Source: Deltaproteobacteria bacterium (GTDB lineage: Bacteria; Desulfobacterota; Desulfuromonadia; Desulfuromonadales; Geopsychrobacteraceae). Taken from it: a stretch of 64,000 bases of DNA. Positions 1 through 64,000 of the stretch are shown one piece after another. Each line of letters starts with the position of its first letter. Within the stretch, counting starts at the first letter, position 1. Under the pieces are notes generated by a model. It had not been told where the DNA came from and searched no databases. It saw only the letters and a program-made list of their open reading frames with translations. The position numbers and the translations under genes were made by a program. The DNA lies in contig JAJRQB010000013.1 in the NCBI GenBank assembly GCA_024280485.1, positions 1 to 64,000 of the forward strand. Direction: 5' to 3'.

Positions 1-728
1 CAGTTGATTGATGGTCAGACCGGTTGCACGACCTATGCGATCCTCAAGGTTACCGCCGAGTAGGTCAAAGTCGATAACCACCGGTTGAGAGGCTAAGCCT
101 TCGTGTTGTTTGACTTTGAAATTATTATGGCGCGCCGAGAGGTTCCAATGGATAGATTTTAAGGGTTCACCCCCTTGGTAGTCGTGGATGCTGCGCAGAT
201 CACCACTGTCACCGCTGCTGGAACTGGCGGCATGTTGACGTTGTTCGTTATAGCCGTTAGCGGCTGGGGCAGGTTCTGGTAATGGCTGCGGGAAAACAAC
301 GACGTCTGGTTGAGCGAAACTCTAAGCGAACGGACAAAGAAGTTGATCGGGAAACAGGAGCTTATCCAGAGGCTGTCGATCTGATGATGACCACGCTTGG
401 AGAAGCTCAAAAGCATGGTTCGTTCTTCATGGCTGGCTGCACCGATCTGCGGGAAAAGAGGCTCATCAACGCCCAATCCCACGCGGATCAAAAAAGCCGG
501 CAGGCGGCGTCGCTGGTTCTGAACTCTGACTCCGATCAGAGTTGGCTGACCGACAAAAATCTCATGTGGCAGGGTCAAACTCAGACTCAGGTTGCGCAGG
601 TTCTGTTGCCCAAGCCACCCGGAGACCGCCATGAACCCAAGTAAGGCAGAAACCAGCAGGTAGAGCAGGTTGTTGCCAGTGTTGACCGCAGCAAAACCGA
701 GCAGCAGGGTCATGCCGATGTAAACCAT
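1..728 (-). CDS. DUF58 family protein, truncated by window edge, apparent frameshift
   Basis: DUF58 proteins are membrane-anchored and usually paired with a MoxR ATPase, as here: the MoxR gene lies just upstream and ends 18 bases before this ATG. Residues 1-40 form two hydrophobic segments with the family motif NTGNNLLYLL. The reading frame that starts at 728 stops at 159, but the conserved DUF58 core (GDLRSIHDYQGGEPLKSIHW, then KVKQHEG) lies in another frame that is open from about 305 to base 1. The switch falls around 300-312. The family-typical LTRAG element just before the ATG is also in frame, yet no ATG, GTG or TTG precedes it, so the true start may be non-canonical. This is either a sequencing error or a broken gene. 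Its role is probably envelope or stress-related with MoxR (family knowledge). Confidence 0.8.
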
Positions 729-745
729 TCCGGCACGAGTAAGTT

Positions 746-1684
746 TCAGGCCATAGGAACGGCCAGATTTTGTAGCAGCGATCTGACAATCTCCTTCTTG
801 TTCTGATGTTCATGCTCGACTTTAAGGATCAGCCGGTGAGCGGTGACGACCAGTGCGGTTGCCTGAACATCTTCGGGCGCGACATAATCACGGCCATTCA
901 GATAAGCCTCGGCCCGCGCAGCATCGGCCAGGTTAATACCTCCACGGGTCGAGATGCCGGATTGCACCATGGGATGACTACGGCTCGCATCGATAAGATT
1001 GTAAATATAGGCGGCAACTTTATGAGACAGATGAATCTGGGTAACGGCTTCTCGTGCTTCGAGAATTTGGGTGCGGCCGAGTTTGGGGGTGAGTTGGTCG
1101 ATTTGATGACGCACGCTACCGCGTTGAATGATCTGCTGTTCAAGTTCGGCAGGAGGATAACCGATGTCGGTAGCGGCCAGAAAACGGTCGAGCTGCGATT
1201 CAGGCAGGGCGAAGGTACCGATTTGCTCCACCGGGTTTTGAGTGGCGATCACCATAAAGGGATGTGGCAGGCTGTAAGTGACCCCTTCAATGGTGACTCG
1301 CATCTCCTCCATCGCCTCTAACATGGCGCTTTGGGTCTTCGGCATCGCCCGGTTGACCTCGTCAAGCAGAACCAGATTGTTGAAAACAGGTCCTTCAATA
1401 AACCGAAAGTTGTTCTTTTCACGATCGAAAATCGAGAGCCCGGTGATGTCAGATGGGAGTAAGTCGCTGGTACACTGAACGCGACCGAAACCGAGGCCAA
1501 GCACCTTCGAAAGAGCCAGAGCCAGACTGGTCTTGCCCAAACCGGGGATATCCTCTATCAGCAGGTGGCCACCAGCGAGCAGGCAGATCATGGCGACCCG
1601 CAGTGCGCGAACCTTGCCTTGCAGGGTATTATGTGCGAGGTCATCGATAATACTCAGAATAGTGTCGCGGTGAGGTAATAACAT
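746..1684 (-). CDS. MoxR-family AAA+ ATPase
   Basis: A 312-residue AAA+ ATPase of the MoxR group (AAA_3), which acts as a chaperone-like ATPase often working with DUF58 and von Willebrand factor A proteins. The Walker A motif GLGKT is at residues 48-52 and the Walker B motif LVLLDE at about 104-109. Sensor 1 follows as ATQNP, and the AAA-lid region has the family sequence SHPMVQSGISTRGG. The length is normal. The start at 1684 has a good ribosome site (GGAGAGAC). The downstream DUF58 gene begins 18 bases after the stop, so the two are probably one operon. A TATAAT box lies at 1709-1714 on this strand. The client process cannot be read from the sequence. Confidence 0.93.
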   Translation of the reverse strand: MLLPHRDTILSIIDDLAHNTLQGKVRALRVAMICLLAGGHLLIEDIPGLGKTSLALALSKVLGLGFGRVQCTSDLLPSDITGLSIFDREKNNFRFIEGPVFNNLVLLDEVNRAMPKTQSAMLEAMEEMRVTIEGVTYSLPHPFMVIATQNPVEQIGTFALPESQLDRFLAATDIGYPPAELEQQIIQRGSVRHQIDQLTPKLGRTQILEAREAVTQIHLSHKVAAYIYNLIDASRSHPMVQSGISTRGGINLADAARAEAYLNGRDYVAPEDVQATALVVTAHRLILKVEHEHQNKKEIVRSLLQNLAVPMA

Positions 1685-1708
1685 TGTCTCTCCAGTGTTT
1701 GTTAGAAC

Positions 1709-1714
1709 ATTATA
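1709..1714 (-). promoter_or_regulatory. Candidate -10 box for the MoxR-DUF58 operon
   Basis: On the minus strand these bases read TATAAT, 25 bases upstream of the MoxR start. No good -35 hexamer is seen at 16-18 bases, so this is a plausible but incomplete sigma-70 promoter. Confidence 0.35.
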
Positions 1715-1781
1715 GACCTAAATTGTATGCGGCGTTAGTCGTTGTCATTTAATTTGAAGAGCCAGCGAACGCATGGGGTTC

Positions 1782-1810
1782 TTGCATGGAGGGCATTTGC
1801 CCCCTATGAT
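1782..1810 (+). promoter_or_regulatory. Sigma-70-like promoter for the acyl-CoA synthetase gene
   Basis: TTGCAT (1782-1787) and TATGAT (1805-1810) are separated by exactly 17 bases, close to the sigma-70 consensus. The start codon is at 1853, which leaves a leader of roughly 35 bases. Confidence 0.55.
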
Positions 1811-1852
1811 AGATGAATAGTGAAAAACTACTTCTTTTCAAGGTGATGTAAA

Positions 1853-3760
1853 ATGCATAAATATAGCGATATCGACTACGGCACTCTGTTCGATATGCTC
1901 CTTAACAGCCGCCGCAACTATGCTGATAAGACGGCATTTATTTACCGTGCGGCGGGGAGTGAATTTAGCGTCAGCTATGAGAAGTTTTATGAAGACGTAG
2001 TTGTTTTGACACGTGCGTTTGCCGCGCGCGGGATAAAAAGGGGCAGTCGGGTGATGTTGTTGTCCGACAATCGCTACGGTTGGATTGTTACCGACATGGC
2101 ATTGGTGGCGCTTGGAGCGGTCAGCATACCGCGCGGTAGTGATACCCCGACCATTGAACTTGAATATATCCTCGATCATTCCTCAAGTGAATTTCTGGTG
2201 ATCGAAAGCGGCGTACTGCTGAAAACCCACGAAGAGATGTTGAAGAACTACAAGAAACTAAAGGCCATCTTCTTGATCGAAGGGGAGAAGACTCACCGTT
2301 GGTTTAATCATGTCTATAGCTATAATGATCTGCTAGAAGATCGCAGCTTGACCCAGAACGAACTTGAAGAGTTCGCTGCACGGCACCTGCATATTCAACA
2401 GGACGATCTGTTCACACTGATCTACACTAGTGGAACGACTGGCGTGCCCAAGGGGGTGCGCTTAAGCCATCGCAATATCATGTACAATGTGCGTCACATC
2501 CCGCAACTGATCGATTTGCGTGAGGCTGATCGCTGGGTGTCGATTCTGCCGAGCTGGCATATTTTCGAACGGGCTGTCGAGTATGTTGCCCTGTCACAGG
2601 GGTGCTGTACGGTCTATTCAACGATTAAAACCTTCGCAGCTGATCTGGAAGCATATCAGCCAGACATGGTCGCTACAGTACCGCGGCTGTGGGAGTCTTT
2701 GCATGCGCGGGTCAACAACACACTTGAAAAGGAGAACCCCAGACGTGCCAGGATTTTTCGGGCTCTGGTTGGGATCTCGACCACTGCGAATCGTCAACGC
2801 AGAATTCTGCGCGATCAGTTGCCGGTTTTTGAAAAATCATTTTTCTTGTTGCGTTGGCTGGGTAAACTGCGTGCTTGTGGTTATTTGCTGCTCTTGGCCC
2901 TACCCGATCGATTGGCCAAGTCGCGTCTGCAGGCGGTTCAGCAGAAGTTCGGTGGACAATTGCGCATGGCGATCAGCGGTGGCGGCAGCCTGCCCCCCTG
3001 GCTGGATGAGTGGATCGATGCTATCGGTATCCGTATCGTCAATGCCTATGGCATGACCGAATGCGCTCCGGCAATTGCTGGCCGGGCACTCAACTGTGAA
3101 ACCTTTAATACCCTGGGACTGCCGGTTGAGGGGACTGAGCTACGCATTACCGATGAGCAAGGAGAGCCGGTCGCGATTGGGGTTGAGGGGGAGATTCAAA
3201 TGCGCGGCGATCAGCTCTTTACCGGTTATGAGGAAAATGAAGAAGAGGATCGTAAGGCATTTACTCCAGATGGTTTCTTCCGCACTGGTGATCTCGGTAA
3301 GTTAACCCTGCGTGGCGAACTGGTGCTCACCGGTCGTTCCAAGGAGATCATTGTGTTGGCCAGTGGTGAGAATGTTGATCCTAGTCGGATCGAATCGACG
3401 ATCACACGACTCCCCTTTGTCAATGACGCTGTGTTGGTTGGGCAGGATAAAAAAGGCTTGGGAGCACTGGTTGTTCCAGATTTCGACAAGTTGCGCGAGT
3501 TTGCTGCCAGTCGCCTGAATCTCATCATCGAAAGTACAGAACAGTTGCGTGGGAACCATCAGGTTCTTGAAAAGGTCCGCGCTGAAATGAATCGCCTGCT
3601 GCATAGTAAAAAAGGTTTTAAGCCTTTTGAAAAACTGCAGAATATCGCCTTCCTTGAAGGCGAGTTCAAACCGGGCGAAGAGCTGACCAATACCCTGAAG
3701 AAGAAGCGTCACGTTATCGAGAAGAAATACCATGAACTGATTGGGAAATTACTTAAGTAG
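1853..3760 (+). CDS. AMP-forming long-chain acyl-CoA synthetase
   Basis: A 635-residue member of the ANL adenylating superfamily, closest to bacterial FadD15-type long-chain fatty acid-CoA ligases. It activates fatty acids as acyl-AMP and then acyl-CoA, feeding beta-oxidation or lipid synthesis. The P-loop-like motif YTSGTTGVPKG is at about residues 191-201, the adenylate-binding motif NAYGMTE at about 398-404, and TGDLG with the hinge region TGRSKEIIVLASGENV lies in the C-terminal part. Length is typical. It is a single gene, transcribed away from the MoxR operon, with its own promoter at 1782-1810 and the ribosome site AAGGTGA. Substrate chain length cannot be decided here. Confidence 0.93.
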   Translation: MHKYSDIDYGTLFDMLLNSRRNYADKTAFIYRAAGSEFSVSYEKFYEDVVVLTRAFAARGIKRGSRVMLLSDNRYGWIVTDMALVALGAVSIPRGSDTPTIELEYILDHSSSEFLVIESGVLLKTHEEMLKNYKKLKAIFLIEGEKTHRWFNHVYSYNDLLEDRSLTQNELEEFAARHLHIQQDDLFTLIYTSGTTGVPKGVRLSHRNIMYNVRHIPQLIDLREADRWVSILPSWHIFERAVEYVALSQGCCTVYSTIKTFAADLEAYQPDMVATVPRLWESLHARVNNTLEKENPRRARIFRALVGISTTANRQRRILRDQLPVFEKSFFLLRWLGKLRACGYLLLLALPDRLAKSRLQAVQQKFGGQLRMAISGGGSLPPWLDEWIDAIGIRIVNAYGMTECAPAIAGRALNCETFNTLGLPVEGTELRITDEQGEPVAIGVEGEIQMRGDQLFTGYEENEEEDRKAFTPDGFFRTGDLGKLTLRGELVLTGRSKEIIVLASGENVDPSRIESTITRLPFVNDAVLVGQDKKGLGALVVPDFDKLREFAASRLNLIIESTEQLRGNHQVLEKVRAEMNRLLHSKKGFKPFEKLQNIAFLEGEFKPGEELTNTLKKKRHVIEKKYHELIGKLLK

Positions 3761-4181
3761 TTGTGGCCCCCAAGCTTCAGGTAAATGGTAAAGAAAAGCC
3801 CAACTCAATGGCAAGATGTGCGAAACAAAGGATCAGTGCTCCTTTCTCAGTTAATCCGCGCGCCCGTTTCTCGGGATCATTTCAACCCAAGATCAACTAT
3901 GTCAGTGGCCGTCTACCCACATGGAATATTTTTTTTGGTCTACAAGATTAAATTCAACCGTAGAAAATAACTGGAAATTTTGACAGGTAACGGAAGACAA
4001 AAACTCTCTAGGCCGCGCGGGAGGTTGATCTTTAGGGCGCTTATACCGCAAATTAGTAAATAGAGGATAGCACCGCTTGTAGCAAAATTTAAAAGTGGAG
4101 ACATGCGACACCGTCTCGGGCATGTGATCTGAGGAATCACCGAATTTAATTGACTAAGTATAAGAAGGAGAGTTGATTAAA
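3761..4181. other. Intergenic stretch without a supported gene
   Basis: About 420 bases with no convincing coding frame. Short overlapping open frames at 3763-3970 have no ribosome site and low-complexity translations. Near 4100-4125 two overlapping short inverted repeats occur (ACATGC with GCATGT, and GAGAC with GTCTC) that could form alternative hairpins just before the downstream gene. I recognise no known riboswitch. Confidence 0.5.
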
Positions 4182-4628
4182 ATGACAATATTGAATTTTA
4201 AGCAGATCCTGGAAGGGATCAAAGAAACCAAGCAGGGCAATACTTTACGGGGGCTGAAACTATTGAGCAGCTCTGTCAATGTCTCTAGTTTCCCGGAGGC
4301 TAAGGCTTGGTATGGCTATTGTCTGGCTAGAGAGAATAACAAATTCAGACAAGGTATTTCCCTATGCAATGAGGCGAGGCAGAAAGATCCATGCAGTTCA
4401 GATATCTGTCTGGCACTGGGACGCATCTATCTTCTGGCTGGCATCAGGAAGTCTGCTGTCAGTGCCCTCCAGATTGGGCTTAGGTTGGACGATAATCCGG
4501 AGATATCCAGATTGTTGAATAGTATCGGAACCCGCAAACCGCCAGTATTTCGCTTCTTAGATAGAAACAGCAAGGTGAATGTCGCCTCTGGCCGACTGCT
4601 CTCCAAGGTGGGCATACGTAAAGTCTAA
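4182..4628 (+). CDS. Small TPR-like repeat protein
   Basis: A 148-residue protein with helical repeats typical of tetratricopeptide folds: alternating A, G, Y and L positions in the segments around AKAWYGYCLARENNKF and LALGRIYLLAGIRKSAVSAL. The C-terminus ends in a basic RKV tail after the segment NVASGRLLSKVGIRKV. TPR proteins are protein-protein adaptors and no partner is evident. The ATG at 4182 is chosen over an in-frame TTG at 4173 because AAGGAG (4165-4170) is properly spaced only for the ATG. The next gene starts 7 bases after the stop, so the two are probably cotranscribed. The specific role is unknown. Confidence 0.75.
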   Translation: MTILNFKQILEGIKETKQGNTLRGLKLLSSSVNVSSFPEAKAWYGYCLARENNKFRQGISLCNEARQKDPCSSDICLALGRIYLLAGIRKSAVSALQIGLRLDDNPEISRLLNSIGTRKPPVFRFLDRNSKVNVASGRLLSKVGIRKV

Positions 4629-4635
4629 ATGGCGG

Positions 4636-5226
4636 ATGTCGCCATGGCCCCTGACAACCTATTGGATTGACGAAAGAGTAGGGGACCAGTCAGTAACAAT
4701 CATTTGGCGGCTAATGCGATCATCAGGAAAAAGGATAGTTTCTTTGTTGTCTCCAGATATTATTTATTTTAACCAGATCACTCAGTATCTCATGAAATAC
4801 CCTATGGATGAGTGTGAAGTTCGAAAAGTGGTAGTTGCTGCAGGCATATGCAATGGTGTGCCGTTCGAGGCAATCTCAAAAAATGATCCCGCCTTCTCAG
4901 CTAGTCTATTTCTGTTTCGTGAAGATGGGGATCAATTCTCTAAAATAGAATTTCAATCAATAAGAAGAAGGATCATCGGTACTAAGCCGATGGAAACCTT
5001 TGATTTGCGAGCTGTCCCAGAAATGAGGGGATATGAGTATTATTATGACCAAATGCACGAAAAATATTACGGTCAGAAAGTTTATCTGAGTGTTCCTTTT
5101 GGCCGCAAAGACGAAGCGAAGGCACTTGGTGCTAAATGGGACAATTCGCTAAAAAAATGGTTTACATTTTCCAATTCTCCTAATCTTTTAAAGATTGAAA
5201 AATATTTCATTCGCGACAAATCTTAA
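4636..5226 (+). CDS. Protein with C-terminal DUF5710 domain
   Basis: A protein of about 196 residues. The last 50 residues match the DUF5710 pattern: a KVYLSVPFGRKDEAKALGAK segment followed by a KKWFTF strand, a small domain often found in DNA-processing and mobile-element proteins. The N-terminal 140 residues match nothing I recognise. The start is uncertain. ATG 4636, just after the TPR gene stop, is preferred for translational coupling; ATG 4714 and an upstream overlapping ATG at 4579 are also in frame. The gene is richer in A and T than its neighbours, which suggests an accessory origin. A function in nucleic-acid handling would be a guess. Confidence 0.7.
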   Translation: MSPWPLTTYWIDERVGDQSVTIIWRLMRSSGKRIVSLLSPDIIYFNQITQYLMKYPMDECEVRKVVVAAGICNGVPFEAISKNDPAFSASLFLFREDGDQFSKIEFQSIRRRIIGTKPMETFDLRAVPEMRGYEYYYDQMHEKYYGQKVYLSVPFGRKDEAKALGAKWDNSLKKWFTFSNSPNLLKIEKYFIRDKS

Positions 5227-5293
5227 CTGTGCCCAGACGTATTTAAATTGAATTTACAAGAAGACAGCTACTGTTTGGTGGCAGGGGTAAATC

Positions 5294-5332
5294 TGAGACA
5301 TAATCGTGTTATTTGTTCAGGTGTATGTCTCA
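5294..5332. repeat. Perfect 9-bp inverted repeat
   Basis: TGAGACATA (5294-5302) and TATGTCTCA (5324-5332) are exact reverse complements with a 21-base spacer. It sits between the DUF5710 gene and the M16C protease gene and has no T-run, so an operator is as likely as a hairpin. Confidence 0.4.
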
Positions 5333-5500
5333 ATCAGTGATTGTGCCTGTATTTTTATAGCTACCTGGGCATCAACGTGATAATTCCGCTTCCCCCGCGC
5401 CTTTTCCTCGTCTATAACTGGTCAGTTAATACTTCCTCGGTTAAGATGCAAGGAGACGGGCGGGCTCTTTCGGCTCTGCCTCAGCCTAAAAGGTTTATCT

Positions 5501-8452
5501 ATGAGCAAGAAGACTTACTCCCCCGGGCAGAAATTGTCCGGTTTTGTTGTTGATCGTGTCGACGAAATTGCCGGCATCCAGGCTCGTATGATCCGCCTGC
5601 ACCATGAAAAGACCGGTGCCCGCTATATGCACCTGGAACGTGCCGACAGTAATCGCCTGTTCGGTGTGGCCTTTCGCACCCCGCCTGATGATTCCACCGG
5701 CGTCGCGCATATTCTTGAACATACCGCGCTCTGTGGTTCGGAGCGTTATCCGGTCCGCGATCCCTTCTTTTCGATGCTCAAACGCAGCCTCAATACCTTC
5801 ATGAACGCCATGACGGCCAGTGACTGGACGCTTTATCCCTTCGCCAGTCAGAATCATAAGGATTTCGATAATCTGCTGTCGATCTATCTCGATGCCGCCT
5901 TCTTCCCCAACCTGAGCGAGCGCGACTTCTCGCAGGAGGGGCACCGGCTCGAATTCGAGGAGATGGAGAACCCACAGTCACCGTTGGTCTACAAGGGTGT
6001 TGTGTATAACGAAATGAAGGGCGCAATGTCCGATCCTTCTTCGTTGATATCGCGCCGTTTGGGGCGTGCGCTTTATCCGACCACTACCTATCATCACAAC
6101 TCGGGCGGTGAACCTTCTGACATCCCCGATCTTAGCTGGCAGCAGCTACGTGATTTTCATGCCCGCTACTACCACCCTTCGAATGCCTGGTGCTTCAGCT
6201 ACGGGGATCAGGACTTACCAGCGCTCCTCGAAAAAGTTGCAGTTCAGGCTCTTGATCGTTTCGATAGAATTGAGCCGGATTCTGAGGTGCCACCCGAAAT
6301 CCGCTTCGCTGCGCCGAAGCAGGTGCGCGAGTCATATCCGCTTGATGCCGGAGAAAATCTGGAAGGCCGCTCAATGGTGCAACTGGCCTGGCTGACCTGC
6401 GACATTGATGAAAGCGTTGAACGACTGGGACTGTCGTTGCTGGCCACTCTGCTGTTGGGAAACCCCTCCACGCCGCTCTATAAGGCGCTGATCGACTCGG
6501 GGCTAGGTGCCAATCTCTGCCCCGGTAGCGGTTTTCAGGATGATAACCGGACCACCTGTTTCGCGGCGGGGCTGCAGGGCACGGATCCAGACAAACTACC
6601 ACAGATTGAAGCGTTGATTCTTGAGACGCTGGAAAACATCTCGACCGAAGGATTCTCCCCCGAGCGGATCGAAGGGGCGATTCATCGTCTCGAATTTTCC
6701 AATCGTGAGGTGACCGGCGACAGCTATCCTTATGGTTTGTTACTGCTGATGCGGATGCTCGGCCCCTGGTTACATGGTGGAGAGCCCCTGGCGGCGCTCG
6801 ATTTTGACGCACAGCTCTTAGAGTTACGCAAAAAACTCGACGCAGGGCCTTATCTGCAAGACCTGATGCGGCGCTGGTTGATCGACAATCCCCACCGTGT
6901 GACCCTGTTGCTCGAACCAGATCAAGAGCTGCGCGAACGAGAAGATCAGGCTCTTGCTGAAAAGCTGGCCAAACTGGCAGCCAGTCTTGATGATGTGCAA
7001 AAACAGAAAATCATCGATCAGGCCAAAGCCCTGCAACAGTCTCAGGAGGAAGAAGAAGATCTATCCTGTCTGCCGACCCTGGAGTTGAGCGATATCGAAA
7101 AGTGCGAGCCAGAGGTCATCTTGCGGGAGGAACAGCTTGCTGGAGTTCCATTGACTCTCTGTGATCAACCGACCAATGGCATCGGGTTTATCTCGCTGAA
7201 TCTTCCGATCGACTCTCTGTCTGTCGAATTACTGACTCTCTTGCCAGTTTTTAGTGGATTACTCACTCAGGTTGGCACCGGAAACTATACTTATGTCGAG
7301 CTGGCGCAGCAACTTGAGGCGGTTTCAGGTGGCGTAGGCGCACGGACCTCGTTGCTGGAAGATCCACAGGATAACTTGCAATATACCGCGAGTTTCGAGG
7401 TTAAAGCGAAGGCGTTGGAACGCAATGCTGCGCCGCTGTGCGAACTGCTCGCTGAAATTCTGACCAGCGTTGATTTCTCTGATATCGGACGTATTCGGCA
7501 GGTGCTTGATCAGATGCGGATCTCGCTGGCTAATTCGGTTCCATCGTCCGGACATTCTTATGCTGCGCGTGCCGCCGCTGCCTACTTGACGCCTGCGGCG
7601 AGGCTGAGAGAGCTCTGGTCAGGGCTGGAACAGGTAGGCTTGATTCAGAAACTGGCTGCGCAGACAGATGATGAGTTGCAGGCAACGGCAGATAAACTGC
7701 AGCAGATTGCCGAATTACTCTTCAGGCGTAGCGGGCTGCAGGTCTCATTGACCGCCAGCGCTGATCAGTTTGCCGCTTTCCAGAAACCGCTTGAAAAGCT
7801 CTTGCAGCGCCTCCCGGAACAGGGGAGTGTGGCCTGTGAACGTCCTCAATTAAGTGAAGTTTCGCAACGCCAGGGCTGGATTTTTTCGGTACCGGTCAGC
7901 TTTGTCACCCGGGTTTTTGCCGCCCCGGCTTACACTCACCCTGACAGTGCCGCGCTGACCGTACTGGCCAAACTGCTACGCGCTGAATATCTGCATCGCG
8001 AGATCCGGGAAAAAGGGGGTGCCTATGGTGGTCTGGCTGGCTATAATTCCGAGGCAGGGCTCTTTTCTCTCTTGTCTTATCGTGATCCCCATCTTGAACG
8101 GACTCTTCAGGTTTACGATGATGCTATTGACTGGGTTATCGGTGGAGGGTTCAGTGATCAGTCGGTTAAAGAAGCGATTCTCGGCGTCTTCAGTGATCTC
8201 GATAAACCGCTATCGCCAGCAGGTAATGGTGCACGCGAATTTGCCAACCGCAGGCAGGGGATGACCCTGGAGATGCGCAACCAGATGCGTCAGCAGTTAG
8301 TTGCGGTCGAGCGTGTGCAGTTGGTCGCGGTTGCAACTCGCTGGCTGGCAGGGGAGAATCGCAGTGCGATATCGGTGTTGTCAGGCGAGGACGCGCTCTC
8401 TGCCTTCAACAGAGCCCATCCGGAGCAAGCTTTGGAACTGAAACGCATCTGA
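5501..8452 (+). CDS. M16C zinc metalloprotease (presequence-protease-like)
   Basis: A 983-residue pitrilysin/insulinase-family peptidase of the M16C subfamily (PreP/Cym1-like). These enzymes degrade short unstructured peptides inside a closed two-half chamber. The inverted zinc motif HILEH is at residues 70-74, and the third ligand lies in VVYNEMKGA at about residue 171. The middle carries the M16C-associated domain (about 470-720), and the C-terminal half contains the inactive M16 repeat with EIREKGGAYGG. Length is typical of the subfamily. No signal peptide is seen, so it is probably cytoplasmic. The ATG at 5501 follows a weak AAAGG site. It stands alone or is followed by rlmKL 61 bases later. 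Confidence 0.93.
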   Translation: MSKKTYSPGQKLSGFVVDRVDEIAGIQARMIRLHHEKTGARYMHLERADSNRLFGVAFRTPPDDSTGVAHILEHTALCGSERYPVRDPFFSMLKRSLNTFMNAMTASDWTLYPFASQNHKDFDNLLSIYLDAAFFPNLSERDFSQEGHRLEFEEMENPQSPLVYKGVVYNEMKGAMSDPSSLISRRLGRALYPTTTYHHNSGGEPSDIPDLSWQQLRDFHARYYHPSNAWCFSYGDQDLPALLEKVAVQALDRFDRIEPDSEVPPEIRFAAPKQVRESYPLDAGENLEGRSMVQLAWLTCDIDESVERLGLSLLATLLLGNPSTPLYKALIDSGLGANLCPGSGFQDDNRTTCFAAGLQGTDPDKLPQIEALILETLENISTEGFSPERIEGAIHRLEFSNREVTGDSYPYGLLLLMRMLGPWLHGGEPLAALDFDAQLLELRKKLDAGPYLQDLMRRWLIDNPHRVTLLLEPDQELREREDQALAEKLAKLAASLDDVQKQKIIDQAKALQQSQEEEEDLSCLPTLELSDIEKCEPEVILREEQLAGVPLTLCDQPTNGIGFISLNLPIDSLSVELLTLLPVFSGLLTQVGTGNYTYVELAQQLEAVSGGVGARTSLLEDPQDNLQYTASFEVKAKALERNAAPLCELLAEILTSVDFSDIGRIRQVLDQMRISLANSVPSSGHSYAARAAAAYLTPAARLRELWSGLEQVGLIQKLAAQTDDELQATADKLQQIAELLFRRSGLQVSLTASADQFAAFQKPLEKLLQRLPEQGSVACERPQLSEVSQRQGWIFSVPVSFVTRVFAAPAYTHPDSAALTVLAKLLRAEYLHREIREKGGAYGGLAGYNSEAGLFSLLSYRDPHLERTLQVYDDAIDWVIGGGFSDQSVKEAILGVFSDLDKPLSPAGNGAREFANRRQGMTLEMRNQMRQQLVAVERVQLVAVATRWLAGENRSAISVLSGEDALSAFNRAHPEQALELKRI

Positions 8453-8513
8453 ATTTTATGACGCACCGGTCTCTATGGATCGCTGTTGCGTATTACAAAG
8501 AGAAATATAAATA

Positions 8514-10661
8514 ATGTCGGAAAATGCTTATTTTGCCACCGCTGCACGCGGTCTCGAACCCCTGCTGGCTACTGAGCTGAGCTCTTTCGGTGCCCAGGAG
8601 ATCGTTGAAGCGATTGGGGGTGTTCATTTTACCGGACCACTCAAGGTCGCTTTGCAGGCTTGCCTCTGGTCACGTTTAGCCAGTCGTATTCTTGCGCCGA
8701 TAGCAGAGTTTGAAGCGAATGACACCGATCAACTCTATGAAGGGGTCCTGCAGATCGATTGGCGGCGACATTTGGATGTCAGCAGCAGCCTCGCTGTTGA
8801 TGCTCATGTTTCACAATCAAAAATCGATCATTCACGCTATGCCCTGCTGCGCGTCAAGGATGCGGTGGTCGATCAATTTCGTGATCGTTGCGGAGAACGG
8901 CCGAATATTGATGCGCTGCAGCCTGACTTGCGCCTGAATCTTTACCTGTTCAGAAATCGTGCGACCTTAAGCGTCGATCTCAGTGGATCCAGCTTGCATA
9001 AACGTGGTTATCGCAGCGATGGTTTGAGTGCGCCGCTGAAGGAAAATCTGGCAGCGGCCATTCTGCTCAGTTGCAATTGGCCGGAGATCCATGCCGCTGG
9101 CGGAGCCTTTGTTGACCCGATGTGCGGCTCGGGGACCTTACCCCTTGAGGCGGCGTTGATTGCCTCCGATTGTGCTCCCGGGTTGAAACGCGATTATTAC
9201 GGATTTCTGGGCTGGAAGCAGTTTGATGGTCAGCACTGGGACGATCTGCTGAAAGAGGCTGCAGAACGTAAGTCGGCCGGGTTGGAACGTAAACAGCCAA
9301 CGATTGTCGGTTATGATGAAAATACCCGAGCGATCCGTCAGGCCTGGGAACATGCGCGTGCTGCGGGCGTTGACCGTTGGCTTCATTTTGAACGGCGTGA
9401 GATGGAGATGGTCGAGCCGCCAGCTGGCAACGCCGGGCTCCTGGTTACTAACCCACCCTATGGTGAACGTCTGGGCGAACTGTCTGAACTGCCACCACTT
9501 TATAACCGTCTCGGCGAAAAGATGATTCAGTTCTCCGGCTGGCAGGCGGGTGTTATCACCAGCGAGGTTGAACTCGGACGGGCCATCGGGCTCCGCGCTC
9601 ACCGCCGTACGCCGCTTTACAATGGTGCGCTGAAGTGTCAGCTGCTCCATTTTGAACTGAATGAAACCAATCGCTGGAAATCGCTGGCAGATGGCGCCGG
9701 TCGTCCTGTTGCGCGCCGGCTATCTGATGAAGCCGAAATGCTCGCCAATCGATTACGAAAAAACCGTAAAAAATTGGCTCGTTGGGTCAAGACTGAGCAA
9801 ATCGATTGTTATCGGCTTTATGATGCCGATCTGCCAGAATTTAATCTGGCAATCGATCTCTATGGCGATGAGGTCCATCTTCAGGAATACCAGGCACCCA
9901 AGGATATCCCCGAGCAAAAGGCCGAGCGCCGGATGCGTGATGCAGCAAGCGCAGTGATGCAGGTCCTCGACCTGCCCAGCGGCGCACTGCATGTCAAGCA
10001 GCGCGTGCGCCAGAAGGGGATAAGTCAGTATCAACGCCAGGATCGACGCGGAGAACTCAAACAGGTCAAGGAAGGGGATTTGCAGTTTCTGGTCAACCTG
10101 AGTGACTATATCGATACCGGTCTGTTTCTGGATCATCGTCCGACCCGCCAGCTGTTGCGGTCGCTGGCCATGGGGAAGCGGTTTCTCAACCTTTTTGCCT
10201 ATACTGGAACTGCCAGTGTGTATGCCGCCGCCGGTGGCGCGATTGAAACCACCACGGTCGACATGTCGCGTACCTACCTTGAGTGGGCGAAGAAAAATAT
10301 GCGCTTGAACGGCTTCGAGGGCGAGCAACACCGGATGGTGCAGGTCGATTGTATGGCCTGGCTGGATCAGTCCCAGGCGCAGTATGATTTGATCTTTCTC
10401 GATCCGCCCTCTTTTTCCAATTCGAAGGGGATGGATGGAACCTTCGACATTCAACGTGATCATGTTAATATCCTGCAGCGAGTCAGCGCGATGTTGGCGC
10501 CGCAAGGGATCCTGATCTTTTCGAATAATCTACGCAGTTTCAAGATGGCAGCCGATCAGTTGTCTGGGTTGAAGATTGAAGAGATCAGCGATCGCACCCT
10601 GCCGCTCGATTTCGCACGCAACCCACGCATCCACAACTGCTGGCGGATTGAACAGATTTAA
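8514..10661 (+). CDS. rlmL: Bifunctional 23S rRNA methyltransferase RlmKL
   Basis: A 715-residue fusion of two SAM-dependent methyltransferases. In E. coli the N-terminal half makes m2G2445 and the C-terminal half m7G2069 in 23S rRNA. An N-terminal THUMP RNA-binding domain spans about residues 45-155. The first catalytic motif NPPYGERLG is at about 313, preceded by the SAM motif region DPMCGSGTLPLEAA. The second domain has the SAM region FLNLFAYTGTASVYAA and the motif LDPPSFSNSKGM at about 629. Length equals the E. coli fusion. It is followed 26 bases later by the TRAP operon, so shared transcription is possible. Confidence 0.95.
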   Translation: MSENAYFATAARGLEPLLATELSSFGAQEIVEAIGGVHFTGPLKVALQACLWSRLASRILAPIAEFEANDTDQLYEGVLQIDWRRHLDVSSSLAVDAHVSQSKIDHSRYALLRVKDAVVDQFRDRCGERPNIDALQPDLRLNLYLFRNRATLSVDLSGSSLHKRGYRSDGLSAPLKENLAAAILLSCNWPEIHAAGGAFVDPMCGSGTLPLEAALIASDCAPGLKRDYYGFLGWKQFDGQHWDDLLKEAAERKSAGLERKQPTIVGYDENTRAIRQAWEHARAAGVDRWLHFERREMEMVEPPAGNAGLLVTNPPYGERLGELSELPPLYNRLGEKMIQFSGWQAGVITSEVELGRAIGLRAHRRTPLYNGALKCQLLHFELNETNRWKSLADGAGRPVARRLSDEAEMLANRLRKNRKKLARWVKTEQIDCYRLYDADLPEFNLAIDLYGDEVHLQEYQAPKDIPEQKAERRMRDAASAVMQVLDLPSGALHVKQRVRQKGISQYQRQDRRGELKQVKEGDLQFLVNLSDYIDTGLFLDHRPTRQLLRSLAMGKRFLNLFAYTGTASVYAAAGGAIETTTVDMSRTYLEWAKKNMRLNGFEGEQHRMVQVDCMAWLDQSQAQYDLIFLDPPSFSNSKGMDGTFDIQRDHVNILQRVSAMLAPQGILIFSNNLRSFKMAADQLSGLKIEEISDRTLPLDFARNPRIHNCWRIEQI

Positions 10662-10687
10662 ATCTCAATGTTGTAAAGAGGGATCAA

Positions 10688-11509
10688 ATGTATTACCTAT
10701 TAACATTAATCGTCTTGCTGCTGTCGGGTTGTGGACTGAGCAGGATGCCGCAGCATATGGCGCAGGCGACCCTGAATCAGACCGACCCTGAAACCATTGC
10801 CGAGGCCGCACCGGCCTACCTGCTGCTGTTCGACAGTCTGATCGAATCAGACCCCGATGATGCCGATTATTTGCGTGATGCCGCCGGTCTGTATGCCCTG
10901 TTCGGTGATCTGTTTGTTAAGGATAAGGCCCGTTCAAAACGTCTCAGCGAACGTTCTTTTTCTTACGCCAACCGCGCAATCTGCAGTGAAGAGGATCAAC
11001 TCTGCGGATTGTCGCAGCTCGCCTTCGAACCCTTTGTTACCAAAATGGCGGAATTCTCGGAACTAAAGCCGGCGCTGCGTATCGTCTATCTGCAGAGTTG
11101 GCTGGTCTACCTGAAGCATCACGCCGACGACTGGAACGAACTGGCGCGCCTGCCGCAGCTCGAAACGCTGATCGGCTATCTGCTGCATCATGAAGAGGGC
11201 GGAGGCAGCTCACAATTGTACCTCTATCAGGCGATATTACAGACCTTGCGGCCGAAGATGTATGGCGGTAAGCCGGAGGAGGGTCGGCGTAATTTCGAGC
11301 AGGCGATGCGACTTGCTCCCGATGATCTGACGATCAAGGTTGCTTTCGCCCGTCATTATGCGCGTGGACTCTATGATCAGGAGTTACATGATCGTTTATT
11401 GAACGAAGTGTTGGCCGCCGATCCGGTTAAGCCCGGCTTGACCTTGCTTAATACTTTGGCTCAACGTGAAGCACGCGAACTTCTGGCGTCCGGAGCGGAC
11501 TTTTTCTAA
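10688..11509 (+). CDS. TatT lipoprotein, TRAP transporter-associated
   Basis: A 273-residue lipoprotein. The signal peptide ends in the lipobox LSGC, with Cys at about residue 16. The rest is helical and TPR-like with the segment LYLYQAILQTLRPKMYGGKP and the repeat RRNFEQAMRLAPDDL, matching the TatT family first described from Treponema pallidum (Tp0956). TatT trimers are thought to deliver hydrophobic ligands to a TRAP binding protein. It is the first of four genes (TatT, binding protein, DctQ, DctM) with gaps or overlaps of only a few bases, so it belongs to a TatT-dependent TRAP transporter. The ligand is unknown. Confidence 0.9.
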   Translation: MYYLLTLIVLLLSGCGLSRMPQHMAQATLNQTDPETIAEAAPAYLLLFDSLIESDPDDADYLRDAAGLYALFGDLFVKDKARSKRLSERSFSYANRAICSEEDQLCGLSQLAFEPFVTKMAEFSELKPALRIVYLQSWLVYLKHHADDWNELARLPQLETLIGYLLHHEEGGGSSQLYLYQAILQTLRPKMYGGKPEEGRRNFEQAMRLAPDDLTIKVAFARHYARGLYDQELHDRLLNEVLAADPVKPGLTLLNTLAQREARELLASGADFF

Positions 11510-11529
11510 AGAAACGGAGATTGACTGAA

Positions 11530-12531
11530 ATGTACCGTATATTTGTTGCTGTATTTCTTCTGCTACTGTTACCGCTGTCGGCTGGAGCTTTGACTCTCAA
11601 ACTGGCGACCGTTGCCCCAGAGGGATCTAGCTGGATGGTTCAGATGCGCAAAGGCGCCGCTGAAGTCGCAGAAAAAACTTCAGGACGGGTCAAGATCAAG
11701 CTCTATGGTGGCGGCGTCATGGGGAATGAAAAATCTGTGATACGCAAGATACGTATCGGCCAGCTACAGGGAGGCGCGTTGACCAGCGGTGCCATGGCCA
11801 CGGTCTATTCTGATCTGAGCCTCTACAGCCTGCCAATGTTGTTCAATTCTCTTGCTGAAGTCGACTTTGTTCGGGCCCACATGGACACTGTTCTCAAAAA
11901 AGGCCTGGAGAAAAAGGGTTTTGTCTGCTTCGGTTTCGCTGAAGGCGGAATGGCGCTGATGTTTTCGCAACAGCCAATTGCAACCCTTGATGATCTCAAG
12001 GGGAAGAAAGTCTGGGTTCCAGAAGGGGACCTGCCGAGTTACGCGGCGATGGAGGCCAACGGGCTGACGCCGGTCACTTTACCGCTGACCGACGTCCTGA
12101 CCGGTCTGCAGACCGGCCTGATCGACGTGATCGGCTCTTCTCCGTTGGCTGCGATCGCCTTTCAATGGCATACCCAGGTGAAATATTTCAGTCCGACGCC
12201 GCTCTCCTATATCTACGCAATGCTGGTGGTTGACACCCGTGTGATGAAAAAGATCTCTGCTGCTGATCAGCAGGTGGTACGTGAGGTGTTTGAAAGTATC
12301 TATCAGAACCTCGACAAGGAGAACAGGGTAGAGAACGCACAGGCTGCAGAGGCCTTGCGTAATCAGGGGCTCATCGAGGAAAAGCCGATACAGAATCTGG
12401 CACAGATGCGGGCAACGGCAGAGGCCGAACTTGCAAATCGTGCCGCAGACGGCCTCTTTAGTGCGAAGTATTATGCCGAAGTCAAAGCGTTGCTCCAACA
12501 GTATCGCAGCCAAAACAAGGCGCAACCGTGA
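11530..12531 (+). CDS. TRAP transporter substrate-binding protein (TatP/DctP type)
   Basis: A 333-residue periplasmic binding protein of the DctP family. A signal peptide (about residues 1-20) is followed by LTLKLATVAPEGSSW, the usual start of mature DctP proteins. The PLTDVLTGLQTGLID segment is a family hallmark. The ATG at 11530 is chosen over an in-frame TTG at 11521 because GGAG at 11515 fits only the ATG. The 3' end overlaps the DctQ start by 4 bases. With TatT upstream, the substrate is likely hydrophobic or lipid-like rather than a C4-dicarboxylate. This is inference from the TatT link. Confidence 0.92.
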   Translation: MYRIFVAVFLLLLLPLSAGALTLKLATVAPEGSSWMVQMRKGAAEVAEKTSGRVKIKLYGGGVMGNEKSVIRKIRIGQLQGGALTSGAMATVYSDLSLYSLPMLFNSLAEVDFVRAHMDTVLKKGLEKKGFVCFGFAEGGMALMFSQQPIATLDDLKGKKVWVPEGDLPSYAAMEANGLTPVTLPLTDVLTGLQTGLIDVIGSSPLAAIAFQWHTQVKYFSPTPLSYIYAMLVVDTRVMKKISAADQQVVREVFESIYQNLDKENRVENAQAAEALRNQGLIEEKPIQNLAQMRATAEAELANRAADGLFSAKYYAEVKALLQQYRSQNKAQP

Positions 12532-13028
12532 GTATTGGTTCTCAGCTGAAACGGCTCGACATTCTCGGTCGGTGCATAGAGGATATTTTTCTGGCTGCAC
12601 TGCTGACGTTTATGATTCTGCTGGCCGGCTGGCAGATCGTGCAGCGAAATTTTATTGGTGGCGGTATGATTTGGGCGGATGAACTTTTGCGCCTGATGGT
12701 TCTGTGGCTTGCGTTACTTGGTGCCATGGCGGCCAGTCGCGATAATCGTCACGTCGCTATTGATCTGTTGCTACGCTTTTTACCGGACAAATTTAAATTT
12801 CCGGTCCAGATATGTTTGCACCTTTTCACCGCTGTTGTTTGTGGCATGCTCGCTTTCTATTCATTTAAATTTGTACAGATGGAGCATCAATATCAGACCA
12901 CAGTTCTGACCGGTTTGCCTGCCTGGTGGTTTGAGACGATCCTGCCGATCGGCTTCGGGATGATGAGCTTTCGCTATCTTGGACATCTGCGACGGACTAT
13001 TTATCCACTGCCGGAAGAGGTCGTATGA
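12528..13028 (+). CDS. TRAP transporter small permease (DctQ-like)
   Basis: A 166-residue integral membrane protein with four predicted transmembrane segments (about 22-42, 55-75, 95-115 and 130-150), the normal DctQ architecture. The family signature is visible at WADELLRLMVLWLALLGAMA. It starts with GTG inside the end of the binding-protein gene and ends overlapping the DctM start by 4 bases, so translation is coupled. It forms the inner-membrane sodium-driven complex with DctM. Confidence 0.93.
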   Translation: MSIGSQLKRLDILGRCIEDIFLAALLTFMILLAGWQIVQRNFIGGGMIWADELLRLMVLWLALLGAMAASRDNRHVAIDLLLRFLPDKFKFPVQICLHLFTAVVCGMLAFYSFKFVQMEHQYQTTVLTGLPAWWFETILPIGFGMMSFRYLGHLRRTIYPLPEEVV

Positions 13029-14287
13029 GCGCGCTACTTGTTGTTATTGCCCTGTTCGGTGCGCCGCTCTTTGCGATTATTGCAGCCGGAGCGATGTGGG
13101 GGTTTTATTCCAGCGAGATCGATTTAACCGTTATGGCGATCGAGCTCTATCGACTGGCAGAAATGCCGGTGCTGTTGGCTATTCCCCTCTTTACTTTTTC
13201 GGGTTATCTGCTTGGTGAGAGCGGAGCGCCCGGGCGACTGATGCGCCTGTCCAAAGCTTTTCTGGGATGGTTTCCTGGAGGTCTTGGCGTTGTTGCCCTG
13301 ATCGCCTGTGCTTTTTTTACGGCATTTACTGGTGCCTCGGGAATCACCATTATTGCCCTTGGTGCCATTCTTTATCCGGCACTCGAACAAGCCGGTTACG
13401 AGAAAAACTTTAATCTCGGTTTGATCACGACCTCAGGAAGTCTCGGATTGCTCTTTGCTCCCTCGTTACCTCTCATCCTTTATGGAATCGTTGCACAGCA
13501 GGCCGGTGGAAATATCTCTGTCAAACTTAATGAGCTGTTCCTCGCCGGAGCCTTGCCCGGGGTTTTGATGCTGGTGCTTCTGAGCGGCTACGTTGTCTAC
13601 AAACGTCGCGGTAAGAAATTGGGTGGCAAGGTCACTTTTGCAGAGATCAGACGCTCTCTGCGCGAGTCGATCTGGGAGTTGCCTCTGCCGTTTGTGGTTT
13701 TAGGTGGGATTTACAGCGGTTATTTTGCTGTCAGCGAGGCAGCAGCAGTGACCGCCTGTTACGTGCTGCTTGTTGAAGTCTTCATCCTGCGCGAGATCTC
13801 TTTTCGTCAAGTACCGGTTATCATGCGTCAGTCGATGGTGCTGGTCGGCGGTATCTTGTTGATCCTCGGCGTTTCCCTGGCATCAACCAGTTATATGATC
13901 GACGCTGAAATTCCTGCCAAACTCTTTGAATATGTCCAATCCCATGTTGAAGGGCGCCTGACGTTTCTGCTGCTCCTGAATATCTTTCTCTTACTCCTCG
14001 GCGCGATCCTCGATATCTTTTCTGCGCTTGTGCTGGTGGTGCCGCTGATTCTGCCAGTCGCCCTCAGCTACGGAATCGATCCACTCCATCTGGGGATCAT
14101 TTTTCTTGCCAATATGCAGATCGGTTACATCACCCCACCTGTCGGGCTCAACCTGTTTATCGCCAGTTACCGCTTTGATGAGCCGATACTGACCCTCTAT
14201 AGGTCGACCTGGCCGTTCTTTCTGTTGCTGCTGGCCTCGGTTCTGATCATTACCTATGTGCCCTTCCTTTCCCTCTGGTTTCGTTAA
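13025..14287 (+). CDS. TRAP transporter large permease (DctM-like)
   Basis: A 420-residue protein with about twelve hydrophobic segments, the DctM/SiaM-type transport subunit. Conserved motifs include the AFFTAFTGASGITIIALGAI region, TTSGSLGLLFAPSLPLILYG and the C-terminal GYITPPVGLNLFI. Length is normal. It is the last gene of the TatT-TRAP operon. The following 40 bases to the convergent amidase gene show no strong terminator hairpin. Confidence 0.94.
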   Translation: MSALLVVIALFGAPLFAIIAAGAMWGFYSSEIDLTVMAIELYRLAEMPVLLAIPLFTFSGYLLGESGAPGRLMRLSKAFLGWFPGGLGVVALIACAFFTAFTGASGITIIALGAILYPALEQAGYEKNFNLGLITTSGSLGLLFAPSLPLILYGIVAQQAGGNISVKLNELFLAGALPGVLMLVLLSGYVVYKRRGKKLGGKVTFAEIRRSLRESIWELPLPFVVLGGIYSGYFAVSEAAAVTACYVLLVEVFILREISFRQVPVIMRQSMVLVGGILLILGVSLASTSYMIDAEIPAKLFEYVQSHVEGRLTFLLLLNIFLLLLGAILDIFSALVLVVPLILPVALSYGIDPLHLGIIFLANMQIGYITPPVGLNLFIASYRFDEPILTLYRSTWPFFLLLLASVLIITYVPFLSLWFR

Positions 14288-14327
14288 AGCACGGTCATCA
14301 CAACAGGACCTCTGACAATGGCTCAGT

Positions 14328-15095
14328 TTATAGTTCAGTCATTTTCTCCCACTTGAGTGAGGACGGATCGAAGCCTTTTTCAATGGTCGGTTTTATAATC
14401 TGAAAATAGGGTGACACGTCAAAATCGCGTGGGGTAAACAGACTGTGATGCCTGATGTGAAGAGTCTCCTGATAGCATTTTTTGCAATCAGGGTCTGTTG
14501 ATTTTTCGATATTAATTTCGGGCAATATCGGGTAGCCGACAGATTGAAATGCCTGCGCAATCAACGATGAACAGATCGCCCGAGTCGGATCTCCGCTTCC
14601 TAACGCCAGTAACCTCCGTCGCCAACGGGTTGGTAGTAGCGGGATGGGGATCAGATAGCGGGCAAGATCGATAATATTCTTCAAATCATAACGTTGCCCG
14701 ATTCGGGTAATAGCGTAATCACACAGACTTTTGATTTGGTTCTCTGAAAGGCCCACCGGTCGGCAGATGCGGGTGTGACTTCCAGAATAATCACTTAAAG
14801 GGACCGCACGAATCCCCTCGTTGATATCTGCTTCGATCAGGACCTGTGCCTCGCCCTCTTCGTTTGCAGGGCCCAAAGTATCCCCGACATACAGGGTTGC
14901 ATGCGACCAACTTGATTGCGTGAGGTACTTTATCGCTGTGCTGAAACGACTATTGCCAGCAATCAGCAGGACATCACCGGCCTTGAGTGAGGCGGAGAGT
15001 TTTGCTGGAGGGCTGGTCGAAACTTCGGCGTTTTCCGCTCGTGGTTCGGAAAGGTGCCGCGCCAGTCTTTGTCCCGTCCCATGCAAAATATTCAC
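14328..15095 (-). CDS. YiiX-like permuted papain-fold amidase/hydrolase
   Basis: A 255-residue protein of the YiiX/YebB group (permuted NlpC/P60-papain fold). It has the family layout: LKAGDVLLIAGNSRFSTAI at about 36-54, the histidine motif SWSHATLYVG at about 64-73, an acidic EADI strand, and the cysteine motif AICSSLIAQAF late in the chain. The order His then Cys is the circularly permuted order. Homologues act on cell-wall peptides or acyl/amide bonds of lipids; the substrate here is unknown. No signal peptide is evident. It lies 52 bases downstream of the aldehyde dehydrogenase gene on the same strand, at the end of the long minus-strand directon. Confidence 0.8.
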   Translation of the reverse strand: MNILHGTGQRLARHLSEPRAENAEVSTSPPAKLSASLKAGDVLLIAGNSRFSTAIKYLTQSSWSHATLYVGDTLGPANEEGEAQVLIEADINEGIRAVPLSDYSGSHTRICRPVGLSENQIKSLCDYAITRIGQRYDLKNIIDLARYLIPIPLLPTRWRRRLLALGSGDPTRAICSSLIAQAFQSVGYPILPEINIEKSTDPDCKKCYQETLHIRHHSLFTPRDFDVSPYFQIIKPTIEKGFDPSSLKWEKMTEL

Positions 15096-15147
15096 AGCGT
15101 ATATTCCCCGTCCTTGCTGACAGCTTTGAAGACCTTGAATCGTACTA

Positions 15148-16572
15148 TTATGAGGTTTTTATCACTGTCATCTTGGTTTGAACCATATCCTGCATTGTGT
15201 AGCCAATGCCACCAACGCCATAGCCAGACGAACGACGTCCAGCAAACGGCATCCAATCAACGCGAAAGGCGGAGTGGTCGTTCACCATGACCGCTGATGC
15301 ATCCAGGCGCTTCACTGTGTCAAGAGCTATCGTCAGGTCTTCGGTGTAGACCGCCGCTTGAAAGGCCACATCCAGACTATTTGCCCGTCGGATAGCGTCC
15401 AGTCGATCCCGATATGGATAAACGCAAATTACCGGCCCAAAGATTTCCGCGGTCGAAACCATTGAGTCGGGGTCGGGATCAAACAAAACCGTAGGTTGAT
15501 ATAAGGTTTCTCCGATTGACTCTCCACCAGCGAGCAGCTCTGCGCCACTGGCAATAGCATGCTCAACCCAGGTCTGAACCCGATCAACCTCGCGCGGCAG
15601 TATCAGTGGCCCGACTTCGGTTTCTACCAAACTCGGATCTCCAACTTTCAGCAATGCTGCTCCTGCCGCAAGTCGTTCAGCCAGATCACGAGCAATGGTC
15701 TGGGCGACAAAGACGCGCTGGACCGAAACACAGACCTGCCCGGCGTGATAGAAGCCACCTTTGAGCAACGACGGAATAACGCTTTCCAGATCAACGGTTT
15801 CATCTACAATAACCGGCGCGGCACCGCCGTGTTCCAGGGCGCAACGCACGCCCGGGGCCAGTTTGCTGCGTAGAGTCCAACCAACCTTGGCCGAACCGAT
15901 AAAGGTCAAAAAGGCCAGACGCTGATCGGTGACCAGTTTCTCGGCGACAGAATTGTCGCAGATAATCGGCTGACACCAGCCAGCGGGGAGTCCCGCTTCG
16001 GCTAGCAGTTCGCACAGGCGGAGGCAGCTCAAGGGAGTGGTCATGGCCGGTTTGATAATCACCGGGCAACCGACGGCCACTGCCGGGATCACCTGATGCA
16101 CGATCAGGTTCAGGGGGTGATTGAAGGCGCTGATCGCCAGAACAACGCCGATCGGCTCGCAGCTGGTAAAAGCGGTGCGGCCTCGGGTGGCCTCGGTGTG
16201 GCCCATAGGGATCTCTTCGCCGCGCATGACGTTTAGCAGCTCTTTAGCAGCCAGAGCGATGCCATCAACAGCACGCGTTACCTCAATCCTGGCATCCGTC
16301 AACGGCTTGCCACCTTCTCGGGCTATCAGTAGAGCAAAGTCCTCGGTTTCAGCGGCAACCAGACTGGACAGTTTCTGCAAAATAGCAATGCGCTGATCAT
16401 GCTCCAGCCAGCTATCCCGGTCGTGAAATAATCTGGATGCCGTCTCCAACATCTGCTCAGCTTCATCCGTAGTTTGAAACGGCAGGGTTTTGATCAAACT
16501 GCCATCGAAGGGGGAGGAGACGTCAAGTGTTTCTGTTGTTTTTTGGCTCGCTTCAGGGGTCATAGCAGGCAT
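15148..16572 (-). CDS. NAD(P)-dependent aldehyde dehydrogenase family protein
   Basis: A 474-residue aldehyde dehydrogenase. The catalytic Glu is in ALEHGGAAPV and the catalytic Cys in HAGQVCVSVQRVF at about residues 279-291, with the cofactor-binding region FLTFIGSAKVGWTL before them. The C-terminal segment GRRSSGYGVGGIGYTMQDMV is typical of glyceraldehyde-3-phosphate, lactaldehyde and related aldehyde dehydrogenases, so the exact aldehyde cannot be named. Its start overlaps the end of the upstream TPP-enzyme gene by 13 bases. The pairing suggests that the TPP enzyme and the dehydrogenase act on connected 2-oxoacid and aldehyde intermediates (inference). Confidence 0.9.
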   Translation of the reverse strand: MPAMTPEASQKTTETLDVSSPFDGSLIKTLPFQTTDEAEQMLETASRLFHDRDSWLEHDQRIAILQKLSSLVAAETEDFALLIAREGGKPLTDARIEVTRAVDGIALAAKELLNVMRGEEIPMGHTEATRGRTAFTSCEPIGVVLAISAFNHPLNLIVHQVIPAVAVGCPVIIKPAMTTPLSCLRLCELLAEAGLPAGWCQPIICDNSVAEKLVTDQRLAFLTFIGSAKVGWTLRSKLAPGVRCALEHGGAAPVIVDETVDLESVIPSLLKGGFYHAGQVCVSVQRVFVAQTIARDLAERLAAGAALLKVGDPSLVETEVGPLILPREVDRVQTWVEHAIASGAELLAGGESIGETLYQPTVLFDPDPDSMVSTAEIFGPVICVYPYRDRLDAIRRANSLDVAFQAAVYTEDLTIALDTVKRLDASAVMVNDHSAFRVDWMPFAGRRSSGYGVGGIGYTMQDMVQTKMTVIKTS

Positions 16573-18215
16573 ACCTTTGCCTTGAGTTCATCGACCAACA
16601 CCTTGTTATTCTCCGAGTAATCAACCGCCAGGGCGATCAGATGGACACCTCCTTCAACAAAGCAGCGTTCCAGTAAGGGGGCAAACTCCTCCGTTTTCTC
16701 TGGGCGATGTCCTTTGGCACCGTAACTCTGTGCGTACATGACAAAATCTGGGTTGTTGAATTCCAGACCAAAATCGGGGTAACCCATACCGTACTGTTTC
16801 CAGCGGATCATGCCGAAAGAACTATCATCAAGGACCAGAACAACCAGGTTCAAATTTAGTCGAACTGCGGTCTCCATCTCCTGACTGTTCATCATAAAGC
16901 CCCCGTCACCGCAGATTGCCATCACCCGGCGTTCGGGATAGAGCCTGGCAACCTCCATCGCCGATGGCAACCCGGCCCCCATAGTGGCAAGTGCATTGTC
17001 GAGCAGCACGGTATTTGGCTCAGCGGCACGATAGTTACGTGCAAACCAGATTTTATAGACCCCGTTATCTAACGCAATAACCCCGTCGGAAGGCATCACC
17101 TTCCGCACGTCGGCGACAAATCGTTGCGGCTTCACTGGAAAACTTCCGTCATCAGTCCCGCCGAGCAGGTGCAGGTCCAGCTCTTTTTTGATTGATTGAA
17201 AGTAGGGACAATCCTGCCCAAGCGGTCCAACTAAATCGGTTAAACGTGTGATACTTTCAGCGATGTCACCAATCACACCAAGCTGTGGGAAGTACACATT
17301 GTCAACGCTTGCCGTCTTGAAGTTGATGTGAATTACTTTTTTTCCGCCATGCTCCATGAAAAATGGTGGTTTTTCAACTACATCGTGTCCGACATTGATA
17401 ACCAGATCCGAGCGATCGATGGCGCAATGGATATAGTCATTATCCGAAAGAGCAGCAGTCCCTAAACACTGCGGATTATTTTCGTTCACTACGCCCTTAC
17501 CCATCTGAGTATTAAAAAAATAGATCCCGGTTACAGATACGAATCGACTTAAGGCACTTCGCACCAGGTTGCGGTTTGCGCCCGCTCCGATCAACAGTAA
17601 GGGGAACTTCGCTGCCCGGATCATTTCAGCCGCCTGCTGAACAACACCCTCATCAGCATTAGGACGACGTGTTAGCGCAATTTGAAAGACCGGAGTAGTG
17701 GTTTTATCCACCGTTTCGCGGGCGATATCTTCCGGCAACTCCAGATGGACAGCCCCTGGTCGTTCCTCCTTTGCCAACCGAAAGGCTTCGCGGACGATAC
17801 TCGGGATCAGGTCGACATTGACGATCTGTCTGGTGTATTTGGTCAAGGGGCGCATCATTTCGACGACATCAAGAATCTGGAATTGTCCCTGTTTACTCGC
17901 CTTAATCGGTTTTTGCCCGGTAATCATGACCATCGGGAAGGCCCCGAGTTGCGCGTAGGCCGCGCCAGTAACAAGGTTCGTAGCTCCTGGCCCAAGGGTT
18001 GCCAGACAGACTCCGGGCTTGCCCGTCAAGCGACCGTAGGTGGCGGCCATAAATGCAGCCCCCTGTTCATGGCGGTTGAGAATTAACTTGATGCTCGATT
18101 TGCGCAGCGCTTCGAGGAAATCTAGGTTTTCCTCTCCCGGCACCCCGTAGATGACTTCGACCCCTTCGTTTTCCAGTGCGTTGACAAACAGATCGGACGC
18201 ATTCATATAGTTCAC
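16560..18215 (-). CDS. Acetolactate synthase large-subunit-like TPP enzyme
   Basis: A 551-residue thiamine pyrophosphate enzyme, best matching catalytic acetolactate synthase. The activating Glu lies in NRHEQGAAFMAATYG near residue 50, the central FAD-like domain follows, and the TPP-binding motif AICGDGGFMMNSQEMETAVR is near 435 with the metal-ligand Asn. Length is normal. No regulatory small subunit (ilvH-type) is adjacent, so a catabolic AlsS-like or specialised carboligase role is possible. It overlaps the upstream glutamate synthase-like gene by 4 bases and the downstream aldehyde dehydrogenase by 13, so the three are translated as a unit. Confidence 0.88.
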   Translation of the reverse strand: MNYMNASDLFVNALENEGVEVIYGVPGEENLDFLEALRKSSIKLILNRHEQGAAFMAATYGRLTGKPGVCLATLGPGATNLVTGAAYAQLGAFPMVMITGQKPIKASKQGQFQILDVVEMMRPLTKYTRQIVNVDLIPSIVREAFRLAKEERPGAVHLELPEDIARETVDKTTTPVFQIALTRRPNADEGVVQQAAEMIRAAKFPLLLIGAGANRNLVRSALSRFVSVTGIYFFNTQMGKGVVNENNPQCLGTAALSDNDYIHCAIDRSDLVINVGHDVVEKPPFFMEHGGKKVIHINFKTASVDNVYFPQLGVIGDIAESITRLTDLVGPLGQDCPYFQSIKKELDLHLLGGTDDGSFPVKPQRFVADVRKVMPSDGVIALDNGVYKIWFARNYRAAEPNTVLLDNALATMGAGLPSAMEVARLYPERRVMAICGDGGFMMNSQEMETAVRLNLNLVVLVLDDSSFGMIRWKQYGMGYPDFGLEFNNPDFVMYAQSYGAKGHRPEKTEEFAPLLERCFVEGGVHLIALAVDYSENNKVLVDELKAKVCLL

Positions 18216-19648
18216 CCCTTGTCGACTTGGTAGGCCATGGTTATATCAGCGGCTTTGCCCATCTCTTCGGAGAGGGCCCGCAGACAGCTCTTGTCTAGTT
18301 TTTCCAAGCTCGACACGCCGCACATACGGCAGAGTTTGGCTAACTCGTTGGTTCCGGCTTTGAGTAGATTGGTGATCTCTTGTCCGCGCTGATCCACTAC
18401 CAGTCTTTTGCGCAGGGTCGGATCCTGAGTGGTGATACCGGTTGGGCATTTGCCGGTCTCGCAGCAACGACAGTAGACGCAGCCGAGGCCGAATTTCAGC
18501 CAGCCGGAACTATAAACGGCATCAGCTCCCAGCGCCAACGCCTTGGCAAAATCGGCCGGTCCCTTCAACCCACCGGCCGCTATCAGGGTATAGCGCTCGC
18601 GGACGCCTTTTTGCTCAAGAAAAGCAACCGTCCGCTTTAGCAGGTAGATCAGCGGTAGACCGGCATGATCCTTGGCGATGGTCGGTGCAGCGCCTGTTCC
18701 GCCCTCGCCGCCATCAATGACGATCACGTCAGGATCGGCCTGCAGGAGCAATTCCAGGTCTTGTTCAACTCGGCCCCCGGCGATCTTCATCGCGATCGGC
18801 ACGCCGCCGGTCGCCTCCCGCAATTCTTCGACCCGCTTTTTCCAGCCGGCCATATCATGAATGTCCAGATGTCGCGAGGGGCTGATGGCATTCTCGCCCG
18901 GTCGGAAGCGCGCACCCGGTTCGATCAGGTTACGTACCTGGGCGATCTCCGGGGTGATCTTGTCGGCGAGCAGATGCCCCCCCAGACCTGGTTTTGCTCC
19001 TTGGCCAAGCTTGATTTCGATCATGTCTGCTCGTTTCAGGTCATCACTGGCGACGCCGAAACGGCCGGTACTGTATTGCAGGGTCAGGTAATTGGCGTGT
19101 TTGCGTTCTTCGGGATGGATACCGCCCTCGCCAGTGTTGCTGATCGAACCAGCGGCCGTTGCACCGATGGCCAGCGCAGTCTTGGCTTCGATCGACATCG
19201 AACCGAAACTCATCGCCCCGATCATGATCGGGGTCTCCAGGCGGATCGGTTTTTTTGCGCGTGGTCCGATGACGACGCTGGTGTCGACCGGTTCATTATC
19301 CAAGAGAGGCGGCTTGGCCAGCTGTCCGGGCAGAAAAATCAGATTGTCCCAGTTGAGGAAGGTGCGGTCGCTCCCCTTGCCTTCAACCACGTATTTCCCG
19401 GTCTTTGCCATCTGAAAGGTCTGGTTGCGCAGCTGCGGATTCCAGGAGCCCCAGTAATCCTTATTCAGGGTGACGTGATAGATCGAGCCCGACGGGCAGC
19501 TCATGGTGCAGTAGCCGCAACCGGTGCAGCTGTTGGTTTTTGCCTGGGCCGGCATGCCACGATAGTCGGTGAGGTTGTTACGCGGGCAGACATCGACACA
19601 TTTCAAACAGTCGATGCAGAGTCTTTCGTGCCACTGAATCTGAAACAT
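18212..19648 (-). CDS. FMN-binding glutamate synthase-like protein with N-terminal ferredoxin domain
   Basis: A 478-residue protein. Two 4Fe-4S motifs open it: Cys 11, 14, 17, 21 and Cys 41, 44, 47, 51. The rest is the central FMN domain of glutamate synthase, with VIDGGEGGTGAAPTIAKDHA and a Cys cluster CVYCRCCETGKCPTG that in GltB binds a 3Fe-4S centre. There is no amidotransferase domain, so it resembles the archaeal-type glutamate synthase, which would take electrons through its own ferredoxin domain. The substrate may not be 2-oxoglutarate. It overlaps the upstream CCG protein (stop/start at 19648) and the downstream TPP enzyme. Confidence 0.88.
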   Translation of the reverse strand: MFQIQWHERLCIDCLKCVDVCPRNNLTDYRGMPAQAKTNSCTGCGYCTMSCPSGSIYHVTLNKDYWGSWNPQLRNQTFQMAKTGKYVVEGKGSDRTFLNWDNLIFLPGQLAKPPLLDNEPVDTSVVIGPRAKKPIRLETPIMIGAMSFGSMSIEAKTALAIGATAAGSISNTGEGGIHPEERKHANYLTLQYSTGRFGVASDDLKRADMIEIKLGQGAKPGLGGHLLADKITPEIAQVRNLIEPGARFRPGENAISPSRHLDIHDMAGWKKRVEELREATGGVPIAMKIAGGRVEQDLELLLQADPDVIVIDGGEGGTGAAPTIAKDHAGLPLIYLLKRTVAFLEQKGVRERYTLIAAGGLKGPADFAKALALGADAVYSSGWLKFGLGCVYCRCCETGKCPTGITTQDPTLRKRLVVDQRGQEITNLLKAGTNELAKLCRMCGVSSLEKLDKSCLRALSEEMGKAADITMAYQVDKG

Positions 19649-20883
19649 TATTTGCTCTCCTTGCTGACTGGTGTCATGTTTTCCCAGGCCAGATCCGATG
19701 GTGTGCTCTCAGCCGCAGTCTCGGCGCGTGCTGTTGCAAAGGCCTTATAGACCACATCGATCAGATCGATGGTGTGCAATTGGGGATATTTATGAAATTG
19801 CTCAAAACAACCGGCGCAGACGGTGATCATTTGATCGGCGCCGCTAGCAACAAACTCGCGCGTCTTGACCTTGCGGTTGTCATCAGCAATATGCTCCTTG
19901 GCGTAGTAACCCGAGACATCACCGCAGCACTTGCTTTTGCGGCCATGATGCAACATCTCCTTAATGCTGCCGAAGCGTCGTAGCAGTTGGCGTAGCGGGC
20001 CATGGTCGTCTTGCAGGGCGCGGAAGTTACAGGAGTCGTGGATGCTGTAGTGTTCTCCCAGATGGGAGAAGTCGAGCCGTTTGGCGATGGCAAGTTCGAG
20101 AAGTTCTTCGGCTGCATGCCGTACCGGCAAAGGTTCACCCGGCTGATGGCGGGCCAGGTCACTCATGGCATTCAAACAGTGCCCACAGTTGGTGATGATC
20201 CTTTTTGGATTCACCTTTTCGAGCATCTCCTGCATCCGTGGCTTGATGGTCTGCATGTCGTTGGTGCCGCGATAAAAACCGAAGGTGCCGCAACAATATT
20301 CCAGTTTGCCAATTGAGACATAGCTCACACCGGCAGCGGTCAGCATCTTTTCCAGCTTGATACACTGGGCGGCCTGCAGGTAGACGTAACAGCCGTGATA
20401 AAGAAGCACCTCGGCCGGTTTGATCTGGTTGAGCTTGTTGTGATACCAGTCTTTCTCTTCATCATTCCACTTGGAGACGACCAGTTTATCAATTGCCGGT
20501 TGTTTGATATGCCAGTTGGAGTAGGGGTGGATGTTCACGCTGTGACGCAACGGGTTTCCGGTCATATGTTTCATCTGCATATTGCCGTGACGGCGGTATA
20601 TCCCCTCGGGGCAGCTGTTAAAGCAGCGGTTGCACTCGGCACATTTCAGATTGGCATCCTTGAGTTCTACCGATAGTCCTTTTATTTTGCCGCGCAGAAA
20701 ATCGTTCGACTCACGAATCCAGCTCTGGCATTGAGCCGGATCGTCGCCATAATTATGAAAGGCGCAATCGACATAGCAGGAGCCGCATTCGATGCATTTA
20801 TTGACCATATTCAGAGCATCCTGCTGTAGTTCAGCCGCGGGATCTTCGGCCATTGTGTCGGGGTTGTCGGTATAGGGATTCAT
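19648..20883 (-). CDS. CCG-domain Fe-S oxidoreductase (HdrD/GlpC-like)
   Basis: A 411-residue electron-transfer protein. Two 4Fe-4S motifs are near the N-terminus (CIECGSCYVDC, then CAECNRCFNSCPEG). They are followed by two cysteine-rich CCG domains: HGCYVYL...EYCCGTFGFYRG at about 155-215 and HDSCNFRAL...KCCGDVSGYY at about 285-340. This is the architecture of HdrD, GlcF and GlpC subunits, which pass electrons between a dehydrogenase and quinone or disulfide acceptors. It sits between a zinc-ribbon protein and the glutamate synthase-like protein with spacings of 1-2 bases, so it is likely the electron partner of the latter (inference). Confidence 0.9.
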   Translation of the reverse strand: MNPYTDNPDTMAEDPAAELQQDALNMVNKCIECGSCYVDCAFHNYGDDPAQCQSWIRESNDFLRGKIKGLSVELKDANLKCAECNRCFNSCPEGIYRRHGNMQMKHMTGNPLRHSVNIHPYSNWHIKQPAIDKLVVSKWNDEEKDWYHNKLNQIKPAEVLLYHGCYVYLQAAQCIKLEKMLTAAGVSYVSIGKLEYCCGTFGFYRGTNDMQTIKPRMQEMLEKVNPKRIITNCGHCLNAMSDLARHQPGEPLPVRHAAEELLELAIAKRLDFSHLGEHYSIHDSCNFRALQDDHGPLRQLLRRFGSIKEMLHHGRKSKCCGDVSGYYAKEHIADDNRKVKTREFVASGADQMITVCAGCFEQFHKYPQLHTIDLIDVVYKAFATARAETAAESTPSDLAWENMTPVSKESK

Positions 20884-20884
20884 C

Positions 20885-21214
20885 TCAGCCCTCCAGTTTC
20901 AGTTCAAGGTTACAGGTGGGACAATGTTCGCCTAGATGTTCGTGGGGGGCATATTTCCCGCAGCCTGGGCAACTGACCGCCTTCGGAGCAATGATCCCGC
21001 CGCAATTGCAATTTTGTTCGACAGCAGAGAAGGGGTGGCGACCTCCGCAGGACAGGCAGCGCGCAGAATCGACATGATAGATGCCGCCGCAGGGGCAGGG
21101 GGTCTGATCCTTCTCCTCTGGTTGCAAAGAACCGCAATCACGGCAGAGCGCATAAAAGGTTTCGTTGTTCGTGATTTGATCTGCAGTCTTCTTCTTTTTG
21201 AACAATGACATCAT
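20885..21214 (-). CDS. Small zinc-ribbon-rich protein
   Basis: A 109-residue protein with eleven or more cysteines arranged as repeated zinc ribbons (CRDCG, CPCGG, CLSCGG, CNCGG, CPGCGKY, CPTCN) after a lysine-rich N-terminus (SLFKKKK). There is no catalytic motif, so it may be a structural, metal-carrying or rubredoxin-like accessory. The ATG at 21214 is preferred to upstream in-frame starts because GGAGGAG (21222-21228) lies 7 bases before it. It is the first gene of the sub-block ending in the aldehyde dehydrogenase and ends 1 base before the CCG gene begins. I do not recognise a named family. Confidence 0.75.
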   Translation of the reverse strand: MMSLFKKKKTADQITNNETFYALCRDCGSLQPEEKDQTPCPCGGIYHVDSARCLSCGGRHPFSAVEQNCNCGGIIAPKAVSCPGCGKYAPHEHLGEHCPTCNLELKLEG

Positions 21215-21270
21215 CAGCATTCTCCTCCAGGCAATTAGCAACCGTCACAGTCATCACAATCTATTCATCT

Positions 21271-21996
21271 TCAGCGGGAAATCTTCAGATCCCGTTGTTG
21301 GGTATAAATCAGGCGCATCAGTTCATATTCAAAGGGGGAGCCGCTGCCATAATAACGGAACGGTTCACGTTTGCGCGTGTCGATCGTCTCAAGCGCGTAG
21401 TAGGGGATATCGAGTTCATTGTGGTCGAAGTTTAATGGATCAATGGCGCTGAAGATCAAGCCGTCGGCTGCCAGCCCAGTGGCATCACGCAGGTTGGAGG
21501 GCCCGAACAGTGGTAAGACCAGGAAGGGGCCGTGGCCCACGCCGTAGTGGCCAAGGGTCTGGCCAAAATCTTCTTTCTGCGGGCGAATCTTTAAATGGCT
21601 TGCTGGATCCCAGAGGCCGAGCACTCCAATAGAACTGTTGATGGCGAGGCGGCTGGCGCTGGTACCCGCTTTATTCATTTTGAGCTGAAGGAGTGCGTTG
21701 GTCAGGTTGCCGATATCGTCGATATTATCCAGGGCGTTGGATACGCTTTTTTCAATGAAATCGGGCAGAATAAACCGGTAGCCGCTGACCAGCGGCAGAA
21801 GAAGATACTTATCGAGGTAATAGTTGAAGCGATAAACGCTCCGATTGGCCCCCTCGAAAGGATCTGAAATTTTGTTTAAGCTGACCCCGTCGGACGGGAC
21901 AGGGCGAAGCGGTGACGGCGCGTTGACGGGGACTTTCGGCACGGTGCTGCAACCGGCCAGCAGGAGCACTATCAGCAGTAGGATGAATCTTTTCAT
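21271..21996 (-). CDS. mlaA: MlaA (VacJ) outer-membrane lipoprotein
   Basis: A 241-residue lipoprotein of the MlaA family, which removes phospholipids from the outer leaflet of the outer membrane. The start at 21996 is set by AGGAGG just upstream. The signal peptide ends in the lipobox LAGC at about residue 16. Family motifs include DPFEGANRSVYRFNYYLDKY and the FGQTLGHYGVGHGPFLVLP block. The start overlaps the stop of the upstream hydrolase gene (ATGA). No mlaBCDEF genes are in the window, so here MlaA is recruited to a different gene set, with a TAXI binding protein and a hydrolase. Confidence 0.93.
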   Translation of the reverse strand: MKRFILLLIVLLLAGCSTVPKVPVNAPSPLRPVPSDGVSLNKISDPFEGANRSVYRFNYYLDKYLLLPLVSGYRFILPDFIEKSVSNALDNIDDIGNLTNALLQLKMNKAGTSASRLAINSSIGVLGLWDPASHLKIRPQKEDFGQTLGHYGVGHGPFLVLPLFGPSNLRDATGLAADGLIFSAIDPLNFDHNELDIPYYALETIDTRKREPFRYYGSGSPFEYELMRLIYTQQRDLKISR

Positions 21997-23300
21997 TGTT
22001 GCTCCTCCTGCTGTAAAAAACCAGTGATGTAGCGCATAACCACGGGGTGATTCATATTGCCGCAATGGCCGCCGGTGGGATAAATGTGCGCCCGGTCACC
22101 GAAGATAGCGAGCAGTTCATCAAGATCGCCGGGTTCCAGAATGATGTCATCCTCGTTGTGCAGCAAGCCGATCTGCGGGGTATTTTTAAGATAGTTGGAG
22201 ATCCCCTTCAGGCTCAAACGTTCGATTAATTGCTGCTCGGTGAGGTTTGGTTCCCGCTGCTGCCAATAGGGGAAGAAAAACTGGTGAAAATAATCGACAA
22301 AGCCGGTGTCGAAGTAGGTAGAAAAGTAAGCGGAGAGTGACGTAGTGCTGGTCAACCTGGTCCCCTTGGTGACGACAAAGCCGCCGCCCTGCATGGTGTC
22401 GGCGGCGAACATCATGCTTGATGAATCAAGGCGAAACGCCAGTCCGACCAGGGTTTTGAGAAAATCTTCGCGCGGCGGGAAGCGCCGCGAGGCCCGGTAC
22501 AGATATTCGCTGCTTAGCTGCGGCGTTCCCAGTTCATCCCTGGTTTCGGCCAGCTTATACATGACGTTGCGCACGTACTGATCGATACGGTTGGTTCCGC
22601 CGGGGACATCAGCCAATAGCATCTGGTCGAGGCGCGCAACAGAACGATGTAGACTGGCTGGCGGGTTGATCAGGAGGACTTTTTTGAAATCAAAGATCAT
22701 TTCCCGATCGTCAATCTGGGCAACATAGGCGGCCTGTATAGCACCGAGGCTGTAACCGGTCAGGGCGAAACGGGAGACCTCGATATCCCCCTTCACTTTT
22801 GACCAGGCCAGCTGCATGACCCGATAAAGGTCCTGCGCATCGGCCGGAAGATTTCCCGGCATCATTGACGACGAGGCGGTGACAATGAAATCAACCGTGG
22901 TCGGTGAGGATATGGAGATAACATGAAAGCCCGCTTTATACAGGTTGCGCTGCAGGTTGAGCATCTTCGGAGAATTGTAGCGTGCACCGGTTCCGGCAAT
23001 GATAAAGACCAGCGGTGCGCGTTTCTTTTGCGCGACCAGTGAGCAGGTCAGATGGTCCTGATCCCAGAAAACCTTGGGGATGACCCGTTGCGGAAACGGC
23101 TGAACGCTGAATTCTCGTACTGGCACCTGTGCCGGAGCCTCAGCCTGAAATGCCTGGGGCGTTTCCATGACAGTGGCTGCGTAAGGGTTGACGAAGGGGA
23201 AGAAATAAGGCTCGTCTTCTGCGGCTGAGGCGAAACTTCCCCAGCCGAGAATTATCAGCGCCACGATGGCGAGCCCTGTGCTCAAGCTGCGGTATCTCAT
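21993..23300 (-). CDS. Secreted alpha/beta-hydrolase-fold protein
   Basis: A 435-residue protein with an N-terminal signal peptide (about 1-27, ending FASAAEDE). The central part has an alpha/beta hydrolase look: the strand PLVFIIAGTGARYNSPKM and the nucleophile elbow FALTGYSLGAIQAAYV (GYSLG, Ser at about 190), with a histidine-rich C-terminus (YPTGGHCGNM) as the likely catalytic His. It would act in the periplasm, perhaps as a lipase or esterase. It overlaps MlaA downstream by 4 bases and the TAXI gene upstream by 4 bases, which suggests a joint role in lipid handling (inference). Confidence 0.78.
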   Translation of the reverse strand: MRYRSLSTGLAIVALIILGWGSFASAAEDEPYFFPFVNPYAATVMETPQAFQAEAPAQVPVREFSVQPFPQRVIPKVFWDQDHLTCSLVAQKKRAPLVFIIAGTGARYNSPKMLNLQRNLYKAGFHVISISSPTTVDFIVTASSSMMPGNLPADAQDLYRVMQLAWSKVKGDIEVSRFALTGYSLGAIQAAYVAQIDDREMIFDFKKVLLINPPASLHRSVARLDQMLLADVPGGTNRIDQYVRNVMYKLAETRDELGTPQLSSEYLYRASRRFPPREDFLKTLVGLAFRLDSSSMMFAADTMQGGGFVVTKGTRLTSTTSLSAYFSTYFDTGFVDYFHQFFFPYWQQREPNLTEQQLIERLSLKGISNYLKNTPQIGLLHNEDDIILEPGDLDELLAIFGDRAHIYPTGGHCGNMNHPVVMRYITGFLQQEEQQ

Positions 23301-24271
23301 GGCAGGAGTCCTCGCTCGTGATAGAGCTTCTCTGCTCCCGGATGCAGGGGTAGCGCCAAACCGCTGGCCAGATCCTGAGGTTTAAGTTGCTGTAACGCGG
23401 GATGTTGGTTGCGGAACAGTTTAAAATTATCCAGGATCGCGGCTAGAATTTCTGCCACCTCGGCGTTTGAAGTTGTTGCCAGGGTGAAGAGTGTCGCCTT
23501 GGCTCCAATTGTGGCTACATCAGTGGCATTATCCAGATTTGGATAGTATTTCACCGGGATCATGGTGTCGACAAAGTAGGGTGCCTGCGCCTTGATTCGT
23601 TGGATAATCTTAGGTTCAAATTCGATAATCCGCATTTTTCGCGTTCCCGAACTCGCTTCGATTAGGGCCAGATTTGGATGGCCGATAGTGAGGCAGTAAG
23701 CATCGACATCGCCTTTTTGTAGTTGGTCTGCTGAATCGATCGGACCGAGCAGTCGGACCTCCAGATCCTTTTCCGGGTCTAGTCCGACCATGCGCAATAA
23801 ACTTCGCATATTCTCCGGGTCACCGGAACCTTCTACGCCGATACTGACCCTCTTGCCGCGCAGATCGCTGAGGCTTTGTATGCCAGTATCGACCGCCGCC
23901 ATCATGGTGACTGCTTCCGGGTAGAAGGCGGCAATGGCACGTAATTTTGGTTTGGATTGCCTCCGCCAGAGCCCTTTGCCGTTTTCCGCTTGGTAGAGCA
24001 GATCGGCCCGCGCTATGCCGAAATCCCAGTGACCAGCTACTACCCTCTCGATATTCTCACGCGCGCCGGAGCTGGGTTCGATGTAGAGACGGAAATTGCG
24101 GGCAACTTTCTGCCGATCAAAGACCTTGATGATGGCTTGACCGACCGGGTAATAGGCTTCTGTGAGACCGCTGGTGCCGATCTCTTTAAACGGTAGATTT
24201 TCTGCCCGAAGCCCTGAAGCAGGGATCAGGATGGCGAGCATCAGAATCAGAGATAAAAATACCTGGGGCAT
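23297..24271 (-). CDS. TAXI-family TRAP transporter solute-binding protein
   Basis: A 324-residue periplasmic binding protein of the TAXI family: a signal peptide, then FKEIGTSGLTEAYYPVGQAI, the typical opening, and later RGKRVSIGVEGSGDPENMRS. The ATG at 24271 is preferred because GGAG lies 7 bases upstream; an in-frame TTG at 24283 overlaps that site. No TAXI-type DctM/DctQ fusion permease is nearby, so it is an orphan binding protein. It may serve a distant permease or act as a ligand sensor. It overlaps the downstream hydrolase gene by 4 bases. Confidence 0.9.
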   Translation of the reverse strand: MPQVFLSLILMLAILIPASGLRAENLPFKEIGTSGLTEAYYPVGQAIIKVFDRQKVARNFRLYIEPSSGARENIERVVAGHWDFGIARADLLYQAENGKGLWRRQSKPKLRAIAAFYPEAVTMMAAVDTGIQSLSDLRGKRVSIGVEGSGDPENMRSLLRMVGLDPEKDLEVRLLGPIDSADQLQKGDVDAYCLTIGHPNLALIEASSGTRKMRIIEFEPKIIQRIKAQAPYFVDTMIPVKYYPNLDNATDVATIGAKATLFTLATTSNAEVAEILAAILDNFKLFRNQHPALQQLKPQDLASGLALPLHPGAEKLYHERGLLP

Positions 24272-24332
24272 AGTGAACTCCAAAGGTGCACAGCAAATTC
24301 AGATTCTTCGAAAAAATGCTCAAGATTCAATA

Positions 24333-24470
24333 TCAACCGCGATAACCAGACAGTTGTTTGAGTTGCGTGACAAAAGCCTCATGGCGACTGGGCGGATTGC
24401 AGAAGGCGATTTCGCGCTCCATCCCGAGCAGAAAACCACAGCCAAAGGCCGCCAGCAAAGGGATGAGCAT
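24333..24470 (-). CDS. Possible 45-residue small protein between rSAM and TAXI genes
   Basis: An open frame of 45 codons begins MLIPLLAAFGCGFLLGMERE and ends QLKQLSGYRG. The N-terminus is hydrophobic with a GCG that could be a lipobox or a membrane anchor; the rest is soluble. AAGGAG lies about 20 bases upstream, too far for this ATG, but fits a TTG in another frame, so a frameshift or a different start is possible. The gap between the radical SAM and TAXI genes is otherwise empty. No family is recognised. Confidence 0.4.
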   Translation of the reverse strand: MLIPLLAAFGCGFLLGMEREIAFCNPPSRHEAFVTQLKQLSGYRG

Positions 24471-24559
24471 CTGGTGCTAAACAATAGACTTCTCCTTCAT
24501 TCTGGGATCGGGACTCGCGTGCATTTTCTTGTGCACTCCAACGCGCTGTGCAAGTCTAA

Positions 24560-25510
24560 TCAGGCTGAGGCCTGTCCCTCTTCCTTGGCATCTTCGCAGC
24601 CACCTTCCGAACAACTTGCGCCAAAGGCGAAGCAGGAATAGCAACGGTGGTGCTTGAGCCTGACGCGCTCGGTTATCGCCTGATTCAGCGTGTTTCCGAG
24701 ATTATAGTCAGCGTCATCATCGACCAGCGTGCAGGCATAGACTCCGCATTGGCCATTTTGCTTGACGATCATCTTGCTGTAGTTACACATGAAGCCGTCG
24801 CGCTGAGACTCGGACAGATAACGCGTCATGCAGTCCTCTGTTATCTCCGGTACCTCTGGCAATGAACCCGGTTTATAGAATTCCGGGAACTTGATGATGG
24901 TGATATCAAGCGGAACGCCGGCTTGGCGGAAAAAGGGTTCATAGGCTCTATCGACTGCGATGCTGTTTTCCCCCGCCGGCATGAGACGGGCGATCGAAAC
25001 TCCGAATCCTGCATGATAGAGCCGCCCCAGGGTGTCTAGCGCTTTCTTGAAGTTCCCCTTGCCGCGTGATTCATCATGCTTCGCCGGATCGGGGTGATCG
25101 AGGCTGATGCGGAAGTTGAGCGGGTGCGGTTTGCTGTTGAATTCCTTCACCCGAGCAAACTGGTTCATCAGGGGCTCGGTCGCATTAGTCAGCACCAGGC
25201 AGGGCTTGAAGTTCAACGCGTAGTCGAGAATCTCGGTAAAGTGTGGATTCACAAAGGGTTCGCCGCCGGTGAAGGAGAACTTGTTGACCCCCAGAGCGAC
25301 TGCTTCGTCGATGAAGCGTATGGCGTCGTCCAGGGTGATAAACTGGAGTCGGTCATCACCGGGCTTTGACCCTTCGAGACAGAAGGGGCAGCGCAAATTG
25401 CACGAGGTCCCGGTATGGAACCAGAACTCGTGCAGGAGTTGCGGCTGAATGTAACCCCGTTTTTCGTCTTTACTGGTAACCAGCCAGTTGTCAGCGTGCT
25501 TCATCGGCAT
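24560..25510 (-). CDS. Radical SAM protein with C-terminal cysteine cluster
   Basis: A 316-residue radical SAM enzyme. The cluster motif CNLRCPFC is at residues 37-44, and the SAM-binding GGEP at 82-85. The C-terminal third holds more cysteines (MCNYSK, CGVYAC, CYSCFAFGASC..GGC), like the SPASM/twitch auxiliary-cluster regions. Start 25510 is set by GAGAGG upstream and lies inside the end of the flavin reductase gene (20-base overlap). Close neighbours are a flavin reductase, glutaredoxin, aquaporin and arsM. Radical SAM proteins next to arsM include ArsS and ArsL types that build organoarsenicals; assignment to either is not certain from motifs alone. Confidence 0.85.
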   Translation of the reverse strand: MPMKHADNWLVTSKDEKRGYIQPQLLHEFWFHTGTSCNLRCPFCLEGSKPGDDRLQFITLDDAIRFIDEAVALGVNKFSFTGGEPFVNPHFTEILDYALNFKPCLVLTNATEPLMNQFARVKEFNSKPHPLNFRISLDHPDPAKHDESRGKGNFKKALDTLGRLYHAGFGVSIARLMPAGENSIAVDRAYEPFFRQAGVPLDITIIKFPEFYKPGSLPEVPEITEDCMTRYLSESQRDGFMCNYSKMIVKQNGQCGVYACTLVDDDADYNLGNTLNQAITERVRLKHHRCYSCFAFGASCSEGGCEDAKEEGQASA

Positions 25511-26156
25511 AAAAGAAGACCTCTCTATGTATCTGGGTATAGTCAATGTTGTGTAGTTCAAGCCATTCGCTTACCTCATCGATCATGTCATCGAGGCCAC
25601 ACAGATAGTAATGGATCTGTGGTCCGAGTGGCAATTGCGTCAGCAGTCCGGTGACGCGGCCGTGAAAGTGATTCTCGGCCGCGTCACGTGAGACGGCCAG
25701 TTGGAAATTCGCTAAACTTTCGAGTTCTTCCAGAGCGAAGGCTTCCTTTGCCAGGCTGACGCCATAAAGACAAGCCAGTGGTGGCCGTTCCGGTGAACTG
25801 CGCAGAGTGCTGAGAAAGGGCGCAATACCGGTTCCGGTCGCGATGAAGACCGAATCTTGCTCAGGTTTAACTTGTTCTGGCCGAAACCAACCGAAGGGTT
25901 CGCTGGCCCGCACTTCATCACCCGGCTGTCGTTTTGCCAGCCAGCTGCTTACCTCGCCATGCGGGATGATCCGGATTAGAAAACGCAGAAGCTCTTCAGT
26001 CACCCCGGAGGAGATACTGTAGGGGCGTGATTCGACCTGGTCTTTGCAGAGCGCTAGGCAGTTTCCCGGTTTAAAACGGATATCCCCGCGTTCGAGCTGC
26101 AGCTCAAAGAGTTCAGCGGTGTGATGAACGATTTTGCGAACCTTCAATGTTTGCAT
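25491..26156 (-). CDS. Ferredoxin-NADP reductase-like flavoprotein
   Basis: A 221-residue protein of the FNR family. The FAD-binding motif RPYSISSG is at about residues 49-56, the pyridine-nucleotide motif FIATGTGIAPFLSTLR at about 103-118, and the C-terminal YLCGLDDMIDEVSEWL matches the NADP-binding end. It lacks an iron-sulfur domain. It probably supplies low-potential electrons, for example to reduce the radical SAM cluster or a ferredoxin (inference from its overlap with the radical SAM gene). ATG 26156 fits the AAAGG site; an upstream in-frame TTG at 26177 does not. Confidence 0.87.
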   Translation of the reverse strand: MQTLKVRKIVHHTAELFELQLERGDIRFKPGNCLALCKDQVESRPYSISSGVTEELLRFLIRIIPHGEVSSWLAKRQPGDEVRASEPFGWFRPEQVKPEQDSVFIATGTGIAPFLSTLRSSPERPPLACLYGVSLAKEAFALEELESLANFQLAVSRDAAENHFHGRVTGLLTQLPLGPQIHYYLCGLDDMIDEVSEWLELHNIDYTQIHREVFFYADEAR

Positions 26157-26191
26157 AAAAAACCTTTCAACAATCAACCTTCACGCCTCGG

Positions 26192-26446
26192 TTAAAGGCC
26201 GAGAGTCTCTTCGAGCTTACCAACCGCATCGAGCGCGAAAAGATCGTCGCAGCCGCCGATCAGGCGATCATCGGCAAAGATCTCCGGCACAGAGGTGCGG
26301 CCGGAGCGTTCGCGCATTTCCTGCTCTTTCGTGGGGTCGGTTGTCACGTCATATTCGGTAAACGCCACTTTTTGAGCTTGCAAGAGCCCCTTGGCGCGAT
26401 GACAGTAAGGGCAATAGTTCTTGGTATATATTTCGATTTTTTTCAT
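26192..26446 (-). CDS. Glutaredoxin (Grx3 type)
   Basis: An 84-residue dithiol glutaredoxin. The active site CPYC is at residues 12-15, with TSVPEIFADD (cis-Pro loop) and GGCDDLFAL (glutathione-binding end), all standard. ATG 26446 follows AAGGAAG; the longer in-frame start at 26473 is not supported by a ribosome site. It reduces disulfides or glutathionylated proteins and is a usual partner of arsenate reduction or thiol-linked arsenic chemistry. It lies between the aquaporin and flavin reductase genes in the arsM block. Confidence 0.92.
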   Translation of the reverse strand: MKKIEIYTKNYCPYCHRAKGLLQAQKVAFTEYDVTTDPTKEQEMRERSGRTSVPEIFADDRLIGGCDDLFALDAVGKLEETLGL

Positions 26447-26492
26447 TTTACTCTTCCTTGCATCAGAGCTCAAAATTCGGTCAGGCCATTAT

Positions 26493-27317
26493 CTAACAAC
26501 TGCAGTCATCCGTTTCAGAACCCTTCTTCCTCATCAGCGGTTCGATAATGCGGGTAAAGACACCCGCCGCCAGAGCGCCACCGACTAACGGCCCCAGCAC
26601 GTAGACGGTTAAAAAACCGAGCCCTTCATCGGGAAAGGCGGCTGCCCCCCAACCCGCCAGTGCTGCGAAAAGACGGGGAGAGAGGTCGCGGGCCGGGTTT
26701 AGGCCCGCCTGGGTCAGAGGGGCCAGAATGGCAATAATCACGCTGACGGTCAGACCGATAAATAGCGGGGCCAGAGCGTCATCCGGCCGGCCGAGATTGC
26801 AGCCTTCGGTGAGGGAGAAAATCATAAAAACCAGTACAAACGTGCCGACCGCCTCGGTTAAAAATGCAGTCAAGGTGCTGACTACGGCGACGGCACCGGC
26901 CCCTGGGTTGGGGTAGTATTCGCCAAACATCATGGCTGTTTTTATTGAGTCCGGCGTGCCGCGCAGGATCCCGTTCATACTTTCGTATTGGGCAATCGAA
27001 TCGCCCATCAGAAGATAAAGCAGACCGGCCGCGAGAAAGGCACCGGCAAACTGGGCCAGTAGATAGACCGGCAAGCGCGCAAACGACATCCGACGACCCA
27101 GTACCATGGCAAAACTTACCGCCGGATTGAGATGGGCACAAGAGAGGTGGCGGGTGGCATAGATAGCGATGGTGACCCCGAGTCCCCAGATAACCGCGAC
27201 CTGCATCAGGCCGACATGGGCTGAGAAGAGGACGGTGACGGCTACTGAACCGCAGCCGAATAACACAAGCAGAAAGGTGCCGACGAGCTCTCCGATAAAT
27301 TCACAAGGATATTTCAT
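26493..27317 (-). CDS. Aquaporin/aquaglyceroporin (MIP family)
   Basis: A 274-residue MIP channel with six hydrophobic segments and both pore motifs: HLNPAVSFA (NPA at 64-66) and GLNPARDLSP (NPA at 207-209). Arg after the second NPA is the selectivity-filter residue. Aquaglyceroporins conduct uncharged arsenite and methylarsenite, and genes such as aqpS sit in ars operons. Here the gene follows arsM after a 12-base gap, so arsenic or methylated arsenic movement is the likely role (inference). The ATG at 27317 is used; the in-frame TTG at 27338 would overlap arsM. Confidence 0.9.
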   Translation of the reverse strand: MKYPCEFIGELVGTFLLVLFGCGSVAVTVLFSAHVGLMQVAVIWGLGVTIAIYATRHLSCAHLNPAVSFAMVLGRRMSFARLPVYLLAQFAGAFLAAGLLYLLMGDSIAQYESMNGILRGTPDSIKTAMMFGEYYPNPGAGAVAVVSTLTAFLTEAVGTFVLVFMIFSLTEGCNLGRPDDALAPLFIGLTVSVIIAILAPLTQAGLNPARDLSPRLFAALAGWGAAAFPDEGLGFLTVYVLGPLVGGALAAGVFTRIIEPLMRKKGSETDDCSC

Positions 27318-27328
27318 CAGATGACACT

Positions 27329-28378
27329 TCAGCAGCAAGGTCCGCCAGCGGAGGATCCCTCCTCCGGCACCGGTCCGCAGGGGAAGGGCCCGAAATGGGT
27401 GGAACGGTCACCGCTGACCTGGAAATGCTGACCGAAGCGGGTCTTCTGCACCATGGCAGCGGTGTTTCCGCAGACCAGCATCGGCTTGCCGGTAACAAAG
27501 GTATGATGATCATCTAGTGAGAATTCATGCGGACATTCAGGGATGGTGCCGAGGTAGGTCGCGACCTGACCAAAATCCTCGCAGAGATCTTCGAGGCAAT
27601 CGAGTTTGAAGGCTCTGACCGTAATGGAGCTGAAATTGACCATGCCAGCTTTGGCGACGATTGCCGGATCGGTCAGTTCAATCGGCCGCTGTGACTTGAT
27701 CCGATAATCGCGACAGCCCAGCGTGCTCAGCATCCGGCGGAAATCTTCGATGTAAAGGGCACCACCCAGGCATTCGCCATAGAGTAGCGGGTCGTTGTGC
27801 AATGCTTCTGGCAGGCGCCGGTTAGCGAAGACGTCAGAGAAGTAAAGCTCTCCTCCCGGTTTGAGGACGCGGAAAATTTCGGCAAAGACGCGGTCCTTGT
27901 CCGGAGAAAGGTTGAGTACACAGTTGGAGATCACTAGATCTATGGAGTTGTCGGCGATGCCGCAGGCACCCAGATCTTCGATGTACCCCTGATGAAAATC
28001 GACGTTCGGGGTGGTAAAGCCGAAACTCGCCATTTGAGTGTCAAGGTGACGCCGAGCGACGGTCAACTGCTCCTCGGTCATATCTACACCGATCACCTGC
28101 CCACGCGGGCCGACCAGTTTAGACGCCAGATAAACGTCGCGCCCCGTGCCGCAACCCAGATCGAGAACCCTGCAACCTTCGATCGCAGGGGGGATCGGCG
28201 AGCCACAACCGTAAAAGCGCTCGAGAATCTCGCTATTTATTTCGGCCAGAATGGCCCGGTGTGTGGGTGAGAAACTCTCGAGCGAGCAGCAGGCGCTGGT
28301 CTTCAGATCCTTGCTCCCTTGTAGTATTTTCCCATAATATTCCTGTACGTTTGCCAGGGTGGTTTGGGTGGGGGACAT
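27329..28378 (-). CDS. arsM: Arsenite S-adenosylmethionine methyltransferase ArsM
   Basis: A 349-residue ArsM. It methylates As(III) stepwise using SAM and thiols. The SAM motif VLDLGCGTGRD begins at residue 71. The As(III)-binding cysteines are visible: Cys 30/31 in TSACCS, Cys 153 in SNCVLNLSPDK and Cys 203 in YGECLGGALY. The C-terminal ArsM-specific region continues to GDRSTHFG and ends with a GGPCC tail. Length is normal. GGAG precedes the start. It is the first gene of a long minus-strand directon; no arsR or arsenite pump is present in the window. Confidence 0.95.
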   Translation of the reverse strand: MSPTQTTLANVQEYYGKILQGSKDLKTSACCSLESFSPTHRAILAEINSEILERFYGCGSPIPPAIEGCRVLDLGCGTGRDVYLASKLVGPRGQVIGVDMTEEQLTVARRHLDTQMASFGFTTPNVDFHQGYIEDLGACGIADNSIDLVISNCVLNLSPDKDRVFAEIFRVLKPGGELYFSDVFANRRLPEALHNDPLLYGECLGGALYIEDFRRMLSTLGCRDYRIKSQRPIELTDPAIVAKAGMVNFSSITVRAFKLDCLEDLCEDFGQVATYLGTIPECPHEFSLDDHHTFVTGKPMLVCGNTAAMVQKTRFGQHFQVSGDRSTHFGPFPCGPVPEEGSSAGGPCC

Positions 28379-28755
28379 GAAATATTGATCTCCTGTGTTT
28401 GTGGTTTAAGGGCCGTTCAAAACCCAGTCGTAGTTGTTTGATTTCGATGGCAGGAAATTGTTCAGTAGGCTTGTCCGTTCAGCATCGACGTACTTCTACA
28501 GATGGGTCAGGACACTCTGCTCGGAATTACAGAAGTCTACCTGAAACCAGGCGAAGATGCTCGATAACAGGGAGGTAATCGTCTATTGATGAAAGCTCCA
28601 GAGTATGTACTTAAATTGTTAGCAGATGCATTCAGCACAGCATTATAAAGAGCCGTCAACTTACTTCTCAACGAGGGATCGCATGTAGAAAAAACCGAAC
28701 CACGAAATCCAACATCCGTCTAATTTTTTTAAGAGTCAGTCGCAGTCATTGACTA
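28379..28755. other. Intergenic region upstream of arsM with short coding-like remnants
   Basis: About 375 bases. On the plus strand 28502-28567 encodes MGQDTLLGITEVYLKPGEDA and a stop; preceded in frame by DVLLQ, it faintly recalls the C-terminus of tyrosine recombinases (a G-x-T-x-Y-x-P pattern), so it may be a decayed integrase end. No classical promoter or ArsR box is clear upstream of arsM; only a loose repeat of TCAAAC and GTTTTGA is seen at about 28410-28440. Confidence 0.35.
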
Positions 28756-30480
28756 TTATTTCTGCAATTGAATTGACACAAGTTGCGAAGCGACATTCTC
28801 ATGCTGCGTTGTTGTCAGCCCGCTAATAACAAGCAATAATTGTTTTTTTAGTGCATAAAATCCTTGAAGTGGATGATTGAATGTTTTACCGATAGTCCCT
28901 TTTATAAAATTTCCATCACGGAATTTAAAAACGCTCAATCTGAACTCTGAAGGGTTGTTATTTTTCCATGCTGCAGTGACAGAGGGACGATCTGATGAGA
29001 TAGAGATCAACTCCAGTTGACCATCACCGTCAATATCTGCAGCGAGTGGCGCGACTTCAAACGTTGCAGAGGTGTAGAGCGCATCGGCTTGCCCAGGGTT
29101 GGTATCGTAGGTCAATTTAGAGATGCTGCCGCCCAATTCTTTTTTGGATTGGTAAAGCATTTTTTTGCCCTGATAGACCGTTAATAAACCCCTCGTGAGG
29201 GTTACAGTTTCAAGGGTTCCATCACCGGTCAGATCAGCAAACAGGCTACCCTGAACAGGAAATTGAGAAGGGAGATCATACCCGGGAGTGGCGACCTGGA
29301 TATTATTTCCATCCAGATGAAGTTCTGCAACGCGACCGTAGAAGATATCGAGGTCGAGATCCTGCCCGAGCAGGGTCTCACGGGTGCCATTACCATCCCG
29401 GTCATAGGTCCCGAGGAAATAGGAGATATTATCGTTGATCGGATTAAGTTGATTAGAGTTAAGAAGCAGAATACTGCTACGCGGAGTTGTTTCGGTGCTT
29501 GTGCCAGTGGTTGGTGATGATTGACTGCTTCCACTGACCGTCAGGTAAAGAGTATTAGGGGTTGGCTGCCACCAACTGAGGGCATGGATACTGCGTCCCG
29601 AAAATGGGTATTCTGTCACAAGTTCGAGGTGATCGGTAACACGATAAATGTGTACTCTGAAGCCATCAGTCGTCGCCATCAGCAGCCCATCTGCAGTGGT
29701 GATAAAGTCAGACATCAATGTGTTGGCCTTTAACATCCCGAGTGTTTTTACCCCGGAGAGGTCGTTTTCATAGCGGACACTTCCGGCAATTGGTGTTTTT
29801 TCTTGCCAGGCGATTGGTGTTGCTGCCCGAGAGTCTGCTGTCAGTGGCATCAATGGGGATGGGGTGTTTGGCTCTATGGTTGAATCCAGAAGCGAATAAG
29901 AGTGAAGCCGTTGCCCTGAGGCATTGTGCACTTCCAGCAGGGTTCCGGTGAGAGTGAAGAGAAGATCTGCCGCTTTTTCATCCTTGGCTCCCGGGCTGGA
30001 TGGCCCTTGCCAGTCAAACGACGGCAAAGCGGCCCTTAGTTCCTGATATAAGGTTGCAGTCGTTGGTCCTTGCCCGTTGAGTCGAGCTCTTAGGCCCGCG
30101 AAGCGTTTTATCGGGGTGCCCTTACTCAAGTCTGTGTTTCCTGAGATAACCTGTGCGTAGCTGTAGTTCGGTCTGATTTGGGTGATACTGAGAACGGCCA
30201 ACGTTTTATTAAGGAATCCAACAGTTTTCCCGCTGATCGGATGAACTATTTTTTCACCGGGTTGGGACACGCTGAGCAGGTCACCCACCTGGACGCCCTG
30301 GGTGGCATCGATATCAACCAGGTACTCGCCATTGCTCTGCATGAGGATGTAGCCATCAAGGGTAGAGAAGTCCTGCTTGACGGAGTCCGGAAGTGCAGCA
30401 ATGGCTGCAGTGGGCAGGCCGGAGAGGATCAGCAGACTTGTGACGAAGAGTATGGTCACACATTGCCGGAACTTTGTCAT
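28756..30480 (-). CDS. Secreted VCBS/FG-GAP repeat protein with FlgT-like N-terminal domain
   Basis: A 574-residue exported protein: signal peptide about 1-28 (ending TAAIAA). An N-terminal beta domain (VGDLLSVSQPGEKIVHPISG, then AQVISGNTDLSKGTPIKR) resembles the C-terminal domain of FlgT. The middle and end contain calcium-binding beta-propeller-like repeats with DxDxDG patterns (TYDRDGNGTRETL, LFADLTGDGTLETVTL, LAADIDGDGQLELISI), as in integrin-like FG-GAP and VCBS proteins. It probably sits in the periplasm or on the surface as a structural or binding protein. ATG 30480 is chosen over an in-frame TTG at 30516 so that the signal peptide is at the N-terminus. Function unknown. Confidence 0.72.
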   Translation of the reverse strand: MTKFRQCVTILFVTSLLILSGLPTAAIAALPDSVKQDFSTLDGYILMQSNGEYLVDIDATQGVQVGDLLSVSQPGEKIVHPISGKTVGFLNKTLAVLSITQIRPNYSYAQVISGNTDLSKGTPIKRFAGLRARLNGQGPTTATLYQELRAALPSFDWQGPSSPGAKDEKAADLLFTLTGTLLEVHNASGQRLHSYSLLDSTIEPNTPSPLMPLTADSRAATPIAWQEKTPIAGSVRYENDLSGVKTLGMLKANTLMSDFITTADGLLMATTDGFRVHIYRVTDHLELVTEYPFSGRSIHALSWWQPTPNTLYLTVSGSSQSSPTTGTSTETTPRSSILLLNSNQLNPINDNISYFLGTYDRDGNGTRETLLGQDLDLDIFYGRVAELHLDGNNIQVATPGYDLPSQFPVQGSLFADLTGDGTLETVTLTRGLLTVYQGKKMLYQSKKELGGSISKLTYDTNPGQADALYTSATFEVAPLAADIDGDGQLELISISSDRPSVTAAWKNNNPSEFRLSVFKFRDGNFIKGTIGKTFNHPLQGFYALKKQLLLVISGLTTTQHENVASQLVSIQLQK

Positions 30481-30568
30481 AGCAGGACACCCACTTTCTC
30501 TCTTGGGCGCACACAAGCCCTATTCTTCGAAACAGAATAAATATGTGTGCAAATGATTTATTCCAAAA

Positions 30569-30610
30569 GTTTAAAGACAGGCCAGCCATCAGGCTGGCCT
30601 GCGTTTAAAC
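30569..30610 (-). terminator. Strong intrinsic terminator-like hairpin after the porin gene
   Basis: CAGGCCAGCC (30578-30587) and GGCTGGCCTG (30592-30601) form a 10-bp stem with a 4-base loop. Outside them GTTTAAA (30569-30575) and TTTAAAC (30604-30610) pair as well. It lies just past the porin stop codon. Confidence 0.75.
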
Positions 30611-30628
30611 CACTCAACGGCTATGCCA

Positions 30629-32053
30629 TTAGAAACTGACACGAACCCGCGAGGTGAGGCGGTAGATGTCTTCATCGGCATCAGCGGTCGCGAATTGCGT
30701 GAGTGCATCGCCGGTAACCAGGTATCCGCCATTCAACGCTAGTTCAACGTTGGGGTAGAGCTTGTAGCTGACATAGGCGTCGAATTCGGTGCCGACTTGG
30801 TCTTCGGTGCCGATGTCTTCGGCGGTCTGCATATAGAGAACTGCAACCCCGAACTTGGTTTTTTCGTTTTGCTTGCGATCATAGGCCAGCTTGTTCATGA
30901 ACATCCCTTTGTTGAACAGGTAGGGGCGCTCGGTCAAGTAGTTGTCGTCGGTGTAGCCGCCTTCAAATAGCACAATGCTATCGAAACGGTCGACATCGGT
31001 TGAGATAAATGCGTCGAACTGGTCATCGGTGTCGTTGTCGTCACCCGATGCGTACCAGGTGGTGAAGGTAACCTTACTGTCGCCCATCTTCATGCCGACG
31101 TCTGCATGCAACAGGTAGGCGCTCAGGTCAAAATCACCGGTTCTGGAAAGGGTACCGGAGTTATCAACGCCAAAGAAATTAACATTCTTGAATTCGCCGC
31201 CCTGATAGATGGCGTCCCAGTTGACGAAAATGTTGCCACTGGTCAGTCCGCCATCAACACCGACGGTGTAGATGTTGTACTCAACATCTTTCATCTGCTT
31301 GAGGCCGTACTTACCAGCGTCAACTACATTGTTGTAAGTTGTCTTCGGAGCACCGGGTGCGCCGGTTTTATCGTCGAAAGGGATTGTGGTTGTTGCTTTG
31401 GCGACAGTCCCGGGATCCTGAAGCTGGTACAGGCCGAATAGGCCTAGTTTGGTGCCTTCAGCCGGTTTCAGATTGACGCGGGCAGAGAAGGAATCTGCCG
31501 AGCTATTGTCGTCGTCGGCCGTTGAGTTGAAAATTTCATTGCCGCGCATCCAGGCCAGTTCATACATGTCGGCGGTGTACTTGACACCCATGGCGGTTTC
31601 AGCCCAGACAAAGGAGTTGACCTTGTAGGGCTGCAGTCCCAGAGTGACCAGAGATTTACCCTCGGCCCCGGGGATCTGGAACTGGGTGTACGCCCAGCGA
31701 ATTTCAAAGTTTTTACCGTCACCCGAAAAAGAACCGCCCTTAGTGCTGTCGCCGAAGCGGATGGCACCCAATTCTACACCCAGGACCCCTTTGACCTTAT
31801 TGTCATTGGTCGCGGCTTCGGTCCAGAAGCGATACTTGATATCGCCCCAGGACGTGTTGGTCTCCTTGCCGATAGTCGGGATTTTGGCTACGCCTTTTTC
31901 AAACTTGGCGCCGGTGTAGAGATCCGAGTGGTTTGAGTAAAGGCTAAAACGGTTGTTCAGGTCACCGTGAAAGGCGAACTCTACCGCCATGGCCGGTGTT
32001 GTAAAAAGTAACCCTAATAGAAGAACAAGGCACGATTTGTAATATCTGTTCAT
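30629..32053 (-). CDS. Outer-membrane beta-barrel porin
   Basis: A 474-residue protein with a signal peptide (1-23, ending TPAMAV), many alternating hydrophobic/polar strands, aromatic girdle residues and a C-terminal RLTSRVRVSF ending in Phe, the signal for BAM-dependent outer-membrane insertion. Overall it resembles the large porin-like proteins of Desulfuromonadales and Desulfovibrio (homotrimeric porin group). The strands contain few cysteines. It has its own terminator downstream and a clear ribosome site upstream. Ligand specificity is unknown; it may serve general diffusion of small anions or nutrients. Confidence 0.8.
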   Translation of the reverse strand: MNRYYKSCLVLLLGLLFTTPAMAVEFAFHGDLNNRFSLYSNHSDLYTGAKFEKGVAKIPTIGKETNTSWGDIKYRFWTEAATNDNKVKGVLGVELGAIRFGDSTKGGSFSGDGKNFEIRWAYTQFQIPGAEGKSLVTLGLQPYKVNSFVWAETAMGVKYTADMYELAWMRGNEIFNSTADDDNSSADSFSARVNLKPAEGTKLGLFGLYQLQDPGTVAKATTTIPFDDKTGAPGAPKTTYNNVVDAGKYGLKQMKDVEYNIYTVGVDGGLTSGNIFVNWDAIYQGGEFKNVNFFGVDNSGTLSRTGDFDLSAYLLHADVGMKMGDSKVTFTTWYASGDDNDTDDQFDAFISTDVDRFDSIVLFEGGYTDDNYLTERPYLFNKGMFMNKLAYDRKQNEKTKFGVAVLYMQTAEDIGTEDQVGTEFDAYVSYKLYPNVELALNGGYLVTGDALTQFATADADEDIYRLTSRVRVSF

Positions 32054-32108
32054 TTTTTTCTCCTGTTGCTACTCCATTGTGAATTTAAGATATCGGCTTT
32101 CTCTTTAT

Positions 32109-32252
32109 TCAAGGACCTTCATAATTATAGTCGAACTCATAGCCACAGGAAGGACACTTAACCCTGATGGGATCTTTGTTTGTTGCGGCTACACAAGCAG
32201 TTAGAGAAAACAGGACAAGCAAAAGGATTGACCAGTTCATAAGCTTTTTCAT
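32109..32252 (-). CDS. 47-residue lipoprotein with zinc-ribbon-like CPSC motif
   Basis: A short gene read directly from the sequence. The product begins MKKLMNWSILLLVLFSLTAC, a lipoprotein signal with the lipobox LTAC (Cys 20), followed by a small mature part containing KCPSCGYEFDYNYEGP. The CxxC pair followed by a YEFDY segment looks like half a zinc ribbon or a haem/metal knuckle. GGAG lies about 7 bases before the ATG at 32252. It lies between the porin and cytochrome P460 genes on the same strand. No named family is recognised, and function is unknown. Confidence 0.7.
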   Translation of the reverse strand: MKKLMNWSILLLVLFSLTACVAATNKDPIRVKCPSCGYEFDYNYEGP

Positions 32253-32355
32253 GATTCTACTCCTTTTTTTATGCTTAAGGATCATGAGGGATAGGTCGCG
32301 CGTCGACCCAGTTCATGTATCCCAACAACTTACAACGTAGACTGAAGTCTTCTTC

Positions 32356-32844
32356 TTACTTAACTGGGCCGGTAAAAACCCAGTCATTGTTGATGACTGC
32401 AGCGTGACAGTTGATGCAACCGTTGACCTTGCCTTCTTTAGCGATTGAACCGTTCGCTGCATATTTTGCCCAGAACCAGTCTCCGCCGTTCGGGTCGTAG
32501 CCTGCGACACGGTACATGACGGTGATTGCGCCAAGCATTTTGTTCGGCATGTAGTTCTCTTTGACAATGATTGAACCGTTGGCAAGAGTCCCGACCTTGT
32601 CATTGATTCCGGCCAGTGCAACATCATTGACATAGGTTGTTAGCAGCGCTCCGTGAGGGTGCTTGCCGGTATAGAACTTACCTTTGCCTGGGAACAGGGA
32701 CCATTGCTGGTAGGGATTGGTTTTGGTGATATAGTCGTAAACCGCCTGTCCTTTGGCTTCAGGTAGTCCTCCGCCGGCAAAAGCGATACCGGCGAGGCCA
32801 ATGACCATGAAGCTGCACAGTAAAACAACCAGATTCTTTTTCAT
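32356..32844 (-). CDS. Cytochrome P460-family c-type haem protein
   Basis: A 162-residue exported protein: signal peptide about 1-23 (ending IAFAGGG), then a P460-type beta-sheet domain, with the single haem motif CINCH at residues 143-147 close to the C-terminus. Cytochromes P460 oxidise hydroxylamine or bind NO, with a lysine cross-linked to the haem in true P460s; candidate lysines are in the chain but the cross-link cannot be seen from sequence. Length is normal. An upstream 15-bp palindrome (32932-32946) and a Crp/Fnr gene next door suggest regulated expression under nitrogen-oxide or redox stress (inference). Confidence 0.85.
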   Translation of the reverse strand: MKKNLVVLLCSFMVIGLAGIAFAGGGLPEAKGQAVYDYITKTNPYQQWSLFPGKGKFYTGKHPHGALLTTYVNDVALAGINDKVGTLANGSIIVKENYMPNKMLGAITVMYRVAGYDPNGGDWFWAKYAANGSIAKEGKVNGCINCHAAVINNDWVFTGPVK

Positions 32845-32931
32845 TACATTTCTCCTTTTGAAGATTCTATTGAAGCCGGCGTCCCTGTGACGTTGTTGGC
32901 TTCCCCATGTGGTGTTGTCAGGGCGGTTCTT

Positions 32932-32946
32932 GACAGTTTAACTGTC
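32932..32946. promoter_or_regulatory. Palindromic operator candidate upstream of cytochrome P460
   Basis: GACAGTT-T-AACTGTC is a perfect 15-bp palindrome about 90 bases upstream of the P460 start and downstream of the Crp/Fnr gene. It could be a binding site for that regulator, but it does not match the classical FNR or CRP consensus. Confidence 0.45.
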
Positions 32947-33007
32947 TATTTTCTCTCCTGGATAGACTCTACTATTAACGGTTTATCGTGTGCAATTGTA
33001 AGCCAGG

Positions 33008-33727
33008 TTACACTGTGCCCGTAACTTGCTGAATTTCTTGAGAATGTCTGTTGAAAAAATATTTCAAACCATGTAGATCCATGATCCTTATGGCTCGATA
33101 TGAGGTTTTTATCAGTCCAAGTTTTTTCCATTCCGCTATCTGCTCGGCCACCGCCTCACGTGAGGCGCCAATCAGATGGGCTAAATCTTTTTGGCTCAAG
33201 GGGATACGGACGCTGCCGTCGGCCTCACTGATGCCATGACGTTGAGCTTGCCAGAGTAGGGCGATAACAAGCCGGTTTCCCAAGGGTTGAAAAAGTAAAT
33301 CCTCGATCCGCATCTCCAGTTCGCGGCGTCTTAATCCGAACAGTTTGATAACTTTAAGGGCCATTTCGGGATGTCGTTGCAGCAGACTTTCGAAGTCTGC
33401 AAGGGCGATTCTGCAGACTAAAGTGTCATCCAGCGCTTCGGCACTATGGGAACGATTTTCCTCTCCGACCAAAGAGAGCTCCCCAAAGATTTCGCCTGGT
33501 CCGAGGATATCGAGGATCATCTCTCGTCCGGATTCACTGGTTCTGGTCAATTTGACCCGACCCTGTTTGATTAGATAGATATCGTCGCTGACCTCTTCTG
33601 CAAAAAAAAGTTTGGAGTGACGATGGCAGGTAAACATCTCGCTACGGTCGGCGATGTCTTGTTGCTCGGCATCTTCCAGCCAGGAGAAGAGGTTGGTGTG
33701 CTTGATGTACCAGAGCTGGGTTTGCAT
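33008..33727 (-). CDS. Crp/Fnr-family transcriptional regulator
   Basis: A 239-residue regulator. An N-terminal cyclic-nucleotide-binding beta-roll (DIYLIKQGRVKLTRTSESGR, then ILGPGEIFGELSL) is joined by a dimerisation helix to a C-terminal winged helix-turn-helix (LSQKDLAHLIGASREAVAEQ). It has no N-terminal FNR cysteine quartet, so it is not an FNR-type oxygen sensor by sequence and may bind haem or another effector. It lies 23 bases after the tautomerase gene, at the end of the TetR operon, and upstream of the P460 gene it may regulate. Confidence 0.9.
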   Translation of the reverse strand: MQTQLWYIKHTNLFSWLEDAEQQDIADRSEMFTCHRHSKLFFAEEVSDDIYLIKQGRVKLTRTSESGREMILDILGPGEIFGELSLVGEENRSHSAEALDDTLVCRIALADFESLLQRHPEMALKVIKLFGLRRRELEMRIEDLLFQPLGNRLVIALLWQAQRHGISEADGSVRIPLSQKDLAHLIGASREAVAEQIAEWKKLGLIKTSYRAIRIMDLHGLKYFFNRHSQEIQQVTGTV

Positions 33728-33750
33728 GTGTTGGCCTTCCTGGGTTGTAA

Positions 33751-33954
33751 TTATTTTCCCGCCTGACGCCTGGCTGTCACCGTTTCACCACCAATGCCCC
33801 AATTGTCTGTTTCGACCTCATCAATGACGACCACGAGTGTTGCTGGATTTTTACCTAATACGTTGACCAATAGTTCTGTAGCGCCTTTGATCAGTTGAGT
33901 TTTCTGTTCAGCGGTTACCCCATCGCGGGTGATTTTAATGTTAACGTATGGCAT
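33751..33954 (-). CDS. 4-oxalocrotonate tautomerase-family protein
   Basis: A 67-residue protein of the tautomerase superfamily. Pro at residue 2 becomes the N-terminal catalytic base after Met removal (MPYVNIKI), and the fold continues with the LLVNVLGKNPATLVVVIDEV block. It isomerises enol or 2-oxo substrates, as in aromatic meta-cleavage, although no such pathway is present here. The start overlaps the upstream flavoprotein gene by 14 bases. Confidence 0.88.
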   Translation of the reverse strand: MPYVNIKITRDGVTAEQKTQLIKGATELLVNVLGKNPATLVVVIDEVETDNWGIGGETVTARRQAGK

Positions 33955-34468
33955 GAGTGATCTCCTGTGCTGAATCAGTATAAAATCGCAAATAAAGCGT
34001 TTTCTGGAGCGACCTGAAAATCCAGCAGAGACGCTTCAAGCCGTAACGGTAGAGGGAGCTTAGGAAGACATTCCATTCGCTCATGGGCCCAGTTCCAATC
34101 TTTGACTGAGTGTCTGTCCTAGTCGCCGCGGCAAGTTTGTCGTGAAGGATGTTCCCCTCCTGATGGCGAAATTGGTAAAGGCGCTCCATGAAGCAGTGGG
34201 CCAGGCCGTTGAGCATGTCGAAACAGTTGGGCGCCCCGATGACCAGAGTGTCCGCCGCAACAATCTTATCACGTAGTCCACTCATGTCATCTTCAACCTT
34301 GCACTTATTGTCTTTCACGCAGCCGAGGCAGGCGATACAGGGCCCGATAGACATTCCGCTTAACGAGATAAATTCAGTGTCGCCATCGATCTCCTTCAGT
34401 ATTTCCTGAACCAATTGGTTGGTGTTTCGTTCTCGGCGCGGACTACAGGAGATGCCAAGTACATTCAT
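33941..34468 (-). CDS. Iron-sulfur flavoprotein-like NADPH/FMN reductase, divergent C-terminus
   Basis: A 175-residue protein. The first 110 residues match the flavodoxin-like iron-sulfur flavoprotein family: ISCSPRRERNTNQLV is the FMN phosphate loop, and CIACLGCVKDNKC (from about residue 44) is the compact Cys motif for a 4Fe-4S cluster; GAPNCFDMLNGL follows. After about residue 112 the sequence (from DTQSKIGTGP on) no longer looks like the family and is arginine- and leucine-rich. This may be a degraded or truncated C-terminal half. No better match appears in the other frames. It overlaps the NrtS gene upstream and the tautomerase gene downstream. Confidence 0.7.
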   Translation of the reverse strand: MNVLGISCSPRRERNTNQLVQEILKEIDGDTEFISLSGMSIGPCIACLGCVKDNKCKVEDDMSGLRDKIVAADTLVIGAPNCFDMLNGLAHCFMERLYQFRHQEGNILHDKLAAATRTDTQSKIGTGPMSEWNVFLSSLYRYGLKRLCWIFRSLQKTLYLRFYTDSAQEITHAIR

Positions 34469-34767
34469 TGTCTTGCCTTCTGTCCAGTTATCGAGTTGTT
34501 ACCGATGCTTTTTTGTAAGTGAGTCGTAAGTTCAGGTTCGCTAGCCAGTTTCATACTGATGGCTGTGTAAGCTGAAACCGCGTAGGGGGCAAAAAACGTC
34601 AGGACAAGTTTGACATAGTCCACCTCGCCGAAGTTCAGCCTATACAGCCTGTCCCCTTGATTGATCAGATTCAAAAATATTCCGACAATCAGAGCAACCT
34701 TCATTGCTCTGAGGATCAAGTCGCGATCAAGCACTGCGCTCAGGATGATCTCAAATTTACGTCTCAT
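34465..34767 (-). CDS. nrtS: NrtS-like nitrate/nitrite transporter
   Basis: A 100-residue membrane protein with two hydrophobic segments (about 22-40 and 55-75). The pattern VALIVGIFLNLINQGDRL, then KLVLTFFAPYAVSAYTA, matches the NrtS family of small nitrate/nitrite transporters. It would act in the inner membrane, probably as an oligomer. The start follows a 41-base gap after the AhpD-like gene and the stop overlaps the flavoprotein start by 4 bases. With P460 and the Crp/Fnr gene nearby it points to nitrogen-oxide handling. Confidence 0.75.
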   Translation of the reverse strand: MRRKFEIILSAVLDRDLILRAMKVALIVGIFLNLINQGDRLYRLNFGEVDYVKLVLTFFAPYAVSAYTAISMKLASEPELTTHLQKSIGNNSITGQKARQ

Positions 34768-34808
34768 AGGTTCCTTCTAACGATTGAATCATGGTGCCTG
34801 TACTCCTA

Positions 34809-35333
34809 TCAGGAGCCAACAGGCACACCCATAGAATCGAGAAATTTGTTGAATGCAGTGAAGAGCTCCATCACCCCGAGAGCTTCAACAATTTCAGCAT
34901 CGGTCGCTCCTGTTTCACGGAGTGCCGTAAACTCGGTATCAGGTATCTTGCCCGGATTCGTGTTGGCCTGGCGCGCGAAGTTGATCAGGGCTTTCTCTTT
35001 TGCGGTAAAATCGGTCTTGTCGAGATCCTTTTCAATTGCATCGAGCTCCGCGTCTGACACGCCGATTGAGCGCAGGGCGCCAGTGTGGGCAGCTATGCAG
35101 TAGGCGCAGCTGTTGTCCTGTGAGACCAGAACTGCAATTGATTCTTTGACTTTACGGCTCAGGACGCCTTCCATCATCACCGCCTTGACCTTGTTCCAGT
35201 TGGCGCGCAACAGAGGTGGATGATGCGCATAGGCGCTAAAGAGACCAGGGAGGCGACCGAAGGCTTCTTGTATTTCGTTGAAAATTTCGGTGATTTCCGG
35301 GGTCTGTTCTGTTACGGGATGAATTCTAGGCAT
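34809..35333 (-). CDS. AhpD-like carboxymuconolactone decarboxylase-family peroxidase
   Basis: A 174-residue helical protein with the AhpD signature CAYCIAAHTGAL (CxxC with a nearby His) at about 94-105. Such proteins reduce peroxides through a redox-active disulfide, and some act in aromatic degradation. It is followed closely by nrtS and preceded by the TetR gene, whose stop is 1 base before this start. Expression is therefore probably controlled by that TetR regulator. Confidence 0.88.
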   Translation of the reverse strand: MPRIHPVTEQTPEITEIFNEIQEAFGRLPGLFSAYAHHPPLLRANWNKVKAVMMEGVLSRKVKESIAVLVSQDNSCAYCIAAHTGALRSIGVSDAELDAIEKDLDKTDFTAKEKALINFARQANTNPGKIPDTEFTALRETGATDAEIVEALGVMELFTAFNKFLDSMGVPVGS

Positions 35334-35334
35334 T

Positions 35335-35946
35335 TCAGTTGACCTCCTTGTTCGGGTTGTGTTGCAAGCCCAGCAGGGTTCGAAGACTGTGCAGACAGGT
35401 CTTTAATGGCATTTCAGATTTGAGTAGCCGGGCCTGCATGATTCCTCCTTCGATGGTTGCGACGATCAGCGTCGCCAACTCGTTGGCTGACAGGTCGGTA
35501 CGTATTTCGTGTTGCTGTTGAGCTTGCTCTATTTTCTGCTCAATCTTTGTTGTCCAGTCATAGAAAACATTAGTTACAAAATCGGCAAACAGCGCTGAAG
35601 TGTCACTTGCTTCCAATGCGGTATTGCCGAAGAGGCAGCCCCCAATAAAATTGGTTTGCTGATGCTTGGCATAAGCTTGTTCGAAAAAATTTTGTAGCGC
35701 CTCACCGGGGGTACCGACACTCAAGGTTTGATCAAGGAATTTCATGAAATCTTCGCTCTCCCTGGCCAGAACCGCCATTGCCAGTTCTTCTTTACCTGCA
35801 AAGTGGAAGTACAGATTCCCACGCGTTGTCCCGGTAGCGACCAGTAAATCATTAATTGAAGTGGCATTAATCCCTTTACGGTTGAACACCCGACTGGCAT
35901 CTGCCAGTATTCGAGCCTTTGTCTTTTGTCCCTTAGATTGTGGCAT
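35335..35946 (-). CDS. TetR/AcrR-family transcriptional regulator
   Basis: A 203-residue repressor. The N-terminal helix-turn-helix has ARILADASRVFNRKGINATS and TTRGNLYFHFAGKEELAM, the usual TetR DNA-binding features; the C-terminal ligand domain is variable. It is the first gene of a six-gene minus-strand operon ending with the Crp/Fnr gene. An 18-bp imperfect inverted repeat at 35965-35982, next to a -10 box at 35985-35990, is the likely autoregulatory operator. Ligand unknown. Confidence 0.9.
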   Translation of the reverse strand: MPQSKGQKTKARILADASRVFNRKGINATSINDLLVATGTTRGNLYFHFAGKEELAMAVLARESEDFMKFLDQTLSVGTPGEALQNFFEQAYAKHQQTNFIGGCLFGNTALEASDTSALFADFVTNVFYDWTTKIEQKIEQAQQQHEIRTDLSANELATLIVATIEGGIMQARLLKSEMPLKTCLHSLRTLLGLQHNPNKEVN

Positions 35947-35964
35947 GATAATCCCTTTTAAAAA

Positions 35965-35982
35965 AAACCGAACGATCAGTTT
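35965..35982 (-). promoter_or_regulatory. Likely TetR operator and promoter of the six-gene operon
   Basis: On the minus strand AAACTGATCGTTCGGTTT is an 18-bp imperfect inverted repeat (7 of 9 positions pair). The -10-like TATAAA sits next to it at 35985-35990. A TetR bound here would block RNA polymerase. Confidence 0.55.
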
Positions 35983-36022
35983 GTTTTATAACGTTACTTT
36001 ATTCACGAAGCGATTGTCAACC

Positions 36023-36056
36023 AAACCAGAGTCACCCTCATTGGTGACCCTGGTTT
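36023..36056. repeat. 14-bp imperfect inverted repeat
   Basis: AAACCAGAGTCACC (36023-36036) and GGTGACCCTGGTTT (36043-36056) pair at 13 of 14 positions around a 6-base loop. No T-run follows, so this is either a palindromic operator or an RNA hairpin in the roughly 480-base gap between the TetR and ettA genes. Confidence 0.55.
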
Positions 36057-36299
36057 GTCACGCGGGACAGTTTTGGGATTAGTCTGTTGACCTTTCAGTT
36101 AGTTGTTGGTTTGTTTTGAATACTGATTTTATCAACGATGAATCTGGTCTTGCTTTTATCTCTATCTCAATGATTGTGCCAAATTTAAAACATTACAATA
36201 TTGGTAAGTTATGAGGATTGTGATGTTATTCAGGGAGGGGATTGTAGAATATTCGATAGCTAGATATTGAATATCCAGCATGATTAGACCGCCAAATAA

Positions 36300-36329
36300 A
36301 ATGCCAATCTCGTTTTAGAGATTGGCATT
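36300..36329 (-). terminator. Intrinsic terminator downstream of ettA
   Basis: AATGCCAATCTC (36300-36311) and GAGATTGGCATT (36318-36329) form a perfect 12-bp stem with a 6-base loop, flanked by T runs on either strand. It lies about 95 bases past the ettA stop and can act in both directions. The rest of the 35947-36423 gap holds only the operator and the inverted repeat listed separately. Confidence 0.7.
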
Positions 36330-36423
36330 TTTACATTCGATTTAGTTTCTAGCGCGAAAGAGAAGATTATGTCTTTGTCAGACTGCTACCCACTTAACTT
36401 GAGCGATTCAAGAAGACACTGAG

Positions 36424-38100
36424 TTATTGACGAGTCAGGTTCCGATAGCGAATCCGATGCGGCTGATCAGCATCGCGTCCCAGGCGTTTTTTGCGGTCTT
36501 CTTCGTACTCCGAGTAATTACCTTCATACCAGACAATCTGGCTGTCGCCCTCAAAGGCGAGGATATGGGTGGCAATACGATCGAGAAACCAGCGGTCATG
36601 GCTGATAACCACCGCACAGCCGCCGAAGTTTTCAAGACCTTCTTCCAGTGCGCGCAGGGTATTGACGTCGAGATCATTGGTCGGCTCATCGAGCAGCAGC
36701 ACGTTGGCTTCTTCGCGCATCATCTTGGCCAGGTGTACGCGATTGCGTTCGCCGCCTGAAAGGACTCCGACTTTCTTCTGCTGATCACTGCCAGAAAAGT
36801 TAAAGCGTGCCACATAGGCGCGTGAGTTGATTGAGTTGCCGCCGAGCTGGATGAAATCCTGACCGCCGGTGATCTCTTCAAAGATGGTTTTTGTTGAATC
36901 GAGGTTACGGTCCTGATCGACGTAGCCGAGCTTGACTGTTTCGCCCACCTTGAAACTACCAGTGTCGGGTTTTTCCTGACCGGTAATCATCCGGAAGAGG
37001 GTGGTTTTCCCTGCGCCGTTGGGACCGATCACTCCGACGATACCGCCAGGGGGCAGGCTGAAACTGAGATTGTCGATCAGCAGACGCTCACCGAAGGCCT
37101 TGCTGATCTCCTTTGTTTCAACAACGATTCCACCGAGTCGTGGTCCCGGTGGAATATAAAGTTCCATATTCTGCTCTTTGGCGGCCGCCTCATTGCCGAG
37201 TAATTTTTCGTAGGAGTTGATTCGCGCCTGACCCTTGGCGTGGCGGCCCTTGGGTGACATCCGGATCCACTCCAGTTCGCGTTTCAATGTCTGCTGACGT
37301 TTGCTTTCGGTCTTTTCTTCCTTGCGGAGCCGTTCTTGTTTCTGCTCCAGCCAGCTTGAATAGTTGCCTTTCCAGGGGATTCCCTGGCCGCGGTCGAGTT
37401 CGAGAATCCAACCGGCAACGTTGTCGAGGAAGTAGCGGTCGTGAGTGACGGCGATAACTGTCCCAGGGTAGCGTTGCAGGTGTTGTTCGAGCCAGGCAAC
37501 AGTCTCAGCATCGAGGTGGTTGGTTGGCTCATCGAGCAACAGAATGTCGGGTTTGCTCAGTAATAGACGGCAGAGGGCCACGCGTCTTTTTTCACCACCG
37601 GAGAGATTTTTTGTCGGGGTTTCTGGTGGTGGGCAGCGCAGTGACTCTTCTGCTAATTCAAGTCGTGAATCGAGATCCCAGGCATCTGCAGCATCCAGCT
37701 TGTCCTGTACCTTGGCCTGGCGCTCAAGAAGTTTGTCCATGTCACAATCCGGGTCGGCAAAGGCGTTGTTGATCTCCTCGAATTCTGCAAGGAGATCGAC
37801 TGTTTCCTGAACCCCTTCCTGAACAATCTCGCGTACCGTCTTGCTTTCATCGAGATGTGGTTCCTGTTCCAGATAACCAACAGTGTAGCCATCAGAGAGG
37901 GCCGCTTCGCCGTTGAACTCTTTGTCTACTCCTGCCATGATTTTTAAAAGGGTCGATTTACCCGAACCGTTCAGCCCGAGCACCCCGATCTTGGCACCAT
38001 AGTAATAGGAGAGGGAGATGTCCTTGATGATCGGTTGTTTGTTGTAGCTCTTGCTGACGCGCATCATCGAATAGATGATTTTTTTAGTGTCTTCGCTCAT
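36424..38100 (-). CDS. ettA: EttA, ABC-F energy-dependent translational throttle
   Basis: A 558-residue ABC-F protein with two nucleotide-binding domains and no membrane part. Walker A motifs are GLNGSGKST near residue 40 and GPNGAGKTT near 360; signature motifs are LSGGEKRR and LSGGERNR; both Walker B regions read LLLDEPTN. The linker and the arm domain are of EttA type. It binds the ribosomal E site and gates entry into elongation according to ADP/ATP ratio. The start at 38100 (MSEDTKK) matches the family; the upstream extension to 38241 is not supported. A terminator follows at 36300-36329. Confidence 0.93.
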
Positions 38101-38262
38101 AGGTTCAATCCGAATAAATAATAGAGTAGAGAATAAGGGATAATCGAAGGGTTTGTATAACACTGCCGCAGTTCGGGGGCAAGTGTGAGGAATGTTGGGT
38201 AAGTCCGAATCAGCCTGGATTTTTCTCTCCCTACGCCTCATGTCCTGTGCTCTGGGTCTGAT

Positions 38263-39414
38263 TTATTTCAAGCTGTCGAGTTGACTGATCGCCTTAAGGA
38301 AGTTACGTGTCAGGCTGGGGTGGAGGGTGGTCCCGGCTTGCTCCATCATGATGCCGGCTACAGCGTCGAGAGTGAGAGACTCACGATAGGAGCGATGAGT
38401 GCGCAATGCGTCGAAAAAGTCAGAAATGGTTGTCATCTGGCTGACCAGATGCTGTTGCCAGGGGCGTGATACTTTGGGATATCCGGAGCCATCATAACGC
38501 ATGTGATGCTCATAGGCTGTAACAACCGCGAGGCGTGGAACTCCGGGGGTGCCAAACAGGTACTCTGCTCCTTTACGTGGATGGTCTTGCATGATTGCCC
38601 ATTCTTCATCATCCAGTTGAGAAGGTTTCTGTAAAATTTCTGCAGGGACAAATAGTTTGCCGACATCGTGCAGCATGGCCGAAAGGCCGATTTCGTGTAA
38701 GGTTTGACCCTCAATTCCAAGGAGGCGCGCCTGGGCGAGATTGAGGACGTAAACGTTGGTAGAATGAGTATAGGTATATTCATCGAGGCCACGCAGAGGG
38801 GCGAGGGCGAGCAGGGGGTCTGCATTGCGACTGAAAGCATCGACGAAGCCGGAGACGATATCTGATATCCCGACGACATTGAGACGCTGACGGGTACGTG
38901 CTGCGCGGTAAATATCGAGGAATTCGGTCAGTTCATCCTCTTGAATCTCCGCCAAGGATGGAAATTGTTCGAAAATCTGATTGGCCGCCGTCTCGTGATC
39001 AGTTGTGCTGCCCTCGGCGTAACGAATTTCGAGTTTACCGTAGCGAATGTGCTTACTGGAGACAGCCTCACCGGCGTTTTGTGAGCCGCGAACCAATACG
39101 GCTACCAGATTGCGAATCTCCTCAATTTCGATGCCCGGCAGAAGCTTAAGCGTCCCGACTCCCCGCCTTTTGAGTCCCTGTATCATTTTCTCGACCGACA
39201 GGTTGTTCTCTAACGGCAGGTTATCGAAGATCAGTTGATCATCAACCAGCATCAAATTGACTTCGCCATCCTCCCCCTGGGCGCGTTGCAGGTGAACCTG
39301 AGCCAGGTTGCACAGATGTGAAACCTGGCGATGGCCAAGGTTGTAGAGGGCCGCGTTCGCCGCTGCCGTGGTCAGGCGTCGGATGAAAGCTTGAACATTC
39401 TCAGGATTCGCCAT
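38263..39414 (-). CDS. HD-GYP domain protein, probable cyclic-di-GMP phosphodiesterase
   Basis: A 383-residue protein. The C-terminal half is an HD-GYP domain: SAMLHDVGKLF (HD pair), the YEHHMRYDGSGYPK motif that contains the GYP signature, and a final helix pattern. HD-GYP proteins hydrolyse cyclic di-GMP. The N-terminal 180 residues have the unknown segment DDQLIFDNLPLENNLSVEKM also found in other Desulfuromonadales proteins. ATG 39414, with AGGAGGG just before it, is used instead of the longer start at 39468. It overlaps the upstream HEAT-repeat gene by 14 bases, so the two are translationally coupled. Confidence 0.88.
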   Translation of the reverse strand: MANPENVQAFIRRLTTAAANAALYNLGHRQVSHLCNLAQVHLQRAQGEDGEVNLMLVDDQLIFDNLPLENNLSVEKMIQGLKRRGVGTLKLLPGIEIEEIRNLVAVLVRGSQNAGEAVSSKHIRYGKLEIRYAEGSTTDHETAANQIFEQFPSLAEIQEDELTEFLDIYRAARTRQRLNVVGISDIVSGFVDAFSRNADPLLALAPLRGLDEYTYTHSTNVYVLNLAQARLLGIEGQTLHEIGLSAMLHDVGKLFVPAEILQKPSQLDDEEWAIMQDHPRKGAEYLFGTPGVPRLAVVTAYEHHMRYDGSGYPKVSRPWQQHLVSQMTTISDFFDALRTHRSYRESLTLDAVAGIMMEQAGTTLHPSLTRNFLKAISQLDSLK

Positions 39415-41620
39415 TTGCCCTCCTACGCAGAATCCGTAACTGTTCTGTGGCGATTGAGATGATTTCACTGTTTGTGGATTTCACAAGTTGTTCCAATAAG
39501 GGCGAGGCAACTTTCGACGGATAGCAACCGAGAGTTTTGATAGCTTCAAGTTTCAAGCGCCGAAAAAACTTCGGATGTAGCAGGTTGCCAGAGTTTATCA
39601 GTCCTTCCAGAAAAGAGACCACTCCGGCATCGCCAATTTTTGACAGGGCGCGCAGGATCTGAATTTTCAGCTCGAGGCCCTCTTCATTCAGGGGGCCATC
39701 ACGCAAAATCTTAAGTAATTGTCGTTGTACCGCTTTGTCTTGGCTGCGGTCGGCGATTTGGGCGGCATAGTACTGTGCCGAGATGTTTTGTGACTGCAGT
39801 TCTTCAAGAAGTTGTCGCTCTGCCCGCGGACGATTATACAGATACATTAATTTGAGAACTTCCTGACGAACGCGGGGGTGAGGATAGTCGACCAGAGAGT
39901 ACAATTGCTTAACCAGTGCCGGATGCTGGTGCTGAGCCAGAACTATGATCAGATTCCGGACCAGATACCAGCGTTCATCGTTGAGACGCTCGAGAATAGC
40001 TTCATGAGCATTGCGGCCCATCTCTTTGAGGCAAGCCATGTAGTAACGACGCACCGCCATGTTTTCAGTTTCGGCCAGGCGATTTATCAACTCATCAGCA
40101 AATGGGGAGCCTACGGCCAGAATGTAATTGCGCACCTCCTCTTGTTTGTCGCTGCCGAAACGGTCCAGAGCATCAAGAGTCTCAACGACAAACTCTCGGG
40201 AATGCAGCGTTTCCAGGACCTCCTCAGCAAGAAAGAAGGTTGCGACCTCGTCATGATTGAGATAATCAATCCAGCGTTGATGAAGGTCTTGAAGTGCAAT
40301 AAAATCACCGGTCTCAAGAAAGAAGCGCGCTAGGTCGACCAGGTTGCGCTGCAAGGTACTTTCCAGCTCTGATTCTGTTCCGGAAGACATGATTTCAAAG
40401 ATAATCGCACTGGTCTGACGTTCAACCGATTGGCTGTCAAGGGTTGCTCGCAGAGACTCCATCTCTTCGGTTTTGAGCAGGCTTATCTGTTCGGTAGAGA
40501 CGATTGTGTTCAAAGCATTCTGGTAGGCTTCGGGGATGAATAACCCCGTATCCTCTTCACGGAAAATCATCCGCATTCGCTTGCCAGCCTCTAGATTATC
40601 CAGGCTGGTACTGCCCTGAATATTTGAACGAGCAGCCCCCTTTTCCTGATGCTTGGATAACTTGCCGAGCAGGTTTAGAATGTTGTTGGAGACTTGCATC
40701 TCTTGTTGATTTACCTGTTTGAGGCTGTCAAGAATTAACTCTTCCGGGAAGGCTTGAAGTACCGCTTCTGCTTTACCTTGCTGAGTATCAAGCGTCCGAA
40801 AGGTACTATTGAGAAACTGTCGGCGTAGCTCAGGGTTCAGTGCGCTGATCAGATCACCAAGCCCTTCGTTCCCTGGCCCCTTATGCTTCCTGCCTTGCGA
40901 ACCGCTGCTGGCAGTGCTTGTCTGGCTGATAAAAGAAGTGATGACCGCATCATAATTTTCCTTGCCGGTCATCCCTTGTCCTTCGGATTTGCGATTTAGA
41001 ATGCCTGCGACAAGGCGTGGATCGAAATCTGTCGGCATGTAGAGACTGCTTCCTTCCGGGTCGATAACACCTTCCATCATGCCGAAGAGAAAGTTTTCCC
41101 AGAGGGGTTCACGCTCTGCATCATAATCACCGTTGGTGATTCGTTCCTCTTCAACTGTTGTGAAACTACGGTAGTCAACCGGGACAATTTTGACATGGTT
41201 AATTCGCTGGGATTCAAGCAGGGCGGGATAGCCACCATACTCTTGAATCTCTGCTCGTTCGGCGCGCAGCAAAAGGTTCAGGCGGATAAACTCATCATGA
41301 TCAGCGTGTCGCATAAAATGGATGGCGGCGATGCCCCGCGTAAACAAAAAAGAGGCAAAGTCTCGGTAGACCGGATTCTTTCTGTCGAGCCACTCCCCCT
41401 CAAACATCAGTGCATCGCGGGCAACACCAAAGCCGATTTCAGGGCGAAATTCAAACAGGTGATCAAGGAGAGTCAGGACTTTGTTAGTGGCGGTGTCGAT
41501 CATCGGATGCCCAGACGGGTAGGTCGACATATGCCGCCGGGCAATATTCATCTCATAGATGAAGTTAGATAACATCCGGGTGTCGAGATCAGGCAAATTC
41601 TGTAGGGAGCTATGCTCCAC
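39401..41620 (-). CDS. HEAT-repeat protein paired with HD-GYP protein
   Basis: A 739-residue largely helical protein. The C-terminal 300 residues are HEAT-like repeats (LRDGPLNEEGLELKIQILRA, then LEAIKTLGCYPSKVASPLLE). The N-terminal part carries the segment MSTYPSGHPMIDTATNKVLT, also seen in cyclic-di-GMP related proteins. GTG 41620 is the likely start because GGAGGG precedes it by 4 bases. It overlaps the HD-GYP gene, so it may be the scaffold or regulator of that enzyme (inference). Confidence 0.75.
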   Translation of the reverse strand: MEHSSLQNLPDLDTRMLSNFIYEMNIARRHMSTYPSGHPMIDTATNKVLTLLDHLFEFRPEIGFGVARDALMFEGEWLDRKNPVYRDFASFLFTRGIAAIHFMRHADHDEFIRLNLLLRAERAEIQEYGGYPALLESQRINHVKIVPVDYRSFTTVEEERITNGDYDAEREPLWENFLFGMMEGVIDPEGSSLYMPTDFDPRLVAGILNRKSEGQGMTGKENYDAVITSFISQTSTASSGSQGRKHKGPGNEGLGDLISALNPELRRQFLNSTFRTLDTQQGKAEAVLQAFPEELILDSLKQVNQQEMQVSNNILNLLGKLSKHQEKGAARSNIQGSTSLDNLEAGKRMRMIFREEDTGLFIPEAYQNALNTIVSTEQISLLKTEEMESLRATLDSQSVERQTSAIIFEIMSSGTESELESTLQRNLVDLARFFLETGDFIALQDLHQRWIDYLNHDEVATFFLAEEVLETLHSREFVVETLDALDRFGSDKQEEVRNYILAVGSPFADELINRLAETENMAVRRYYMACLKEMGRNAHEAILERLNDERWYLVRNLIIVLAQHQHPALVKQLYSLVDYPHPRVRQEVLKLMYLYNRPRAERQLLEELQSQNISAQYYAAQIADRSQDKAVQRQLLKILRDGPLNEEGLELKIQILRALSKIGDAGVVSFLEGLINSGNLLHPKFFRRLKLEAIKTLGCYPSKVASPLLEQLVKSTNSEIISIATEQLRILRRRANGES

Positions 41621-41788
41621 TGAACCCTCCGGTAAATCGCGGATAGGCAGCAAAAGAAAAATGTATTCAATAGAAAATTTAACACAAAATGTGGACTGGT
41701 GCACACGGCTTCAAATATTGCCAAATGCCCAGTTTTGGTGATAGATTGCGCTTGTGAATAGACATTCTCCCTCAAATTTAGACCACCT

Positions 41789-42766
41789 ATGAGCTGTCCT
41801 CAGAAATTCAGGGTCACTGACGCCGAGCTAGCCAGCCAACTTTATGGTCGACAAAATCGGCACATAAAGCTGGTTGAGCGCGCGCTGGGAATCCGCATCG
41901 GTAGTAATGGCCTTGAACTGCACTTCTCTGGTGATAAGGCTCAGTCAGAAATCGGTCTTCGTGTTTTCGAAGAACTGGAACAACTTCTGATCGCCGGCAT
42001 GCCTCTGTATCCACCTGATGTTGATTATGCGGTGCGCATTCTTTGTCAGGATTCTTCTGCCAATCTGCGTGATATTTTTCTTGATACCGTTTTTATCTCT
42101 GCACGTAAAAAAAATATCGGGCCTAAGAGCCTTGCACAAAAAAACTATATTGATGCGATGCGGGAACATCACGTGGTGTTCGGTGTTGGGCCTGCTGGCA
42201 CCGGAAAAACCTATTTGGCAATGGCGATGGCTGTTGCAGCATTGATGCGTAAAGAGGTTAGCCGTATTTTGTTGGTCCGTCCGGCGGTTGAAGCGGGAGA
42301 AAAGCTCGGTTTTTTACCAGGAGATTTGACTGAAAAAGTCAATCCTTATATGAGACCACTCTATGACGCTCTGTTTGATATGTTGGAACCGGAGCAAGGC
42401 AAAGAGTTGGTGGCTAACGGCATCATTGAGGTTGCACCTCTGGCGTTTATGCGCGGCCGCACTCTCAATGATGCCTTTGTAATTCTCGATGAGGCACAGA
42501 ATACTACCTACGAACAGATGAAGATGTTCCTGACGCGGTTGGGTTTTGGTAGCCGGGCTGTGATCACCGGAGATGTAACCCAGGTCGACCTGCCTGACAG
42601 TCGCCAGTCGGGCTTATTACATGCAATTGAAGTATTGTCCGGAGTTGAAGGGATATGCTTCAATCACTTCAGTGACGTTGATGTCGTGCGACATCCAATT
42701 GTACAATTGATTGTACAAGCCTACGAGGCGGCAGATAAACGTGGGTCTCGTTCTGGGCGCAGATAA
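41789..42766 (+). CDS. phoH: PhoH-like ATPase (YbeZ type)
   Basis: A 325-residue P-loop ATPase. An N-terminal KH-like region is followed by Walker A GPAGTGKT at residues 134-141 and Walker B FVILDEAQN. PhoH/YbeZ proteins work with YbeY in 16S rRNA maturation. It begins a conserved order of five genes (phoH, HDIG, ybeY, corC, lnt). The HDIG gene starts 39 bases after its stop. The start ATG has no strong ribosome site. Confidence 0.94.
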   Translation: MSCPQKFRVTDAELASQLYGRQNRHIKLVERALGIRIGSNGLELHFSGDKAQSEIGLRVFEELEQLLIAGMPLYPPDVDYAVRILCQDSSANLRDIFLDTVFISARKKNIGPKSLAQKNYIDAMREHHVVFGVGPAGTGKTYLAMAMAVAALMRKEVSRILLVRPAVEAGEKLGFLPGDLTEKVNPYMRPLYDALFDMLEPEQGKELVANGIIEVAPLAFMRGRTLNDAFVILDEAQNTTYEQMKMFLTRLGFGSRAVITGDVTQVDLPDSRQSGLLHAIEVLSGVEGICFNHFSDVDVVRHPIVQLIVQAYEAADKRGSRSGRR

Positions 42767-42805
42767 GATGTTCGTTGCGTTGGTGAGGGAGCGTAAAAGG
42801 GAATA

Positions 42806-45256
42806 ATGGCAAAAAAAGAACAGTTTGAAATACGCGAAAAGCGGCAAGAGAAGAAGACCGATAAAAAGGGCGAGAAAAGGTCCTTTGCCGGTGTTGAAAG
42901 CGCTTTGAGTTGGCATCAAAATCGACGCATGGTGGCAACCATTTTGCTGATTATCGTCGCATTTTTGTTGACTTTGGTGATCATTCCCAAGGGTGGCTTT
43001 GTCCCTAAATATCATGTCCCGGGTGAAATTTCATCGCGTGATATTAAATCTCCACGTGATCTTTTGATTGAAGATTTACCCCTGACTCAGACCAAGCGGG
43101 AAGAGGCGCGGCAGGCTGTCCTGCCTTTTTATGATTTTGATTTTTCGGTCAGCCTGAATGCCATTGCCCGTTTTAAACACGGTATTGTTGAGTTGATCAA
43201 GTCATCCAGTCTCCCAGAGATAGAAAAGAGTGCAGTTTTCCCCGCCTCTGGTGCCGCAGAAGTTGACCAGCTGCGAGCTTCCGTTGAAGCAGCATTCGGG
43301 TTTCCATTGCTTGAAAAGGATTACCGGACACTCAAGACACTGACAACTGACCTCAACGCCGAAGAACTTTCGGACACTCTGCTGCAAGAGGTGTTCAACC
43401 ATCCGTTGGTCGCTAATCTGAAATTGTTCAGCACCGATCAGGCCAAGGGAGTTGTTGTTCGTGATCTGGCCAGTCAGGTTGAAACTATCTATACCGAGTT
43501 GCCGCGTGTCATGGGTGTCCCTGAAGCACTCGCCAGCAGTGATCCGATTTTAAAACAGACCCCAGGTATTAAACGTGCGCAGCGTAAAGTATTAATGAGC
43601 GTTCTTCAGCAGATGCTGAGGCCAAGCTTGACCTATAATCAGCAGGAAACGGAACTTCGTCGGCAGCAAGCTTTTGACGAGATTGCTCCGGTTCTCTTCC
43701 AGGTAAAAAAAGGGGAGATGATTGTTCGTGAGGGGGAACGCATCACCGCAGTTCAAATTAAAAAACTCAGAGCATTGCATGATATCGGGCGTGACAGCCG
43801 AACGCTGCAGATTGCTATAGGTCTGATATTTTGTATTCTGATCTTCTACTCCTCAGCCCACCGTTTCGTACAGTCGAGTATTCGTAAGTACAATCCGGAT
43901 AGTCGTGATCTTCTCTTTCTGGCTTGTACAACACTTATCTTCTTCGTTCTGGTTAAAATCTCACTGGTTATCGCCACTGGCCTATCGAGTACGGTCGAGT
44001 TTATAGATTTCACCAGCTATTATTATGCGATTCCGTTCGCCATGGGAGCGATGATCGTCCGCATTGTCTTGAACTCTGAAACTGCCCTGACTTTTTCGAT
44101 CTGCGTCTCCTGGCTGGTCGGCGTGCTTTTTGGCAACAGCCTGTTTATTGCCCTGTATGTTTTAGCTTCCAGTCTGATCGGTGCTCATGGGGTGCGTCAT
44201 TGTAAGGAGCGCTCGAATATCTATCGAGCAGGGGTCTGGGTAGCGCTTGTAAATGTTGGCATGTTGTTCAGTCTTCATATGATGGCCGGGAAGCCTTTCG
44301 ATCTGCAACTGATTTACAAAATGGGGCTGGGGCTTTTTGGTGGTCTGCTCAGTGCGGTCGTTGTCAATGGGATTATTCCGCTGATTGAGAGTCTCTTCAA
44401 ATACACGACAGATATCAAATTGCTTGAACTGGCAAATATGAACTCACCTATCCTGCGCGAACTGATGGTTCAGGCACCGGGAACCTATCATCATTCAATG
44501 ATCGTAGGCAGTCTTGTCGAGTCTGCGGCGGAAGAGATTGGAGCCAACCCCCTCCTGTCTCGTGTCGCGGCCTATTATCACGATATCGGGAAGATTCGGA
44601 AACCACTCTATTTTATTGAAAATTCAGGGGGGCAACGCAATAAACACGATAAACTTGCCCCTTCCATGAGTGCTCTGATTCTTACTTCGCATGTCAAAGA
44701 AGGTGTCGAACTTGGACGTGAGAGCAAGCTTGGCGCCCCGATCCTCGATATTATCCAGCAACACCACGGGACGGCCCTGATCAAGTTTTTCTATGAGAAG
44801 GCAAAGACGCAGGCTGACCCCGGGATGGAACAGATTGATGAGCGTGATTATCGCTATCACGGGCCTAAACCACAGACTCGTGAAGCGGCGCTGATTATGC
44901 TGGCGGATGCGGTTGAGGCGGCCAGCAGAACCTTGAGTGACCCGACCTCGGCACGGATACAGGGAATGGTCAAAAAATTGATCAATAATATTTTTATTGA
45001 TGGGCAACTCGAAGAATGTGATCTGACGCTGAAAGATCTGCATCTGATTGCCAGAAGCTTTAACCGAGTGCTCGGTGGAATTTTTCATAACCGGATCGAT
45101 TACCCTGAGCCGGTTCATATTGTACGAGAAAAGAAAACGGAGGTTGAGCCTGCCCGTGAAAATTCAGATCGAGAACCGCCAGCGGAGTCAGAAGATCCTG
45201 AAGCGTCCACTGCGAAAGATAGCCACAAGGATCTTAAGCGCCTTGGAATTTCCTGA
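42806..45256 (+). CDS. 7TM-HD (PgpH-like) cyclic-di-AMP phosphodiesterase
   Basis: An 816-residue membrane protein: one N-terminal transmembrane helix (about 45-65), a large extracytoplasmic domain, seven membrane spans (about 325-535), and a C-terminal cytoplasmic HD domain with YHHSMIVGSLVESAA and VAAYYHDIGK (His-Asp at about 591). This is the 7TMR-HDED/HD architecture of PgpH, which degrades cyclic di-AMP. The 3' end overlaps ybeY by about 100 bases. The C-terminal tail is acidic and rich in E, S and D. Confidence 0.92.
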   Translation: MAKKEQFEIREKRQEKKTDKKGEKRSFAGVESALSWHQNRRMVATILLIIVAFLLTLVIIPKGGFVPKYHVPGEISSRDIKSPRDLLIEDLPLTQTKREEARQAVLPFYDFDFSVSLNAIARFKHGIVELIKSSSLPEIEKSAVFPASGAAEVDQLRASVEAAFGFPLLEKDYRTLKTLTTDLNAEELSDTLLQEVFNHPLVANLKLFSTDQAKGVVVRDLASQVETIYTELPRVMGVPEALASSDPILKQTPGIKRAQRKVLMSVLQQMLRPSLTYNQQETELRRQQAFDEIAPVLFQVKKGEMIVREGERITAVQIKKLRALHDIGRDSRTLQIAIGLIFCILIFYSSAHRFVQSSIRKYNPDSRDLLFLACTTLIFFVLVKISLVIATGLSSTVEFIDFTSYYYAIPFAMGAMIVRIVLNSETALTFSICVSWLVGVLFGNSLFIALYVLASSLIGAHGVRHCKERSNIYRAGVWVALVNVGMLFSLHMMAGKPFDLQLIYKMGLGLFGGLLSAVVVNGIIPLIESLFKYTTDIKLLELANMNSPILRELMVQAPGTYHHSMIVGSLVESAAEEIGANPLLSRVAAYYHDIGKIRKPLYFIENSGGQRNKHDKLAPSMSALILTSHVKEGVELGRESKLGAPILDIIQQHHGTALIKFFYEKAKTQADPGMEQIDERDYRYHGPKPQTREAALIMLADAVEAASRTLSDPTSARIQGMVKKLINNIFIDGQLEECDLTLKDLHLIARSFNRVLGGIFHNRIDYPEPVHIVREKKTEVEPARENSDREPPAESEDPEASTAKDSHKDLKRLGIS

Positions 45257-45623
45257 TGGCGAATTGTCGCTTCTAATTGTTGATAACGATGAAATTCAAA
45301 ATATCAACCGGGACTATCTGAAACGGGATAAGCCAACCAACGTCATCTCCTTTGCGATGCAGGAAGGTGAAGGTGGCGGTGTGCAACCGCAATTGCTAGG
45401 TGATGTTGTTATCAGTGCCGAACGAGCTGCTGAAGATGCACAGGAAGCCGCAATTCCGTTTGAGCATGAATTGGTTTTTTTGTTGTTACACGGGATTCTT
45501 CATCTTCTTGGCTACGATCATGAACGCGGCACAGCTGAACAGGCGGCTGAAATGGAAGAGAAAGAGCGTGAAATTTTTGCCCTGCTGCGGCAGGAAGTAC
45601 TCAGTGAGCAGGGTTATAGATGA
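45156..45623 (+). CDS. ybeY: Endoribonuclease YbeY
   Basis: A 155-residue metal-dependent endoribonuclease for 16S rRNA maturation and ribosome quality control. The motif HGILHLLGYDH (HxxxHxxGyxH) binds zinc. GTG 45156 is the preferred start because GGAGG lies 12 bases upstream and longer frames run deep into the HDIG gene. The gene therefore lies inside the last 101 bases of its neighbour, in another frame, an unusually long overlap for this operon. Confidence 0.93.
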   Translation: MKIQIENRQRSQKILKRPLRKIATRILSALEFPDGELSLLIVDNDEIQNINRDYLKRDKPTNVISFAMQEGEGGGVQPQLLGDVVISAERAAEDAQEAAIPFEHELVFLLLHGILHLLGYDHERGTAEQAAEMEEKEREIFALLRQEVLSEQGYR

Positions 45624-45650
45624 TGTACTTTAAACAACAAGGGGGTTTTG

Positions 45651-46490
45651 TTGCGGTCCAATCAGTCTGAAACGGGTTTTATCAACAGCATTAAAAGACT
45701 TTTCTCTTCACGACCAGTTGCAAGCACTGAAGCTGATCTGCAGGAGATGATCGACGCTTCTGAGCTCGGCGGAATTATCGACGAAGGTGAGGGGGATATG
45801 CTTCAGTCGATTCTGGAGCTTGATGACACGATTGTTCGTGAAATTATGGTTCCGCGTACCTCGATGATTTGCTGTGATTGCGCTGCCCCGCTAACGGAGG
45901 TCCTCAAGGCTATCAACGAGTCAGGCCATTCAAGGATTCCGCTCTATGAAAACAGTCGCGATAATATTATTGGTCTGATCTATGCGAAGGATTTGCTGCG
46001 TTTCTGGGGAATCCCGCTAGAACAACTCAAGTTGGAACAGGTGCTCCGCCCTCCATATCTCGTCCCTGAATCGAAGAATGTTAGTGACCTGTTGCAGGAA
46101 TTTCGTCAACGCCGTGTCCATATTGCAATTGTTCTTGATGAGTATGGCGGGACATCGGGACTGGTGACGATTGAGGACTTGATTGAAGAGATTGTCGGTG
46201 ATATCCAGGATGAATACGATTTTGAAGAGGAATGGCTGGTTGAGGAAGAGGGGGCTGTCCTTGTTGACGGGCGGCTTAATGTTGAAGAGTTCGAAGAGCA
46301 CTTCTCTGTTTCGATAGAACGTGAAAAATTTGATACCGTCGGTGGCTATATTGTCGAAATGCTTGGTCGCGTACCAGCGCGCGGGGAACGTCTTGAGTTT
46401 GACGGACTGAAATTGTTGATTGTTGATGCTGACCCACGCGCGGTACGGCAAATTCGTGTATTTTCTCCTGTGTCAGACGCAGAGGCATGA
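45651..46490 (+). CDS. CorC/HlyC-type CBS domain protein
   Basis: A 279-residue protein with two CBS domains (around VREIMVPRTSMICCD and VHIAIVLDEYGGTSGLVTIE) and the CorC/HlyC C-terminal domain (DGRLNVEEFEEHFSV...YIVEMLGRVPARGER). There is no membrane DUF21 part. Such proteins affect magnesium or cobalt efflux, probably through the CBS nucleotide-sensing site. The start is a TTG (45651 or 45648) after a GGGGG site. Its stop overlaps lnt by 4 bases. Confidence 0.9.
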   Translation: MRSNQSETGFINSIKRLFSSRPVASTEADLQEMIDASELGGIIDEGEGDMLQSILELDDTIVREIMVPRTSMICCDCAAPLTEVLKAINESGHSRIPLYENSRDNIIGLIYAKDLLRFWGIPLEQLKLEQVLRPPYLVPESKNVSDLLQEFRQRRVHIAIVLDEYGGTSGLVTIEDLIEEIVGDIQDEYDFEEEWLVEEEGAVLVDGRLNVEEFEEHFSVSIEREKFDTVGGYIVEMLGRVPARGERLEFDGLKLLIVDADPRAVRQIRVFSPVSDAEA

Positions 46491-48025
46491 GAGCTCTGGC
46501 AAACAGAAAATCTCTTGGCGGGCTCGATATTAAGTTGCTGCCTTCCGCTTTTTCTGGTCTGTTGCTGGCTGCTGCTTTCCCCCCTGTGGGCCTAGGCTGG
46601 CTCGGTTTTTTTGCTCTCATCCCCCTTTTGCTCACCGCTGAACGCCGGCCGTTTGCGAGCGGTTTTACCTGTGGCCTTTGTTTTTTCGCACCACTACTCT
46701 ATTGGCTCAACATTGTCATGACCAGCTATGGTGGCTTATCACCATTCTTTTCAGTTATCGCCTGGCTGATGTTGTGTGTTTATCTCGCCCTCTTTTTCGC
46801 TACATCTCTTTGGCTGACATTTTTACTGAAACAGCATCTGAATATTCTGCCGATTCTATCGTTTCCCATTTTCTGGGTTGCGCTTGAATATTTGCGTGGA
46901 CACCTGTTGACGGGCTTTCCTTGGGGGCTGCTCGGTTATGCTGCTATAGACATGACACTATTGCGGCAGATTGCAGACCTCTATGGTGTTTATGGACTGT
47001 CCTGGTTATTCGTACTCTGTAACGCTGCGTTAGCATTACTTTTTCAGAGACGACTTCAAAGGGTCGCCATTTTAGGCGTTGTCTCATGTTTCTTGCTCAT
47101 TTCGGCCGCTCTACTTTATGGTCAACAAGCCTTGCAGCAGCGCGGAGAAGACTTGCCGCGATTAAAGGTTGGCTTGATTCAGGGCAATATCGCGCAGCAA
47201 AACAAGTGGGATCGCAATTTCCGGCAGCAAACTCTTGATCGCTATCGTCGTCTGAGCAAGATCGCTTCTGATGAGGGTGCTGAGCTCCTGATCTGGCCAG
47301 AGGCTGCTACCCCGTTTTATATGCAGGATGATACCGTCGATAGTCGGCAGGTTCTGCAGATCCCGCGCGAAACCGGTCGCAGTTTGCTGTTTGGTGGCCC
47401 CTCATATCAGAGTCATTCGGACCAGAGCTATAGTTATCATAACAGCGCTTTTCTCTTGGGACCTGATGGCTTATCTAAAGGTCGAAGTGATAAAATTCAC
47501 CTTGTCCCCTTCGGTGAATATGTACCATTGGGGAAGTTGTTGTTTTTTGTAAATAAACTGGTGACTGGCGTCGGGGATTATTCCCCGGGGACAGTTAACC
47601 CGTTAGCGCTTAACGGTCATGATCTGGGCGTGCTGATTTGCTATGAAGCGATCTTCCCCGAGATTGCCCGAGATTACGTGCGTAATGGCAGTGATCTGCT
47701 GGTTAATCTGACTAATGATGCCTGGTTTGGGCGTTCTTCAGCACCACGTCAGTTGCTCGATATGACCCGTATGCGTGCTATTGAAAATCGAATCTGGATT
47801 GCCCGTGCGGCGAATACAGGGATCTCTGCCTTGATCGCACCAGATGGTCAAACCTATAACGAAACCTCACTCTTTGAGGCGGTCTCTGTTTCCGGATCGG
47901 TAGAGTTAGGGTCCAGATCCAGCCTTTATCTTCGGGTTGGCGACATCTTTCCCGGAATTTGCCTGTTGTTAGCTGCAGGCAGTCTTGTTTACCTTAGGTT
48001 CGTACGGCGTAAAAAGCTTTTATAG
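46487..48025 (+). CDS. lnt: Apolipoprotein N-acyltransferase
   Basis: A 512-residue integral enzyme with about six transmembrane segments and a nitrilase domain. It adds a third acyl chain to the N-terminal cysteine of lipoproteins at the outer face of the inner membrane. The nitrilase catalytic triad is recognisable: Glu in LIWPEAATPF, Lys in DKIHLVPFGEY and Cys in VLICYEAIFPE, with WFGRSSAPRQ after it. Length is typical. It ends the phoH-to-lnt block. Confidence 0.95.
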   Translation: MRALANRKSLGGLDIKLLPSAFSGLLLAAAFPPVGLGWLGFFALIPLLLTAERRPFASGFTCGLCFFAPLLYWLNIVMTSYGGLSPFFSVIAWLMLCVYLALFFATSLWLTFLLKQHLNILPILSFPIFWVALEYLRGHLLTGFPWGLLGYAAIDMTLLRQIADLYGVYGLSWLFVLCNAALALLFQRRLQRVAILGVVSCFLLISAALLYGQQALQQRGEDLPRLKVGLIQGNIAQQNKWDRNFRQQTLDRYRRLSKIASDEGAELLIWPEAATPFYMQDDTVDSRQVLQIPRETGRSLLFGGPSYQSHSDQSYSYHNSAFLLGPDGLSKGRSDKIHLVPFGEYVPLGKLLFFVNKLVTGVGDYSPGTVNPLALNGHDLGVLICYEAIFPEIARDYVRNGSDLLVNLTNDAWFGRSSAPRQLLDMTRMRAIENRIWIARAANTGISALIAPDGQTYNETSLFEAVSVSGSVELGSRSSLYLRVGDIFPGICLLLAAGSLVYLRFVRRKKLL

Positions 48026-48077
48026 ACCCAAAGTTACATCCCAATCTCTTTCTTGACTAAAAAAGTATAGTAAGTAT

Positions 48078-48106
48078 TTGACAGCGTTCCTTGCGCTGTA
48101 TATATT
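48078..48106 (+). promoter_or_regulatory. Sigma-70-like promoter of the aap operon
   Basis: TTGACA (48078-48083) and TATATT (48101-48106) are 17 bases apart, nearly the consensus. The start of aapJ is 169 bases further on, so there is a long untranslated leader of about 160 bases in which I recognise no known riboswitch. Confidence 0.7.
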
Positions 48107-48274
48107 TTCATGGAACAGTGTTTTGTTCTGTCTAAACAATTAATGATTTTCAATGTTTAGCAAGCATCTTGCAGTTCCAGAAATTGTGGTATTATTCAAG
48201 TTCAGTATTTCTCGGTTCTCTCTGCCGAAGGGTAAGGGCCCTGAGGCACCACTAAACTATGAGGAGGATAGAAA

Positions 48275-49294
48275 ATGCGATTTGCTAGATTGATTGCTCT
48301 GGTTGCAGTAGTATCACTACTTTGCGGCGGGCTGGCTTTTGCCGGCAAGGATTTGGATGCGGTCGTTAAGAAAGGCTTCATTCAGGCCGGTGTCAATGGT
48401 GGGGTTTTCGGTTTCGGCATGCCTGACTCCAAAGGTGTCTGGAAAGGGCTTGACGTTGATACTGCACGTGCTGTAGCTGCTGCAATTTTTGGAGATGCCA
48501 GCAAGGTTAAATTTACTCCTCTGACGGCTCAACAACGCTTCACTGCTCTCCAGTCGGGTGAGATTGATCTGTTGACCCGAAATGCAACCCGCACCCTGAG
48601 TCGTGAAACCAAGCTTGGATTGAATTTTGTTACGGTTAACTATTATGATGGTCAAGGCTTTTTGATTCCTAAAAAACTCGGAGTTAAAAGTGCTAAAGAG
48701 CTTGATGGTGCCACGGTTTGCGTCCTGCCCGGCACGACCACTGAACAGAATGCTGCTGACTACTTCCGTAGCAATAATATGAAATGGAAGCCGGTTGTTA
48801 TTGAAAACACCACGGAACTGGCTAAAACCTTTTTCGCGGGCCGCTGCGATGTGTTGACCTCTGATGCTTCCCAACTCGCGGGAACTCGGGCTGTGGCCCC
48901 CAAGCCTGATGATTACACTATTCTGCCTGAAATTATCTCCAAAGAACCACTCGCTCCTGCTGTACGCCATGGTGATGACAAGTTTATGGATATCGTTGAC
49001 TTCTCGGTGTTAGCCATGATCAATGCTGAAGAGCTAGGGATTACTTCGAAGAATGTCGATTCAATGCTGAAGAGCAAGAATCCGGTTATCCAACGTTTTC
49101 TCGGCGTTACGGCTGGTAACGGTGCGGCTCTCGGGCTGGATGAGAAATGGGCTTACAATATCATTAAGCAGGTTGGAAACTACGGTGAGGTGTTTGAACG
49201 CAATGTTGGCGTAAATACATCGCTTGGTATTGAGCGCGGTCTCAATGCGCTGTGGACCAATGGTGGGCTGATGTATTCACCGCCTTTCAAATAA
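48275..49294 (+). CDS. aapJ: General L-amino acid ABC transporter binding protein AapJ
   Basis: A 339-residue periplasmic binding protein of the AapJ/BztA group: signal peptide (1-23, ending LAFAGKD), then the family pattern QAGVNGGVFGFGMPDSKGVW and ALQSGEIDLLTRNATRTLSR. It captures a broad range of L-amino acids. GGAGG precedes the start. A perfect hairpin terminator at 49308-49342 lies between it and aapQ, which would make the binding protein more abundant than the membrane subunits. Confidence 0.94.
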   Translation: MRFARLIALVAVVSLLCGGLAFAGKDLDAVVKKGFIQAGVNGGVFGFGMPDSKGVWKGLDVDTARAVAAAIFGDASKVKFTPLTAQQRFTALQSGEIDLLTRNATRTLSRETKLGLNFVTVNYYDGQGFLIPKKLGVKSAKELDGATVCVLPGTTTEQNAADYFRSNNMKWKPVVIENTTELAKTFFAGRCDVLTSDASQLAGTRAVAPKPDDYTILPEIISKEPLAPAVRHGDDKFMDIVDFSVLAMINAEELGITSKNVDSMLKSKNPVIQRFLGVTAGNGAALGLDEKWAYNIIKQVGNYGEVFERNVGVNTSLGIERGLNALWTNGGLMYSPPFK

Positions 49295-49307
49295 CTTTTT
49301 TGTACAT

Positions 49308-49342
49308 ACGGGGAGACGTTATCGACAGCGTCTCCCCGTTTT
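49308..49342 (+). terminator. Hairpin terminator between aapJ and aapQ
   Basis: ACGGGGAGACG (49308-49318) and CGTCTCCCCGT (49329-49339) form a perfect 11-bp stem around a 10-base loop, followed by a run of T (49339-49342). It lies right after the binding-protein gene and would trim transcription into the permease genes. Confidence 0.8.
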
Positions 49343-49384
49343 CATCTGACAATTTCTAATTAATAATCGTGGAAAGAGCTCCTT

Positions 49385-50578
49385 TTGAATACTCCGACTG
49401 CTGGCACAACTGCCGATCTGCCGCCGAATGTACCTTTTTGGCGCGATCCCGACAAAAGAGGGATGGTGTTCCAGATTGTCGTGTTGCTCCTTGCCATCGG
49501 TATTGGTTACTTTCTTTTTTCAAATACTCAGGCCAACCTTGAACGTCAGTCGATTGCGACCGGTTTCGGCTTCCTGCAAAACGAGGCAGGTTTCGAGATT
49601 GGTGAAACGACGATAGAATATTCATCGGCTGACAGCTATGGCCGGGCGCTGTTTGCTGGAGCGCTCAACACGCTCAAGGTCTCTTTCATCGGTATTGTCT
49701 TTACCCTTCTTCTTGGAACGATTGTCGGTATTGCTCGCATCTCTCACAACTGGCTGGTGTCACGCCTGTCCGGTGCGTTTATTGAGGTGATGCAGCATAT
49801 TCCTATTCTGCTGCAACTTTTTTTCTGGTACGCCCTGTTTTACGAAGCCTTCCCCTCGCCAAGACAGGCACTCAATCCATTCCCTGGGGTCTTTTTGTGT
49901 AACAGGGGACTGATTTTTGGAGTGCCAGTTGATCACCCTTCTCACGGTGGAATGTTGATTGCGCTATTTGTCGGAATCATCGGTTGGTGGCTGCTGGTGC
50001 GTTGGGGCCGCAAGACTCAGGAGAGTACCGGGCGGATTCTGCCGGTCCATCGTTTAGGGATGGGTGCCTGTGTGCTCTTGCCACTGCTGGTCTGGATGCT
50101 GGCTGGGGCACCGACTGCGATGAGTATCCCATCACTTCAGGGCTTCAATTTCCTTGGCGGAGTCACAGTCAGCCCGGAATTCAGCGCATTGTTGTTGGGG
50201 CTGGTCCTCTATACTTCAGCCTTTGTGGCCGAGATTGTGCGCGCCGGTATCCAGTCAGTTTCTCGCGGTCAGGTCGAAGCGGCAATGTCGATCGGACTGC
50301 GACCGGGGCAGGTGTTACGTCTGGTGATACTACCTCAGGCCTTGCGGGTGATTATTCCGCCCTTGACCAGCCAGATGCTCAATCTGACCAAGAATAGTTC
50401 CCTGGCAATCGCTATCGGTTACAGTGATTTTGTCTCGGTTGCAAATACCACGATAAATCAGACTGGACAGGCGATTGAAGGGGTAGCGCTAATCATGGTT
50501 ATCTATCTTTTCTTCAGCCTTACGACCTCAGTCTTTATGAATTGGTATAACAAGAACATGGCGCTGGTGGAGAGGTAA
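49385..50578 (+). CDS. aapQ: General L-amino acid ABC transporter permease AapQ
   Basis: A 397-residue polar amino-acid permease (HisM/AapQ family). About eight membrane segments surround the EAA loop; the visible motif is AAMSIGLRPGQVLRLVILPQ. An N-terminal extension of about 60 residues is typical for AapQ. The TTG at 49385 is the only reasonable start. The stop is followed 1 base later by aapM. Confidence 0.92.
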   Translation: MNTPTAGTTADLPPNVPFWRDPDKRGMVFQIVVLLLAIGIGYFLFSNTQANLERQSIATGFGFLQNEAGFEIGETTIEYSSADSYGRALFAGALNTLKVSFIGIVFTLLLGTIVGIARISHNWLVSRLSGAFIEVMQHIPILLQLFFWYALFYEAFPSPRQALNPFPGVFLCNRGLIFGVPVDHPSHGGMLIALFVGIIGWWLLVRWGRKTQESTGRILPVHRLGMGACVLLPLLVWMLAGAPTAMSIPSLQGFNFLGGVTVSPEFSALLLGLVLYTSAFVAEIVRAGIQSVSRGQVEAAMSIGLRPGQVLRLVILPQALRVIIPPLTSQMLNLTKNSSLAIAIGYSDFVSVANTTINQTGQAIEGVALIMVIYLFFSLTTSVFMNWYNKNMALVER

Positions 50579-50579
50579 T

Positions 50580-51677
50580 ATGATGAGTGATTCGATTACC
50601 AATACCGCTGGTGAACAGATGAAGCCGCCGAAACGTAATGTTGGTGTCTACGGTTGGTTGCGTGAGAACCTGTTTAACAACTGGTTTAATTCGCTGCTGA
50701 CGCTGCTTATTATGTATGGATTGTGGATCACTTGCATACCCTTTATCCGCTGGGTATTTATCGACAGCCTCTGGTACAGTAGCGCTGAAGCTTGTCGTGA
50801 TATCAAGGGGGCATGTTGGTCGATCATCCCACAGAATGTCAGCTTTATCTTCTTTGGTTTCTTCCCCGAAGATCAGCAATGGCGACCCCTTATGGCGATG
50901 CTGTTGCTATTCGCTCTGGTTTTTTATTCTAAAGATCGCGCACACTGGAAACGGTCGCTCGGAGTTTATTGGCTGTTCGGTCTGGTTATCATGGGCACTC
51001 TGATGCACGGCGGCGTTTTCGGCATGCCAGTGGTCGAGACCGACAAGTGGAGCGGTTTTCCTCTGACCTTGATGCTTGCGCTGTTCGGCATGGTCTTCGC
51101 CTATCCGCTGGGGGTTCTTCTGGCGCTGGGACGCCGTTCAAAGTTAACCGGCATCAAGTCGCTCTGTGTGGTTTATATCGAATTAATGCGCGGGGTCCCG
51201 CTGATCAGTCTGCTCTTCATGTCTTCGGTGATGTTTCCACTCTTTCTTCCTGAAGGCTTCACCATCGATAAGGTGTTGCGTGCTCAGGTTGCAATCATCC
51301 TGTTTACTGCAGCCTATATCGCTGAGGTGGTCCGTGGCGGGTTACAGGCGATCCCTAAAGGGCAATACGAGGCTGCCGATTCTTTAGGCCTTAGCTATGG
51401 CAAAACGATGCGCTTGATTATCCTGCCGCAAGCGCTGAAAATCGTCATTCCACCATCGGTCGGGATTTTGATTTCCGCCTTTAAAGACACTTCTCTGGTC
51501 GTGATTATTGCGCTCTACGATGTTCTGACTACCACTAAGGTTACCTTGTCGAACCCGAAGTGGATGGGCTTTTCCAGCGAGGCGTACATGTTTTTGGCGG
51601 TACTTTACTTTGTTTGCTGCTATGCGATGTCGAGTTACAGTCGTAAGCTTGAAAAAGACCTTCATACCGGTCTTTAG
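50580..51677 (+). CDS. aapM: General L-amino acid ABC transporter permease AapM
   Basis: A 365-residue inner-membrane permease, partner of AapQ, with a comparable EAA loop ([20 protein letters not shown]) and a short N-terminal cytoplasmic part. It starts with ATG at 50580, right after aapQ, with GAGG upstream. The overall length is at the lower end for AapM. Confidence 0.92.
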
Positions 51678-51718
51678 TGACCGCACGAGCCTTTAAGGCG
51701 ATACGGGACGGATATCTT

Positions 51719-52486
51719 ATGAATGACCAGGCATCTACAACTCAGGGCATGGCCGAGAAGCCGATCATCGAAGTGATCGGTATGCATAAATGGTTTGGCG
51801 ATTTTCATGTGCTGCAGGATATCAATCTGCAGGTGAAGAATGGTGAACGGATCGTTATCTGCGGGCCGTCCGGATCGGGCAAGTCGACCCTGATCCGCTG
51901 CATAAATCGATTGGAAGAACATCAGAAGGGGCGGATCATCATCGATGGCACTGAACTGACCAACGATATAAAAAATATCGAGAAGGTGCGTGCCGAAGTC
52001 GGGATGGTTTTTCAGCACTTCAACCTTTTTCCCCATCTGACGATCGTTGAAAATCTGACACTCGGCCCGATCTGGGTGCGCAAGACCCCGAAGAAAGATG
52101 CTGAAGAAGCGGCGATGAAGTATCTGGAGAAGGTCAAAATTGCAGAACAGGCCGCGAAGTTCCCAGGCCAACTCTCTGGTGGACAGCAACAACGGGTGGC
52201 GATCGCGCGCAGCCTGTGCATGAATCCCAATGTCATGCTGTTTGATGAACCGACCTCAGCTCTCGATCCTGAAATGATCAAGGAAGTTCTCGACGTTATG
52301 ATCGATCTTGCCGAAGAGGGGATGACGATGCTGGTTGTCACCCATGAGATGGGCTTCGCCAAGAGCGTCGCCGACCGGGTGATGTTTATGGATGAAGGAC
52401 AGATCGTTGAGCAGAACACGCCTCACGAGTTTTTCGACAATCCTCAGAATGAGCGGACTCAGCTTTTCTTGAGTCAGATCTTGTAA
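51719..52486 (+). CDS. aapP: General L-amino acid ABC transporter ATP-binding protein AapP
   Basis: A 255-residue ABC ATPase. Walker A is GPSGSGKST, signature [10 protein letters not shown], Walker [15 protein letters not shown] and the H-loop lies in [10 protein letters not shown] 51719 is favoured because the mature domain starts a few residues later; an in-frame GTG at 51677 directly at the aapM stop is possible. It drives the AapJQM importer. Confidence 0.93.
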
Positions 52487-52494
52487 ACCTTGAA

Positions 52495-52612
52495 CCTTGA
52501 AGCGTGAAGCGTGAGACGTGAAAAGAGAATAATTAAAAGCAAAGACCGCCTGACGTTCAAGCGGTCTGTGCTTTTTCTGCTTCTGTTTTTTCTCACTTCT
52601 AGCTTCTTGGCT
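52495..52612. repeat. Inverted-repeat element of about 115 bp containing a terminator
   Basis: The left arm (52495-52549) and right arm (52561-52612) are imperfect reverse complements. The core is AGACCGC (52543-52549) with GCGGTCT (52561-52567), extended by AAAAGC and GCTTTT, which forms a terminator after aapP usable in both directions. Outer arms: TTGAAGCGTGAAGCGTGAGA on the left, TCTCACTTCTAGCTTCTTGG on the right. The left arm also holds a short tandem repeat (GAAGCGT twice). It looks like a REP- or MITE-like genome repeat. Confidence 0.6.
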
Positions 52613-53087
52613 TTGTCTCAAATCGGTTTTCTTCAACATTCTTTCGAGTTGTTTGTGGGTCGAAAATCTGACCGTTCATGGCGATGTAGACTCCTGGTGG
52701 CAGGGTTTGAGCTGCGGTGAGGGCTGCGGAGACATTGAACAACGCATCGGTTGAGCGAAAGCGGGCTGGCTGCATCGCACCGGTTAAAACGATGGTTTTT
52801 CCTGCAATGCCCTGTAGAGCGCAGCCGGTCTGAACCATAGTGTCGGTGCCGTGAGTAATAACAATTTGCTGAGAGTCACTCTCTTCTACAGCCTGACGAA
52901 TCTGCACGCGGTCATCATCGCTCATCTCCAGGCTGTCTTTGCGCAACACCTCGCTGACTTTGACCTCGATTGTCAGATTCGCTTCCTTAAGCAGTTCCGC
53001 TATAGGGGAATCTCCGATCTGGAAGCTACTCTTGGCATCGAAGTATATTTTGTCGATGGTGCCACCGGTGGTCAGAATTTCGATCAT
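52599..53087 (-). CDS. Half-length L-asparaginase-like protein
   Basis: A 162-residue protein matching the N-terminal domain of type I/II L-asparaginases: TGGTIDKIYF near the N-terminus (nucleophile Thr) and THGTDTM (second Thr-Asp) at about 79. The C-terminal domain of the 330-residue enzyme is missing. Stand-alone half-length forms of this family are known, so it is not necessarily broken. Whether it hydrolyses asparagine or another amide is open. The 3' end reaches into the inverted-repeat element at 52495-52612. Confidence 0.82.
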   Translation of the reverse strand: MIEILTTGGTIDKIYFDAKSSFQIGDSPIAELLKEANLTIEVKVSEVLRKDSLEMSDDDRVQIRQAVEESDSQQIVITHGTDTMVQTGCALQGIAGKTIVLTGAMQPARFRSTDALFNVSAALTAAQTLPPGVYIAMNGQIFDPQTTRKNVEENRFETKPRS

Positions 53088-53090
53088 TTT

Positions 53091-53600
53091 TTACTCTCCC
53101 GCTAGCTCTTTGAGCATGATCAACTGGCCGCAGCGTTGCTCGCCCAGATCGGCGATCTTAGGAAGATGGCCAGCCATGGTAAATCCGCTCTTTTCGAGAA
53201 GGGTGCGACTGCCAATATTTGTATCTAACAGGATCGCCAGCAGATAACGCAAGTCGGCAGCACGTGCTATTTGTTGCGCCTGCTCCAGCATGAATCGTCC
53301 CAGCCCTTTGCCGCGCGATTCTTTGGCCAGATAATAGCTGATTTCAGCAACCTGGCGCATTGCCGCACGACCACTACGCCAGGGAGAAAAATAGAAGTAA
53401 CCCAAAACAAGACCTTCGATCTCAACCACATGGATTATGAATGGCGCCTGTTGGTGGGCAACGAACCAAACCTGACGCTGAGCGAGGCTGTAAGGAGACA
53501 GGTCTGCGCTAAAACCGCCTTCAGAGATGATGTCATTGTAAATTTCGGTCAGAATGGGCAGGTCAGCTTCGGTGGCGGGACGATGTGTTGCTTCGATCAT
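53091..53600 (-). CDS. GNAT N-acetyltransferase, phosphinothricin acetyltransferase-like
   Basis: A 169-residue acetyltransferase of the PAT-like GNAT group: RPATEADLPILTEIYNDIIS at the start, the acetyl-CoA loop region ESRGKGLGRFML near 105 and the C-terminal ILLDTNIGSRTLLEKSGF block. Members acetylate phosphinothricin, methionine derivatives or, in the ArsN type, arsinothricin. ATG 53600 follows AGGATAA. It is followed 3 bases later by the asparaginase-like gene. Substrate is unknown. Confidence 0.87.
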   Translation of the reverse strand: MIEATHRPATEADLPILTEIYNDIISEGGFSADLSPYSLAQRQVWFVAHQQAPFIIHVVEIEGLVLGYFYFSPWRSGRAAMRQVAEISYYLAKESRGKGLGRFMLEQAQQIARAADLRYLLAILLDTNIGSRTLLEKSGFTMAGHLPKIADLGEQRCGQLIMLKELAGE

Positions 53601-53674
53601 GACTTTATCCTGTTGATGATGCAGCGTTCTGGTTGGCGGCAACTTCTGTCAATATATGCTGGTGAACTCAGGGT

Positions 53675-53896
53675 TCAGCTAGTTAGCCCCGCCAGATATT
53701 CGTTGATTTCATTTTTCAGTTGAAGAGCTGTTTTTGGATTGTAAGTGTGGGTCGCAATGACATTTTTGAACAGACAAGAACTGCTGCCGCAACTCACGCA
53801 ATCTATATTGTATTTCTTTAGAATTTCACCAATTTGTGGATGCTCTTCCAGCATCTTGCTGATGGTTTTCTGAGCGAATTCTTCCGACAAATCCAT
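53675..53896 (-). CDS. DUF1858/RIC-N-like small protein with cysteine pair
   Basis: A 73-residue helical protein: KTISKMLEEHPQIGEILKKY, then CVSCGSSSC and TALQLKNEINEYLAGL. This layout (helix, Cys-x-x-Cys, helix) is like DUF1858 and the N-terminal domain of Ric/ScdA proteins that deal with iron-sulfur repair and nitrosative stress. The cysteines may form a redox pair. It stands alone with a start at 53896. Function is unproved. Confidence 0.6.
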   Translation of the reverse strand: MDLSEEFAQKTISKMLEEHPQIGEILKKYNIDCVSCGSSSCLFKNVIATHTYNPKTALQLKNEINEYLAGLTS

Positions 53897-54001
53897 GATC
53901 TGTGCTCTCCTTTGATGCTGTGCATGTTCTGAAGAATATAACCTATACGCCCGTCAGGCCCTATGGGCAAAATCAGATAAATCAAAAAATGTGACAAAAT
54001 A

Positions 54002-54024
54002 GTTGTTCGATTCTGTTGAACAAC
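54002..54024. promoter_or_regulatory. Inverted repeat, possible operator between divergent genes
   Basis: GTTGTTC (54002-54008) and GAACAAC (54018-54024) are perfect reverse complements with a 9-base spacer, in the gap between the DUF1858-like and thioesterase genes. No regulator is known. Confidence 0.35.
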
Positions 54025-54047
54025 AGGGCATACTGGCTGAGATTTTT

Positions 54048-54532
54048 ATGATGAAAGGGCCGATGATGGCAGCGAAAATAAAGAATATTTTGACCTTAAT
54101 GGTGAGAAAGACTGGGAGCCTTTTGATGCACCAGCACTGATTGGTAATTCGTTACGTTTTGTTTCGGGTGATCCTGAGGGACAACGATTTCGTGTTCGTT
54201 ATTTTCGTGATGAGGATCTTGCGCTGATTGCACGGGTCTGGTTTGGTCCCGAGACAGAAGGACCGCCCGGACACTCACATGGCGGGGCGATGGCGGCGGT
54301 TCTTGACGAGGTTTTAGGCTTGGCATCCTGGGCGGCAGGACACCCGGTCGTGGTCGGCAAGTTGAACATTCACTTCCGTCAGTTACTGCCGTTGGAAACT
54401 GTTATGCAGGTCAACAGCGAGGTGGTTTCGTCTAAAGGACGCAAAATTAAGGTGAAGGGCAGGATTGTCGATGCTGACGGTACTATTTACGCGTCAGCAG
54501 ACTGTCTGTGCATAAATATTCCCAAGAGTTAA
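54048..54532 (+). CDS. PaaI-like hotdog thioesterase, start region disrupted
   Basis: A hotdog-fold thioesterase of the PaaI type. The family core is unmistakable: a frame from FDAPALIG through RVWFGPETEGPPGHSHGGAM to LPLETVMQVNSEVVSSKGRK and a C-terminal ADCLCIN end. The HGGAM segment is the catalytic region. In that frame no ATG, GTG or TTG occurs between the stop at 54038-54040 and the internal ATG at 54290. ATG 54048 (MMKGPMM) is in another frame, and a one-base change in the GGGCC at 54057-54061 would join it to the core. Frameshift, sequencing error or non-AUG start are the choices. Confidence 0.6.
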
Positions 54533-54551
54533 TTTAGAAATTATATTGAAT

Positions 54552-54585
54552 AAAAAAGCCCGTCCGTTTCCGGTCGGGCTTTTTT
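54552..54585. terminator. Bidirectional intrinsic terminator
   Basis: AAAAAAGCCCG (54552-54562) and CGGGCTTTTTT (54575-54585) form an 11-bp stem with a 12-base loop. It lies between the convergent thioesterase and Na/Pi symporter genes and has T runs on both strands. Confidence 0.85.
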
Positions 54586-54596
54586 ATGTGTTAAAT

Positions 54597-56282
54597 TCAG
54601 CCTGATTGAGTTGGTTCCGAGTAGAGCGCTTCGTGCAGGTTGACTGTGTGGTTCTTGATTCGACGCAAAGCAACCGCCATGTCACTGAAGGTCAGGGCGG
54701 GCAGGGCGCCACAGGTTCCCTGTTTCATCCGGTCAAGATGTCCGCTCCGAATGCTATCGGCCAGATCATTGAGACGGTTGGCTTCATCATAAATTTTGCG
54801 AGTACTGCTGGTGTCTTCATTGTTGAACGCCTTACAGACCTGGGTGAATAACGCGAAGACCTCATGATGATAATTAAGCAGATCCTTCCAGCCCTCTGCG
54901 GTGAAATCGAGCTCGTATTTGTCGAGACGTTTCATATACGAACAGAGAGATGCGGCATAATCAGCAATTGACTCCAGTTCGTCGGCGGCCCGCACATAGG
55001 CGTAGGCCCGGTCTGATTGTTCTTTGCTGGCATTGCCAGCCTGCATCAGGGTCACGATAAAGGTTGTGATCTCGTGTTGCATGACATCGGTTTCATCTTC
55101 AAGAGTCGTCACCTTACGGAAGAAGCGCTCCCGACCTTTGAGATCACGTTGTAAAAAGCTACCCGCGTGGCGCAAGGCTTTGTGGACCCGTCCCTGCATC
55201 CGCTTTAGTTCCTCAAACACCATCGATATACCCATAGCAACAGGCATGGTGCCGGGAGTACCGATATATTTGAAAGACCCTCTTTCAGCACCCTCTTTTT
55301 CAGGGACCATCCTGGTAACCAGGGCCGCCAGCTTATGCAGAAAAGGCAGCATCACCAGGGTCGCTGTGACATTGAAGAAGGTATGTGCCATGGCGATGTG
55401 TGCAGCAATGTAGGGGCGATTACCATCGCCATCGACAAAGTTAGCGATGCCAGGTACGAATTCTTCAATCATCCTGACGTAGGGGGCGAAGATCAAAACG
55501 ATGATTACAACCCCCAGCACATTGAAAACGCTATGGGCCATCGCCGCACGCCGAGCGGAAATTGTTCCGCCGAGTGCAGCAAACTGGGCGGTGATGGTGG
55601 TCCCAATATTTTCACCCATGACCAGAGCAATCGCAGTGTATAAAGGAATCGCCCCGGTTGCAGCAAGGGCGATGGTAATGCCGAGCATTGCCGAACTGCT
55701 CTGGATGATCATGGTCATCAGGCAACCGATGGCGACACAACCGAGGATACTCAGGACAGACTGGGCATCAAGGGTCAACATCAGGTTCATGAAGCTTTCA
55801 TCACTGCGTAGTGGCTTGAACGCTCCGCTCATGATCTCCAGGCCGAAGAAGATCAGCCCCAGCGCGACCAGTACCTTTGAGCTGGCCGAGACTCGATCAT
55901 TTTTCGAAAAGAGCATCGGGAATACGCCGAGGGCAATCAGCAGCAGGCCGTACTTGCCAACTTTGACCGCCAGTATCCAACCGGTGATGGTAGTACCGAT
56001 ATTGGCGCCGAGGATGACGCCAATCGCCTGAGTCAGTTGAATCAGACCGGCGTTGGCCAGTCCGACAACCATGACCGTCGTGATAGATGAAGACTGAACA
56101 AAGGTTGTAACAAGCAGGCCGACCAGAACCGCCAGAAAGCGGTTGGTGGTCACTGAAGCAATCGCTTTGCGAATCAGACCGCCAGAAAGCATTTGCAGGC
56201 TGTCGGAAAGGTATTTCATGCCGAGGATAAAAATCCCGAGGCCACCGACGGCTGTATAACCCATCTTGAAGGGTTCAATCAT
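54597..56282 (-). CDS. Na/Pi cotransporter family protein with PhoU-like C-terminus
   Basis: A 561-residue membrane protein. Two inverted repeats of about four membrane helices each carry the family motif GANIGTTITGWILA and its counterpart GENIGTTITAQFAA, with QSSSITTVMVVGL and IQSSSAMLGITIAL as substrate elements. The C-terminal 200 residues are a helical PhoU-like domain that probably controls uptake. It transports phosphate using a sodium gradient. ATG 56282 is preferred (AAGGA 9 bases upstream); the in-frame TTG at 56300 is not supported. Confidence 0.9.
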   Translation of the reverse strand: MIEPFKMGYTAVGGLGIFILGMKYLSDSLQMLSGGLIRKAIASVTTNRFLAVLVGLLVTTFVQSSSITTVMVVGLANAGLIQLTQAIGVILGANIGTTITGWILAVKVGKYGLLLIALGVFPMLFSKNDRVSASSKVLVALGLIFFGLEIMSGAFKPLRSDESFMNLMLTLDAQSVLSILGCVAIGCLMTMIIQSSSAMLGITIALAATGAIPLYTAIALVMGENIGTTITAQFAALGGTISARRAAMAHSVFNVLGVVIIVLIFAPYVRMIEEFVPGIANFVDGDGNRPYIAAHIAMAHTFFNVTATLVMLPFLHKLAALVTRMVPEKEGAERGSFKYIGTPGTMPVAMGISMVFEELKRMQGRVHKALRHAGSFLQRDLKGRERFFRKVTTLEDETDVMQHEITTFIVTLMQAGNASKEQSDRAYAYVRAADELESIADYAASLCSYMKRLDKYELDFTAEGWKDLLNYHHEVFALFTQVCKAFNNEDTSSTRKIYDEANRLNDLADSIRSGHLDRMKQGTCGALPALTFSDMAVALRRIKNHTVNLHEALYSEPTQSG

Positions 56283-56420
56283 TTCGTAAGTCCTTTTCAA
56301 GTTAGATTATTTTTGCCTACATCACTACTCAGCCCTTGCTGATGGGGCGCAATCTAACCGGCTTTTTGTGCTCGGTCAAGTCTAACCTGCATATGTCGGA
56401 AATCAATTTTTAAACAAACA

Positions 56421-56448
56421 AAAGACCGACCGGCGAGGGTCGGTCTTT
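56421..56448 (-). terminator. Intrinsic terminator after the Bax inhibitor-1 gene
   Basis: AAAGACCGACC (56421-56431) and GGTCGGTCTTT (56438-56448) form a perfect 11-bp stem around a 6-base loop, followed on the minus strand by a T-rich stretch. It lies 30 bases past the stop codon at 56478. Confidence 0.85.
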
Positions 56449-56477
56449 GAAGGGGGTTGTGGCGCTGCAGTCGAGGC

Positions 56478-57176
56478 TTAGCGTCGCGTGCCCATGATCC
56501 GTAACAACATCAAAAACAGGTTGATAAAGTCGAGATAAAGGGTCAGGGCGCCGAGAATTGAGGCTTTTTTACGACTCTCTTCGTCAGCAAATCCTGCGGC
56601 ACCAATCCGCTTTATTTTTTGCGTATCGTAAGCGGTCAGACCGACAAAGACAAAGACGCCGATGTAGCTGACGACCCAACTGATCATCTCACTCTGCAAG
56701 AAAATATTCACCACAGACGCGATGACAATGCCGATCAGACCCATGAATAAAAAGCTGCCCCAGCCGGTCAGGTCGCGTTTGGTGACATAACCATAGATGC
56801 TGACGGAACCGAAAGTCCCAGCCGCAACAAAGAAAGTGCTGGTAATCGAACTGCTGGTGTAAATCAGAAAGATCGACGCGAAGGTGACACCGTTCAGTGC
56901 GGAATAGAGTAGAAACATCAAAGTCGCGGTCGTTGAGCTGATTTTGTTGATCGCTGCCGACATCGCAATGACCAGTCCAAGCTCACCGAAGATCAGAGCA
57001 TAGAAGACCATTTTGTTGCCGAAGATCAGGTTGAGCAGGCCCTGACTCGAAAGTGTCATCATTGCGGCCAGGGCTGTAAGGGCAAGGCCTGTAGTCATCC
57101 AGCCGTAAACCTTGGGGAGAAAGCTGGAATCGCTGAGTGTTGAAGTCGAGGCAATTGTCTGTCTTTGAGTGAACAT
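56478..57176 (-). CDS. Bax inhibitor-1/YccA-family membrane protein
   Basis: A 232-residue protein with seven membrane segments, of the Bax inhibitor-1 (TMBIM/YccA) family. The visible core pattern is FVGLTAYDTQKIKRI near the C-terminus, with the conserved Asp pair of the pH-sensing calcium-leak family and GALTLYLDFINLFLMLLRI after it. In bacteria YccA modulates FtsH; the role here is unproved. Its promoter (57211-57240) and terminator are both clear, so it is a single-gene unit. Confidence 0.92.
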   Translation of the reverse strand: MFTQRQTIASTSTLSDSSFLPKVYGWMTTGLALTALAAMMTLSSQGLLNLIFGNKMVFYALIFGELGLVIAMSAAINKISSTTATLMFLLYSALNGVTFASIFLIYTSSSITSTFFVAAGTFGSVSIYGYVTKRDLTGWGSFLFMGLIGIVIASVVNIFLQSEMISWVVSYIGVFVFVGLTAYDTQKIKRIGAAGFADEESRKKASILGALTLYLDFINLFLMLLRIMGTRR

Positions 57177-57210
57177 GTTAGCTCCATAGATATCTGAAAA
57201 TGTTTGATCT

Positions 57211-57240
57211 TTTATAACTGATTTAAGGTCTATTGCGCAA
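57211..57240 (-). promoter_or_regulatory. Sigma-70-like promoter of the Bax inhibitor-1 gene
   Basis: On the minus strand TTGCGC (57235-57240) and TATAAA (57211-57216) are 18 bases apart, about 35 bases before the start codon at 57176. Confidence 0.5.
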
Positions 57241-57330
57241 ATTGTTGGAAACAGCAGTCAGGATCTGAGGTCGAAGGTTCAGACCCTGGGTTGGCCAGCA
57301 GAAAAATACAGCCATTTTTATATCACCCGT

Positions 57331-57360
57331 TTGCTAACACTCAGTGTTCAACGCTAATAT
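57331..57360 (+). promoter_or_regulatory. Sigma-70-like promoter of the PQQ sugar dehydrogenase gene
   Basis: TTGCTA (57331-57336) and TAATAT (57355-57360) with an 18-base spacer, 40 bases before the start at 57400. Confidence 0.5.
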
Positions 57361-57399
57361 TGTAGAAAGATATATTTCTCCAATTCCCGGAGGAGTCCT

Positions 57400-58530
57400 A
57401 TGCGTTCCTGTCTCTTTTGCCTGCTGATCCTGCTGTTATTTGCAGCCCCAACCTTTGCTTCTAAATACATATTGACCGGCCAAAGTAAGGGGATGAACTT
57501 TCAGGTCGAGCAGCTTGCCTCCGGGCTTTCTGTCCCCTGGGGGATGGCGTTTGTCGAGCCGAAGAAAATCCTTTTCACCGAACGACAGGGGCGCTTCCGC
57601 CTGCTCAATCTTGAAGATGAATCTATTACCACTCTGCAAGGCGGCCCATTGATCAAGTCCAAAGGGCAGGGGGGATTGCTCGACGTTGCGCTGCCGCCTG
57701 GGTATCAGGCCGGCGACTGGATCTATTTTACCTACAGCAAAGATCAACAGGGACAACTCGCGACGACTCTGGCCCGAGCCCGGCTCGTCGGACTTCGACT
57801 CGAAGCCTGGCAGGATTTGCTGATCACCCACTCCAGATCGGATACCACTCGGCATTTCGGCAGTCGCATCGCCTTTGACGGCCAGGGACATCTGTTCTTC
57901 ACCGTCGGTGACCGCGGTGTCCGTCCCAATGGCCAGGATCTTTCAACCCATGCTGGCTCGGTGTTGCGGGTCAATGTGGATGGCAGCGTTCCAGCAGATA
58001 ATCCATTTCTTGAAAAGCCAGAAGCATTGCCCGAGATCTGGAGTTACGGTCATCGTAACCCTCAAGGGATCGCTTATGACTCTGAGTCGAAAAGACTTTG
58101 GATTATTGAGCACGGCCCGCGTGGCGGAGACGAGATTAATCTGATTGAAGCGGGAAAGAACTACGGTTGGCCGGTGGTCTCGCATGGCAAAGAATACTGG
58201 GGGCCTCTGCAGGTTGGAGAAGGAACAGAAAAACCAGGGATGGTCCCTGCGGTGAAAGTGTATATCCCGTCCATTGCACCGGGCAGCTTGCTGCTCTATT
58301 CCGGCAAGGCCTTTCCGAAATGGCGTGGCAACCTGTTCAGCGGCGCTTTGAAACTGACTCATCTCAACCGAGTTGAGCTGAGTGACAATGGCGATGCCGT
58401 GGCAGAAGAACGTTTGCTTGAAACGCTGCATGAACGGATTCGCGCACTGGTGGAGAGCCCAGAAGGCTGGCTCTATTTTTCTACCGATAGTGGTCGGATT
58501 CTCAGGTTGAAGCCAGTATCTACACGATAG
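57400..58530 (+). CDS. PQQ-dependent soluble aldose sugar dehydrogenase (YliI-like)
   Basis: A 376-residue exported protein: signal peptide 1-20 (ending PTFASK), then a six-bladed beta-propeller of the GdhB/YliI family. Recognisable elements include LSVPWGMAFVEPKKILFTER, VGDRGVRPNG, YGHRNPQGIAYD and EHGPRGGDEINLI, which match the PQQ- and calcium-binding positions. It oxidises aldose sugars in the periplasm with PQQ as cofactor; no PQQ biosynthesis genes are in the window. GGAGGAG precedes the start. Confidence 0.9.
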   Translation: MRSCLFCLLILLLFAAPTFASKYILTGQSKGMNFQVEQLASGLSVPWGMAFVEPKKILFTERQGRFRLLNLEDESITTLQGGPLIKSKGQGGLLDVALPPGYQAGDWIYFTYSKDQQGQLATTLARARLVGLRLEAWQDLLITHSRSDTTRHFGSRIAFDGQGHLFFTVGDRGVRPNGQDLSTHAGSVLRVNVDGSVPADNPFLEKPEALPEIWSYGHRNPQGIAYDSESKRLWIIEHGPRGGDEINLIEAGKNYGWPVVSHGKEYWGPLQVGEGTEKPGMVPAVKVYIPSIAPGSLLLYSGKAFPKWRGNLFSGALKLTHLNRVELSDNGDAVAEERLLETLHERIRALVESPEGWLYFSTDSGRILRLKPVSTR

Positions 58531-58587
58531 GGATTACCTCCTGGATGGACCAGAGGTCTTCTTAGTAAGCTACCCTGGGGGAATGCT

Positions 58588-58759
58588 GGGGTCGGATTAA
58601 GCTAAGTTGGTGTAATGATGAGAAAAAGTATTGAATTTAGGTCTTAAACTAACTTTAAGGAGCGATTTTTATGGCCCAAAATGTACCCATAGCACTAAAT
58701 AACTCCCATTGTTGGGATGGTTTGGCAGTGATAACAGGGAGTTAGTTTGGTCCGACCCC
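58588..58759. mobile_element. MITE-like element of about 172 bp with terminal inverted repeats
   Basis: GGGGTCGGA (58588-58596) and TCCGACCCC (58751-58759) are exact inverted repeats, and similarity continues inwards (TTAAGCTAAGTT against AACTAACTC). An inner pair AACTCCC (58691-58697) and GGGAGTT (58737-58743) makes a second hairpin. It has no transposase of its own. No target duplication was identified with certainty. Confidence 0.5.
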
Positions 58760-59389
58760 GACCCTTGCAGCCAACCATGAATGATAAAGCTATTCACGCT
58801 TGCCAAGTAGAGAGATAAGACCTGTATGTTGGGTGCTGGTAGTGGTGAAAAGCACTGTTTTGACATCGTAGTGACATCATTATCAACATCATGGATTTGT
58901 AAGTAGCTGATTTATAGCGATGTACAGGGGATGCCTAGTCCTCTTGCCATGTCACGGTGTACGTAAGCGGTTATGGGTGGCGGCAGGGCTCAGATGTTTT
59001 ACATGTGTGAGAAGGTATTTTAACCTGATATTTGGTAGTGGGGTGAAGGGGCTTATAGGTTGTGTCGTTCGTTGGCCATGAATGCTAGATTTTGATAATA
59101 GCGCCGAGTGTGTTGCTTTGCAGGACATTTGAGAAAGTGAACGAACGGGATCTAGTGGAGCCGAACAACTGTCACAACTGCACGCATCTGCCTTTTTGAA
59201 GACAAAAGGGCGGGCAACACACACGTTGTCTACCCTTTCTCTTTCTACATGAGCGACTTACCTATACCAGACACATCCACCCCCTCTCGGACTTGCTTCA
59301 ATACAGGAGGAGACACCAGTTTTTTTAATTAGAGCCCGTAAAACTACATCGATCAAAATCTAACAAATTTCAATTTCATTATGTAATTA

Positions 59390-59417
59390 ATGACATCAAA
59401 CGCTACTTCTGTAATAT
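59390..59417 (+). promoter_or_regulatory. Sigma-70-like promoter of the ATPase-STAS-PIN cassette
   Basis: ATGACA (59390-59395) and TAATAT (59412-59417) are 16 bases apart. The small leader ORF with the AAGGAA site follows about 30 bases later. Confidence 0.5.
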
Positions 59418-59454
59418 ACTCACCGAAACCACAGATACTTTAAGGAACCGCTTC

Positions 59455-59605
59455 ATGCATACTTAAAAAAAATGGCCCCTCCCTTGGTAATTACTGGGAA
59501 AACCAAGAACCCCTATTTAGCATTAAATCTCACGAACTCAATACCTCACAACTGGGCAAACCGGAACCACTGCCCCTTCTTGGAACCTACCTAAATGGAT
59601 GTTAA
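59455..59605 (+). CDS. Small leader ORF of the cassette, apparent frameshift at its start
   Basis: AAGGAA (59442-59447) precedes ATG 59455, but that frame stops after three codons (ATG CAT ACT TAA). Shifting by one base at 59461 opens a frame of some 45 codons: LKKNGPSLGNYWENQEPLFS, and on to GKPEPLPLLGTYLNGC before the stop at 59603-59605. This frame overlaps the ATPase start at 59595 by 11 bases, as expected for translational coupling, and the ATPase itself has no ribosome site. The run of eight A just after the shift makes a sequencing slip or a programmed +1 frameshift possible. No family is recognised. Confidence 0.5.
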
Positions 59606-60464
59606 TTTCGGGGATATAAGAACAGATTTCCAAGGTTTTCTTAAGCTGGTCATGCTTCATAATCAGATTAACTCCCCTTCCGCCGACAACTACACTCTTC
59701 ACTTTCCTGGATGGATTGACGCAAATATGTGCGCACCCCTTGGTGCCATAATAAAAAAGAAGCGCCTTGAGGGAAGCAAGTTTAAAATTGGAAAAATAAG
59801 TGCGGGATCAAAAAAAATCTTTCTGAAGAATCATTTCTTAACACAATTCCAGCTACCACCAATACATGACACACACAAGACAACAATAAAATATAAATGG
59901 TTTGACACAGAAAAAAATGCTAAGGAAGAATTCTCAGGATATGTAGATAGGCACTTCAAAAGTGGAGAAATGGGAATTCCAGACATGTCCCCACTGCTCA
60001 TTACTAAATTTCGACAGAGCCTGTATGAAGTTTTTCTGAATTCCTTAGAGCACTCCAACAGCAAACATGGCGTTTTTGCTTGTGGGCAATACTTCCCTCA
60101 GCAAAATCGACTAGATTTTTCTATAGCTGATTTAGGGCACGGAATTGCCCAAAATATTTACAAAGAACTTGCGACTTCACTTTCGCCTGAGAGTGCTATT
60201 CTTTGGGCCCTAAGTGGCAATACAACACGCCGCGGTAAGCCCGGAGGGCTTGGACTTAAGCTTATTCAAGACTTTTTGGAATTAAATAATGGCCGAATGA
60301 TCATAGTTTCACACAAAGGGTATGGTTGTATTGAAAATGGACAAGTCACCACAAAAAGTTTCACAGAGCCTTTTCCAGGCACAGTCGTTACAATAGAAAT
60401 AAATACTGCGGACAAAAGTTCATATCGTCTGAAGGATGAGCTTAATCCAGAAGATATTTTTTAG
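59595..60464 (+). CDS. STAS-like plus GHKL (histidine-kinase-type) ATPase protein
   Basis: A 289-residue protein. The C-terminal half is a GHKL ATPase: N box YEVFLNSLEHSNSKHG at about residues 142-157 (Glu, Asn), G1 box ADLGHGI at about 176-182, and G2 box GKPGGLGLKLIQDF at about 212-225. It lacks a phospho-acceptor His and dimerisation domain. The N-terminal part contains FPGWIDANMCAPLGAI, which resembles a STAS-type strand-helix. This is the layout of anti-sigma-factor-like or partner-switching kinases. The next gene encodes a STAS-like protein, so this may phosphorylate or bind it (inference). The gene has no ribosome site of its own and overlaps the leader ORF. A+T-rich. Confidence 0.82.
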   Translation: MDVNFGDIRTDFQGFLKLVMLHNQINSPSADNYTLHFPGWIDANMCAPLGAIIKKKRLEGSKFKIGKISAGSKKIFLKNHFLTQFQLPPIHDTHKTTIKYKWFDTEKNAKEEFSGYVDRHFKSGEMGIPDMSPLLITKFRQSLYEVFLNSLEHSNSKHGVFACGQYFPQQNRLDFSIADLGHGIAQNIYKELATSLSPESAILWALSGNTTRRGKPGGLGLKLIQDFLELNNGRMIIVSHKGYGCIENGQVTTKSFTEPFPGTVVTIEINTADKSSYRLKDELNPEDIF

Positions 60465-60473
60465 GGAGACATT

Positions 60474-60821
60474 ATGATCAAAGTTATACTTTCAGAATTT
60501 GCACTAAAAGGAATTTGTGTTTCCTCTGAAGACGGTGAGAAAGTTTTTGAGGTAATAAAGAAACACTTGAATGACGGGCGTATGGTTGAAATTTCTTTTT
60601 TTGGAGTTGAGGACATTACGACTTTATTTCTCAACACAGCAATTGGAAAACTGTATGAAGTTTTTAGTGAAGATGAGTTAAAAGCTAAAATGTCTGTTGT
60701 TGAGGCTAGTGGTCACGATCTATCGACTTTAAAAAACTCTGTGGATAGAGCTAAGGAATATTTTAAAAATCCAGGGAAATTTCATACTGCGATAGATGAG
60801 GCCTTCGACGATGACCATTAG
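60474..60821 (+). CDS. DUF4325 STAS-like protein
   Basis: A 115-residue protein of the DUF4325 (STAS-like) group. Typical features are DGRMVEISFFGVEDITTLFL in the middle, where the STAS loop and helix fall, and an acidic end (EAFDDDH). DUF4325 proteins regularly sit next to GHKL ATPases. GGGAG precedes the ATG, 9 bases after the ATPase stop. By analogy with SpoIIAA it would be the switch protein of the pair. The 3' end overlaps the PIN gene. Confidence 0.8.
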   Translation: MIKVILSEFALKGICVSSEDGEKVFEVIKKHLNDGRMVEISFFGVEDITTLFLNTAIGKLYEVFSEDELKAKMSVVEASGHDLSTLKNSVDRAKEYFKNPGKFHTAIDEAFDDDH

Positions 60822-61359
60822 CAATGTTGAACACTACACCTTCTCATCAACAGATGCCTTGTTTTTTGATACAAACATATGGCTTTCAATTTATGGACCT
60901 GTACCATACCTGAGAAAACGATCTCAAAAATACTCATCATGTATGAGGGATGTCTTGGTGGCAGGAGCTAAAATCAATATTGATTCCATGATAATATCTG
61001 AATTCATCAATAGATTTTCAAAGATTGAATTTGATCGGTTCAGTGGAAAGTTCAGCGGGAAATATAATAGCTACAAGGCCTTCAGGAATTCAAAAGACTT
61101 CAAGCCAACTGCTGAAGAAATATCGATTGCGGTTGGGAAAATATTAAAAAATTGCACCAAGTGCGAGATAGAATTCTCTGTAATCGATATGGGGGATTTG
61201 ATGAATGAATTTGCAAATGGCGGTGTTGATTTCAATGACCAAATGCTAGCTGAATTATGTGCTAAACAAGGATTTACATTAGTGACGGATGATGGTGATT
61301 TCAAGTGTAGTCAAATTGAAATATTAACAGCCAATCCGAGATTGCTGATCAAAAAATAA
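60811..61359 (+). CDS. PIN-domain ribonuclease-like protein
   Basis: A 182-residue PIN domain. The acidic positions are in place: Asp 20 in FFDTNIW, Glu in MIISEFIN, Asp in VDFNDQMLAEL and the Asp pair in VTDDGDFKC. PIN proteins of the VapC kind are metal-dependent RNases. There is no antitoxin gene of the usual VapB kind before it; instead the preceding gene is the STAS-like protein, whose stop it overlaps by 11 bases. ATG 60811 is preferred to 60796 because GAGG is 8 bases upstream. Confidence 0.83.
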   Translation: MTISNVEHYTFSSTDALFFDTNIWLSIYGPVPYLRKRSQKYSSCMRDVLVAGAKINIDSMIISEFINRFSKIEFDRFSGKFSGKYNSYKAFRNSKDFKPTAEEISIAVGKILKNCTKCEIEFSVIDMGDLMNEFANGGVDFNDQMLAELCAKQGFTLVTDDGDFKCSQIEILTANPRLLIKK

Positions 61360-61894
61360 CAAAATCACGTATTTCTAAAGAAGGGCTGTATTGCAACCAG
61401 GATTGGCTCGACCAAACTCATGTCAACAAGCCCCAAAAGAGCCTGCCCTCTTTTATCTAGTCCGCACATCCATTCCATCCGACATCAGAAACCAGCCCCC
61501 TAGAACTATGGGATCGTGTCCCGGCCATCAAAAATCATGGAATTGCTTTTTGTCACAATTTAAGAACATTTTGGATAATTCAGCCAGCGGCTTTTCTACT
61601 GGGTGGTCTTGGTTGTCCTGATGGTTCAGGCCATTGAATACATCTGACATTTCCTCTTCCGCCCACCAATGAACATCAAATCTTACATCAATAATCTGTA
61701 AGCAGCTGAAAATTAGTCATAACCAGAGAATTGCTTATCCTCTAGTGGTAATTATCTCGCATATTTAAGCGCGATTTACTAGAATGCACAGCGTGAAATG
61801 TTGGAGGGACATTCACCCTTTCCTCCTTACATAGACCCCCAAATTTCAAAACAAAATTGTATACAGCTAAAACCAAAGTGAGCATCTGGTAAAT
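61360..61894. other. Gap between the PIN cassette and brxA, with one possible tiny ORF
   Basis: About 535 bases. On the minus strand 61528-61650 can encode 40 residues (MSDVFNGLNHQDNQDHPVEK, and on to QFHDF) with GGAAGAGG just before the ATG; the frame stays open upstream and reads FDVHWWAEEE, so it may be the tail of a decayed gene. It matches nothing I know. An open frame at 61391-61621 on the plus strand lacks a ribosome site and is not supported. No strong promoter for brxA is seen. Confidence 0.4.
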
Positions 61895-62695
61895 ATGGAT
61901 CAAGTTCTGCCACGAGAAAATAATTATGACACCACTATTAATATTATCGGTGGGTTAAGAGACTGTGGCCTTCTTTATGGGGCGATTGAGTCTCATTTCA
62001 ACAAAGACGACTCTCTCCGTGAGCTGATATCAGAGAGAAATGAATTCAACCTTAGAACCGAGAAAAGTCGAACCCGTATCGAACGAGCTATCAATGAATC
62101 TTTCCTCGATTTCAAAAGCCAAGATCACGAGGATTTAATTCAAAGCATATTCACTGGAAATGCACCTCTCCATGAAAAGCAGTTGATCCTGCTTTGGCAG
62201 TTTACTTTGTCCAATCGACTGTTCCGGGAAATCACTTTGCAGGTGTTTATCAAAGGGTATTTTTCAGGAAGAATAAATCTGACAAAAGACGACATCATTG
62301 CTTATTTGAAAGAATTCCTGGTCCAAAATAAGCAGCTTGAGCTCGACTGGTCCGAAAGCACAATAAGCACTCTGTCAACCAAGTACCTTAATCTCATGAC
62401 GAAGTTTAACTTTCTTGAGGGGGCTCGCAAAAAATCATACCGACATACGAACATTTCATCAGAGTCGTTGGTTTTATTCCTTTATTTTACCCAATTGTAT
62501 GCGCCAAATAGCAGCAACATTTTGACAAATGATTTGCTGCCCCTCTCTTTTGTGACGCAAGAAGATATTCAGGATCGACTCAAGAAGCTTTCAATTAAAG
62601 GCTTATTTAATATGAATTTCAACGGAGTTGCTTTGAACATCGAGTTAACCCATAGCTTTAAGGGGATCTGTAATGTCCTATATGGCCGACCATAA
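61895..62695 (+). CDS. brxA: BREX protein BrxA (DUF1819)
   Basis: A 266-residue DUF1819 protein, the first gene of type 1 BREX loci. The layout fits: an N-terminal segment NIIGGLRDCGLLYGAIESHF, a helical middle (QLILLWQFTLSNRLFREITL), and ELTHSFKGICNVLYGR at the C-terminus. BrxA is a small DNA-binding-like helical protein needed for defence in several BREX systems. It overlaps brxB by 23 bases. The ribosome site is weak. Confidence 0.88.
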   Translation: MDQVLPRENNYDTTINIIGGLRDCGLLYGAIESHFNKDDSLRELISERNEFNLRTEKSRTRIERAINESFLDFKSQDHEDLIQSIFTGNAPLHEKQLILLWQFTLSNRLFREITLQVFIKGYFSGRINLTKDDIIAYLKEFLVQNKQLELDWSESTISTLSTKYLNLMTKFNFLEGARKKSYRHTNISSESLVLFLYFTQLYAPNSSNILTNDLLPLSFVTQEDIQDRLKKLSIKGLFNMNFNGVALNIELTHSFKGICNVLYGRP

Positions 62696-63221
62696 GCAAA
62701 AATTCGATGACCTGCAATACCACATAAAAAATCAAAATCAGTTAAGGAGGCAGGCTAATGGAGGCAACAGTATCCTTTTTTCCTGTCTGCCGGACGAAGA
62801 GCAACTCTACATAGAGCAAGCAAGAGAGCTGTATCAGGAAAAAGCTGAGTTTATAGATGTGAGCAAGTTGCTTGTGAAATTCATTGATGAGGAAGGGTGG
62901 GACTCCTTTGCTGAGTATTATCATGACTTCCAAAGCACGCCCCATTTAATTTTTCGATCAGATGATCCCTCCACGGACTTGTTTGACATGATTATTGATG
63001 AAATTGAAATGTCCAGCAAGAATGACAAGATTCCATTCTTGGTAAGGACAGGTTGTCTCTTCGGGACAGGTATCGAAAATGTAAATATTATGGAGCACAA
63101 AACGGTCATGAATCTTCGACACCCGTTAGTGATCTTCTACCCCTCCCGAGTTGAAAACGACAACCTCTATTTTCTAAATTTTAAGCATGCATCGAAATAT
63201 CGCTGCACACTGGTTAATTAA
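62673..63221 (+). CDS. brxB: BREX protein BrxB (DUF1788)
   Basis: A 182-residue DUF1788 protein, second gene of BREX. Recognisable are KFDDLQYHIKNQNQLRRQAN near the start, the LPDEEQLYIEQARELYQEK helix, and RTGCLFGTGIENVNIMEH followed by PLVIFYPSRV. BrxB is thought to be a structural partner of BrxC and PglZ. ATG 62673 follows AAGGGG and lies within brxA. Confidence 0.9.
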   Translation: MSYMADHKQKFDDLQYHIKNQNQLRRQANGGNSILFSCLPDEEQLYIEQARELYQEKAEFIDVSKLLVKFIDEEGWDSFAEYYHDFQSTPHLIFRSDDPSTDLFDMIIDEIEMSSKNDKIPFLVRTGCLFGTGIENVNIMEHKTVMNLRHPLVIFYPSRVENDNLYFLNFKHASKYRCTLVN

Positions 63222-63232
63222 GGGGCTTACTA

Positions 63233-64000
63233 ATGACTAAGATACATGAAATTTTGACTCTGGATCTCCAGGAAGACATTAAGAATGTCATCGACCTGGA
63301 AGACCGCTCCGAATTGGAAATTCAGCAGGAGCTGGAGTCTTATATCGTTACTGAAGGTATTAGCCGCCATCTTTACAACTTCACCAATCAGTTCACCTCA
63401 AACATAAAAGAGACTGGTGTTTGGTTATCCGGGTTTTACGGTTCAGGAAAGTCTTACTTTGGGAAAATGCTGGGCTATATCTTAGACAACCCAGTCATTA
63501 ACGGCACTCCCGCGAGGGATCGATTCATGCTGCGGCTAAAGGGTGTGGCCGATGAAAATCTGATTGAGAATGCGATACGCAATTTGGACTCCATCAACAG
63601 TCGTGTCGTCTTTCTGGATGTGGCCAAGCAGAATACAGATCGTGGCTTGGCTTTCACCCTGTTTGCCAACTTTTTGAAAAATCTTGGGTTCAGAGATGAT
63701 ATTTACGGATATATAGAGTTTGATCTCTTTATCGAGGGGAAATACGAAGAGTTTAAAAGCAAGGCAAAAGAGCTAGAAGGCAAGGAATGGAGTGAACTTA
63801 AAAAAAGCAACCGGCTAGTTGCCAAAGTCATGCGCAGTGTTTTTGGTTCAATGGGCTACAGCGAAGACGACTACAAAGACACTTATAAGGTTTACGACTC
63901 TGCTATCAATGATTTTTCTGCTAGCAAGTTCAAGGCTGAATTGGAGAAATATTTAAAATATAGTCCTGATGAGACACTCGTCTTTGTTTTTGATGAAGCT
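63233..64000 (+). CDS. brxC: BREX P-loop ATPase BrxC, cut by window edge
   Basis: The first 256 residues of BrxC, a very large (about 1200 residues in complete systems) P-loop ATPase of BREX. A conserved N-terminus with LYNFTNQFTSNIKETGVWLS is followed by Walker A in SGFYGSGKSYFGKM at about 68-80; the window ends at the Walker B TLVFVFDEA. The ATG at 63233 has AAGGGG upstream and is 11 bases past brxB. The remaining BREX genes (pglX methyltransferase, pglZ phosphatase, brxL or equivalents) would lie beyond the window. Confidence 0.93.
   Translation, partial: MTKIHEILTLDLQEDIKNVIDLEDRSELEIQQELESYIVTEGISRHLYNFTNQFTSNIKETGVWLSGFYGSGKSYFGKMLGYILDNPVINGTPARDRFMLRLKGVADENLIENAIRNLDSINSRVVFLDVAKQNTDRGLAFTLFANFLKNLGFRDDIYGYIEFDLFIEGKYEEFKSKAKELEGKEWSELKKSNRLVAKVMRSVFGSMGYSEDDYKDTYKVYDSAINDFSASKFKAELEKYLKYSPDETLVFVFDEA

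What the first reader, a model, noticed from the sequence alone, without database searches (positions are those of the whole stretch)
59455..61359. ATPase-STAS-PIN cassette beside BREX: possible partner-switching RNase defence module
Seen: a GHKL ATPase with a STAS-like N-terminal part, a DUF4325 STAS-like protein and a PIN nuclease, tightly packed (9-base gap, 11-base overlap) behind one promoter, in an A+T-rich stretch next to brxABC. Known: GHKL kinases and STAS proteins form partner-switching pairs (SpoIIAB/SpoIIAA, RsbW/RsbV), and PIN domains cut RNA. Inference: infection or another signal alters the ATPase-STAS pair, which releases the PIN RNase. No VapB-type antitoxin is present, so the STAS/ATPase pair may be the brake. 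I know of no named system with this trio.
Basis: partly seen in the sequence, partly recalled or inferred. Interest (0 to 1): 0.82.

Follow-up and report, generated by a model that had tools for sequence, protein, structure and literature searches.

The report
VapKSC toxin switch beside BREX
Three tightly packed bacterial genes beside a virus-defence system make up a recently described switch, in which a sensor kinase is thought to unleash an RNA-cutting toxin when DNA is damaged; the kind is known, but this copy sits on an untested branch of it.

Summary
In detail: a GHKL kinase (59595-60464), a DUF4325 STAS protein (60474-60821) and a PIN nuclease (60811-61359), with a 9-base gap and an 11-base overlap. 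It is no chance neighbourhood: of 78 different loci found with the kinase alone, 75 carry all three genes, and the other three stop at a contig end. They span 21 named phyla. The trio is not unnamed: it is VapKSC (EMBO J, June 2026, PMC13373217), a toxin-antitoxin system with anti-phage activity. VapS (STAS) holds VapC (PIN); VapK is thought to sense single-stranded DNA and phosphorylate VapS, freeing VapC. The window copy passes every sequence test that gave an answer: Thr50 at the phospho-acceptor position (Ser/Thr in 88 of 88 rows), intact kinase and PIN residues, STAS and SpoIIAB-like folds in VapK. The only PDB chains that its VapS and VapC match at E<0.4 are Escherichia VapS and VapC (9z7o). 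It lies across a deep split from that tested copy. Added here: vapKSC on a plasmid and in temperate-phage contigs, and, outside the window, a sister triad common in phage contigs whose third gene is not a PIN but a small, often membrane-anchored protein.

The parts
59595..60464 (+). vapK: STAS-GHKL kinase, 289 aa, no N-terminal HTH
   Evidence: HATPase_c; model pLDDT 92.4 matches SpoIIAB over 94-273 and STAS protein TM1442 over 1-87; E145, N149, H153 kept in 86 of 86 rows
60474..60821 (+). vapS: DUF4325 STAS antitoxin, 115 aa, presumed phospho-acceptor Thr50
   Evidence: DUF4325 E 3.7e-14; Escherichia VapS 9z7o_A E 3.9e-10 from the single sequence; Ser/Thr at this column in 88 of 88 rows
60811..61359 (+). 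vapC: PIN-domain RNase toxin, 182 aa, starts 11 bases before the end of vapS
   Evidence: Escherichia VapC 9z7o_C E 1.5e-5 from the single sequence; acidic residues kept
61895..64000 (+). neighbour, not part of the trio: brxA, brxB and the start of brxC (BREX)
   Evidence: PADLOC BrxA 7.6e-45, BrxB 9.2e-49, BrxC 2.4e-105

Best explanation
The trio is a vapKSC operon. VapS binds VapC and keeps the RNase off. When phage infection or other DNA damage makes single-stranded DNA, VapK is switched on and phosphorylates VapS on Thr50; VapS lets go of VapC, which cuts RNA and stops growth. Shown here: gene order, domains, conservation of the acceptor, kinase and PIN residues, and kinship with the solved Escherichia VapS-VapC complex. 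Shown by others in Escherichia: VapC toxicity, VapS antitoxin activity, its loss with the S48E mimic, and about 2-log protection against one phage that needs VapC D28, VapS S48 and VapK F54. Inferred by those authors: ssDNA activation of VapK and direct phosphorylation of VapS. Inferred here: that the window copy does the same, perhaps as a second line behind the adjacent BREX.
For: Trio in 75 of 78 loci found with the kinase alone. Window VapS and VapC, as single sequences, match Escherichia VapS and VapC in the PDB and nothing else at E<0.4. Acceptor column S 78, T 10 of 88 rows; kinase E145, N149, H153 86 of 86; PIN D15, N17, D135, D138, D156 81 of 81 letters, E59 80 of 80. VapK model: SpoIIAB Z 12.5, STAS TM1442 Z 10.0; VapS model: RsbV Z 7.6, RsfB Z 6.9, SpoIIAA Z 6.8, below SLC26A11 STAS Z 8.2. 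Published function.
Against: No function was tested for any member of the window's branch. Window and Escherichia differ much: 29 of 112 aligned residues identical in VapS, 30 of 174 in VapC, and a VapC tree puts them across a deep split. The acceptor is Thr here, Ser there. The VapS C-terminal helix, needed for inhibition in Escherichia, is predicted at low confidence (residues 102-115 under pLDDT 50). The equivalence of W40 to the ssDNA residue F54 was not tested. The kinase step is unproven even in Escherichia.
Confidence: 0.88

Rival explanations
1. A stress or addiction toxin-antitoxin module whose kinase answers some other signal, with no role in defence; it persists by mobility and addiction.
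For: Antitoxin before toxin with an overlap; copies on a plasmid and in phage contigs; wide scatter over phyla.
Against: Pure addiction needs no kinase, yet the kinase's ATP-site residues are kept in 86 of 86 rows. Neighbours of relatives are rich in defence families (against 98). The tested member protects against a phage.
Confidence: 0.08
2. An accessory part of the neighbouring BREX system, regulating brx genes or serving as its effector.
For: The trio and the brx genes lie in one A+T-rich stretch on one strand, 535 bases apart. CapK-CapS, a relative, does regulate adjacent immune operons.
Against: VapS lacks the wHTH with which CapS binds DNA (115 aa). Of the PADLOC families listed for neighbours of relatives, PglZ is met by 2 of 135 proteins and most are not BREX (only 25 of 108 families are shown).
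Confidence: 0.03

Closest known systems
VapKSC (Escherichia sp. E4736, PMC13373217, PDB 9z7o)
   Same: Three genes in the same order; STAS-GHKL kinase without HTH; STAS protein with conserved Ser/Thr and short C-terminal region; PIN toxin with the same acidic residues.
   Different: Far apart in sequence (29 of 112 and 30 of 174 identical), across a deep split in the VapC tree; Thr instead of Ser as acceptor; next to BREX; function untested.
CapK-CapS (PMC13373217)
   Same: STAS-GHKL kinase plus STAS substrate with a conserved acceptor serine.
   Different: CapK has an N-terminal HTH and CapS a wHTH and represses transcription; the window proteins have neither, and the output is an RNase.
SpoIIAB-SpoIIAA and RsbW-RsbV
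   Same: Kinase fold and STAS fold; partner switching by phosphorylation.
   Different: Their output is a sigma factor; here a PIN protein is co-encoded and the kinase carries a STAS domain of its own.
VapBC toxin-antitoxin
   Same: PIN-domain toxin behind its antitoxin gene.
   Different: No VapB; the antitoxin is a STAS protein, released (as proposed) by phosphorylation.

Membership tests
VapKSC | Three-gene operon vapK-vapS-vapC | tested here: met
   order K-S-C in 74 of 75 complete relatives
VapKSC | VapK with STAS and GHKL domains and no HTH | tested here: met
   Model matches TM1442 over 1-87 and SpoIIAB over 94-273 of 289 residues, leaving no room for an N-terminal HTH
VapKSC | Absolutely conserved Ser/Thr in the VapS STAS domain (Escherichia S48) | tested here: met
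   Window T50 aligns with S48; S or T in 88 of 88 rows
VapKSC | Short C-terminal VapS helix reaching the VapC active site | tested here: inconclusive
   Residues 97-115 are present and predicted helical at 100-112, but under pLDDT 50 from 102 on; no complex was modelled
VapKSC | VapC PIN active site (Escherichia D28 and other acidic residues) | tested here: met
   Window D20 aligns with D28; D, E, D, D, D kept
VapKSC | Aromatic residue of the proposed ssDNA site in VapK (Escherichia F54) | tested here: inconclusive
   W40 column is aromatic in 85 of 85 letters (W59, F25, Y1), but the Escherichia VapK sequence was not at hand to align
VapKSC | VapC toxic, VapS neutralises it, operon protects against phage, VapK phosphorylates VapS | not testable with these tools
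   Needs bench work
CapK-CapS | HTH on the kinase and wHTH on the STAS protein | tested here: not met
   Kinase starts with its STAS domain; VapS is 115 aa with DUF4325 only
VapBC | VapB-type antitoxin gene beside vapC | tested here: not met
   The gene before vapC is DUF4325; after it the ORF list of 60 aa and more has only a 76-aa ORF before brxA, which was not scanned and shorter ORFs were not listed
SpoIIAB-SpoIIAA / RsbW-RsbV | Kinase also binds and inhibits a sigma factor | not testable with these tools
   No sigma-factor gene among the ORFs adjoining the trio; binding cannot be tested here

The most novel reading that the evidence does not exclude
The VapK-VapS pair is a general damage switch that has been joined to at least two kinds of output. 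Besides the PIN RNase of the window, a large sister family keeps a kinase and a STAS gene but has, where vapC would be, a gene for a 141-213 aa protein that often begins with a membrane segment. It would be a kinase-STAS-membrane triad by which a prophage, on sensing DNA damage or a second phage, frees a membrane effector. It lies outside the window. I found no description of it in the held library (searches; words transmembrane, membrane protein and DUF4325 not in the main text of PMC13373217); much literature is not in that library.
Probability: 0.5. Interest if true: 0.72.

Novelty: new member of a known kind. Interest (0 to 1): 0.38.

Why it matters
The locus is a good test of how far that mechanism reaches, since it lies across a deep split from the one tested copy and has Thr for Ser at the acceptor. 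The wider point is modularity: the same kind of kinase-STAS switch occurs with a PIN RNase in many phyla, on a plasmid and in phage contigs, and, in a sister family, with what looks like a membrane protein.

Tried and rejected
Rejected: chance adjacency (75 of 78); VapBC (no VapB seen); CapK-CapS (no HTH or wHTH); BREX accessory (neighbours of relatives vary). The claim that the trio has no name was dropped after reading PMC13373217.

Led nowhere or against the reading: PADLOC on the three proteins (only DrmA, E 5.8e-4, for the kinase) and NCBIfam (generic histidine kinases at E 0.019 and worse, VapC family at E 0.005, no member model). Viral scan with the single window kinase (9 stretches, no relative); with alignment A5 one relative. 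Promoter and terminator scan not above shuffles. Foldseek with the VapS model: no match at E 0.001, macrodomains rank above STAS proteins; the second look gives SLC26 and RsbV-type STAS domains, best Z 8.2, below or near what unrelated models reach. 9z7o is not in the 50 rows shown of either list, and may not be in that library (cut at 8 April 2026). Pfam on 10 of the 78 third proteins of the sister triad: nothing over a cut-off; Pfam also does not recognise two of its kinases at E 0.001, whose kinship rests on PHROGs and on my profile (E 6e-15 for L137).

Limits. One search kept the best 80 of 118 relatives, so the set leans to the window's branch. L043 and L058 were dropped as repeats of L003 and L004. 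Loci with a gene split in two (PIN: L029, L049, L100, L106; kinase: L090, L104) were left out for that gene and wholly from the overlap count. That count takes, for each locus, the start closest to a zero gap; a start giving exactly 11 bases is available in 38 of 69. The neighbourhood test used 135 of 137 ORFs (two dropped for the residue cap) from 32 of 78 loci; it counts families, not loci; its control is 44 ORFs of one genome. The tree used 36 chosen rows and warns of long branches. One search kept 80 of 192 relatives, chooses phage contigs by its collection, and holds near-copies (71 different STAS sequences). Membrane segments were called by a simple hydropathy rule only.

Full report
Observation. 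The window holds three genes on the + strand: a 289-aa kinase-like ATPase at 59595-60464, a 115-aa DUF4325 STAS protein at 60474-60821 and a PIN protein at 60811-61359 (182 aa). Pfam gives HATPase_c E 7.4e-6, DUF4325 E 3.7e-14 and PIN E 9.5e-5, the last just under its cut-off. The stated start, 59455, is an ATG with a stop three codons on. A promoter is not shown. GC is 0.376 in the trio against 0.511 in 1-58530.

Conserved trio. I searched with the kinase alone, so that STAS and PIN genes were not asked for. In named genomes 149 stretches matched, 118 were relatives, the best 80 were kept. Two repeat loci already held, leaving 78. My profiles find all three genes in 75 of 78. In the other three (L052, L063, L105) the contig ends 42, 226 and 1 bases after the last gene match. 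The order is kinase-STAS-PIN in 74 of the 75; L033 has STAS-PIN-kinase, with no kinase frame in the 1.3 kb before its STAS gene. The loci fall in 21 named phyla (one more locus has none), two of them archaeal with one MAG contig each, where mis-binning cannot be excluded. An 11-base overlap of STAS and PIN genes is the commonest spacing, 33 of 69 scored. In 395 genomes of the window's phylum, 22 have a kinase match at E 0.001. Of the 23 matched places other than the window, six carry all three genes (L003, L004, L005, L006, L007, L024; L024 with stops in the kinase), two carry kinase and STAS but no PIN (L008, L009), and fifteen show no STAS match to my profile in the 1.5 kb fetched on either side, though at one of them, L014, DUF4325 is met below its cut-off.

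It is known. Full-text search led to Chambers et al., EMBO J, June 2026, PMC13373217 (listing; abstract and outline; introduction and first results; sections 7, 11, 12, 13, 14 and 17 read; passages; supplements not seen). They name the trio vapKSC, count 289 cases in IMG with 103 (36%) within 10 kb of another immune gene, solve the Escherichia VapS-VapC complex, show VapC toxicity, VapS antitoxin activity and its loss with S48E, and about 2-log protection against phage Bas42 that needs VapC D28, VapS S48 and VapK F54. Activation by ssDNA was shown for the related CapK; for VapK it rests on a predicted structure and on F54A. A search for the word VapKSC finds this paper only. Whether the window locus is in their list I could not see.

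Is the window trio a member? Its VapS alone finds Escherichia VapS 9z7o_A at E 3.9e-10 and its VapC alone finds 9z7o_C at E 1.5e-5; the next chains are at E 0.44 and worse. VapS T50 aligns with the published acceptor S48; that column is S in 78 and T in 10 of 88 rows. Kinase E145, N149 and H153 are kept in 86 of 86 rows. In the PIN set (82 rows) D15, N17, D135, D138 and D156 are kept in all 81 rows with a letter and E59 in all 80 (numbers count from 60826, add 5 for the true start). The kinase model (pLDDT 92.4) matches SpoIIAB over 94-273 (1til_E, Z 12.5, rmsd 2.9, 135 aligned) and the STAS protein TM1442 over 1-87 (1vc1_A, Z 10.0, rmsd 2.0, 86 aligned); that SpoIIAB stands first among GHKL proteins fits an anti-sigma-type kinase. 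In the VapS model (pLDDT 82.2) T50 begins a helix, as the paper says of the acceptor in CapS; fold matches are STAS domains of middling Z. VapK W40 lies in a column that is always aromatic (W59, F25, Y1); that it equals Escherichia F54 is inferred. So it is a member by every sequence test that gave an answer; the functional tests are for the bench.

How it differs. A VapC tree of 36 chosen rows puts Escherichia VapC with L005, L006, L007 and L024 on one side of a branch (SH-aLRT 100) and the window with the other rows on the other; the tool warns of long branches (L026, L027). Window and Escherichia share 29 of 112 aligned residues in VapS and 30 of 174 in VapC. The tested copy speaks for the window's branch only by analogy.

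Neighbourhood. Beyond the window the contig goes on with brxC, pglX, pglZ and brxL, a set like type I BREX (the type is recalled). In 32 relatives with long flanks, 135 neighbour ORFs within 4 kb match 108 PADLOC families at E 1e-20; the 25 listed include PglZ, AriA, PtuA, HEC-01, AbiLi, Ppl, type IIG and type III enzymes. 44 ORFs from window 1-57300 match 2 families, mad2 and mad3; mad3 also accounts for 3 neighbour matches. This agrees with the published 36% but is rough: families are not loci, and the control is one genome.

On mobile elements. The trio lies on Deinococcus gobiensis plasmid P5, where it is annotated as ATP-binding, STAS-like and PIN; on MT837343, a contig labelled phage from human faeces, behind two internal virion proteins; on an IMG/VR contig about 0.5 kb behind holin and endolysin (L108); and in Streptococcus phage Javan172 between a repressor-like gene and the integrase, where the PIN gene is not annotated. 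The paper's main text does not hold the words phage-encoded, plasmid-borne or mobile, and prophage only for another system.

A sister triad. DUF4325 genes without a PIN led to loci with a kinase, a STAS protein with the motif SSFLEEAFGG and a small protein with one or two hydrophobic segments: L133 and L137, Marinobacter phage AS1, a Helicobacter prophage and Leptospira plasmid p4; a Novosphingobium plasmid has kinase and STAS and an unannotated frame that reads alike. The Francisella prophage of PMC7924643 lists a 293-aa protein, a DUF4325 protein and a TM protein in a row (passages only). A viral scan with that STAS alignment gave 192 relatives, 80 kept. In 76 of 80 a kinase match lies upstream; in 78 of 80 an ORF follows (141-213 aa, one of 387; the other two end at a contig end); 48 of the 78 have a hydrophobic segment near the start; none of the 80 loci matches my PIN profile. 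In 71 different STAS sequences one serine is invariant, 71 of 71. PHROGs puts the four kinases tried, the window's among them, in phrog_3364, function unknown. That this is a membrane-effector version of VapKSC is inference; nothing shows that its third protein is toxic.

Verdict. The window copy is a new member on an untested branch. The open lead is the sister triad.

Noticed in passing
L133, L137, L141, L142, L143 and viral loci L147-L226: A sister triad: kinase, DUF4325 STAS protein (SSFLEEAFGG) and a small, often membrane-anchored third protein instead of PIN; 76 of 80 viral loci have the kinase upstream and 78 of 80 a third ORF.
   Followed up: partly
L145:7986-9840 (Streptococcus phage Javan172): A vapKSC in a temperate phage genome beside the integrase; the PIN gene is open but not annotated in the record.
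   Followed up: partly
L008:1108-3130 and L143:4923-7725: Kinase-STAS genes followed by a nucleotidyltransferase and a HEPN/HepT gene: in L008 directly, in the Leptospira plasmid behind the membrane-type third gene. Linked or chance, not tested.
   Followed up: partly
L119:688-1707, L121:676-1710 and 12 other loci with open frames of 342-362 aa: DUF4325 fused behind a HATPase domain in one protein, with a winged HTH in front in L121; only these two of 14 were read.
   Followed up: no
L109:17732-18353 (own contig, beyond the window): A HepT-like and a nucleotidyltransferase gene pair on the minus strand behind brxL.
   Followed up: no
L033:6949-8852: The one complete locus with the order STAS-PIN-kinase; the contig ends 94 bases after the kinase match.
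   Followed up: no
L024 and L010: Broken copies: a second trio in G078 with stops in the kinase, and in G254 a kinase frame cut short beside a gene that reads like a type I specificity subunit (by eye).
   Followed up: no
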